From Planctomycetaceae bacterium (GTDB lineage Bacteria; Planctomycetota; Planctomycetia; Planctomycetales; Planctomycetaceae), in assembly GCA_027489895.1 (NCBI GenBank), contig JAIXZD010000096.1, positions 1-38,450 of the forward strand: 38,450 nt of DNA. The letters run 5' to 3'. Below, piece after piece: positions 1 to 38,450 of the stretch. Under the pieces are notes generated by a model, which was not told the DNA's origin, did not search any database, and saw nothing but the letters and a program-made list of their open reading frames with translations. Position 1 is the first letter of the stretch; every line of letters starts with the position of its first letter. A program made the translations under genes and the position numbers.

Positions 1-1605
1 CTCTCGGCGCTGGTTGTCGGACAAGGCCTCGCGGGCGAACGCGTGCAGGTGGAGCTATTGGGCGAAGGCGACGGGCAGTCGGAACCGGCGCTCCTCGAAT
101 CGAAAGAGGCGGTCCTGTCCGAGGCCGGTGTGCCCGTCAACGTGACGTTCGATCTCGATCCGCAGGCGACGGGGCGGCAGGTGTACGCGGTGCGCGTACG
201 TGCCGGGAGACCGCTCGACGAGTTGATCTCCGAAGACAATCTCGACCGCGTCTCGATCGACGTGATCGACCGCAAAACCAAAGTGCTGGTGATTGCCGGT
301 GGTCCGATGCGCGACTATCAGCTCGTCCGCAATCTCCTGTTTCGCGACAAGGCGATGGAGATCGACATTCTGCTGCAGACGGCTGCGAACGGCACGAGTC
401 AGGAATCGAACCGGTTGCTGGCCGAGTTTCCCGCGACGCGTGAAGAGCTGTTCCAGTACGACGTGATCGTGGGGTTCGATCCCGACTGGTCCCAGATTTT
501 CGGGGCCGATACCGCGATTTCCGATCTGCTGGCCGAGTGGGTGTTTGCCCAGTCGGGCGGACTGGTTGTGATTGCCGGAGACGTCTTCACGCCCCGCTTT
601 GCAACGGGTGGGACGCGCGGCCAGCCTTGGGCAAGCAAACTGCTCGAACTCTATCCCGTCATTCTCGATGCGACGCTACCCGATGTGGAAGACGCACAGT
701 CGCGGGCCTTACCCCTGGAATTCACTCCCGAAGGCGAGCAGGCCGGTTTCCTGCAGGTGACCGACAATCCCGAGTCGTCGGCACGGCTGTGGAAGGAGTT
801 TCCGGGCGTCTACCGCGTCTACCCCACCGACGGCAAAAAGTCGGCGGCGACGATCTACGCCCGCGTCGCGGAATCGGCCTCGGGAGGGGAGCCACCCGCG
901 GTGTTTGCGAGTCAGTTCTACGGTTCGGGGCGAGTGTTGTACGTTGGCAGTCCGGAACTGTGGCGGCTGCGGGGCGTGGATGAAAACGCCTACGACCGGC
1001 TGTGGATCAAGCTGGTCCGCGAAGCCGGTCAGGGACGCCTGCTGCGGGGGACCAATCGCGGGCTGTTGCTGGTTGAGAAGAAGGGTTATGCGCTGGGGTC
1101 GACGGTGCAGGTGCGTGCTCGCGTGCTCAATCCGCAGTTTCAAGACCTCGAGGCCGAGCGCGTGCCGCTAACGGTTCGCGACCCGGCCGGTCGGCTTCTC
1201 AGCCCGGCGGTGGAACTGGTCGCGGAAAAGGGGCGGAAAGGCAGCTTCAGCGGGGCGTTTGTCGCGTCGCGGGCGGGGACGTGGAGCCTCGAACTGCCGA
1301 TTCCCGAATCGACCGAGCAGGTGCGGGATACGCTGACGGTGAAGCTGCCGAACCTGGAGTTCGACCACCCGGAACAGAACGTCGAACTGCTGAAGACGTT
1401 GGCGGCCGAGCAGGCAGGCGGTGGGAAGTACCTCACGTTGAGTGAGGCCGCCGAGGCGCTACCGCCACTGCTGGTCGACCGGACGGTTGAGAAAGTGCAG
1501 TTCGAAACACCACGGGCCCTATGGGACCGGGGATGGGTGCTGGCCGCGCTGGCGACGATTCTGTCACTGGAATGGCTCAGCCGGAAACTGCTGTCGCTGG
1601 CGTAG
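1..1605 (+). CDS. Membrane-anchored protein of a planctomycete VWA/BatA-type cluster (5' end missing)
   Basis: The reading frame is open from the first base, so the true start lies outside the window; 534 codons are visible. Visible residues include a glutamine-amidotransferase-like Rossmann segment (VLVIAGGPMRDYQLVRNLL, near residue 95) followed by a domain that reads like the flavodoxin-type fold of BatA-linked membrane proteins, then beta-rich regions. The last 25 residues form one hydrophobic helix ending in a short basic tail, so the large domain probably sits outside the cytoplasm and is anchored at its C-terminus. Family knowledge: in Planctomycetes such proteins usually follow MoxR, DUF58 and VWA genes; those neighbours would be upstream and cannot be seen here. 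The exact function is unknown. It converges on the next gene, 41 bases away. Confidence 0.75.
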   Translation, partial: LSALVVGQGLAGERVQVELLGEGDGQSEPALLESKEAVLSEAGVPVNVTFDLDPQATGRQVYAVRVRAGRPLDELISEDNLDRVSIDVIDRKTKVLVIAGGPMRDYQLVRNLLFRDKAMEIDILLQTAANGTSQESNRLLAEFPATREELFQYDVIVGFDPDWSQIFGADTAISDLLAEWVFAQSGGLVVIAGDVFTPRFATGGTRGQPWASKLLELYPVILDATLPDVEDAQSRALPLEFTPEGEQAGFLQVTDNPESSARLWKEFPGVYRVYPTDGKKSAATIYARVAESASGGEPPAVFASQFYGSGRVLYVGSPELWRLRGVDENAYDRLWIKLVREAGQGRLLRGTNRGLLLVEKKGYALGSTVQVRARVLNPQFQDLEAERVPLTVRDPAGRLLSPAVELVAEKGRKGSFSGAFVASRAGTWSLELPIPESTEQVRDTLTVKLPNLEFDHPEQNVELLKTLAAEQAGGGKYLTLSEAAEALPPLLVDRTVEKVQFETPRALWDRGWVLAALATILSLEWLSRKLLSLA

Positions 1606-1612
1606 CGCTGTG

Positions 1613-1680
1613 TGTGACCCAGAAACTCTGGGCCACGCCATGTGAGTTACGGCAGCGAGGCCAGAACCTCCTGGGTCACA
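1613..1680. terminator. Nested inverted repeats between convergent genes
   Basis: TGTGACCCAG at 1613-1622 is the exact reverse complement of CTGGGTCACA at 1671-1680, and inside it CCCAGA/TCTGGG (1618-1623 and 1627-1632) forms a tight hairpin with a three-base loop. The structure sits between two convergent genes, where a bidirectional terminator is expected. There is no T-run, so intrinsic termination is only a guess. Confidence 0.3.
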
Positions 1681-1955
1681 TCGCGTCCGCCGGAAAAATT
1701 CGTCGCCAGGGCCGCGAGGGTGTGAATGGGTCCCCAGGGGATCCCCCACCAGCCGAACAGGACGGAAACGGCCGTATAGGGCAGTCCCTTCGAGAATCGG
1801 CTTTCTCCCGCCCGTACGAACTGCACGGCCGTGGGCTGCGAAAAGGTGACCACCAGCATCGAGATGCAGTACTGGTAGCGGACGAACACCGCGCCCCGGC
1901 TCACTTCGGCCTCAATCTCACTCCGGTCAAGGCCCGCGATCCCGCGAATGCTCAT
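1647..1955 (-). CDS. Small membrane protein, unknown function
   Basis: 102 residues starting MSIRGIAGLD. The open frame extends further upstream, but this ATG at 1955 has a short purine-rich AGGAC stretch just before it, and the residues upstream look like non-coding translation. A hydrophobic, aromatic segment (AVSVLFGWWGIPWGPIHTL) near residues 68-86 suggests one membrane helix or hairpin; an earlier segment around residues 28-45 is also hydrophobic. The tail has acidic and polar residues. I do not recognise a named family; short proteins with a similar GWWGIPWG motif occur in Planctomycetes as I recall, but this was not checked. Confidence 0.65.
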   Translation of the reverse strand: MSIRGIAGLDRSEIEAEVSRGAVFVRYQYCISMLVVTFSQPTAVQFVRAGESRFSKGLPYTAVSVLFGWWGIPWGPIHTLAALATNFSGGRDVTQEVLASLP

Positions 1956-2386
1956 TGGTCTAGTCCTGGCAGTACAGAATAATCTTCCGGCACACCCGTG
2001 CGTCGGGAGCCTCCCCGGTACGCGAACCGAAGTCAACGCAGACGGCCGGAATTGGAGCGGAATCGCGGAGGTCTGGATTGACCACCAAGGCACCAAGAGC
2101 ACCAAGGAAAGGCCAATGAAGCCCCGGCGGAATGATTGCCCCCGGAGAATGGACGGAGCGCGGACAAGGCGAACCGCGTGTCGCCTCCCTCGGCAGGTCG
2201 TTCGAGCTACTCCACACTGGGACTCGGGTGTGGTATTCAGGGGTGCCGGAGCGAACCGTGGGCGCGACTCATCATCACGACTTCCGATGAATCAGCACTC
2301 GTGTTTCCAGATCAGGTTTGTAACTCTCATCGGTACCAGGAACTCACGGGTCGGTCTGGACGGCCTTAACTCACGGGACCAGATCG
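1956..2386. other. Gene-free stretch with a CACCAAG-type micro-repeat
   Basis: No frame here reads like a protein. The region holds the CACCAAG-type periodic element at 2081-2110 (listed separately). It must contain the promoter of the YCII gene and of the small membrane protein, which diverge from it, but no convincing -35/-10 pair was found. Confidence 0.6.
2081..2110 (+). repeat. CACCAAG-type micro-repeat, copy 1
   Basis: Three imperfect units of 8-9 bases (ACCACCAAG, GCACCAAG, AGCACCAAG) followed by GAAA. Related periodic sequence occurs at 26901-26940 (opposite orientation) and 33318-33346. It is intergenic in all three places. Confidence 0.6.
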
Positions 2387-2686
2387 ATGGCCGACTACCT
2401 CTTTCTGATGCACAATGACGCCAAAGATGGCGACACAAATCGTGACGAGGAATGGGCCGCATACATTTCGAAGCTCCGACAGGTCGGCGCATTCCAAGGC
2501 GGAAGCGCGATCGGCGGCGGTGTCTGTCTGTCGAAATCGGGCCGTTCACCGGAAGTGACGTCCCGGCTCTCTGGTTTCATCCGAGTCCAGGCCGAAAGCC
2601 TGGCTCAAGCCCGGGACCTGGTTCAGGGCAATCCCGTGTTTGAAGCGGGGGGAACCGTGGAAATCCGAGAGTTACCCATCACCTGA
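2387..2686 (+). CDS. YCII-related domain protein
   Basis: 99 residues beginning MADYLFLMHND. The opening strand, the central glycine-rich GGSAIGGG turn and the closing pattern (SLAQARDLVQGNPVFEAGGTVEIREL) match the YCII-related ferredoxin-like fold, often annotated as YciI family or DGPF domain. Such proteins are small cytoplasmic dimers; some YciI homologues carry a His-Asp pair, and His9-Asp11 in MHNDAKD is suggestive. The biochemical role of this family is mostly unknown; in some bacteria members are linked to ECF sigma factors, but none is next to it here. It stands alone, convergent with fabF, with a 112-base gap. Confidence 0.88.
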   Translation: MADYLFLMHNDAKDGDTNRDEEWAAYISKLRQVGAFQGGSAIGGGVCLSKSGRSPEVTSRLSGFIRVQAESLAQARDLVQGNPVFEAGGTVEIRELPIT

Positions 2687-2798
2687 ATACGGGGTGGGGC
2701 CAGACAAGACCCTCACTCGCGTCGACCGAGTGTCGTGCTCAGCCGCGACGAAAGTCAGCGCCATCGAGCCGTGTCAGTCGTGCGACGAAGGCAGCCTG

Positions 2799-4037
2799 CT
2801 AGCGCAGCTTTCCGAGGACCAGGCAGGCGTTGTGGCCGCCGAAGCCGAAGCTGTTGGAGAGGACGTAATCCAGCTTCATCGGGCGGGCGAGGTGCGGGAT
2901 GTAGTCGAGGTCGCAACCTTCGTCCGGATTGTCGAGGTTGATCGTCGGCGGGGCGACCTGGTTCTGCAGGGCAAGCACCGAAATCACGAATTCGACCCCG
3001 CCAGAAGCGCCCAGGAGGTGTCCCAACTGGCTCTTTGTGCTCGAGACGGCCACGCGCTTGGCACTCGAGCCGAACACCGTCTTGATCGCACAGGTTTCGG
3101 CTTTGTCGCCCTGGGGCGTGCTGGTGCCGTGCGCATTGATGTAGTGAATGTCAGCCGGATCGAGCTTCGCATCGACCAGGGCATTGTGCATGGCGCGAGC
3201 GGCTCCGCGACCTTCGGGGTCGGGCGAGGTCATATGACTGCCATCGGCGCTCATGCCGTAGCCCAGCAGTTCGGCCAGAATCGGCGCGCCGCGCTTCCGA
3301 GCATGCTCGTACTCTTCGATGACGGCCATGCCGGCGCCTTCGGCCATCACGAAGCCATCGCGGTCTTTATCAAATGGCCGGCTGGCGCGGGTCGGATCGT
3401 CGTTGCGGGTCGACAGGGCACTCATCCGGGCAAACCCCGAGAGGCCCATCGGCGTCATGGCCGACTCGCTGCCGCCCACGACACAAACATCCGCCTGGCC
3501 ATGCTGAATCCAGCGGAAGGCATCACCGATGGCATTCGAGGCGCTGGCACACGCGGTGGCGACGGCGCTATTGGGACCTTTGAGACCGAAGAAGACCGAG
3601 AGGTTCCCGCTGGCCGCGTTGACCATCAGTTTGGGAATCATGAACGGAGAGACGCGGTTGGGGCCGCGATCGAACAGCACGCAATGCTGCTCTTCGATTT
3701 CGTGCAGGCCGCCGATTCCGCTGCCCGTCATCACACCGTAGCGGTACGGATCGCCCGTGGTGAAGTCGATTCCCGACTGCTTGACCGCCTTGATCCCGCC
3801 ATAGACGGCGAACTGCACGAACCGGTCCATCTTCTTGGCGTCGCGACCGGGGATCAGGTCGGTGGGGTCGAAATCCTTGATTTCACCGCCAAACGTGACC
3901 TTGAACTCGGTCGTGTCGAACCGTTGGATCGGGCCAATGCCGCTTTTGCCGGCGCAAAGGCGCTCCCAGAATTCGCCCGTCTCCTGCCCGAGGGCAGTGA
4001 CGACCGAAACTCCAGTGACGACGACACGCCTGGTCAT
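2799..4037 (-). CDS. fabF: 3-oxoacyl-[acyl-carrier-protein] synthase II
   Basis: 412 residues, the normal length for FabF. It condenses malonyl-ACP with acyl-ACP in fatty-acid elongation in the cytoplasm. The thiolase-fold active site is complete: nucleophile Cys163 in TACASASNA, His303 in NAHGTSTPQGD and His340 in QLGHLLGASGG. The glycine-rich GFGGHNACLV near the C-terminus is also typical. The ATG at 4037 has AGGA eight bases upstream, which supports this start. It lies downstream of acpP on the same strand, the usual acpP-fabF order, with a 257-base gap; FabF is normally co-expressed with ACP. FabB-type specificity cannot be excluded from sequence alone, but the length and pairing with ACP favour FabF. 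Confidence 0.95.
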   Translation of the reverse strand: MTRRVVVTGVSVVTALGQETGEFWERLCAGKSGIGPIQRFDTTEFKVTFGGEIKDFDPTDLIPGRDAKKMDRFVQFAVYGGIKAVKQSGIDFTTGDPYRYGVMTGSGIGGLHEIEEQHCVLFDRGPNRVSPFMIPKLMVNAASGNLSVFFGLKGPNSAVATACASASNAIGDAFRWIQHGQADVCVVGGSESAMTPMGLSGFARMSALSTRNDDPTRASRPFDKDRDGFVMAEGAGMAVIEEYEHARKRGAPILAELLGYGMSADGSHMTSPDPEGRGAARAMHNALVDAKLDPADIHYINAHGTSTPQGDKAETCAIKTVFGSSAKRVAVSSTKSQLGHLLGASGGVEFVISVLALQNQVAPPTINLDNPDEGCDLDYIPHLARPMKLDYVLSNSFGFGGHNACLVLGKLR

Positions 4038-4269
4038 CCCGTGAATCCTGCGGAGAAGCGACGAATGGGGAAGGAGTCTGCGAAACCGGAACGGCTCGCG
4101 GCGGACAGCCGGGACTTCGGGACCCGATCCAAACGAGTGGAATCGGATCCGTCGGGTTCCCGCGATTGGCTCGCCACCCGGGGAGAGTGGCGAACGGAGA
4201 GGCTAAGGCGTGGTTTCTTCCGCGCGGAGGCAACCCGCAATGGAGAGGCTCCGCCCGCGTGTCAACCGG

Positions 4270-4512
4270 TTACTTCTTCTTTTCGAGGATGTAGTTCACG
4301 GCATCGCCGATGGTTTTGATCTTTTCGTAGTCTTCGTCGGGGATGCTGATGTTGAACTTGTCCTCGAACGCCATCACGAGTTCGACGAGGTCGAGCGAGT
4401 CGGCCTTCAAGTCCTGAAGAAACGACTTCTCCAGCGACAACGAGCCCCGATCCACCTGAAGTTGCTCGGCGACAATGTCCATAACCTTGCTGGCGATTTC
4501 ATCCGTGGACAC
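4270..4512 (-). CDS. acpP: Acyl carrier protein
   Basis: 80 residues. The 4'-phosphopantetheine attachment site is Ser39 in the DSLDLVEL motif, and the protein is acidic with the expected four-helix pattern. It carries growing acyl chains for fatty-acid synthesis. The start is a GTG at 4512: a strong ribosome site AAGGAG lies about seven bases upstream, and the residues upstream of it (an open frame running to 4626) do not look like protein. It is the first gene of the acpP-fabF pair. A tentative promoter is listed at 4744-4772. Confidence 0.94.
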   Translation of the reverse strand: MSTDEIASKVMDIVAEQLQVDRGSLSLEKSFLQDLKADSLDLVELVMAFEDKFNISIPDEDYEKIKTIGDAVNYILEKKK

Positions 4513-4938
4513 AACAGTCTCCTTCTGATCGGCGTCCTCTCCGGGACATTCCGCGGGTTGGCTGTGATAGGTCAAACAAAGAGGCTTATGACTCGGAGGG
4601 TGTCGCTCGACCGCGAGGTCTTCCACTGTCCAACTTTAAATGTCCAATGCGGACGGACGACTGCCCCGCGCGTCTTGAACCAAGACCGCAGGCGACGCCC
4701 CCGGCCGAAACCGGATTCTGGAAGATCGCGACTGAGATACGCTCGTATATCCGAGTCAAAAAAGTGTGTAAACTGCAATCCGGGCAAACTTTTCCGTCGC
4801 GCCCTTTGCGCGGTGAGAATGACGAATTGGCCCCCTTTCGACAAGGCAGTTTTGCCGATTCCTCGGCAAGGGCCTTTCACCCGCAATCCATCGGTCGGAT
4901 CAGGGGCGTCTCCGGGGTGGCCGAGACCTGCGTTACTG
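4513..4938. other. Leader/promoter region of acpP and 3' flank of tatD
   Basis: No protein-like frame. The stretch lies upstream of acpP and downstream of tatD, both on the minus strand. It is locally AT-richer around 4745-4785, where a candidate promoter is found. Confidence 0.5.
4744..4772 (-). promoter_or_regulatory. Candidate sigma-70 promoter for acpP
   Basis: On the minus strand TTTACA (4772-4767) is followed after 17 bases by TATACG (4749-4744), a reasonable -35/-10 pair in an otherwise GC-rich context. It would give an acpP leader of roughly 225 bases. Planctomycete promoters are poorly defined, so this is a tentative call. Confidence 0.33.
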
Positions 4939-5730
4939 TCACTCGGCAATCGTCCAGCCAAACAGCCTGCGGGCGTTCTCTGTCGTCTGCCGGGCCAACT
5001 GCTCGACCGGCTCTCCCCGCAGGTCCGCGATGCAGGCCAGCGTATGCCGGGTGTAGCCGGGCTCGTTCCGTTTGCCCCGATGCGGGGAGGGGGCCAGATA
5101 CGGTGCATCGGTTTCGACCAGCAGCCGATCGGCGGGGACGGTCGCGACAACTTCCCGCAGGGTTGCCGATTTTTTGAACGTCACCATCCCGGAAAACGAA
5201 AGATACAGCCCCAGTTCGAGGCAGATTCGGGCCGTTTCCAGGGAACCGGCAAACGAATGCATGAGTCCGTTGAGAGCCCCCAGCTTCGACGTGGCCACCA
5301 GCTGGGCCACGGTCTCGGTCTCGGCGTCGCGGCAATGGACGATAAACGGCAACCCCGTCTCACGCGAGAGAGTGAGATGTCGATCAAAAAAATCCTGCTG
5401 CGCCGCAAGCGGTGTGTGATCCCAGTATCGGTCGAGGCCAGTCTCTCCAATCGCCACCACGCCTGGTTCACGAACCAGTTCGCGAATTCGGTCCCAGTCG
5501 TCGTCCGCCGCCTGGGCCACATAGTTGGGATGGATCCCGACAGCGGCGAATACATGCGGCGCATAAGACTTCGCCAGCGCGATCGCCGCGCGGCTCGAGG
5601 CCACCGTCGTGCCGATCGTCACCATCCGGGTCACCCCGGCCGACACCGCCCGCGCAACGACATCGTCGCGATCAATCCCGAACGACTCTTCATCGAGATG
5701 GCAGTGGGTATCGACGAGGTGGAAGGACAT
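4939..5730 (-). CDS. tatD: TatD-family metal-dependent deoxyribonuclease
   Basis: 263 residues, typical for TatD/YcfH hydrolases, TIM-barrel metalloenzymes with DNase activity. The metal ligands are all visible: His9 and His11 in DTHCHLD, Glu96 in GETGLD, His132 in HCRDAE, His158 in MHSFAG and Asp208 in ETDAPYLAP. The start was placed at the ATG immediately before FHLVDTHCH; the frame is open further upstream, but those residues are not family-like. It follows purK by 84 bases on the same strand and may be the last gene of the purE-purK transcript. Family members differ in substrate; repair or tRNA-processing roles are possible. Confidence 0.93.
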   Translation of the reverse strand: MSFHLVDTHCHLDEESFGIDRDDVVARAVSAGVTRMVTIGTTVASSRAAIALAKSYAPHVFAAVGIHPNYVAQAADDDWDRIRELVREPGVVAIGETGLDRYWDHTPLAAQQDFFDRHLTLSRETGLPFIVHCRDAETETVAQLVATSKLGALNGLMHSFAGSLETARICLELGLYLSFSGMVTFKKSATLREVVATVPADRLLVETDAPYLAPSPHRGKRNEPGYTRHTLACIADLRGEPVEQLARQTTENARRLFGWTIAE

Positions 5731-5814
5731 GGACACATCACCGATAGAGAAGGCAGGCCTGAATACAACTCCACGTCGCGAAGCCCGGAGTGACTGGCTC
5801 GGACTGGCTGGCAC

Positions 5815-6966
5815 TCATCGAATCGGATGCGACTTCGTCAGCGCCTGGCGGGCCGCGAGGACGAGTTGGCGGGCTTCTTCGGCGGTGGGAGCGAGGGCGG
5901 TCAGGTGGCCCATTTTCCGCCCGGGTCGTGCCGAGAGCTTTCCGTAAAGGTGCAGCTTGACGTCCGGGAAGCCGCAGGCGGCGGCCCAGTCCGGCTCGCC
6001 GTGTTCCCAGGCGTCGCCCAACAGGTTCGCCATTGCGGCGGGCCTGAGAAACTCGGTCGAGCCGAGCGGCAATCCGCAGATCGCACGCAACTGCTGCTCG
6101 AACTGACTGGTCACGCAGGCATCAAACGTAAGATGCCCCGAGTTGTGCGGCCGAGGGGCGAGTTCATTGATGACCAGCTCGCCATCGGGCTTGAGGAAAA
6201 ACTCGACACAGAGCACGCCGACGACATCCAGTTGTTCGAGGACACCACGGGCAATCTCGATGGCCCGGTCACGAATGATGGTGCTCACCGGAGCGGGGCC
6301 GACGGTGATGTCGAGGATGTGGTTCACGTGATCGTTGGCCAATAGACCGAAATGCGCGAACGAGCCATCGACGCCCCGAGCTGCGACAACTGAGACCTCG
6401 CGCTCGAACGGCACCCAGGCCTCCAGCACGGCCTCGCTCGTCTCCAGCTTCGACCAGGCCGCACCCGCCTCACCTGGCGATTGAATCTTGACCTGGCCTT
6501 TGCCGTCGTAACCCCAGCCGGCCGTCTTGAGAACAGCGGGTGTTCCCAGTCGCGCCAGGGCGGCTTCGAGCTGCTCCAGGGATTTCACGTGGGCGAAGGG
6601 GGTCACCGGGAAACCGGATTCCCTGAGGAACGTTTTCTCGCGCAGGCGATGCTGCGTGGTATGCAGGACCGCTCCGCCCGGCCGGACCAGCGTGACTTCC
6701 GCGCAGGCGGCCGCCGTCGCCGCGGGGACGTTCTCAAATTCGAACGTCACCACGCGCACCTGGCGGGCAAACTCGCGGACGCGGTCGAGGTCGTCGTACT
6801 CGGCGACCACTTCGACATCGGCGATCTGGCCGGTCGGCGTGTCGGTATCGGGCGAGTACGTATGGACGCGATAGCCCATGCGGCGGGCCGCGATCGCAAA
6901 CATCCGTCCCAACTGCCCGCTGCCAAGAACACCGACCGCGGCTCCCGGAAGAATCACATCAGTCAC
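5815..6966 (-). CDS. purK: N5-carboxyaminoimidazole ribonucleotide synthase
   Basis: 383 residues, the usual PurK length. It uses ATP and bicarbonate to convert AIR to N5-CAIR in purine synthesis. The N-terminal glycine-rich motif [12 protein letters not shown], the ATP-grasp middle ([12 protein letters not shown]), and the C-terminal metal-binding [12 protein letters not shown] are all present. The start is GTG at 6966; it overlaps the purE stop as GTGA, so translation is probably coupled. The frame remains open upstream into purE, but that part is a shadow of purE. Its product is the substrate of PurE, the preceding gene. Confidence 0.95.
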
Positions 6967-7457
6967 GAGAGAGAATCCCCTAGTACCTTCGCCGTTTGAG
7001 CGGCCACGAACGCCGCCAGTTTCTCGCGGAGCTCGGGCCGGGAATTGGCGAGTATCCGAATCGCCAGCAGGGCGGCATTTTTCGCCCCCGCTTTCCCGAT
7101 CGCCAGTGTACCGACCGGAATGCCGCCCGGCATTTGTACGATCGACAGCAGCGAATCGAGCCCATTGAGGGCCGCGCTCTGAACCGGTACGCCCAGCACC
7201 GGCAGCAGCGTTTCGGAAGCCACCATTCCCGGCAGATGGGCCGCTCCCCCCGCGCCGGCAATGATCACTTCCAGCCCGCGGGACTGCGCAGTTTCGGCGT
7301 ACTCGACCATCAGTTTCGGTGTGCGATGTGCCGAGACGACTCGGCATTCATGCGGCACACCGAACTCGGTCAGGACGTCCGCGGTATGCCGCAGCGTGTC
7401 CCAATCGGACTTGCTGCCCATGATGACGCCGACAAGGGGAGTGGGGCTGGAAGTCAT
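6963..7457 (-). CDS. purE: N5-carboxyaminoimidazole ribonucleotide mutase (class I PurE)
   Basis: 164 residues. It isomerises N5-CAIR to CAIR in purine synthesis. Class I hallmarks are MGSKSDWDT near residue 13, catalytic His44 in SAHRTP, and the [10 protein letters not shown] loop near residue 69. The presence of purK directly downstream agrees with the class I (N5-CAIR) type. The ATG at 7457 is the first start in frame; no clear Shine-Dalgarno precedes it. It overlaps purK by four bases. The purine genes are probably transcribed from the gap at 7458-7623. Confidence 0.96.
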
Positions 7458-7555
7458 AGGGCGTCACGACCGTCTTGGGGCGAATTCAGAACAACAGGCA
7501 CAGAACAACCGGGACAGACCCGCTGGCACGGCACTCTACACGATTGCGAAAGCAG

Positions 7556-7608
7556 GGGCGCTGACGAATCCAAGCTTGCAGGAGAGCCCGAAGCGTCAGC
7601 GCCCGGAG
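7556..7608. repeat. Inverted repeat containing GAGCCGGAAGCG-type element, copy 1
   Basis: Bases 7584-7608 match the 25-base intergenic element whose exact form is at 11797-11821 with one mismatch. GGGCGCTGACG at 7556-7566 is the exact reverse complement of CGTCAGCGCCC at 7594-7604, so this copy can fold into an 11-bp stem. It sits between the phosphatase gene and purE. Confidence 0.6.
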
Positions 7609-7623
7609 GGATCACTGCCCGGA

Positions 7624-8979
7624 CTACGCAGTCGGTTGCTTTCGCTCCAGCACAAGCAGCGTGACGTCGTCGTCCGGGTGGGCACCGGTGTAGCGCTCGG
7701 TAATCGCCTCGCGGATGACCCGCACGATCTCCGCGGCGGGAAGATGTTGCGACTCTCGCACAAGCTCGAGCAAGCGGTCTTTGCCAAACAGTTCCCGGCT
7801 GGCGCCTCGCTGTTCGACGGTTCCATCGGTGGCGAGTACGAGCAGGTCGCCCGGCTCGATCTTCAACGGTTCGGACAGCTCCCGACAGCGGGTCTCGGCG
7901 ATACCAATCGGCATGCCTGTCGTGGCGAGGTCGTGGAACTGCTGAGTCCGCCGTCGGAACAGGAACGCGGGGCCATGCCCGGCATTCGCATACCGCAGTT
8001 CGTTCCGGATCGGATCAAACGAGGCGACCAGCATCGTGATGAACCGGCCCAGTTGCAGGTCGGGCACGATCGTGCGGGCCAAGAGATTCAAAATCCGTCC
8101 CGGCCGCGACGAGGTTTGCGACAGCACATGCAGCATGGCCCGGGCGGACGCCATGATCAGGCTGGGGCCCAGCCCGTGACCGCTCACATCGGCAACGGTC
8201 AGCGCCAGGCGGCCATCGGGCAGGGGCACGACGTCGTAATAGTCGCCCCCCACCGCCTCGGCAGGCTGCCACCAGGCGGCCAGTTCATACCCGGCCACCT
8301 GCGGCAGCCGCTGCGGCAAAAAGCTGGCCTGAACGTCCCGCGCCGCCTGGAGCGACTGCTCCAGCTCGCGCGACTGCAGCACTTGCGACTGCAGCGCCTG
8401 GCGGCAGAGCGCGGCCCCGACATGTGCGGCGTATGCCTGCAGCAGATGCTCGTCGTGGGCGTCGAACAGCGTGCGTTTGTTCCAGACTTCGAGCACGCCC
8501 AGCACGCGATCGTCCCCCGGAGCAAACACCGGCACCGCCAGGATGTTGTGCGTGGCGAACCCGGTCTGATGATCGGGCGCCGGGTTCCAGCGGGGATCGG
8601 TTTTGACATCCTGAACTGTCGCCGACTGACGGTGCCGCACCACCCAGCCCACAATCCCATGGTCGATCGAATGGCGAATTTCCTCGACCACCAGGCCCGA
8701 GGCGACACGGGTGTAGACTTCCCGACTTTCCGCGTCGTAGAGGAACAGGCTGGAGCGCTCGGCCCCAATGGCCGGGCAGCACTCGGTCGCGACGATTTCG
8801 AGAATCCGCTGGATGTCGTGCTCGGCCGCAAGGCGACGCGTCATCTCGACCAGGCGGGAGGCGCCCTCGAGCCGACGGCGGAGCGAATCGGCGGGGTCGG
8901 CGAACGAGGTCGCCCCCATGGTGAAGCCCGAGCTGGACATCGCGTCAAAGGTCTCGGGGTGGAACGCTAAGGCAGTCAT
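7624..8979 (-). CDS. GAF domain PP2C-type serine/threonine phosphatase (RsbU/SpoIIE-like)
   Basis: 451 residues. Residues about 40-195 form a GAF sensor domain; a helical linker (about 196-222) leads to a PPM/SpoIIE phosphatase domain to the end. Metal-binding motifs are visible: GGDYYD 244-249, DVSGHG 264-269, ATDGTVEQRG, and the closing DDDVTLLVL. RsbU-type enzymes dephosphorylate anti-sigma antagonists in partner-switching stress pathways, but no STAS or anti-sigma kinase gene lies near. The GAF ligand is unknown. The start is the ATG before TALAFHPET; an in-frame extension upstream does not look coding. It precedes purE on the same strand with a 166-base gap, which suggests a separate unit. 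Confidence 0.9.
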   Translation of the reverse strand: MTALAFHPETFDAMSSSGFTMGATSFADPADSLRRRLEGASRLVEMTRRLAAEHDIQRILEIVATECCPAIGAERSSLFLYDAESREVYTRVASGLVVEEIRHSIDHGIVGWVVRHRQSATVQDVKTDPRWNPAPDHQTGFATHNILAVPVFAPGDDRVLGVLEVWNKRTLFDAHDEHLLQAYAAHVGAALCRQALQSQVLQSRELEQSLQAARDVQASFLPQRLPQVAGYELAAWWQPAEAVGGDYYDVVPLPDGRLALTVADVSGHGLGPSLIMASARAMLHVLSQTSSRPGRILNLLARTIVPDLQLGRFITMLVASFDPIRNELRYANAGHGPAFLFRRRTQQFHDLATTGMPIGIAETRCRELSEPLKIEPGDLLVLATDGTVEQRGASRELFGKDRLLELVRESQHLPAAEIVRVIREAITERYTGAHPDDDVTLLVLERKQPTA

Positions 8980-9298
8980 GATGCTAGGAGATTCTACCAA
9001 ATGAGCCCGTCCTCGCGCAGCCGCACACGGCATTTCCGGGCCCTTGGCGTCGTGAAGACAGCGTGGCGAAAACACCTCAACGTCAACGTCAGCCGGTACA
9101 GAGACTCAACTGCATTGCAGGACACGAGTTAGCGGCGGTTGGTTCGGCGGCATGAGGTGATTCGACAACACACCGGGACTCTTGATCCGAATCGAGGTCG
9201 GCCAGTGTTTCGCGTCGTAAGTCGTTTCCTGGAAGCAGCTTGAGGGGGCAGTGGATTTTTCGATCGCGAGTGGCATGGAGGCTGCTATTCCCCAGGTC

Positions 9299-9342
9299 GT
9301 GAACCACGCTTGACCCGACCAATCCAACCACTCGTGGTTCAC
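9299..9342. repeat. 10-bp inverted repeat (GTGAACCACG)
   Basis: GTGAACCACG at 9299-9308 and CGTGGTTCAC at 9333-9342 are perfect inverted copies with a 24-base loop. It lies just before the terminator at 9352-9383 and may be part of the same folded RNA. Confidence 0.5.
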
Positions 9343-9351
9343 CTTTCAAGT

Positions 9352-9383
9352 GCCACCGGCCTGACCCGCCGGTCGGCTTTTTT
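9352..9383 (+). terminator. Orphan intrinsic terminator
   Basis: ACCGGC at 9355-9360 pairs with GCCGGT at 9368-9373, and GCC/GGC extends the stem around a single bulged base; six T follow at 9378-9383. This is the best intrinsic terminator in the window. It points in the plus direction, yet no plus-strand gene lies upstream of it before the start of the window's opposite-strand genes. Confidence 0.6.
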
Positions 9384-9704
9384 GATCATCTCGCCGATTC
9401 TGGCGATACGTTTGCCTGCCGAACCGGCCGGTTATTGATTCCACTGAGAAATTAGGCTGCCTGTTTCGCGACGCCTCCAGGGCGTGTGGTCAGGCTTCCT
9501 CCCGTACGGACCGTACCGTCTCGTCAGCCGCACCAACTGGAATTGCCGCCTGGGGAGGGCAATCCCGGTTGACCATGCGTCCCGAGCCGGTACGGTCCGC
9601 TTCTTTGTATTGCGGCCTGCCAATTTGCGCTCATGCCGGCTGCCCAGGTGGTCGATACGCGCCCAGTCAGCGAGGGTTGCGTTATGCGACTGTCGCGATC
9701 TTCG

Positions 9705-9729
9705 CGCCCGGAGGCGTCGGCGCCCGGAG
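9705..9729. repeat. GAGCCGGAAGCG-type element, diverged copy
   Basis: Matches the 25-base element at 11797-11821 at about 20 of 25 positions, including the closing GGCGCCCGGAG part. It lies in the leader of the MotB-like gene. Confidence 0.4.
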
Positions 9730-9811
9730 GGCGAGCCATTCCCGCGGGCGTGGACTGCGACGGACATGGAATTCCGAAGCCTCAGTTCCCAATTGGCAGG
9801 GATGCCGTGAC

Positions 9812-10531
9812 ATGGCCATTAAGGAAGATCCGCCGCCGGGCGTCCCTGAATGGGTGGTCACCTATGGCGACATGATGTCGCTCTTGCTGACGTTCTTCAT
9901 CATGCTCGTGTCGCTGAGCGAGTTGAAGGGCGACAAGAAGTACCAGGCGATGGTCGCGTCGATCATGAAACGCATGGGCTACGAACTGGGCCCGGACGGC
10001 CCCCCGGGCGAATCGTTCGCCAACAATTCCGCCATCAAGAAGTTGATGACGCTGGGCGCGCAGTCGAAAAGCGAACGCGGGCGAGGTGGCGTGAAGGTTC
10101 CCGGCCCGGATGGTCAGGACCTGCGTGTGTTCAAGGGACGGGAAGGCGCGTCGATCAGTCTGGGCGGGCCGCTGCTATTCAAGCCCGGCTCAGCCGACCT
10201 CGATCCCGCCGCTGTGAGCCTCGTCGACAAACTGGTCCTGCAGTTGGCGGGCAAGCCCAACAAGATCGACATACGCGGACACACGACGCGGGCCGAGCTT
10301 CCGGCCGACTCACGGTTCAACGACCACTTTGAACTGGGGTACGCCCGCGCGCGGGCCGTGTACGATCTACTCGCGACGCAGGGGATTGCGGCGGACCGGA
10401 TGCGGGTCAGCACGGCCGGATCGACCGAACCACTTCCGGGCGGCAACGATGGCCAGCCCCAGTACATCGACCGGGTCGAAGTCTACGCGCTCGACGCATT
10501 CGCCCGCGAATTCATCGGCCCGCGCGAGTAG
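9812..10531 (+). CDS. MotB-like membrane protein with OmpA-type peptidoglycan-binding domain
   Basis: 239 residues. The N-terminus has one membrane helix (about 19-37) preceded by WVVTYGDMMSLL, which matches the MotB plug/helix signature including the proton-carrying aspartate (Asp20 here). The C-terminal half carries an OmpA/MotB domain (KIDIRGHTTRAEL, then the DxR-rich YARARAVYDLL and ending DRVEVYAL) that binds peptidoglycan. In flagellar stators MotB pairs with MotA, usually encoded just before it; no MotA gene is present in the flanks, so this may use a distant partner or belong to a related motor such as a gliding or energy-coupling system. The start at ATG 9812 has AGGGA upstream; an open frame runs further upstream but reads as non-coding. 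Confidence 0.87.
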   Translation: MAIKEDPPPGVPEWVVTYGDMMSLLLTFFIMLVSLSELKGDKKYQAMVASIMKRMGYELGPDGPPGESFANNSAIKKLMTLGAQSKSERGRGGVKVPGPDGQDLRVFKGREGASISLGGPLLFKPGSADLDPAAVSLVDKLVLQLAGKPNKIDIRGHTTRAELPADSRFNDHFELGYARARAVYDLLATQGIAADRMRVSTAGSTEPLPGGNDGQPQYIDRVEVYALDAFAREFIGPRE

Positions 10532-10597
10532 CGAACATCGGTGGGCGGTGGGGCAAGTCACCGGCAGGCCGAAACGCTCCATCCCATCCTTGCAAGG

Positions 10598-11590
10598 TCA
10601 GCTCGGCTCACTTCGCGGTTTCGTTTTGGCGGCGGCCTGGCTGACAGCCGCCACCGTGAAGCCGCCGACGAATTGCCCCTGGGGGTCGATGTAGCCCCAG
10701 TCGTTCAGTTCGCTGCTTTCGACGGCGACCTTGGACCCGAGCTTCAGTCCGCGGAGCCGGAACGGCTCGTTGGCCAGTTGGCCATAGACCTTCGTCCCTT
10801 CGATCGCGGTCACTTCCACCCAGATGAACTCGGTCGCATCATCACGCGTGACCGGGGCCTTGACCCCAAAGTTCTCTCCCCGTTTTTCCTCAAAGGCCGC
10901 GACAAACTCGGGGAACTTCGCCCGCGCCTCGGCCACGGCGGCGGCCAGTGCCGGATCGTCACCGTCCACATGCACAAGCGGGACCGTCGCGGTGGCTTTC
11001 AGCTCGCCATGCGGATCGGCCGAGCGCAAGGCGAGTTCCGTCTCTTCGTTGAGCGCGAACAACTGGTCGGCATCCGGCAGGAACAACAGCAGACACTGTT
11101 CATCCAGCAATTCGGCAAACAGGGGCCCCAGTCGGCGATACCACTCGCGGACCTCGTCGTCGGTGCTGCTGGCGGTCACGCCCATCGCATCGATAGAAAA
11201 CCACGCCTTGTGTTCGGCGAACAACTGCGAGCGGCGCATGTCGCTGATTGAGGCGGCAACCTCGTCGACATTGGGCACGTAAGGCGACGGAAACGAATTG
11301 ATGATCATCATCCGTCCTTCGGCATGAATCGCCGTCATCGGCCCGACGTTTCCCACGACGAATCCGTCCTCTCCGGGGCTCGACCCGTCGCCCAGATCGA
11401 GCGACCAGACCTTGCCCGCCACGCTGGCCACGATCGCCGGATCGAACAGTCTTGGCGCCGAGAGCAAGGCGACAATCGAGACCAGCCGCGTCTCGTCTCT
11501 GCGCCGCGCCCGAGCACGTCGCCAGAGGAAGATGGCGACGACAAGGACGAGGAGAACTGTGACCGAAACAGATACCCAGAGCGTATCCAA
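10598..11590 (-). CDS. Membrane-anchored DUF2314 (YegJ-like) protein
   Basis: 330 residues if the TTG start at 11590 is right. It has a perfectly placed AGGAG six bases upstream, and one membrane helix follows at once (WVSVSVTVLLVLVVAIFLW), whereas the longer frame to an ATG at 11728 adds residues without family character. The middle (about 45-210) is an unclassified domain with conserved-looking tryptophan/aspartate content, possibly related to DUF4261. The C-terminal 100 residues match DUF2314: EFIWVEVTAIEGTKVYGQL, then LKLGSKV and DWGYIDPQGQFVGG. The function of DUF2314 is unknown. The gene converges on the MotB-like gene with a 66-base gap and is followed upstream by a DUF3592 gene on the same strand. 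Confidence 0.8.
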   Translation of the reverse strand: MDTLWVSVSVTVLLVLVVAIFLWRRARARRRDETRLVSIVALLSAPRLFDPAIVASVAGKVWSLDLGDGSSPGEDGFVVGNVGPMTAIHAEGRMMIINSFPSPYVPNVDEVAASISDMRRSQLFAEHKAWFSIDAMGVTASSTDDEVREWYRRLGPLFAELLDEQCLLLFLPDADQLFALNEETELALRSADPHGELKATATVPLVHVDGDDPALAAAVAEARAKFPEFVAAFEEKRGENFGVKAPVTRDDATEFIWVEVTAIEGTKVYGQLANEPFRLRGLKLGSKVAVESSELNDWGYIDPQGQFVGGFTVAAVSQAAAKTKPRSEPS

Positions 11591-11919
11591 AAGCTGCTCC
11601 TGTGAACTGAAGCCGCGACAGGCAAAGACCGCCAAGATCAGGCAACGCGAGAACCGCGCCAAGAAGTCCTGATTGTGGTCACCACGCCCCCACGATTTCC
11701 ACCCTGCGGCAGGTCGCAGTCCGAACACCGCACAAACGGGACCGGGCGCGATTCACAGCGCGTCCCTCGCGATCAGGCATTTCGCGCAATCAACAAGAGC
11801 CGGAAGCGTCAGCGCCCGGAGTTCGGACCAGCATGGCCTTGCTTCCCGACGCTGAACTCCACGGGGGCAGAGCGCGAAAACGTGCTCCCACCCGCTCCAG
11901 GGGACAAGCTAGCCCCGGT
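11591..11919. other. Gap between DUF2314 and DUF3592 genes
   Basis: Nothing protein-like is seen. The exact GAGCCGGAAGCG-type element lies at 11797-11821. Confidence 0.5.
11797..11821. repeat. GAGCCGGAAGCG-type element, reference copy
   Basis: 25 bases beginning GAGCCGGAAGCG and ending GCGCCCGGAG. Copies at 7584-7608 and 26688-26712 differ at one position each; 9705-9729 is more diverged. All are intergenic. Confidence 0.65.
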
Positions 11920-12441
11920 TCACTCGGGCGTCATCACCTCGGGCGGTTCCGGGGTCGACATCGCCCAAGCCACCGCCGGATATCCGACCATGGCCAGACC
12001 CACGGCCAGCAACACGTACCCGAAGAATTGCGGCACACGCGTGGCCAGGGTGATTCCTGGCTCGAGCACGTTGATATCCGGATTGCTGGGGTCGTGGTAG
12101 ACCTGCACCGCTTTCCCCGCCGGGTACTTCGCGACGATCTTGTCGTATTCAAGGCGACTGGAGGACTTGGAGCCGCCGAACGAGATCGTCGACCCCGTCC
12201 GCTTCTGGCCCTGGGACTCGAACTCGTAGCTCACCACGGCCCAGTACTTGGTCTTGCCCTTCTCCTGCTTGGTCGCAACACGACTCGAAAGCACAACGCC
12301 CGGCGCCTGGGGCCAGGTCACGCTCTTCAGAGCGCGGTCGACCAACCCCTGTCCATACCAGGCCAACCCACCGCCGCCGCCCACAAGAGCCAGCCCGATC
12401 AGCAACGTATACCAGGGTGAGCTCTTCTGTGGAGTGGTCAT
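11920..12441 (-). CDS. DUF3592 domain membrane protein
   Basis: 173 residues starting MTTPQKSSPW. A membrane helix near residues 11-28, an extracytoplasmic beta-rich part (KYWAVVSYEFESQGQ, then VQVYHDPSNP), and a second helix near 140-165 give the two-helix layout of DUF3592 proteins. The Y-x-P-G-x-x-V-x-V-x-Y/P pattern before the second helix (KYPAGKAVQVYHDPSNP) is the family's most recognisable part. Function unknown. The ATG at 12441 was chosen because the frame upstream (to 12552) has no membrane or family feature. It lies upstream of the DUF2314 gene with a 329-base gap and may or may not share its transcript. Confidence 0.83.
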   Translation of the reverse strand: MTTPQKSSPWYTLLIGLALVGGGGGLAWYGQGLVDRALKSVTWPQAPGVVLSSRVATKQEKGKTKYWAVVSYEFESQGQKRTGSTISFGGSKSSSRLEYDKIVAKYPAGKAVQVYHDPSNPDINVLEPGITLATRVPQFFGYVLLAVGLAMVGYPAVAWAMSTPEPPEVMTPE

Positions 12442-12596
12442 GTTCGGCTCCCGCGTCGTGCAGTGAGATGTGAATGCGGCAGGCTCCTGCCCACCGGTCT
12501 GGTTCGGTCGACCGGAGGAGTCTATCCAGCCGATTGAACTTGCGGCCAGCATTCGCCGCAGAGATTTGCCGTGGCGTGTCCTACGTGACTCTTGGC

Positions 12597-12648
12597 GATA
12601 GCGATTCGGAGGATGGTTCCCGGTTCCCCTCGCTGACGCGTCGGGCTA
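12597..12648 (+). repeat. 52-bp direct repeat, left copy, with REP1 at 12627-12648
   Basis: Matches 13328-13379 at 48 of 52 positions in the same orientation, 731 bases apart. Its last 22 bases are a REP sequence (CCCTCGCTGACGCG, then TCGGGCTA) that can fold as CCC-T-CGC-TGAC-GCG-TC-GGG. The TAG stop of the transposase gene is formed by the last three bases of this REP on the minus strand. Confidence 0.85.
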
Positions 12649-13143
12649 TGGAGGTTGCCCGATTCTTCGAACGCCTGCTTTGTTCCTGTCCTGGCCTTCC
12701 CTTGTATAGACGATCGCGCATTCGAGCGCGGAATCGTCGAACAATACTCGAACGCTGCCTCGGCCTGACCACCAATTCGAACGCGACGCGTCATGCCGTT
12801 CTTTGAGCCGCCGCGTGGTCCACGCCTTGAGATCGCCCCTGACCTTATCAGGAGGTGACATCGAAGCGCTCACGACCACGTGGACGTGGTTAGACCGGCA
12901 ATTCACCGCCAGAAGCGTCCAACCTCGCCGCACGCAGGTCTCCTCGATCTGCTCTTCGACCGTCCGCCTCTGGTCGGCATCGAGTAGACACTTCGATTCC
13001 GACATTCGTCCTGCCGCTTCCAGCTCCAACATCAACTCGGGTTCCTGCCAGCCGCCCCGATACTCGACCCACCCGCGTTCGTCTCCGGGCAACCATGTCC
13101 CATAGGTAGTCCACGTGAGAAAGTATGCCAGCGCGTCTCCCAT
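12646..13143 (-). CDS. REP-associated tyrosine transposase (IS200/Y1 HUH family)
   Basis: 165 residues. It is a Y1-transposase-fold endonuclease: it opens with YFLTWTTYGTWLPGDERGW, the metal-binding HUH pair is His86 and His88 in NHVHVVV, and the candidate catalytic tyrosine is Tyr146 in AIVYTREGQ. RAYTs process REP palindromes as single-stranded DNA. The ATG at 13143 is preferred: GGAGGGGA lies about nine bases upstream; a GTG three codons earlier is also possible but too close to that site. The gene is bracketed by the 52-bp repeat and REP copies at 12627, 13181 and 13358. Its stop codon lies inside REP1. No passenger gene is present. The transposase looks intact. Confidence 0.88.
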   Translation of the reverse strand: MGDALAYFLTWTTYGTWLPGDERGWVEYRGGWQEPELMLELEAAGRMSESKCLLDADQRRTVEEQIEETCVRRGWTLLAVNCRSNHVHVVVSASMSPPDKVRGDLKAWTTRRLKERHDASRSNWWSGRGSVRVLFDDSALECAIVYTREGQDRNKAGVRRIGQPP

Positions 13144-13180
13144 CGTCGCCACTCCCCTCCGATCGATGCGGGAAGGACTT

Positions 13181-13202
13181 TAGCCCGACGCGTCAGCGAG
13201 GG
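13181..13202 (-). repeat. REP2, inverted copy upstream of the transposase
   Basis: TAGCCCGACGCGTCAGCGAG then GG, the exact reverse complement of REP1 (12627-12648) and REP3 (13358-13379). It lies about 40 bases before the transposase start, within its leader. Confidence 0.85.
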
Positions 13203-13224
13203 CGCGCGTGATCCGACTCCCGAC

Positions 13225-13320
13225 CGCATATCAAAAACTATACACAGCAGTCAGTGCAGTATGCATTTGGTGTATCATAGAGTGCTATTTAACAAATACT
13301 TGATTTACCCCTTTTGTCGG
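13225..13320. other. AT-rich patch between REP2 and REP3
   Basis: About 95 bases rich in A/T (for example CATATCAAAAACTATAC and GTGCTATTTAACAAATAC) in an otherwise GC-rich region. It lies immediately upstream of the transposase and is likely to hold its promoter or be part of the mobile unit's foreign sequence. Confidence 0.55.
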
Positions 13321-13327
13321 GTTTAGT

Positions 13328-13379
13328 GATAACGATTCGGAAGATGATCCCCGGTTCCCCTCGCTGACGCGTCGGGCTA
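13328..13379 (+). repeat. 52-bp direct repeat, right copy, with REP3 at 13358-13379
   Basis: 48 of 52 positions match the left copy at 12597-12648. REP3 is identical to REP1. Together the two copies delimit a unit of about 783 bases that contains the transposase. Confidence 0.85.
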
Positions 13380-13421
13380 GATTCGAGCCATCGAGAATCC
13401 ACGGCGATTGGGGACCCGGCC

Positions 13422-14330
13422 CTAAAACACATCCGCATAGAGGAATCCCAGGATGAAGGGGCCGATGATGATGATCACGGTCGAAGCCATCACCAAAATG
13501 CCCGGCAGCAGCATCTGCACGCCCGCTTCTCCGGCGATCGTTTCGGCCCGCTGCGTGCGTTTAAGGCGCAGCACATCGGCCTGGGTGCGGAAGAGTTTGG
13601 CGAGCGGCGTTCCGAGCTGTTCGCCCTGCAGGATCGAGCCGACGATGCTGGTGATCTCGTCGTCGTTCAGGCGATCGCGGAGTGCCTCGAACGCGCCGAT
13701 CCGGCCTTTTCCCATGCTGATCTCAGCCAGAACGCGGCCCAACTCCTGACCGACCGGATGGCCCTCATACTGTTTGACGCCACGTTCCAGGGCATGCAGG
13801 AACGTCGACCCGGCTTCCATCAACAGCGTGACCAGGTCGAGCATGAACGGCATGCGGCGCTTGATCAGGACGAGTCGTTCGCGGGCGAGCGCCGCGAGCC
13901 GTCTTCGCAGAAAGACCGCCGTGAGCAGCGTGAACAGGATCGCCATCACCGTGCCGGGTGGACCGAAGAACTGCACGAACAGATACGCATAGAGCGGTCC
14001 CAGCAGCAGGGCAATCACCTGGCACTTGCCGAGATACTCCTGCGGGGTCCAATAGCGGGGAAAGCCGGCGGCTTGCAGCTCGCGCGCCATCAGCGGCATC
14101 TGGTCGGGAAAGGCGACGCGGTTGATCCGCCCGAACAACTGGATGATCGGCTGCAGGTAGCGGTAGAGCAGGTCGATCTGCCGCAGCTGGTTGATGCGGG
14201 AGACATCGTAGCGCCAGGCGGCGTCCTGGGTGAGGTCGTCGGTGGCGAGCAGGCCAAACACCGTGCGGACCGCGAGGAACGCCCCGCCGCCCACCAGTCC
14301 CGACCCGACAATTGGCAACAACTCGACCAT
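13422..14330 (-). CDS. tadC: TadC-like type II/IV secretion system F-family membrane protein
   Basis: 302 residues. The T2SSF domain covers the C-terminal half (about 150-300): MPFMLDLVTLLMEAGSTFLHAL, an acidic-rich cytoplasmic loop, and the closing helix pair TIAGEAGVQMLLPGILVMAS. Hydrophobic helices are seen near residues 8-28, 105-145 and 270-298. TadC sits in the inner membrane as a platform for Flp-type pilus assembly. TadC is normally encoded beside tadA and tadB; no ATPase or TadB partner is present on either side, so either the rest is elsewhere or this copy acts alone. ATG at 14330 is the start; it diverges from the hydrolase gene. Confidence 0.83.
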   Translation of the reverse strand: MVELLPIVGSGLVGGGAFLAVRTVFGLLATDDLTQDAAWRYDVSRINQLRQIDLLYRYLQPIIQLFGRINRVAFPDQMPLMARELQAAGFPRYWTPQEYLGKCQVIALLLGPLYAYLFVQFFGPPGTVMAILFTLLTAVFLRRRLAALARERLVLIKRRMPFMLDLVTLLMEAGSTFLHALERGVKQYEGHPVGQELGRVLAEISMGKGRIGAFEALRDRLNDDEITSIVGSILQGEQLGTPLAKLFRTQADVLRLKRTQRAETIAGEAGVQMLLPGILVMASTVIIIIGPFILGFLYADVF

Positions 14331-14651
14331 GCGGTTCTTTCCGACGCGATCTGGCAGCGAAGACTACTTCTGAGAACGCCGGGCCGGAGGCGGTTTCAAC
14401 ACGGTTCGATTGATTCCCCGTCGTACTGGCCAGGCGGGTGTCGCACGCTGTCTCCAGAGTATGACAGGTGCTCGCCCGGCAGGAAACCACGGGGAACCTC
14501 GCGTGGTCAGCGCGCTTGAAACGCTTGACCCGCGATCCGCGCGGGGGGAAGCCTCACGGCTTCCGCTACAACTGTCAGGGGCGGCGCTTGACCGTTTCAA
14601 GCCGACTGCCTGAGATGCGGTGACGAAAACCGTTCCTTGAGGCTGCATTTT
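14331..14651. other. Divergent gap between tadC-like and hydrolase genes
   Basis: No gene is supported. The GGAAGCC-TCAC-GGCTTCC hairpin at 14547-14564 is the only structure seen. Promoters of both divergent genes must lie here. Confidence 0.5.
14547..14564. repeat. GGAAGCC hairpin element, copy 1
   Basis: A perfect 7-bp stem GGAAGCC/GGCTTCC with the loop TCAC, followed by GCTAC. Same element at 18960-18977, and a variant with a changed but still paired stem at 22693-22710. Confidence 0.65.
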
Positions 14652-15410
14652 ATGACTGAATCGTTGAGGCCGGGGTGGCAGGACTGGCCCGTCGGTGGCA
14701 AGTCGACCGCCGTGTTTGTGCCGTCCCGACTGGTTGAGCCGGCCGGGGCGGTGCTGTATCTGCATGGGCATGCGGAGATCACGCTGCGGGACAACCCGGT
14801 TTATACGCCGCTCCTGGAGAGTGCGGGGCTGGTCTGCGTCTGTCCTCCGGGCGGGAAGGCCTGGTGGGTCGACCGGATCTCACCCGACTACGATCCGCAG
14901 GTCACGCCGCACGCATATCTGATGGACCGTGTGCTGCCCTGGATGCGGTCGACGTGGAATCTGGGCGACCGGCGGATTGCCCTGCTGGGAGTGAGCATGG
15001 GGGGGCAGGCGGTGCTCCGACTGTCGTTCCAGCGGCCGCTGGAGTTTCCCGTGGTGGCGGCGATCGCTCCGGCCATCGAGTATCACATCTGGCATGGGCG
15101 GGGGCTGCCTCTCGACGCGATCTACCCCACGGCGGAGGCGGCGCGGCAGGATTCGGCACTGCTCAGCGTGCAGGGGGTGGGCTGGCCGCGTCACCAGTTG
15201 ATCGTGTGCGATCCGGCGGACGAAGAGTGGTTGCCCAGCGCCGAGAAATTTCTGGGCAAGTTGTCATCGGCGGGAATTCCTCATGAATCCGACCTGACCA
15301 CCACGGCCGGGGGACACACCTGGGACTACTTCAATCATGTCGCCCCGCGGGTGATCGGGTTTTTGTCAGAGGGATTGGCGCGGGAATCGCGGCGGCTGCC
15401 AGTGGCTTGA
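14652..15410 (+). CDS. Alpha/beta hydrolase
   Basis: 252 residues. The fold is clear: an early strand ending in the oxyanion segment AVLYLHGHAE, nucleophile Ser115 in GVSMGGQA, an acid in the VCDPADEEW segment (Asp187 or Asp190) and His222 in AGGHTWDYF. The layout resembles esterase D/S-formylglutathione hydrolase and dienelactone hydrolase relatives, but the substrate cannot be told. No signal peptide is visible, so it is probably cytoplasmic. The start is ATG at 14652; an upstream TTG in frame adds five residues and is less likely. It faces the same way as the bestrophin gene downstream but a 151-base gap separates them. Confidence 0.85.
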   Translation: MTESLRPGWQDWPVGGKSTAVFVPSRLVEPAGAVLYLHGHAEITLRDNPVYTPLLESAGLVCVCPPGGKAWWVDRISPDYDPQVTPHAYLMDRVLPWMRSTWNLGDRRIALLGVSMGGQAVLRLSFQRPLEFPVVAAIAPAIEYHIWHGRGLPLDAIYPTAEAARQDSALLSVQGVGWPRHQLIVCDPADEEWLPSAEKFLGKLSSAGIPHESDLTTTAGGHTWDYFNHVAPRVIGFLSEGLARESRRLPVA

Positions 15411-15561
15411 AAGGTGTGTCGGGAGTGGACACCAGACGGAGTGCCGCGGCCTGCCAGCATCGGATTGGAGTTCGTTGAATTGACGTGGTCGTTTTTCCTT
15501 TTGGGTGGGCGACCGACTACACTTCCGTTCGCGCCCGTTTCCGAGATCGAGCCATGCCAGG

Positions 15562-16509
15562 ATGATCGAGTACAACCGCAAAAGCTGGTGGAAGAACACG
15601 TTTTCGTGGCACGGTACCGCCGTGCGCATCGCTGGCCGGCGCATCCTCATCATTATCGTCTATGCGCTTCTCGTGCAGGCGATTTATGAGGGGGCGGTCG
15701 ACTTTGGGCTGTTCGACGACAAGCACTTCCTGCAGTTGGATCCGCTGGGGCACACGTTTGTGGGGTCGCTGGTCGGATTTCTGATCGTGTTCCGGATGAA
15801 CGCGTCAAACGCCCGGTATTGGGAAGGGCGATCGCACTGGGGGATGATCATCAACACGTCGCGGAACCTGGTCCGCGTGGGTTGCGAGCAGACAGATGGC
15901 GGGGAAGAACTGGCCGGGCTGGTGACGGGCTATGTCATCTGCCTGAGACGGTCTCTGCAGGGGCAGCGCGACATGCTCGAGGCGGACGTGTATCTCTCCG
16001 GAGATGTCTGTCGCGAGGCGATCCGGTTTGGCAATCCGCCGACGGGTGTCGCGGCGGCGATCTCGGAATGGATTCACCGGTACCGCCGGAACGGCCAACT
16101 CGAACCGCAGATGGTCCGCCACATGGAACAACTGCTGAGCCTGCTGGTTGATGCGCAGGGAGGCTGCGAAAAGATTCAAAAGACGCCGATGCCGTTCGCG
16201 TATGTGGTCATGCTCAAGCAGATTATTCTCGCGTATCTGTTAACGCTGCCGCTGGTGCTCTGCGAACGCTGTGGCTGGTGGACGCCTTTGCTGGTGGGGA
16301 TTGTGTCGCTGGGCCTCCTGGGGATGGAAGAGGCCAGCGTCGAAATTGAAGACCCGTTCGGAACGGAAGAGAACTGCCTGAACCTGGAGGCCCTGACGCT
16401 GACGATTGCCCGCGATACCGGTCAGTTGGCTGATTTTGCGGAACGACGACGCAGGGCCGCCCTGGCCATTCCGCAACCGGTGGTCGCCCAGGCGGCGATT
16501 CCGCAATAA
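15562..16509 (+). CDS. Bestrophin-family anion channel
   Basis: 315 residues. Diagnostic parts are present: a membrane helix near 29-47; FVGSLVGFLIVFRMNASNARYWEGRSHWG (written here only in name; positions about 67-94) matching the family's fixed-loop signature; a TPMPFAYVVMLKQ motif near 208-220; and GMEEASVEIEDPFGTEENC near 254-272, which corresponds to the conserved E-x-E-D-P-F-G element. Family members form pentameric channels; in plants and algae they pass chloride and, notably, bicarbonate, while prokaryotic members studied include cation-preferring ones. Selectivity cannot be told from sequence. The ATG at 15562 was chosen because the residues upstream are not family-like. The carbonic anhydrase gene follows after 69 bases on the same strand. 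Confidence 0.9.
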   Translation: MIEYNRKSWWKNTFSWHGTAVRIAGRRILIIIVYALLVQAIYEGAVDFGLFDDKHFLQLDPLGHTFVGSLVGFLIVFRMNASNARYWEGRSHWGMIINTSRNLVRVGCEQTDGGEELAGLVTGYVICLRRSLQGQRDMLEADVYLSGDVCREAIRFGNPPTGVAAAISEWIHRYRRNGQLEPQMVRHMEQLLSLLVDAQGGCEKIQKTPMPFAYVVMLKQIILAYLLTLPLVLCERCGWWTPLLVGIVSLGLLGMEEASVEIEDPFGTEENCLNLEALTLTIARDTGQLADFAERRRRAALAIPQPVVAQAAIPQ

Positions 16510-16578
16510 GGGCGGGTGGTCGATTGTGTTGTGTTCGAACTGGACTGCTGCCGCTGTCATCTCAAATCGGAACGAATC

Positions 16579-17481
16579 ATGGATGTGATCTACCGCTACG
16601 ACCCGTATGCCCCACTGGCTCCGCGGAGTTTCCCCACGCCAGAAGCGGCGCGGAAGGAACTGCTCTCGGGGAATGACCGCTTTGCGGGGATCGTTCGCAA
16701 GATGCAGGAGCGAACGCTGGGGCAAGGGACCCACGCCCCGATCATTATCCCGGTCTGTCCGATGTCGATGGGACTGCCGCTCTACGAAGGGGCGATGCCG
16801 AACCAGGCTCCGTTCGCGGTGGTGCTCGGCTGCTCGGACGCCCGCGTGCCGACAGAGGCCGTGTTCGATCAATCGTTCAACGACCTGTTCGTCCTGCGGA
16901 TCGCGGGGAACGTCCTGGGGTCGGAGTGCCTGGGGTCGCTGCACTTTGCGGTCCGGAATCTTGGTTCGCAATTGCAGATCGTCGTGGTGCTGGGCCACTC
17001 GAAATGCGGTGCGGTGACCGCCGCCGTCGATGCCTACCTGTCTCCCGACGACTTCTCGGACATTGCCTTCACCTTCTCGCTGCGGTCGCTGGTCGATCAG
17101 ATTCAGATTGCCGTGCGTGGCGCGGCCCGGGCGATTGAAAAGCGGGCCGGGGCCGACTTCACCAGCAACCCCGAATATCGCTCGGTGCTGGTGACCGTCG
17201 CGGTGTTCGTGAATGCGGCGATCTCGGCCCTCGAACTGCGACGGGAACTCGATCGCATCGGCGGCAAGACGCCGGAAGTGATGTTTGGCGTGTACGATTT
17301 CTCGACGCTGTCGGTGCAAAGTCACCCGGTCGCCGCGGGCGACAAGCGTCCGGCCCGTCTCCAGGCGGGACCGAGAAATGCCGAGGAACTCTCCGCATAC
17401 ACGGCCGCCGTGGTCGATCAGCTCTTTTCCCTCAATCCAGATGCCATGCTCGATCTGTGCCGGATGACGGTCAAGGTTTAG
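16579..17481 (+). CDS. Beta-class carbonic anhydrase
   Basis: 300 residues, longer than the common 200-230. The zinc ligands are Cys85, His140 and Cys143 (CSDARV and GHSKCGAV), and the Asp87-Arg88 dyad is intact, so it should interconvert CO2 and bicarbonate. Extra length lies in an N-terminal arm (residues 1-75) and a stretch between the zinc motif and the C-terminal strand (VMFGVYDFSTLSV). No signal peptide is visible, so it is likely cytoplasmic. The ATG at 16579 follows a weak GGAA. It comes right after the bestrophin gene (69-base gap) and is followed by a PH-like protein (75-base gap), which suggests one transcript. Confidence 0.93.
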   Translation: MDVIYRYDPYAPLAPRSFPTPEAARKELLSGNDRFAGIVRKMQERTLGQGTHAPIIIPVCPMSMGLPLYEGAMPNQAPFAVVLGCSDARVPTEAVFDQSFNDLFVLRIAGNVLGSECLGSLHFAVRNLGSQLQIVVVLGHSKCGAVTAAVDAYLSPDDFSDIAFTFSLRSLVDQIQIAVRGAARAIEKRAGADFTSNPEYRSVLVTVAVFVNAAISALELRRELDRIGGKTPEVMFGVYDFSTLSVQSHPVAAGDKRPARLQAGPRNAEELSAYTAAVVDQLFSLNPDAMLDLCRMTVKV

Positions 17482-17556
17482 CCGGCTCTTTTGACGGCCT
17501 GTCACTCTGGGGATTTCTCCGAGCGGACAGATCTGTTTCCTGCGAGTTGCCAATCC

Positions 17557-18081
17557 GTGTCTGCTGCTCCCGCCCCCAGCCCCACGCTCCTGTGCGTGGT
17601 GTATCCGTCGATTGCCCGTTGGCCTGTCGGGCGCTGGCTGGGGCGGCTGTACGAATCGATCCCGCTGCGGGTCGCGGGGACGAAGCTCTCCTATCTGCTC
17701 TACTGCCTGCCGACCGCGCCGCTGGTGGCGAGTCTGTATGGGTTGCAGAAAGTGATTGGCGAGAAGTACGTGTTGACGACGTCAGCCGTTGAGCGACGGC
17801 GGTCCATCGGAAATGCATTGGTCGAGGCAGTGCCTCTGGACGACGTTGGAACCGTGGAAGTGATCCGGTCGGAGTGGGAGTCGCTGTATCGTACGGGGAC
17901 CGTTCTGGTTCGATCGGCGGAAGGGACTTTACGACTCACCTGCGCAGGGGTGCCCGATCCGGATGCGTTCGCCGGCACGATTCGGGATGCGGTGGTGGCC
18001 CGGCGGACCGTAACCGCGAGTTTGGCGCACCTCGCTCGGCGGCAAGCCGGCGAAACGCTGTTGGCGACCCCGGCGAGTTAG
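17557..18081 (+). CDS. PH-like (bPH2) domain membrane protein, unknown function
   Basis: 174 residues from a GTG start; an alternative TTG at 17491 would add 22 residues, and neither has a good ribosome site. One hydrophobic helix (about 48-68, LSYLLYCLPTAPLVASLYGL) is followed by a beta-rich domain, YVLTTSAVERRRSIG, then VEVIRSEWESLY and LRLTCAGVPDPDAFAGTIRDAV, which reads like the bacterial PH-like YdbS/bPH2 fold. Such domains bind lipid or protein partners; the exact role is unknown. It lies 75 bases after the carbonic anhydrase on the same strand and may be part of that operon. Confidence 0.75.
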   Translation: MSAAPAPSPTLLCVVYPSIARWPVGRWLGRLYESIPLRVAGTKLSYLLYCLPTAPLVASLYGLQKVIGEKYVLTTSAVERRRSIGNALVEAVPLDDVGTVEVIRSEWESLYRTGTVLVRSAEGTLRLTCAGVPDPDAFAGTIRDAVVARRTVTASLAHLARRQAGETLLATPAS

Positions 18082-18199
18082 TGCGATTTTTCCGCGTGGA
18101 CACGCTCTGCCTGCTCGCACGCGAGCGGGCTCTGTCGCGGAACTCTCACGTGTTGCGCTACAAACTGTTCCCTTGGGATTCGGTCGGTCGGGGCGCGGG

Positions 18200-18844
18200 T
18201 TACCAGGCGGCGGACGGCGGATCGGTCAGGTGAAAGGCCGAGTTGACGGTAATGACGTGCGGCTTATCGCCGACGATCTCGATGAGGTTGACGCAGCCGT
18301 TGCGCTGTCTGAGGAGTGCCCCTTGTCGTAGCTCGAGGCCGAGCAAGCTGGCTAGCAAGACGCGGTTCACCACGTTGTGAGTGACGAGGACAAACGCTTC
18401 GCCGGCATGCCGCGCGACGAGCTCGTTCCAGACGGGCAGGACACGCTCCAGCACATGCTGGTACGACTCGCCCCCGAGCATGGGATGGACGGCCGGGTCG
18501 GTCAAAAAGGCCTGGCAGGCCTCGGGATGTCGGGCTCGAATCGTGTCCCAGTCGAGCCCTTCCCAGACGCCCACATTGCACTCCTGCAGCCCAGGCAGCG
18601 CGGTGGGCACCAGTTCGGCCTCGGCGGCAATCGCCTCGACCGTTTGCCGGGCCCGCAGCATCTGGCTGGAGTAGGCGGCCCGCAGTCCCCGCGAGGCGAA
18701 AAACCGTCCCAGGTCCTGGGCCTGGCGGAGGCCATTCTCGTTGAGCGGGAGATCGATCGCATCGCCCTGCAGGACGAACGGCTGGCGTTCGTTCGCAGAC
18801 GTGGCTCCGTGACGGACGAGATAAGCGGTGGTGAGTGCGGGCAT
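18200..18844 (-). CDS. Histidine phosphatase (phosphoglycerate-mutase-like)
   Basis: 214 residues. Catalytic His12 lies in VRHGAT at the N-terminus, the second histidine is in LVTHNVVNRVLL, and the acidic proton donor region ECNVGVWEGLDW is present. This family includes phosphatases of sugar phosphates, cobalamin-pathway CobC and phosphoglycerate mutases; the sequence is too short of specific markers to choose, and the neighbours do not help. It is a soluble cytoplasmic enzyme. The ATG at 18844 is the first in frame. It converges on the PH-like gene. Confidence 0.9.
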   Translation of the reverse strand: MPALTTAYLVRHGATSANERQPFVLQGDAIDLPLNENGLRQAQDLGRFFASRGLRAAYSSQMLRARQTVEAIAAEAELVPTALPGLQECNVGVWEGLDWDTIRARHPEACQAFLTDPAVHPMLGGESYQHVLERVLPVWNELVARHAGEAFVLVTHNVVNRVLLASLLGLELRQGALLRQRNGCVNLIEIVGDKPHVITVNSAFHLTDPPSAAW

Positions 18845-19245
18845 GGAGGGGAAGTGCGGTGGCGGGGGAATTACAAAGGGCTTTGGTACAGCTTAGCGGA
18901 AGAGGAGCGACGATGTGTCCGGCGGGGGTGATCGGGAGGAATGGGGCCGCTACCGCGGGGGAAGCCTCACGGCTTCCGCGATATGGAGCGTCTCCGGGTT
19001 TTTACCAAGTCAACACGCGGGGCCTTGTAAGAGGCGTTACTTCCGGAGAAATCGTTCGAAACGGCACTGGGTGGGTGTGGGTCGTACGGGGCCGAGGGAA
19101 GAAAAGGCCCTCAGACCACAGGAACTTCCGGTGGCAATTGTCCATCGCCGCCTGAACCGCGAACTACCGTTTCTGGAATAGCAGAGTTGTCGGACAGCAT
19201 TTCTTACTCGGGTCGTTCTCCCGTTTCTCGACCGTTCGGACCATC
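18845..19245. other. Divergent gap before the hybrid kinase
   Basis: No gene supported. The GGAAGCC hairpin at 18960-18977 is the only structure seen. The region must hold the divergent promoters of the phosphatase (minus) and the kinase (plus), but none is convincing by eye. Confidence 0.5.
18960..18977. repeat. GGAAGCC hairpin element, copy 2
   Basis: Identical 18-base hairpin to 14547-14564: stem GGAAGCC/GGCTTCC, loop TCAC. Confidence 0.65.
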
Positions 19246-19287
19246 ATGACTGCCCAGACTGGAACGATGACTGCCCAGACTGGAACG
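19246..19287 (+). repeat. 21-bp tandem duplication at the kinase start
   Basis: The block ATGACTGCCCAGACTGGAAC plus G occurs twice in a row, giving two in-frame start codons and the peptide MTAQTGT twice. It is a simple perfect tandem duplication. Confidence 0.9.
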
Positions 19288-21825
19288 GGGACGCGGAATT
19301 CGCCGGCCGAGGCTCTCAAGAGTCGGCTGCTTTGCGCGGGGAGGTTGCTTTCCACTCTCCTGGGGCGTCCGCTTCTGGTCATGATTCCCATCGCCGCGCT
19401 GTTTGCGGTTGCCGGCCTGTTCCTGATCACCCGCCTGGCCGAGCAACAGGTCGCCGCGCAGTTGCGATCGGGGCTGGATTCCACCTCGTTCACGCTGACC
19501 AATTGGGCGGCAGATCGACAGAGCGACGCGATTGTACAGTCCCGGCAACACGCGGTTCGAACTCACATCGACCAGTTGCGCCTGGAACAGGAAGCCGATG
19601 TCGTCACCCCCGGCGCAAGCGCTGCCTGCGAAGCCCTCAGACGTGAGATGGAAGTCTTCTGCCGGGCCTACGGCTACAACAGCTTCTTCGTGACCGACCT
19701 ACGCGGCGCGGTGCTTGCCGCTCCCGGAACGGACAGTCTGTCGGGCCATGTTCCTGGACCAGGCTCCGCGGCCTGGGAAAAGTTGCAGGCGGGCCAGGCG
19801 GCACTGCTGGCCCCCGTGGCCTGCCCGATTCCCCTCGCTGGTCTCGAGGGGCAATCCCTTCAGGGCCAGCCGATTCTGTTGATCGCCGCACCGATCATGG
19901 ACGAACGCGGCGAAGAACCGGTGGCGATTCTGTATCTCACCCAGTCTCCAGATCAGGGATTTTCCAGGATTCTGGAGGTCGGGCGACTGGGTGAAACCGG
20001 AGAAACCTATGCGTTCAATCGCGCCGGTTTCATGATCTCCAACAGTCGCTTCGTGGCGGATCTCAGCCGCCTGGGGCTGTTGCCCGTCGGGAAAGGCACC
20101 AGCACAACGCTGCGCGTGCGGGTGAGGGATCCCGAAGTAGATCTGACCCGAAATCCCCTGGCTGCCATTCGCGCGGGTGTCGACCGTCCGCTCACCCGCA
20201 TGTGCGCCAGCGCGATTTACGGCAACTCGGGCCTGGACAGTTGGGGCTACAACGACTATCGCGGCGTCCCTGTGGTAGGAGCCTGGCGCTGGTTCCCCGA
20301 GTTCGGCTTCGGCATCGCCTTCGAAATCGATGTCGCCGAAGCATATGCCTCGACCCGCGCCAACTATCTCGTGTTTGGACTGCTGGTGGTGCCCATTCTG
20401 ATCGGCACTGGAATCAGCGAATGGAATGCCGGTCGCAGCCGGCAGTCCGAGCGTCAGCAGGCGCTGTTGCTTGGACAACTGGAAAAGCAGGCCCGTCAGC
20501 TCGAAGCGAGAAATGACCAGCTCCGCGATGCGTACCGCACCGCGAACGCGGCCAATGAAGCGAAGAGCCTGTTTCTGGCCAACATGAGTCACGAGATTCG
20601 AACGCCGCTCAACTCGGTCCTGGGTTTCGTGGACATCCTGCGAGTCGAAGGCGAGACCCTCGACCGGGCCAGCCAGCTCGAGCTGCTCGACATCGTCCAT
20701 CGCAGCGGAACCCACCTGCTGGGGCTGATCAACGACATTCTCGATCTGTCCAAGATCGAAGCCGGAAAGCTGCAGACCGATCGTCAGCCGACGAACGTCT
20801 CGGAACTGCTGGAAGAGATTGTCTCGACGATGGGCGCCCGGGCGCAGGAAAAGGGCCTGGCACTCAGCCTCGTCTACGACACGGACCTGCCTGCCCAGAT
20901 CTCGACCGATGCGCAGCGTCTGAAACAGGTGCTCATCAATCTGGTTGGTAATGCGGTCAAGTTTACCTCGAAAGGGAGCGTCGCGATCCATGTGGCCGCC
21001 CCATCGCCCGCCGGACAGGGGCTGATTGAGTTTCGAATCGCGGATACCGGTTGCGGCCTTACTCCCGAGGGAATCGCCAAGCTGTTCCAGCCGTTCTCGC
21101 AGGCCGATGGCAGCGTCACCCGACAGTTTGGTGGGACGGGCCTGGGGCTGGCCATCAGCAAGCAATTGTGCGAAGCCCTGGGAGGAACGGTCACCGTCCA
21201 GAGCCAGGCCAACGTGGGCAGTTGCTTCACGGCGACTGTCGCGATGGGAGACCTCACCAGTATTCCCTGGGGTGCTCCGCGCCGCGAGCGGGTCCGCAGT
21301 GGAACAACGGAGGGACCGATCGAGTCGCCGCTGTTGGTCGGTCGCCGCATTCTGATCGTTGATGACGGTGACACGAACCGCCAGTTGCTCAGTCTGTTTC
21401 TCAAGCGGGCCGGCTGCGAAGTGTTCGAGGCCGTCGACGGCCTCGACGCCCTGCGGGAAGCGAGACTCCTCCGTCCCGATGCGATTATGATGGATATGCA
21501 GATGCCCCGCCTCGACGGTTATGCGACGACTCGGCGCTTAAGGGCGGCGGGATATCGCGGGGCGGTGGTCGCCTGCTCGGCGGATGCGATGCGCGAAAAC
21601 ATTGCCCGGATGAAATCGTGTGGATGCGATACGTTTGTTCCCAAACCGATCGAATATGCCGTCCTTATCGAACAGTTGGAGGACGCGCTCATCCAGCACG
21701 GTTTCTCCGGTTCGAACGATCGCAGCGGACCAACGACCGGCGCGGCTGCCCCATCAGATTCGATCGCCGTGATCGACACAGCCGGAGTGAGCGAACCCGC
21801 ACTTGCTGTTCAGGGCGTTCCATAG
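19246..21825 (+). CDS. Hybrid sensor histidine kinase with receiver domain
   Basis: 859 residues. A membrane helix near 42-64 and another near 373-391 enclose an extracytoplasmic sensor of about 300 residues with Cache-like features (GETYAFNRAGFMISNSRF, then WGYNDYRGVPVVGAWRWFPEFGFGIAFEID). Inside the cell: a coiled linker, HisKA with His449 in NMSHEIRTPLN, an ATPase domain with LINLVGNAVKF, DTGCGLTPEG and GGTGLGLAISK, then a receiver domain with VDDGDTNRQ, phosphoacceptor aspartate in MMDMQMPRLDG and lysine in FVPKPIEY. The kinase is therefore complete as a hybrid. A response-output partner is not in the window. The first 14 residues are a duplicated MTAQTGT; the second ATG (19267) could also be the start. 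The stimulus is unknown. Confidence 0.92.
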   Translation: MTAQTGTMTAQTGTGTRNSPAEALKSRLLCAGRLLSTLLGRPLLVMIPIAALFAVAGLFLITRLAEQQVAAQLRSGLDSTSFTLTNWAADRQSDAIVQSRQHAVRTHIDQLRLEQEADVVTPGASAACEALRREMEVFCRAYGYNSFFVTDLRGAVLAAPGTDSLSGHVPGPGSAAWEKLQAGQAALLAPVACPIPLAGLEGQSLQGQPILLIAAPIMDERGEEPVAILYLTQSPDQGFSRILEVGRLGETGETYAFNRAGFMISNSRFVADLSRLGLLPVGKGTSTTLRVRVRDPEVDLTRNPLAAIRAGVDRPLTRMCASAIYGNSGLDSWGYNDYRGVPVVGAWRWFPEFGFGIAFEIDVAEAYASTRANYLVFGLLVVPILIGTGISEWNAGRSRQSERQQALLLGQLEKQARQLEARNDQLRDAYRTANAANEAKSLFLANMSHEIRTPLNSVLGFVDILRVEGETLDRASQLELLDIVHRSGTHLLGLINDILDLSKIEAGKLQTDRQPTNVSELLEEIVSTMGARAQEKGLALSLVYDTDLPAQISTDAQRLKQVLINLVGNAVKFTSKGSVAIHVAAPSPAGQGLIEFRIADTGCGLTPEGIAKLFQPFSQADGSVTRQFGGTGLGLAISKQLCEALGGTVTVQSQANVGSCFTATVAMGDLTSIPWGAPRRERVRSGTTEGPIESPLLVGRRILIVDDGDTNRQLLSLFLKRAGCEVFEAVDGLDALREARLLRPDAIMMDMQMPRLDGYATTRRLRAAGYRGAVVACSADAMRENIARMKSCGCDTFVPKPIEYAVLIEQLEDALIQHGFSGSNDRSGPTTGAAAPSDSIAVIDTAGVSEPALAVQGVP

Positions 21826-21894
21826 ACACGTGAGACTCGCATCCGCCCTGTCGCTGCGGTAACCTCCAGTTCCACCCAGTCTGGAGGATGATCG

Positions 21895-22443
21895 ATGCGA
21901 CGGGATCAACGAGCGTCAGGGGCGAACCCCTCGTTGCCAACACCCACCGAGCGAGCTGCCGATGCCTCCGCACCGGCCGGTTCTCCGGGCAGCGCTTCAC
22001 AAGGAACGGCCTCCGCCCAATTTTGGCCGGAGACCGATTGGGCGGACCGGCTGTTGCGCGGGGATCATGCGGGGGTGATTCGCGAGTATGTCGCAATCTA
22101 CCAGCCGGTGACGTTCCCCGAGATCGTCGATCTGCTCCGTCCGTATCTGCCCGTCGAAGGCGAGTGCGGGCTTCAGGTCGGCGACGACGAACAGTGCGTT
22201 CTCTACGGCGACCTCTCGGCCGAACTGGCAGGGATTCTCCATGCGATGCTGGCCGACCGCCAGGTGATCGCCCGCCCGGCCATTACCCTCTACTACGACG
22301 CGGCCCACCCGCTGCGGCGGCTGCCCGTTCTGATCGACGTGCCCGACCGCCCGCTCACCCAGCCGCACTGGCTCCCCTGCACGCTCCACACGCAGGTGCC
22401 GGTCACCGTGAAGCCAGTCCACCGCCCCGCCGAAGTGAACTGA
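21895..22443 (+). CDS. Small protein of unknown function
   Basis: 182 residues. An unusually good ribosome site (CTGGAGG, seven bases before ATG at 21895) supports this start. The first 45 residues are low-complexity (Ala, Ser, Pro, Gly), then a compact domain follows with FWPETDWADRLLRGDHAG, a segment that could be helical (FPEIVDLLRPYLP), and a beta-rich end. No signal peptide or membrane helix is clear. I do not recognise the family; it looks like one of the many planctomycete-only hypotheticals. It follows the hybrid kinase in the same direction with a 69-base gap, so it might be co-transcribed. Confidence 0.75.
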   Translation: MRRDQRASGANPSLPTPTERAADASAPAGSPGSASQGTASAQFWPETDWADRLLRGDHAGVIREYVAIYQPVTFPEIVDLLRPYLPVEGECGLQVGDDEQCVLYGDLSAELAGILHAMLADRQVIARPAITLYYDAAHPLRRLPVLIDVPDRPLTQPHWLPCTLHTQVPVTVKPVHRPAEVN

Positions 22444-22479
22444 GTTCGACAACAGGCACGCAGGGGCTGTGAAAAAAGC

Positions 22480-22549
22480 GGGATAGGCTTCCAGCCTGTC
22501 ATTCCAGCGCCGCAAAGGCCGGCAACTCGACAGACGGGAAGCCAATCCC
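22480..22549. repeat. GGCTTCCAGCCTGTC palindromic element, copy 1
   Basis: Left arm 22480-22500 (GGGATAGGCTTCCAGCCTGT plus C) is nearly inverted at 22529-22549. A second copy with the same left arm, both preceded by a GAAAAAA stretch, is at 25510-25583. Looks like a small non-autonomous palindromic repeat. Confidence 0.65.
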
Positions 22550-22692
22550 GCACCTAATCGCAATGACGGAGGCAGGCCCCCGCCTGCAGGTCGCCCTCGC
22601 AGATCGACGTCAGCCAGGTTTCACTTCGGCTGGCAGATGTCCGCCCGATCGTCTGGCAGAGATTGGCTGATGCAGTCCAGGCGCGAGTCTTG

Positions 22693-22710
22693 GGAACTCT
22701 CACGAGTTCC
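22693..22710. repeat. GGAACTC hairpin, compensatory variant of the GGAAGCC element
   Basis: Same loop TCAC and following GCTAC as at 14547-14564, but the stem is GGAACTC/GAGTTCC instead of GGAAGCC/GGCTTCC: both sides changed so that pairing is kept. It is directly downstream of the frr stop codon on the minus strand. Confidence 0.65.
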
Positions 22711-22740
22711 GCTACCCCTGTTTCTGGAGGTGACAGAGCC

Positions 22741-23301
22741 CTAGTCCCCCATCACCTCTTTGTCTTTCGCAGCGGCGAGCGTGTTGACCTTGCCTTCGTA
22801 GGTCTTGGTCAGCTCCTGCACTTCATCCTTAAGGGCCTTGAGGTCGTCCTCGGTGATCACGCTGTCTTTTTCCAGCGTCTCGGCGTGCTTGTTCCCATCG
22901 CGGCGGATGTTCCGGATCGCGACGCGGGCCTCTTCCGCCAGCTCCTTCACGCGGCCCACCATCTGCTTGCGACGTTCCGTCGACAGCGGCGGAACATTCA
23001 GCCGAATCACCCGGCCGTCGGAATTGGGGGCCAGCCCCACATCGCTATTCTGAATCGCCTTGCCGATCGCCCCCAGCGCCCCGGCGTCGAACGGACGAAT
23101 GACGATCTGCGTGCCGTCCTGGACGGTAATACTGCCCAACTGCTTGATCGGCGTCTGCGAGCCGTAGTAGTCGACCTTGATCGTATCGACGAGGCCGCTC
23201 GTCGCCCGGCCGGTGCGGATTCCCTGCAACTGGTGCTGGAAGTTCCCGACCGCTTTTTCCATTCGCTCTTCCGTGTCCATCAGCACATCGTCGCGCGTCA
23301 T
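22741..23301 (-). CDS. frr: Ribosome recycling factor
   Basis: 186 residues, the canonical length. It splits ribosomes after termination together with EF-G. Typical residues are RTGRATSGLVD near residue 29 (GRA region), VDYYGSQTPIKQLGSI, and the C-terminal coiled part ending VNTLAAAKDKEVMGD. The two-domain L-shape (long helical bundle with a small beta domain) is evident from the heptad-rich ends. ATG at 23301 has GGAGAGAGGGG upstream. It is the last gene of the rpsB-tsf-pyrH-frr cluster, which is conserved across bacteria. Confidence 0.96.
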   Translation of the reverse strand: MTRDDVLMDTEERMEKAVGNFQHQLQGIRTGRATSGLVDTIKVDYYGSQTPIKQLGSITVQDGTQIVIRPFDAGALGAIGKAIQNSDVGLAPNSDGRVIRLNVPPLSTERRKQMVGRVKELAEEARVAIRNIRRDGNKHAETLEKDSVITEDDLKALKDEVQELTKTYEGKVNTLAAAKDKEVMGD

Positions 23302-23380
23302 GAGCCGCCCCTCTCTCCATCTCGAAGTTCAAACGCCTGTCGGGTTCGTTTCGCCCAGACCCTGCTCGACAAACCGGGCA

Positions 23381-24151
23381 CTACGCTCCCGGCAGCCGGG
23401 TTTGCGCCACGATCCGCGTGCCAATCCGCTCGCCAGCCACTGCCCGTTCGATATTACCCGGTCGCGTGTAGTCGAACACCACCACAGGCAGATTCTGCTC
23501 GCGGCAGTGCTGGATCGCCATCGCGTCCATCACCTGCAGATTCTTCGCCAGCATCTCGTCGTAACTGATCTCCGAATAGCGGGCCGCGTGCGGGTTCTTG
23601 ACCGGGTCTTCCGCATAGACGCCATCGACCTTCGTCGCCTTCAGCAGGACATCGGCATCGAGTTCGCGCCCGCGGAGCGCCGCCGCGGTGTCTGTGGTGA
23701 CGAACGGACTCCCCGTCCCCCCCGCCAGAATCACCACACGGCCTTTCTCCAGATGCCGCATGCACCGCCTGCGGATGTACGGCTCGCAGACATTGTCGAC
23801 CCGCAGTGCACTCTGAACCCGCGCCGCCACACCCAGGCTTTCCAGCACCTCCTGCAGGGCGAGGGCATTGATCACCGTCGCCAGCATCCCCATGTAGTGC
23901 GACGTGGCCGGCCGGACGATCTCTTTGTAGCCCGAGAGATCCCGCCCGCGCAGGATGTTGCCCCCGCCAACCACGATCGCCAACTGGGCCTGCGTCGCCA
24001 CCCGTTTGATCTGTTCGCCAATCAGCGAAATCTGCGGAATACTCAGACCGGTTTCCCCGGTCCGGCAGCAGGCCTGGCCGCTGATTTTCAACAGCACACG
24101 CAGCCGCTTCCCGCTCGTCGGTGCCGCCAGTTCATTCCCAGATGTCGACAT
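23381..24151 (-). CDS. pyrH: UMP kinase
   Basis: 256 residues. It phosphorylates UMP to UDP, and belongs to the amino-acid-kinase fold. The family motifs are visible: an early KISGQ (KLSGE in many relatives), [11 protein letters not shown] near residue 67, and the C-terminal [20 protein letters not shown] region followed by [15 protein letters not shown]. An ATG at 24151 with GGGGAG seven bases upstream sets the start. It lies between tsf (181-base gap) and frr (79-base gap) on the same strand. Confidence 0.96.
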
Positions 24152-24332
24152 CCGTCGTCTCCCCGGCCAGTCCGCATCGGAACATCAGACCGTCCTAAAA
24201 TCAGCACTGCCCCAAAAACAGCGCTGCCCCAAAATCAACAGAGGACGGCCCCTTCGCCAATGCAGGGGCCGCCCTCCAGGCGTCAGTTCATTCATTCCAC
24301 GATCACCGCGGTCCTGCGACGTCGGCCCCCGT

Positions 24333-25172
24333 TTACGACTGACCGAGGTACCAGCGGGTGTAACCCACGGCCGTCACGCCCGCATCGGCGAGCGCCTTTT
24401 CGACCGTCTTTGAATCCTCTTTCACGTACGGCTGATCGACCAGCACGCCTTCGTTGGCGAAGTAGGTCCGCATCTTGCCGGTGACCATCTTCTCGAGCAC
24501 ATTCTCCGGCTTGCCGCTGGCCTTCGCCGCCGCCATCTGCCGGGCATGTTCTTCCTTGACCGCAACCGGGTCGAGTTCCGACGACAGGCAAACCTTGGGC
24601 TTCAGGGCCGCAATCTGCATCGCGACGCCCTTCAGCACCTCTTCGTCCTTGACCGTTCCCTTGGCCTGGAACAGCACGCCCAGCTTGCCGTCGTGGTGCG
24701 TGTAGGCACCAATCGGCCCGGGCAGACGGATCACGCGGGCCAGCACCATCTTTTCACGGATCTTGTTGAACACCTCATCGAGCATCTCGCCCAGCTTCTT
24801 GCCGGGAAAATCGGGAGCCGTCTGGGCCAGCAGTTCTTCCGGCGTCGAGGCGCCCGGACCGACGAGCAACTGCTTGCACATCTGGTCGGCCACCCGCAGG
24901 AAGTCTTCGTTCTTGGCGACCGGTGCCGTTTCGCACTGCAGTTCGATCATCACACCCAGCGAGCCATCGGCCGACTTCATCGTATGGACCCGACCTTCCG
25001 AGGTCGCTCGGTCCTTGAACTTCAGCGCCAGGCCTTTCACGCGGTCGCGGAGCAGGGCAATCGCCTTGTCCTGATCGCCATCGGCCTCCGTCAGCGCCTT
25101 CTTGCATTCCATCATCGGGAGGTCGGTGATCTCGCGCAGCGCCTTGACCGCTTCCGCCGTGATTGCCGCCAT
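24333..25172 (-). CDS. tsf: Elongation factor Ts
   Basis: 279 residues. It regenerates EF-Tu-GTP. The N-terminal UBA-like part includes ITDLPMMECKKALTEADGD (TDLPMM where many bacteria have TGAGMM), then KAIALLRDRVKGLA; a core with SLGVMIELQCETAPVAKN and LAYTHHDGKLGVLF-like segment (IGAYTHHDGKLGVL); C-terminal tail VGYTRWYLGQS. ATG at 25172 is preceded by AAGGAC, and the frame's upstream extension (to 25340) is not EF-Ts-like. It follows rpsB with a 492-base gap, unusually long for this pair. Confidence 0.96.
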   Translation of the reverse strand: MAAITAEAVKALREITDLPMMECKKALTEADGDQDKAIALLRDRVKGLALKFKDRATSEGRVHTMKSADGSLGVMIELQCETAPVAKNEDFLRVADQMCKQLLVGPGASTPEELLAQTAPDFPGKKLGEMLDEVFNKIREKMVLARVIRLPGPIGAYTHHDGKLGVLFQAKGTVKDEEVLKGVAMQIAALKPKVCLSSELDPVAVKEEHARQMAAAKASGKPENVLEKMVTGKMRTYFANEGVLVDQPYVKEDSKTVEKALADAGVTAVGYTRWYLGQS

Positions 25173-25664
25173 AGTGACTTGTCCTTCCACCAAAAAAACC
25201 GAACACCGCGGACAATGTTCGCCGCGAACAGAAATCGTTGTTGCCCTGACTTGATGGACCCCGGCTCGGCTCGCCCGGACCCGCAAACCGCCCCTGCGAC
25301 CCAACCCCACCAACTTCCGCAGGAAGCCGGTCTTGTTCACAGATCGGGACGCCCTCTATCGCTTTGTATCGTAGGAGAGAGATCGTCTCGCCAACAGGTC
25401 CGAGCCGACCCCCTCGCCAAGCCTTCATCTGCCAGAGCCAGTGCGCCCGACCCGATCGCACCACCGCATGGCCGAGGAGTTCGCCCCCCGACGAGGCGTT
25501 GAAAAAATCGTGGGACAGGCTTCCAGCCTGTCATTTCCTCTCCAGACAGCCTGCAAACCAGACAGCCTGGAAGCCTATCCCACAATAGATCACAGCCTCG
25601 ACGCGGACTCTGACCGGAGAACATCTCCGGCAGAGTCAACAGGCCCTGCAACCGGTGCCACGGG
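25173..25664. other. Long rpsB-tsf gap with a palindromic repeat
   Basis: No gene is seen in 492 bases. The palindromic element 25510-25583 lies in it. In other bacteria the rpsB-tsf gap is short; this one may hold a second promoter for tsf. Confidence 0.6.
25510..25583. repeat. GGCTTCCAGCCTGTC palindromic element, copy 2
   Basis: Left arm 25510-25532 begins GTGGGACAGGCTTCCAGCCT; the right arm 25561-25583 is nearly its reverse complement (21 of 23 pairs by eye). A copy is at 22480-22549. It is within the rpsB-tsf intergenic gap. Confidence 0.7.
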
Positions 25665-26402
25665 CTACCGGTCGCTGGGAACGGCCTGGTCGGCGGCTTC
25701 TTCCTTGGGCTGCTCGGCCACCTGGGCCTTGCCCTCTTTCACCGCGCTCGCCAAGTGCTGCAGGATGATGTCGATCGAGCGGATGCTATCGTCGTTGCCG
25801 GGAATCGGAAGGTCCACGACGTCCGGGTCCGAATCGGTATCGATCAGGGCGACAATCTTCACGCCCAGCAACCGGGCTTCCTTGACGGCGATCGTTTCCC
25901 GCTTCGGGTCGACGACGACGAGACACTCCGGCATCCGGTTCATCGTCCGGATCCCCGACAGGTTCGTGTGAATCTTCTTGTATTCACGGCCGAGGGTCGA
26001 CTGCATCTTCTTCGAGTAGGTCGCCATCGCGCCCGTCTCGCGGATCGACTCCAGCTCTTCCAGCCGCTTCAGACGGCTGCGAATCGTCCGGAAGTTCGTC
26101 AGCGTGCCCCCGAGCCAACGCTCGTTCACGTAGGGCATGCCGCAGCTTTCGGCGGCCTGGGCGACGCGTTCAGCCGCCTGTCGCTTCGTCCCGACGAACA
26201 GCACGAGGCTGCCCTGGGCCGACACGCGGGCCAGATACTTCTGCGCCCGCAGCAGACCGCGAACGGTTTCCTTCAAGTCGATGATATGAATCTGGTTGCG
26301 GCGACCGAAAATGTACGGCCGCATCTTCGGGTTCCAGCGACTGGCCCGATGGCCGAAGTGGACGCCCGCTTCGAGAATTTCCTTGATGACGATTTCAGAC
26401 AC
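25665..26402 (-). CDS. rpsB: 30S ribosomal protein S2
   Basis: 245 residues. Typical start [25 protein letters not shown], the internal [14 protein letters not shown] and [11 protein letters not shown] motifs, [13 protein letters not shown], then [32 protein letters not shown]. The last ~20 residues are an acidic/Ala-rich tail. The start is GTG at 26402, with GGAG about nine bases upstream. It binds the small subunit head and heads the rpsB-tsf-pyrH-frr cluster. S2 often autoregulates its own operon by leader binding; no leader structure was identified here. Confidence 0.97.
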
Positions 26403-26687
26403 GAATCACTTCTCCGTTGGGTGCGTTCACCTATCCCCCATCAAGCTGAGGGAGCCGCAGTCAAATTGAAGAGACCAAACCTGTTCCCGCAACGTCACCA
26501 CGACGTCACATCGATCGACAGAACGCTGCCCACCGTTTGACGAAAAATCCGTCCACGCGCGACACAGCGAAACTCCGAGCAAAGCAGTGTAACCCACCCC
26601 GCCCCGCCGGTCAAAGCCGGATTTCGAGCCGGGTTTCAGTATCAGACGGTCCACTCGCCGAACTCGGGGCGACAACCATATTCGTGG

Positions 26688-26712
26688 GAGCCGGAAGCGT
26701 GAGCGCCCGGAG
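26688..26712. repeat. GAGCCGGAAGCG-type element, copy 3
   Basis: Matches 11797-11821 at 24 of 25 positions. Intergenic. Confidence 0.65.
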
Positions 26713-26900
26713 GTCCAACCGTTCCGCTCCTCAATCCCTGTTGAGAATAATAGGAACCGCCGGCTTACAGACTCGCCGTCTTCTCTCGGCCGCCTGAACC
26801 GAGGAGTTGTCTTACCGCCGCGAACGGCGACGCGCCCCCCTCTCTCCAACCCCATCGATCACTCAGGTGGCTGACGCTCTGGATGCCCCCAACTCCTGTC

Positions 26901-26940
26901 GTTCCTTTGCGTCTTCGCGTCTTCGCGTCTTTGTGTGAAC
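26901..26940 (-). repeat. CACCAAG-type micro-repeat, related copy in reverse
   Basis: On the minus strand it reads as periodic units of about eight bases (CACAAAG, ACGCGAAG, ACGCGAAG, ACGCAAAG) then GAA, resembling 2081-2110. It lies in the leader region of rpsB and upstream of the lipoprotein gene. Confidence 0.55.
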
Positions 26941-27186
26941 GACCCTCCCCGAGTCGACTCCCCGCAAAGCCCGTCTCGCACCCCTTGTGATGGGGGGCCC
27001 CAGACCCGTCTTGACCTCAATCGCTGGCGGGACTACGTCTCCCGGTTGTGAATGTGCCCTGCAGTGACGGTTCCCCTGGACGCGATGCCGGAGTCTGCGA
27101 TGCCCTCCCCCCACCCCGGTCTGGCCCCCCGACGCCTCATCGTCGCTGGCCGCATCGCCGGTCGGGAAACTGCCGGGATTGGCGTG

Positions 27187-27765
27187 ATGTACCACTATCT
27201 CGCCTGGGGCTGCCTCGCAATCGCCTCCGCGGGCTGTGCCTCGGCCTCCCTTTCGGGGCGGCTGGTCGACAATCCCCTCGCCACCGCCGAGCAGCAGGAC
27301 GAGGTCCTCAAGCTGGTCCCGGTGGGGACACCACGGGAAGACGCCCTGGAAACGCTCGCCAACGCTGGCATCGAGGTTCACGAGGGCGCTTCGAACACCA
27401 TCTACTACTGCGACATCTGGCGCCGGAAAGATGGAAGTCGCTGGCAGATGGATGTCGCCCTGCTGTTCGACAAACAGGGGAATCTCTACCGCACCCGCTC
27501 GGCCCAGGCACTCACGGAAGTCGATTCGACAGCAGGCCTCGCCGAACCAGCCGCCGCACCATCCCGAGCCACGTCTCGAGGGGCAACAGCCACTCGCGGG
27601 ACCACAACCGCCCCGCCGGCGGACAGCCTCTACGGCGTCCCCGCCGCCCCATCCTCAGGTCCGGCACCCGCCCCGGCCTTCGATTCCGTGACCGGTGATT
27701 CCGCGTCACCCCGCCAACGGGGTTCGGCGCCGCGGGTTCCGTTTGACAATCGCCCGCAGGGTTAA
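27187..27765 (+). CDS. Lipoprotein with BamE/SmpA-like core
   Basis: 192 residues from ATG at 27187. The signal peptide is short and hydrophobic and ends in a lipobox-like ASAGC (Cys17), so it is likely a lipoprotein. The residues 28-100 (DEVLKLVPVGTPREDALETLANAGI, then YYCDIW and WQMDVALLFDKQGNLYRTR) resemble the small alpha-beta fold of BamE/SmpA/OmlA proteins, though the link is by pattern only. The last ~70 residues are a Pro/Ala/Ser/Thr-rich, probably disordered tail. Upstream starts in the same frame (from 27052) give no signal peptide. Function unknown. It converges on the exporter operon. Confidence 0.72.
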   Translation: MYHYLAWGCLAIASAGCASASLSGRLVDNPLATAEQQDEVLKLVPVGTPREDALETLANAGIEVHEGASNTIYYCDIWRRKDGSRWQMDVALLFDKQGNLYRTRSAQALTEVDSTAGLAEPAAAPSRATSRGATATRGTTTAPPADSLYGVPAAPSSGPAPAPAFDSVTGDSASPRQRGSAPRVPFDNRPQG

Positions 27766-27891
27766 GCCCGATCACAAACTCCACGACTTCTCCCTGCTCG
27801 AAGGAAAAGCCGCGGCTGCCGCTCAGTCCGGGTACGGACGCTTCTGGATCGCCAGAGGATATCTGGCGCCCCAGGGACTCAATTGACCACC

Positions 27892-29232
27892 CTACTTGTT
27901 GTACAGCCCTTTTCGGCGGATGTACTCGGTGTTAAACACACCGACACTTCCCGCGTTCTGCTCCCAAACAGACTTCAGCGGGTAGTCGTCGGGAACGGGG
28001 GCCGATTCGATCTGCAGCACCGACCGCCAGGCAATCATTGCGACCATGGCATCTTCCACGGTCTCCATCTGCTCCAGCAGTTCGGGGTACTTCCGGATCA
28101 TCGTGTCGTACTTCTCCATCCCGCTTTCCAGCAGCTTCCGCGCCTCGACGAAGTCGCCCTTCGCCGCCGCCACTTCGCCGTTGTACAAGTCACGCCGGGC
28201 GTCGACCGTGTTCTGTTCGCGTTCGACGAAGCACCGCAACCGCCAGTAGCGGTAGTTGCACATATCCTGGTAACGATAGACCCAATTCAGCTTGTCGTCT
28301 TCGCCCCGATCCTGCATCTCCTTGGCGTCCTTCTCGGTCACTTCGAGATGGACCATGCCGCCAGGCGAATCGAATTCTTCCTTGCCGTACTTCTGGCTCC
28401 ATTCAATCGCCGCGGTTTCCCAAGCCTGCTTGGTGATATCCCCAAACACGCCTTCCCGCTGCTTGGCCTGCGCAAACTCGATCATCGCGCGAACCGGATA
28501 GCTGCGGAACAACGGCCGCCCCATGACATGCTGTTCGATTCCGGTGTCGTCGATCGTGCGGTTCGCATCCCGGAACCACTTTTCGGCCACCTGATAGTTG
28601 TCTTTCCCTTCCGGGTTGATTTCGGGGTCGAGGCCACTGGGGAACGCTTCGGTGTTCGGGTCTTTCACGAAGTACTGTCGGAACTGCTTCCATTCGTCCG
28701 CCCGGCCGATCTTCTGCGAGTAGGTGTTTCCCGTCCGCCACTGCATTTCGCCGTACTTCTGGTTCTGCAGCACACCCTGCTGGTAGAACTTGAGCCCCTC
28801 CTTCACCCAGAAATAGCGGTCGCGCACGAGGTCCCACTCGGCCGAGACGTTGTAGGCCAGGTTCCAGGCCTGCATGTCCCACACCTTGAGAAAGTGCGGC
28901 TGCAATTGCGTGATCGACTCGGTCACCGCCCGGAGCTCGGCCCAGTTCTTCGTTTTCTGCAGGTCAATCGCCTGCTGCCACAGAATGTTCGCCGCGATCC
29001 CGCGCATGCCCAGCAGCACGAGGTTCATGCTCGCGCTTGCGGGGTCGACTTTGCCGAGGCTGCTTTCTTTCAGGTCGTACTCGCGCCGCATTCGTGCGAG
29101 CGTACCGCCCTGATCTCCCCCCGTGGCCGTGCGCCCTTCATCGGGACGCCCCAGCACAATGATGGGAATGAACAGCACCAGAATACCGACCAGGTAGACG
29201 AGCTTCCGTTGGAGTCCGGTTAACTTGCTCAT
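27892..29232 (-). CDS. Membrane-anchored protein coupled to an ABC exporter, unknown function
   Basis: 446 residues. One membrane helix at residues 11-28 leaves a large extracytoplasmic domain that is highly helical and rich in Trp/Tyr, for example ILWQQAIDLQKTKNWAELRA and HFLKVWDMQAWNLAYN; the helix-turn pattern suggests TPR-like repeats, but I cannot define the units. No catalytic motif is seen. The start ATG overlaps the upstream permease stop as ATGA, so it is almost certainly translated with it. The 5' part of its frame (to 29283) belongs to the permease. It probably works with the permease and ATPase as an adaptor or periplasmic component. Confidence 0.8.
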   Translation of the reverse strand: MSKLTGLQRKLVYLVGILVLFIPIIVLGRPDEGRTATGGDQGGTLARMRREYDLKESSLGKVDPASASMNLVLLGMRGIAANILWQQAIDLQKTKNWAELRAVTESITQLQPHFLKVWDMQAWNLAYNVSAEWDLVRDRYFWVKEGLKFYQQGVLQNQKYGEMQWRTGNTYSQKIGRADEWKQFRQYFVKDPNTEAFPSGLDPEINPEGKDNYQVAEKWFRDANRTIDDTGIEQHVMGRPLFRSYPVRAMIEFAQAKQREGVFGDITKQAWETAAIEWSQKYGKEEFDSPGGMVHLEVTEKDAKEMQDRGEDDKLNWVYRYQDMCNYRYWRLRCFVEREQNTVDARRDLYNGEVAAAKGDFVEARKLLESGMEKYDTMIRKYPELLEQMETVEDAMVAMIAWRSVLQIESAPVPDDYPLKSVWEQNAGSVGVFNTEYIRRKGLYNK

Positions 29233-30890
29233 TTCGCCTCGAGCTCCCGCAGGCGGAGACTGAAGTATCCCAACACAATCCACGGCAGCAGATAACCTGC
29301 CGTGATAATCAAACTTGGCAGCAACGCTCCGCTATTGGGCGGAACCGGATTCGTCCACGGCACATCGAACCCATACGCCACATACGGCGTGAGATCGAAA
29401 AACTTGAAATCGGGGAACAGGTACCGCACCGATCGCAAGAACCCGACGCCCGCGCCATCGACGAGCTGCATCACCTTGAATGGCAGTGTTGACGGCAATT
29501 CGGTCTGAGGATTCAGGTGTGCGAAAATGCGGTAGATCGATTCAAACGCCCCGCCGCCGACCCACTTGGCATCGACAATCGTGTCGAGGAAGGCCCGCCC
29601 CGTCGCCCCGACCAGCACGATGAAGAACGTCGTCATCGTCGCCACCGGCCCCTTGACGAACGTACTCGCGCAGACGCCGATCACCACGATCATCAACGTC
29701 AGCAGGCCAATCCCCAGCAGCCCTTTGGCGTAGCTGACCACGAACGGTTTGTCGGGCAGACGCACGAACAAGTCCGGACCCGCGGCCCCGATGTACTGCT
29801 GGGTCGGAAGGCAGAGCACTTCCACCCGCAAGCGGCCCTTCGAGACGAAATCCTTGAACAGATCGAGCTCGTTCCCCTCGTCGTCCACCACCCGCCGGGC
29901 CAGTTGCAGCAGATTCTCGCGGAACTCCTTCACTTCAAACGCGTTATCGGTCTGCTCGATCTTGCCGGCTTGATCGCGACTGGTCACCAGCGGCGCGACG
30001 GCACGTTTTTCCGTATCAGGATTGACCACCAGGATCTGGCAGGTGATCCCGCGGTCCATGTTCCCCTTGTAGCTGCGGAACACCTGGAACCCGGCTTCCA
30101 TCGGCAGATGGTCGGCGGTCTCGAGGTTGAACGCATCCAGCCCTTCGAAATTCCAGATCATCCGCGACTTGGTCCCGCCTTCAATAAAGCTGCGGAACAT
30201 CCACTCGTCGCCCGTATTGATCCCCTGCTTCTGATCGACCCCTTCGCGGTCCTTGAAGGCGATCTTTCCGTAAACGGGGACGCGAGCCACCAGCCGTTCC
30301 CGGCCCTTGGCATCGAGCTGACGCAGAATCCAGACGTAGCCCACCACACCCATGATCGCCAACAGCAAGCCGCCGATCGCAGTAAATCCAAGCACCCGGC
30401 CGATGACGATCTCCTGCCGACGGCAGGGCTTGGTCACCACGGTATGGATCGAGCGGACACGGATATCTTCCGGAATGCCCCAGCACGACAGCAGCAGCAC
30501 CATCGGAATGATCAGGAACGCAATCGTCCGCATCACGAAGGCGACATACACCTTGACCTGCTGTTCCGGGTCGGACGCAGGCTGAGCGAGGAACCAGCCC
30601 GCAAACAGGAACAGGACCGCGAACACCACGCCCACGAGCAACGCCTTGCGGCGAATCGCTTCGAGAATCGTCAGTTTCGTGATCGCCCAGATCCGCCGGG
30701 GCGAGGTCGACAGCCAGTCTTCCACCGCCAGCCTCAGGATGGACAGGACCGCGAGCGGACCGGTTTTGCCGCCGACAACAAAGCTGCCCGCCACGCTGAC
30801 CGTGATGATCGCAAACAGCAGCGAGCCGATCACCGAGATATAGGTGATCAGCGCTCCGCTGAAATCAAACTCAGACCCCATACTGGGCAT
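29229..30890 (-). CDS. ABC-2-type transporter permease
   Basis: 553 residues. Membrane helices are visible near the N-terminus (about 12-42), at 83-103, 118-142 and 165-190, and again in the last 150 residues (about 395-420, 425-445 and 525-548); the middle (about 195-385) is a large, soluble, charged insertion between the helix groups. The pattern with TKPCRRQEIVIGRVLG after the first helices is common in ABC-2-type permeases. The ATPase gene lies 149 bases upstream and the unknown partner overlaps the stop, so this is the membrane part of an exporter. Substrate unknown. The start could be ATG 30890 or the ATG at 30881; no ribosome site stands out. Confidence 0.88.
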   Translation of the reverse strand: MPSMGSEFDFSGALITYISVIGSLLFAIITVSVAGSFVVGGKTGPLAVLSILRLAVEDWLSTSPRRIWAITKLTILEAIRRKALLVGVVFAVLFLFAGWFLAQPASDPEQQVKVYVAFVMRTIAFLIIPMVLLLSCWGIPEDIRVRSIHTVVTKPCRRQEIVIGRVLGFTAIGGLLLAIMGVVGYVWILRQLDAKGRERLVARVPVYGKIAFKDREGVDQKQGINTGDEWMFRSFIEGGTKSRMIWNFEGLDAFNLETADHLPMEAGFQVFRSYKGNMDRGITCQILVVNPDTEKRAVAPLVTSRDQAGKIEQTDNAFEVKEFRENLLQLARRVVDDEGNELDLFKDFVSKGRLRVEVLCLPTQQYIGAAGPDLFVRLPDKPFVVSYAKGLLGIGLLTLMIVVIGVCASTFVKGPVATMTTFFIVLVGATGRAFLDTIVDAKWVGGGAFESIYRIFAHLNPQTELPSTLPFKVMQLVDGAGVGFLRSVRYLFPDFKFFDLTPYVAYGFDVPWTNPVPPNSGALLPSLIITAGYLLPWIVLGYFSLRLRELEAK

Positions 30891-30900
30891 ACTGCACCAT

Positions 30901-30928
30901 TCACCTGCGAAAGCTCACCTGCGAAAGC
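30901..30928. repeat. 14-bp perfect tandem repeat in the exporter operon gap
   Basis: TCACCTGCGAAAGC occurs twice in a row in the 149-base gap between the ATPase and permease genes. It is a recent-looking duplication close to the permease start. Confidence 0.7.
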
Positions 30929-31039
30929 CCACCCGCCGTTTGTCGGCTGTCGTCTCACCGCACCCGGGTGATCCCTCTGCACGCTGCAGACTCGGGACCA
31001 CCGACCTCAATCCGACCGTTCATTCCTGACAGACCGACG

Positions 31040-31942
31040 TTACGAAGCCGCTGTCGGCTTTCCGTCGGCGACATGCCGCTGGCCGGGGCGTTCCTTGCTT
31101 TCCCGAACCGTCTTGATGAACAGGTCTTCGAGGTTGCTGGTGGGATGATCGACATTCATCAGGCTCGCGCCGTGACGCTTCAAGACCTCTTCCACTTCGC
31201 GAATGACGTTCTCGGGCAACTGGCTCGTCTTGAGCTGCGTGACGCCCTCATCGACCAGCAGCTTGTCCACCCGGTCAAGCACCTTCAGGTCGCCTTCAAA
31301 CAGAATCGCAATCCGGTCGCACACGTCCTGCACGTCGGCCAGCAGGTGGCTGCACATCACAACTGTCTTGCCCTTCTCCTTCAGTTTGTCGATCAGGTCC
31401 TTCATGTCCCGCGAACCGAGCGGGTCGAGGCCGCTGGTTGGCTCGTCGAGCAAAATCAGGTCGGGATCGTTGATCAGCGCTTGCGCCAACCCGATGCGGC
31501 GGGTCATCCCCTTCGAGTATTCACGCAACTGACGGCGACGGGCATGCTTGAGGCCCACCATCTCGATCAGTTCCTTCGCGCGATCCTTCCGCACCTGGGC
31601 GGGAATGTTGAACAGCCGGCCGTAGAAGTCGAGCGTCTCTTCGGCATTGAGGAACCGGTAGAGATAGGTTTCCTCGGGCAGGTAGCCGATCCGCTCGTTC
31701 TTCGACACGTTCGTCGCCGGCTCGCCGAGGATCTTCACCTCGCCCTCGGTGGGGAACAGCAGCCCCAGCAGCAGCTTGAGTGTGGTCGTCTTCCCCGAGC
31801 CGTTGGGCCCCAGCAGGCCGAACACCTCGCCCTTTTTCACGTCCAGCGTGAGCTGGTTCAAGGCGCGAACCTTTTTACGACCCCAGAAGTCACGATAAAT
31901 CTTCGTGAGGTTTCTGATCTCGATGACACTTTCCGATTCCAT
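31040..31942 (-). CDS. ABC transporter ATP-binding protein
   Basis: 300 residues. Walker A GPNGSGKT (45-52), signature YSKGMTRR (141-148, a variant of LSGGQ), Walker [14 protein letters not shown] (161-173) and the H-loop His198 are intact, so it should hydrolyse ATP. After residue 215 it carries a C-terminal extension common in ABC-2 exporter ATPases. The ATG at 31942 is chosen; the frame upstream (to 32062) is not ABC-like. It is the first gene of the exporter operon ATPase-permease-unknown partner, 149 bases before the permease. Confidence 0.94.
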
Positions 31943-32352
31943 GCCACACCAACCACGCCCAAGGGATGCATTCGCGGCGAAAAGGAAACCCGCGCGACTC
32001 TTAGAAGAAACTGACTTTAGGCAATCACCGCATGCAAAAACAGCGAAAAAGCTCGACGGCACCGGGGTTACGCAAACAGCTCACGTTCAGTTGGTGAAAA
32101 ACTGACGATCGACACGATCGACAGAGCTTTCCAATTCGCACCGCCCTCACAGTCCGCCGCAGGGCGGACCCTGGTCTTCGGTCGCAACACCATGAATTCA
32201 AGAGTGTTATGACGTTTTGAGGCGATCGGCGTCCAAGCTCGGGGCCTGCGTTCGACTCTGTCGCCCAAGGCCTCTGGGAGGGTGCCCGGGGTACCGGGTT
32301 CAATTCTGGCAGAGGACTTCGCGTGGCAGCAAACGCGGAAAACAGGGGGTGG

Positions 32353-32373
32353 CCCGACCACCTCTTGGTCGGG
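32353..32373. repeat. Perfect 8-bp hairpin (CCCGACCA/TGGTCGGG)
   Basis: CCCGACCA at 32353-32360, loop CCTCT, TGGTCGGG at 32366-32373. No T-run follows. Confidence 0.6.
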
Positions 32374-32526
32374 TCGCGAAGCGACAGGACGGCGCGCCTT
32401 CCGCGAGCTTCCACCAGAACAGGCGCTGTTGCCGGAGGAGCCTGTGAGCGACGGGCGAGTCGTGTTGTCCCCGAGTTCAACCAGATATCGCGGTTTTGGC
32501 GAGGGGGGATATCTTCACCCTGTCGG

Positions 32527-32555
32527 CATGCTTGCCCCGAAGCGGTGCAAGCATG
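32527..32555. repeat. CATGCTTGC hairpin element, copy 1
   Basis: 29 bases: CATGCTTGC and GCAAGCATG form the outer stem, then a C/T mismatch and an inner CCG/CGG stem with loop AAG. Almost identical to 33542-33570, including flanks. Confidence 0.75.
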
Positions 32556-32644
32556 GCACGCGCCGAGGTGCAGTTGACGCTCGCACTAACCTGAACGCAG
32601 TGAGGCACTTGCGGCGTATCTGGCACCTTTTGAGGAACCGAGCC

Positions 32645-33142
32645 TTACCGCCCGTTCGACGGCATCGCGGCGGGGATCTGCGCGGTCGAACGGAGACCGG
32701 CCGCGCGGTCCAGCAGTTCGCCCGTCGGCACAACTTCTTGCCGCCGCATACGATACGTGAATTCACTCCGGTCGGTCTTGTGCGTCAGAAGGGTGTTGTC
32801 CGCGAAGAACTCCACGGGAGTGTACTGATACCACGGCGTCCGCACCTTCTGCATCACCGTCAACGTTTCGTACCCGTCCTTAATGAGAGTCAGCTCCCGC
32901 GTGCCGTAGTGCGTAAAGTCGACGGAGCAGGGCGTGTAGCCAATCTCCTCTCCCTCCAGCATCACGAGGGCACCGGGGGGATCCGAATGAATCGTCAGGC
33001 GGCGATGAATACAGCCGTTTCCCGCCAGCAGCAGTCCCGCCATCAGTCCCCAATAGAATACGGAGCGTGTTGTCAGACAGCGGGTTAGGCTGTGTGACTG
33101 CGGTTCCGGGGACGGTGCGGCAAAAGACATGGGAGACGGCAT
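32645..33142 (-). CDS. PEGA-domain lipoprotein
   Basis: 165 residues. A hydrophobic segment (SVFYWGLMAGLLLAGNGC) ends in a lipobox-like cysteine at residue 44, so the mature protein is likely lipid-anchored, though the leader is long. Residues about 48-92 form a PEGA repeat (TIHSDPPGALVMLEGEEIG, then YTPCSVDFTHYGTRELTLIKDGYE). PEGA domains are small beta folds found in envelope proteins of Planctomycetes and others; the binding target is not known. Two ATG starts (33142, 33130) are possible and neither has a clear ribosome site. Confidence 0.85.
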   Translation of the reverse strand: MPSPMSFAAPSPEPQSHSLTRCLTTRSVFYWGLMAGLLLAGNGCIHRRLTIHSDPPGALVMLEGEEIGYTPCSVDFTHYGTRELTLIKDGYETLTVMQKVRTPWYQYTPVEFFADNTLLTHKTDRSEFTYRMRRQEVVPTGELLDRAAGLRSTAQIPAAMPSNGR

Positions 33143-33317
33143 CGCAGTTCGAGACGAGAGACAGCTCTGCTCGGAGCAGACGTCCGTTTTCCAGCGTCAG
33201 ATCGCTGACAGACCCTCCTCCGACCCGGTATCTACCCCGAACAGCCCCTGCGAGGCAAGACGAGGTCGAAACGCAAAACTGCCCGACTTCCCGCCCCGGC
33301 CAGGAACTGTTTCTTAG

Positions 33318-33346
33318 ACCACCAAGCCACAAAGGCACCAAGAGAA
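33318..33346. repeat. CACCAAG-type micro-repeat, copy 3
   Basis: ACCACCAAG, CCACAAAG and GCACCAAG in series. Compare 2081-2110 and 26901-26940. Confidence 0.55.
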
Positions 33347-33541
33347 GACAAAACCGAGCCCTTTACTGACTCACGTTCGCCTCGATGCACACAGGCGAGC
33401 CGACACTGTGAGGGGGCGGTGGTATCGACCCATGCGGAGGGGCAGTGCTCCCTCCAGCGGTCTTCCGTGCGACCACTCCGCGTTGGCGGATAGGAGGTGG
33501 GCTGGAGTTTTTCGTAAGGGGGTTTGTCGATTCACGTTCGG

Positions 33542-33570
33542 CATGCTTGCCCCGAAACGGTGCAAGCATG
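33542..33570. repeat. CATGCTTGC hairpin element, copy 2
   Basis: Differs from 32527-32555 at one loop base (AAA for AAG); stems are identical. Confidence 0.75.
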
Positions 33571-33644
33571 GCACGGTGCGAGTCACCCAGGAGCGCCGTG
33601 ACGCGTGGTCAACTTCTCGCGGGCCCAAATTCTCAGCCCCAGGA

Positions 33645-33680
33645 GTCATTAGGCATTCGTCATTTGAGCATTTGACCATT
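33645..33680. repeat. Periodic TCATT/CATTTGA element
   Basis: Repeating units GTCATTAG, GCATTCG, TCATTTGA, GCATTTGA, CCATT at a period near seven bases. It stands just before the regulator gene. Confidence 0.5.
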
Positions 33681-33726
33681 CCTCCTTCTTGCCGTGGTGC
33701 TCTCGTCGTGTAACCTGAATCTCCGT

Positions 33727-35100
33727 ATGCCCTCAGAACTTGCTCCCCGCCGCCGTACGCTGCCGCTCCTCATTGTCGAGGATGAGGCGATTATCCGCAC
33801 GACTCTGGCCGAGTACCTCGCGGAAGAGGGGTTCGATGTCACCGCCAGCGCCACCTGCCGCGATGCCATTGCCCAGGTTCGAGAGCGCGACTTTGTCGTT
33901 GCCATCTGCGATGTGCGGCTGCCCGATGGCGACGGCATCGAACTGTGCAAGCGGCTCCAGCAACTGAACCCCCGGCTGTTTGTTCTGATCATTACTGCCT
34001 ACGCCACCGTCGAGACGGCCGTCGCCGCGTTTCAAGCGGGGGCGGCCGACTACCTGGTGAAGCCCGTTCTGTTTGACGACTTGCGGCACAAGCTCGATCG
34101 ACTGTTCCGATACCACGAGCTGGTGCTCGAAAATCAGTCCCTGAGACGCGAGCTGTCTCGCCAAAACCGGCCCGACGAGCTGGTCGGTTCCAGCGCGGCC
34201 TTGCGACTCGTCCAGGAACAGATTCGCAAGTTCGCGGTCACGAACTGCAATGTCCTGCTGGAAGGCGAAACGGGCACCGGCAAGGAGCTGTTCGCGCGGG
34301 TCATCCATCGCAGCGGACCCAAGTCGCAGGAGAAGTTCCTGCCACTGCACTGCACGTCTCAGTCGCCCGAACTGCTGGAAGCCCAACTGTTTGGGCAATC
34401 GCGGGGACCCGCCGGCGGCGCCGAGGGCGACCAGCCGGGTGTGTTCGTGCATGCGGGGGAAGGGACGGTGTTTCTCGACGAAATCACCGCGCTCCCGCAG
34501 GGAACTCAGGCGAAGTTATTGCGGGCGATTGAGTTTGGCGAGGTGATTCCGGTGGGCGGGGCCGAGCCGGTGCGTGTGCGGGCGCGAATCATCGCGGCCA
34601 CCACGCGCGATCTGCGGCGAGAGGTGGCGGAAGAGCGGTTTCAGGAAGACCTGTTCTACCGCATTGATGGCGTCAAGATTCGAATTCCACCCCTGCGGGA
34701 ACGGCTGGACGACATTCCCGAGCTGGTCGACTTCTTTCTCTCGAAACATACGCATGCCTTGGGCAAGCGCGTCTCGGGGGTGACGAGCGAAACGATCCGT
34801 CTGTTGATGTCGGCCCACTGGAAGGGCAATGTTCGTCAACTCGACAATGCGATCGAACGGGCCGTGATCATGTGCGATGCGGAGCAGGTGACCCCGGCCG
34901 ATCTGCCGCCCGACCTGCTGGGGGTCGGCCCATTGCTTCCCGATTCGGACGATCTACGTTCGGCGCTGCGGCACTACGAGCGGCTGCACCTCAGCCGGGT
35001 GCTCCGGCAGTGCCCGGACAAACGCGAAGCCGCCCAGCGGCTGCGCATGGGCCTGTCGAGCCTGTACCGCAAGATCGAAGAGCATGGGCTGGACCTTTAG
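33727..35100 (+). CDS. NtrC-type response regulator with degenerate sigma-54-contact loop
   Basis: 457 residues. Receiver domain 13-128: Glu18-Asp19-Glu20 acidic pocket, phosphoacceptor Asp62 in ICDVRLPDGDG, Thr90 and Lys112. AAA+ domain about 152-390: Walker A GETGTGKE (180-187), Walker B GTVFLDE (246-252), arginine-finger-like FQEDLFYRI, GNVRQLDNAIERAV. A Fis-type helix-turn-helix closes the protein (LSRVLRQCPDKREAAQRLRMG). The odd part is loop 1: where sigma-54 activators have LFGHEKGAFTGA, this has LFGQSRGPAGGA (221-232), so the Phe and Thr needed to touch sigma-54 are gone while both Walker motifs remain. It may activate by another route. Start ATG 33727; the upstream frame is non-coding. 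No kinase gene is adjacent. Confidence 0.88.
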   Translation: MPSELAPRRRTLPLLIVEDEAIIRTTLAEYLAEEGFDVTASATCRDAIAQVRERDFVVAICDVRLPDGDGIELCKRLQQLNPRLFVLIITAYATVETAVAAFQAGAADYLVKPVLFDDLRHKLDRLFRYHELVLENQSLRRELSRQNRPDELVGSSAALRLVQEQIRKFAVTNCNVLLEGETGTGKELFARVIHRSGPKSQEKFLPLHCTSQSPELLEAQLFGQSRGPAGGAEGDQPGVFVHAGEGTVFLDEITALPQGTQAKLLRAIEFGEVIPVGGAEPVRVRARIIAATTRDLRREVAEERFQEDLFYRIDGVKIRIPPLRERLDDIPELVDFFLSKHTHALGKRVSGVTSETIRLLMSAHWKGNVRQLDNAIERAVIMCDAEQVTPADLPPDLLGVGPLLPDSDDLRSALRHYERLHLSRVLRQCPDKREAAQRLRMGLSSLYRKIEEHGLDL

Positions 35101-35255
35101 AGGCACGTGACTTCAAAACACCCCGGAGTCACCAGTCGTCTGGGTTGGTGAGCGATGCAGGCAGGACCTACACTCGTTCGACCAGAAGGCTTCAAGAGCG
35201 CCTGCTTGAAGAGGACGGCTTCCGTACCTTTCCCGTTCGTCCCGGAGATTCTCCG

Positions 35256-36677
35256 TTGACCGCAGGCGTCCCCGCTGCTGCCGAAACCAATCCGGCAGCC
35301 ATCGATTCCGCCCCCCATCTGGAACGCCGACTGGGGCCCTGGTCGCTCTGGGGATTGGGGGTGGGGTACGTCATTTCCGGTGAGTACTTCGGCTGGAACC
35401 TCGGCCTGCCCCAGGGCGGTGCGGCCAGTCTGCTGATTGCGTTTGGCCTCGCCACGACGATGTACGTTGCCTTTGTCCTCAGCTATGTCGAATTGGCCTG
35501 TGCGATTCCTCGCGCCGGAGGCGGGTTCACCTATGCGCTGCGCGGGTTAGGGCCGTTTGCAGGCTGGATGACGGGCATCGCGCAAGCGGTCGAGTTCGTG
35601 TTCGCACCGCCGGCGATTGCGATGGCGACCGGCGCCTACGCGGCCTTGTGGCTGCCGGGGTGGGATCCACGCGGCATGGCCATTCTGGCGATGACCATGT
35701 TCACCGCCCTGAACATGTGGGGCGTGCGGCAGGCCGCGCTGTTCGAGTTGGTCGTCGCGCTGTTTGCGATGGGTGAACTGGCGTTGTTCATCGGGGTAAC
35801 CGGCCCCTACGTGCGCGTCGAGAATCTGTTTCCGGCGGGCGAGTCGGCCACGTTCGCCGGGGTGTTCGCGTCACTCCCGTTTGCGATCTGGTTCTATCTG
35901 GCGATCGAAGGCGTGGCGAACGCGGCGGAAGAGGCGCGGAATCCTCAGCGGGATGTGCTGTTGGGGTTCGGCTGGGCACTGGCAACGCTCGTGGTTCTTG
36001 CAGGGGGCGTGTTGATCTGCGCGATCGGGGTGGGCGGTTGGGAACGAATCGTCTACGTCCCGGGCGACCTCCTCACCACGAGCACGGGGCTGACGATTCG
36101 TGAAGGGGCGACACCCTCCGATAGCCCCCTGCCGCTGGCCATCGCGCAGGTCTATTCCGCGTCGCACCCGCTGTATCAATTGCTGGTAGGGGTGGGGGGA
36201 CTCGGGCTGATCTGCAGCCTCAACGGCATCCTGTTCGCTGCGGGGCGCGCGGTGATGGCGATGGGGCAGTCAGGCATGCTTCCGGGGATCCTGGGGCGAA
36301 TCCATGCGACACGGCATACGCCCGTGCCAGCACTTGCCCTCAACTGGCTGTTGGGGGTGATGGCGATTCTGCTTCTCGATACGGCCGGGCTGATCACGCT
36401 GTCGGCGATGGGGGGACTGGTTCTGTATGTCCTGTCGATGGAGGCACTCGTGAGGCTGCGAACGCGCGAACCCGATCTCCCCCGGCCGTTCCGAGCGCCG
36501 TTCTATCCGCTGTTTCCCAGACTGGCTCAACTGTTGGCGGGTGTCATTCTGGCGGCCATGCTCTGGCAGAACCTTGGTCGGGAAGGTCCGTGGTGGAAAT
36601 CGCTGTCGGCGATGTTTGGAGCAATCAACCTGCTCGCCGTGGCGGTCTATTCACCGCGGTGGCTGCGCGCTCGGTGA
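35256..36677 (+). CDS. APC-family amino acid/ethanolamine permease
   Basis: 473 residues from a TTG with GGAG eight bases upstream (35244-35247); a GTG at 35148 is possible. About 12 membrane helices can be counted. The N-terminal VGYVISGEYFGWNLGLPQGG resembles the ethanolamine-permease branch (EAT) of the APC superfamily, as do the IAIEGVANAAEEARNP-like residues (LAIEGVANAAEEARNP, which agrees with the family's E-x-x-A-x-E-E motif). It imports or exchanges an amine or amino acid. No ethanolamine ammonia-lyase genes are nearby, so the substrate is not certain. It follows the regulator gene by 155 bases on the same strand. Confidence 0.86.
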   Translation: MTAGVPAAAETNPAAIDSAPHLERRLGPWSLWGLGVGYVISGEYFGWNLGLPQGGAASLLIAFGLATTMYVAFVLSYVELACAIPRAGGGFTYALRGLGPFAGWMTGIAQAVEFVFAPPAIAMATGAYAALWLPGWDPRGMAILAMTMFTALNMWGVRQAALFELVVALFAMGELALFIGVTGPYVRVENLFPAGESATFAGVFASLPFAIWFYLAIEGVANAAEEARNPQRDVLLGFGWALATLVVLAGGVLICAIGVGGWERIVYVPGDLLTTSTGLTIREGATPSDSPLPLAIAQVYSASHPLYQLLVGVGGLGLICSLNGILFAAGRAVMAMGQSGMLPGILGRIHATRHTPVPALALNWLLGVMAILLLDTAGLITLSAMGGLVLYVLSMEALVRLRTREPDLPRPFRAPFYPLFPRLAQLLAGVILAAMLWQNLGREGPWWKSLSAMFGAINLLAVAVYSPRWLRAR

Positions 36678-36777
36678 CGTGACGTGCGAGACGGGCACTC
36701 GTGTTCCTGGTCTCTGCCGCAGCGGGCGATTTCAACCGACCCCTGACAGAGTCGGCTCGCCATAGTTCCCAAACCGC

Positions 36778-36811
36778 GAGTCGCCCCTCCGCGACCGGAG
36801 AGGGGCGACTC
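36778..36811. terminator. Perfect 12-bp hairpin downstream of the permease
   Basis: GAGTCGCCCCTC at 36778-36789 pairs exactly with GAGGGGCGACTC at 36800-36811; loop CGCGACCGGA. It follows the permease gene by 100 bases. There is no T-run, so it may be a transcript-stabilising or factor-dependent end rather than a textbook terminator. Confidence 0.45.
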
Positions 36812-36857
36812 ACGCTGGCCAGCGACCTCGGAAAACTACCGTCAATCAGTGGTTTCT

Positions 36858-37169
36858 CTAATAATCCCAACGTGCCATCAGCGAAAACCCCGATACATAA
36901 ATGGGCGGGATGCGTAAGATTTCAACAGCAGTTCTGTGGAATCCGTAGGCACCCCCGGCCGAAGACGGAATGGATGATTCGGTGTAAACGTTGACGCGGT
37001 ATTGACTTGAATCGATTGAATCTGGCTGATTCGTGGCTCGCGATTTGGCTTGGTACATGACCTGCTCAGACGAAAGGCGGGAAGCGCTCCCCGAAAACTG
37101 ACATATCGGTGTCTTCCACTCCTTGGTAGACACCCGCTCTCCCGAGGCCAAGAGGGCTTCGCGGTTCAA
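36858..37169 (-). pseudogene. Uncertain small gene or 3' remnant
   Basis: An open frame of 103 codons. The last ~66 residues (from Met at 37058; SIDSSQYRVNVYTESSIPSS, then AGGAYGFHRTAVEILRIPPI and a closing MARWDY) look protein-like, while the first ~37 do not. Codon use (TCA, AGT, TTA, AGA) differs from the GC-ending codons of its neighbours. It may be a surviving 3' end of a decayed or transferred gene, or a short real gene. I do not recognise a family, and no ribosome site is seen. Confidence 0.28.
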
Positions 37170-37184
37170 TCAAAGGAATTGAGC

Positions 37185-38450
37185 ATGGCCGGCTTGCTCC
37201 TCTTAGGCAGGGAGGCCGGGCGACGACATGGACGTCGACCCGCTTCACGGCGGTCCCTGTGGAGGCCCCTACTCTGGGCGCTGTCACTCGGGGCTTTACC
37301 GCCCGGGTTGTTTTTCGGGGTGCTGGCCGATCGGCCCGCCTTTTCCGGAGAGGAGCCGCCCCCTCAGGGGGCATCGACCCGGTCCTCCGATTCGCCCGAT
37401 TCCGAACGATCCACCCGAAGGGGTGTGACTTCCGGTTCAAGGCGGTTCGGCCCGCCGACCGATTCCCCGCCCGATCCACCGACCACGGTGCCGCTGATTG
37501 CCTTCCCCCCGCCGCTCGCGGGGCTCCCTCAAGCTCCTCTTCCACCACGCGTCCAACACCAGCTCTTCTCAGTTCGCCCCAGGTCGTCCGTCGCCGAGGC
37601 TGAGCCGCCCCGCCTGCACCAGGCCTTTTCTCGTGACCGCCGTGTCGAGCAACAGCTCCGCGGTGCCGTCCGGTTCCTCTCCCAGGGCGATGTCTCTTCC
37701 GCCCTCGAACCGCTCCAGGCGGTGATCGATTCTGCTGGCGACCTGTTGATCGCCCACCCCGTCGAAGCCGCGCCGCTGGCTGCCCGTCAGCAGGCCGCCG
37801 AGATTCTTCGCGCGTTGCCCCCCTCGGGCCGCGATGTCTACGAAACCCTGTATGGCGGACTGGCGGATCGGTCGCTCGCCACGGCACTGGCTGGGAAGGA
37901 CGAAGCCGCGCTGGAGCAGGTGCTACGGCGCTATGCACACACGCAGGCCGGACGGCGGGCTGCCGTGCTGGTGGCCGCGCGCGCACTCGACCGGGGACAA
38001 GTCCAGCGGGCCGCGGCCATCTGGCGCGACCTCTGGTCCGACCCCTGGCACCGGTCACAACTTGCCCCGGCGCAACTGCTGCGCGGAGCCATGACGGTCG
38101 CGCGAACGGGCGACACCGAGCTGGCCCAGGAGATTGCAGCGCAGGCCGGTACGCAGCCGGTCGTCCTCGGGGGCGAGCAAGCCACCGCGGGCGAGCACTT
38201 GCTGACGCACCACACCGCGCTCACCGCGATGAACCACTTCGCGATTCATGGTCGCCGGTCTGAACGGGATACGTCCCATCCGGTTCATCTCGTCGCGTTC
38301 CGTCCGAACGAGATGCGCACCGTTTCGCTCGCAACCGGCAGCCGCTCCCAGACGGGGTTCGTCTGGAATGGTGGCACCCGTGGCGGCGGCGGTATCGGCG
38401 GAGGCAGTCCTCCTGTGCCGGGCGAGCTGGCCTGGGAGTCGGCCCTGTCC
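37185..38450 (+). CDS. Secreted planctomycete TPR/PQQ-type protein (3' end missing)
   Basis: The frame is open for 422 codons to the last base. ATG 37185 has AGGA eight bases upstream. An Arg-rich start with a hydrophobic segment (SLWRPLLWALSLGALPPGLFFGVLA) is a signal peptide or anchor; a Pro/Ser-rich linker follows (about 50-130). From about residue 145 the helical part reads as tetratricopeptide-like: VEQQLRGAVRFLSQGDVSSALEPL, then GRDVYETLYGGLADRSLATAL, ALEQVLRRYAHTQAGRRAAV, ALDRGQVQRAAAIWRDL. In Planctomycetes this N-terminal module commonly precedes a PQQ-like beta-propeller, which would lie beyond the window. Probably envelope-located; function unknown. Confidence 0.8.
   Translation, partial: MAGLLLLGREAGRRHGRRPASRRSLWRPLLWALSLGALPPGLFFGVLADRPAFSGEEPPPQGASTRSSDSPDSERSTRRGVTSGSRRFGPPTDSPPDPPTTVPLIAFPPPLAGLPQAPLPPRVQHQLFSVRPRSSVAEAEPPRLHQAFSRDRRVEQQLRGAVRFLSQGDVSSALEPLQAVIDSAGDLLIAHPVEAAPLAARQQAAEILRALPPSGRDVYETLYGGLADRSLATALAGKDEAALEQVLRRYAHTQAGRRAAVLVAARALDRGQVQRAAAIWRDLWSDPWHRSQLAPAQLLRGAMTVARTGDTELAQEIAAQAGTQPVVLGGEQATAGEHLLTHHTALTAMNHFAIHGRRSERDTSHPVHLVAFRPNEMRTVSLATGSRSQTGFVWNGGTRGGGGIGGGSPPVPGELAWESALS

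Follow-up and report, generated by a model that had tools for sequence, protein, structure and literature searches.

Genes at the locus

The window, i.e. the whole stretch of 38,450 nucleotides analysed here, comes from a Planctomycetaceae bacterium. It carries a bestrophin-family gene followed by a beta-carbonic anhydrase (CA) gene on the same strand. The features of this region are as follows.

15562 to 16509, plus strand: bestrophin-family channel gene (PF25539), ATG to stop, 315 amino acids; predicted neck Ser69/Phe73/Phe77
16510 to 16578, plus strand: intergenic gap of 69 bp, without a terminator-like site
16579 to 17481, plus strand: beta-CA gene, ATG to stop, 300 amino acids; zinc ligands Cys85, His140 and Cys143, dyad Asp87/Arg89
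17557 to 18081, plus strand: gene of a small protein with a hydrophobic segment and a sub-threshold bacterial PH domain; GTG start, 75 bases past the CA stop

The first-pass annotation had described an intact bestrophin gene followed, after 69 bases and in the same direction, by an intact beta-CA gene. Both descriptions agree with the present analysis. The Pfam Bestrophin_2 profile (PF25539) covers residues 1–285 of the first protein (E value of 2.5e-64; 218 bits against a curated cut-off of 27). The AF2 fold, predicted as a single chain, has a mean pLDDT of 92.7, and its top PDB matches are the KpBest entries (TM-scores of 0.76–0.78, normalised by the query). By profile and predicted fold, the channel is a member of the bestrophin family. 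It should be mentioned that the PF01062 profile gave zero matches in the window's own genome because bacterial bestrophins belong to PF25539; this result is not evidence of absence.

The beta-CA retains all of the catalytic residues: Cys85, His140, and Cys143, which bind zinc, and the Asp87–Arg89 dyad are invariant in the alignment of CA homologues (A2). The Pro_CA profile (PF00484) matches with an E value of 7e-23 (82 bits against 25.7), the match covering only profile positions 1–104 of 156. The protein has a Planctomycetes-type N-terminal segment (MDVIYRYDP...) and a long C-terminal region, and its homologues share the start methionine (MD[VLI]IYR). The AF2 model, built from two sequences only, is poor (pLDDT of 36.9). 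No export signal was seen on inspection of the sequence, and the enzyme is apparently cytoplasmic. The planctomycete subfamily having the N-terminal [VLI]IYR[YF]DP motif is broad, and most of its members lack an adjoining bestrophin (L048, L047, and other f2 and f3 loci).

The gene downstream of the CA had been annotated as a PH-like membrane protein after 75 bases. The spacing is as described; the match to bPH_2, however, is below threshold (19.4 bits; curated cut-off of 22), so that the "PH-like" label is tentative, and the gene does not accompany the pair in relatives. It is possibly an operon member in the window, whereas a place in a conserved unit is ruled out, as no relative was present among the ORFs of related loci. 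Elsewhere in the window are a short, REP-associated transposase of the IS200-like type (Y1_Tnp; 12646–13152, minus strand) and a hybrid histidine kinase having HisKA, HATPase, and receiver domains with a weak Cache match (19246–21825, plus strand).

Recurrence of the bestrophin–CA pair

The bestrophin clade of the window is referred to as type A, and its pair has the order bestrophin followed by CA. Among 59 related genomes, in which the queries used here detected a bestrophin in 37 and a CA in 47, eight same-strand adjacent pairs were observed. Random placement gives 0.024; this value is an expectation and not a formal probability, and related genomes are not independent. In the survey of 298 genomes of the class, the type-A pair was found in eight genomes from five genera of the window's family: G000; G033, G110, and G290 (genus g34); G146 and G215 (g61); G025; and G024. 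Long single-contig assemblies are included. The two genes are separated by 9–69 bases in these pairs (9–67 bp in the seven relatives).

Adjacency is seen in 8 of the 20 same-family genomes, and in five of the eight genera, having a close type-A bestrophin. None of the gene families flanking the pair in the window recurs at the other seven loci with a pair, and the flanks of those loci are common to one another in part only. Type-A bestrophin and CA co-occur in all six genera of the family that have the bestrophin, compared with 8 of 37 overall. In genus g35 (eight genomes) and in g31, both genes are present but apart; genus g62 is without the type-A CA. The bestrophin of G034 retains some of the flanking genes seen in G033, yet has no adjoining CA. 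At least one gain or loss of the link between the two genes must therefore have occurred.

Two damaged loci should also be mentioned. In L044 (G030:C107), the bestrophin is split into two frames (121–890 and 989–1615) beside an intact-looking beta-CA, and this might be a decayed or misassembled pair. In L039 (G026:C65), the type-A CA at 585–1481 is interrupted by a TGA stop, and this genome has no full-length match to the type-A bestrophin.

Pairing in other bestrophin clades

A second clade, type B, is matched by its query in 87 of the 298 class genomes. Here, a different, canonical beta-CA directly precedes the bestrophin on the same strand, in the order CA–bestrophin (13 entries; families f1, f3, f5, f9, and f13). 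The same order was found in a third bestrophin clade, in G015. When mapped on the tree, the adjacent-CA state changes 14 times, gains and losses being pooled. Among ORF families within 2.5 kb of bestrophins, beta-CA is the commonest neighbour (27 of 203 loci; the next reaches 11).

In family f5, the gene order is CA–SulP–Usp–bestrophin, as annotated with Pfam for G040 (L045, 6163–10486); the spacing between CA and bestrophin in G068, G086, and G105 is equal to that in G040. In G061 (L266, 180–4528), the order is CA–SulP-STAS-CA fusion–bestrophin, the apparent fusion being called from the sequence and the CA match. The G040 and G061 operons are larger inorganic-carbon modules in Planctomycetes. 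On gene content, the f5 and G061 operons seem to place the channel with transporters of the kind tied to bicarbonate.

Outside the phylum, no beta-CA was found within 6 kb of a bestrophin in the non-planctomycete loci among 80 named loci, or within 1.5 kb in 37 further loci. The loci examined include bestrophins of Cyanobacteriota, Bacteroidota, Pseudomonadota, and Myxococcota. The locus L060 (BNCN01000013.1, titled Comamonas sp. KCTC 72670) comes from a 9.0-Mb genome that looks myxobacterial, others of its phylum often reaching 9–13 Mb and having several bestrophins, and its title may be mistaken. A pairing general to bacterial bestrophins is thus ruled out for these loci. Bestrophins were also present in the plasmid search.

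The two genes might adjoin by chance or by history, with no functional coupling. Many genomes do have both genes apart, and pairing is the minority state. Nevertheless, this explanation is very improbable: the number of pairs far exceeds the expectation, the pairs vary in gene order, in CA subfamily, and in bestrophin clade, and the flanks in the window bear no relation to those around the other pairs. The first-pass annotation had taken the two genes as a unit from their adjacency in one genome, a proposal that would have been refuted had relatives not kept the pairing. The pairing instead recurs across genera, is kept despite differing flanks, and appears again with other subfamilies.

Neck residues and ion selectivity

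The neck of the window's channel is assigned by alignment as Ser69, Phe73, and Phe77 (SFF). The complete IFF neck of the eukaryotic proteins is absent, the first residue being Ser instead of Ile, and the aperture position is occupied by a polar residue (Gln). The middle residue, Phe73, corresponds to Phe80 of hBest1 and Ile66 of KpBest. This Phe is found in 31 of 31 type-A sequences but in only 4 of 172 others; at this position, Leu, Ile, or Val is found in most of the remaining bacterial proteins, many of the type-B partners of CA among them.

KpBest has an IIF neck and is a Na+ channel, and the review cited here names no other close bacterial homologue that has been characterised; the I66F replacement moves the selectivity of KpBest towards Cl-, and HCO3- passes through human bestrophins (PMC8496536). 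The middle Phe of the type-A proteins may therefore favour anion passage. An alternative is that the window's channel conducts Na+ or other cations as KpBest does, and that the two genes share an operon because they are regulated together when pH or salt causes stress. The properties of KpBest, the aliphatic middle residue of most other bacterial members, and the Usp gene within some operons are consistent with this. The type-A proteins, however, uniformly carry the very residue that favours Cl- once introduced into KpBest, and what recurs next to bestrophins is specifically CA, with SulP in some of the operons. A cation channel is thus considered unlikely, although more probable than the other alternatives.

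Comparison with known systems

KpBest of Klebsiella pneumoniae (PDB 4wd7 and 4wd8) has the same fold and belongs to the same bacterial family as the window's bestrophin, but the identity is approximately 24% and the necks differ as described above. The CA shares its active-site core (residues ~70–153) with the Rv3588c-type beta-CAs (PDB 1ym3 and 2a5v); it differs in the added N-terminal segment and in the diverged C-terminal half, which was not aligned by phmmer.

A linkage between CA and SulP transporters is well established. The SulP/BicA-type bicarbonate transporters resemble the system in the window in that an anion transporter is genetically linked to a beta-CA, and in some relatives they share an operon with the bestrophin. 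They belong, however, to another transporter family and are secondary-active, whereas a bestrophin is a channel. The SulP content of the window's own genome is a single 345-bp fragment at a contig end.

In Chlamydomonas, the thylakoid bestrophins BST1-3 have been proposed to work with the carbonic anhydrase CAH3 on bicarbonate (PMC6708349). A bestrophin-family channel that is proposed to act with a carbonic anhydrase on bicarbonate is common to both cases. The algal system is eukaryotic and organellar: CAH3 lies across the membrane, in the lumen, and feeds RuBisCO, and the genes are not known to be paired. In the window, the genes are adjacent and the beta-CA is apparently on the cytoplasmic side. 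The RuBisCO large-chain profile (PF00016) gave no match in the window's own genome, which is 93% complete, while control genomes gave matches. With no RuBisCO match and one fragmentary SulP in the genome, there is little support for a CO2-concentrating role of the algal kind.

A related possibility is bicarbonate uptake, in which the channel would admit external bicarbonate and the CA would make CO2 or balance the pool for carboxylating enzymes. The algal precedent, together with the SulP-type transporters and SulP–CA fusions of some operons, points in this direction. Besides the missing RuBisCO match, the apparently cytoplasmic position of the CA argues against it, and an anion cannot be accumulated through a passive channel when the membrane potential is inside-negative; the thylakoid arrangement is the opposite. 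Uptake is accordingly quite improbable. The first-pass annotation had drawn the algal analogy, and this part of it fits poorly: no export signal was seen in the CA, and a passive channel in a respiring bacterium would release bicarbonate.

Proposed mechanism

The reading that we favour, at about even odds, is that the pair forms a bicarbonate/anion unit, in which the channel would be co-expressed with the cytoplasmic CA and would work as a pH/bicarbonate valve. The common strand, the short gaps (9–69 bp), and the lack of a terminator-like site between bestrophin and CA are consistent with an operon. Co-transcription, anion selectivity, and bicarbonate flux are the parts of this reading that we infer.

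A pentameric bestrophin in the cytoplasmic membrane would pass bicarbonate, and probably chloride too. On the inner side of the membrane, the beta-CA would convert CO2 and bicarbonate rapidly. For a passive anion channel, an inside-negative membrane favours bicarbonate exit. Export is the most likely direction for this reason, so that bicarbonate would leave the cell upon opening of the channel. The CA might then refill the bicarbonate from respiratory CO2, with one proton staying behind. In this way, the unit would be a regulated valve through which the cell adjusts the pH and bicarbonate of its cytoplasm, for instance in alkaline surroundings or at high bicarbonate; it would not serve in carbon-concentrating uptake. 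Several observations speak against an anion unit: the Na+ selectivity of KpBest, the Ser at the first neck position, the Gln at the aperture, the minority state of the pairing, and its absence outside Planctomycetota in the loci examined.

A more far-reaching version can be put forward tentatively. Planctomycete bestrophins might be dedicated bicarbonate channels that were paired with cytoplasmic beta-CAs repeatedly and independently. Each pair would then be a bacterial valve that releases bicarbonate in pH/CO2 homeostasis, with the clade-specific neck Phe as the determinant of anion selectivity.

Implications

The association of a bestrophin with a CA is already a known idea in algae. In the open-licence literature, subscription papers being outside the scope of the search, no report of a bacterial bestrophin–CA pairing was found, nor were papers on the physiological role of bacterial bestrophins. 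Within the literature searched, the recurrent bacterial gene pair appears to be new.

Bestrophins occur widely in bacteria and have been well studied in structural terms; the link to CA suggests a part in bicarbonate/CO2 handling. The recurrence of this link, with SulP in some relatives, makes such a role directly testable in culturable planctomycetes, and the clade-specific neck residue is a candidate for testing anion selectivity. The pair seems to be a natural bacterial counterpart to the partnership proposed in algae. If the valve reading is true, it would provide a physiological role for prokaryotic bestrophins.
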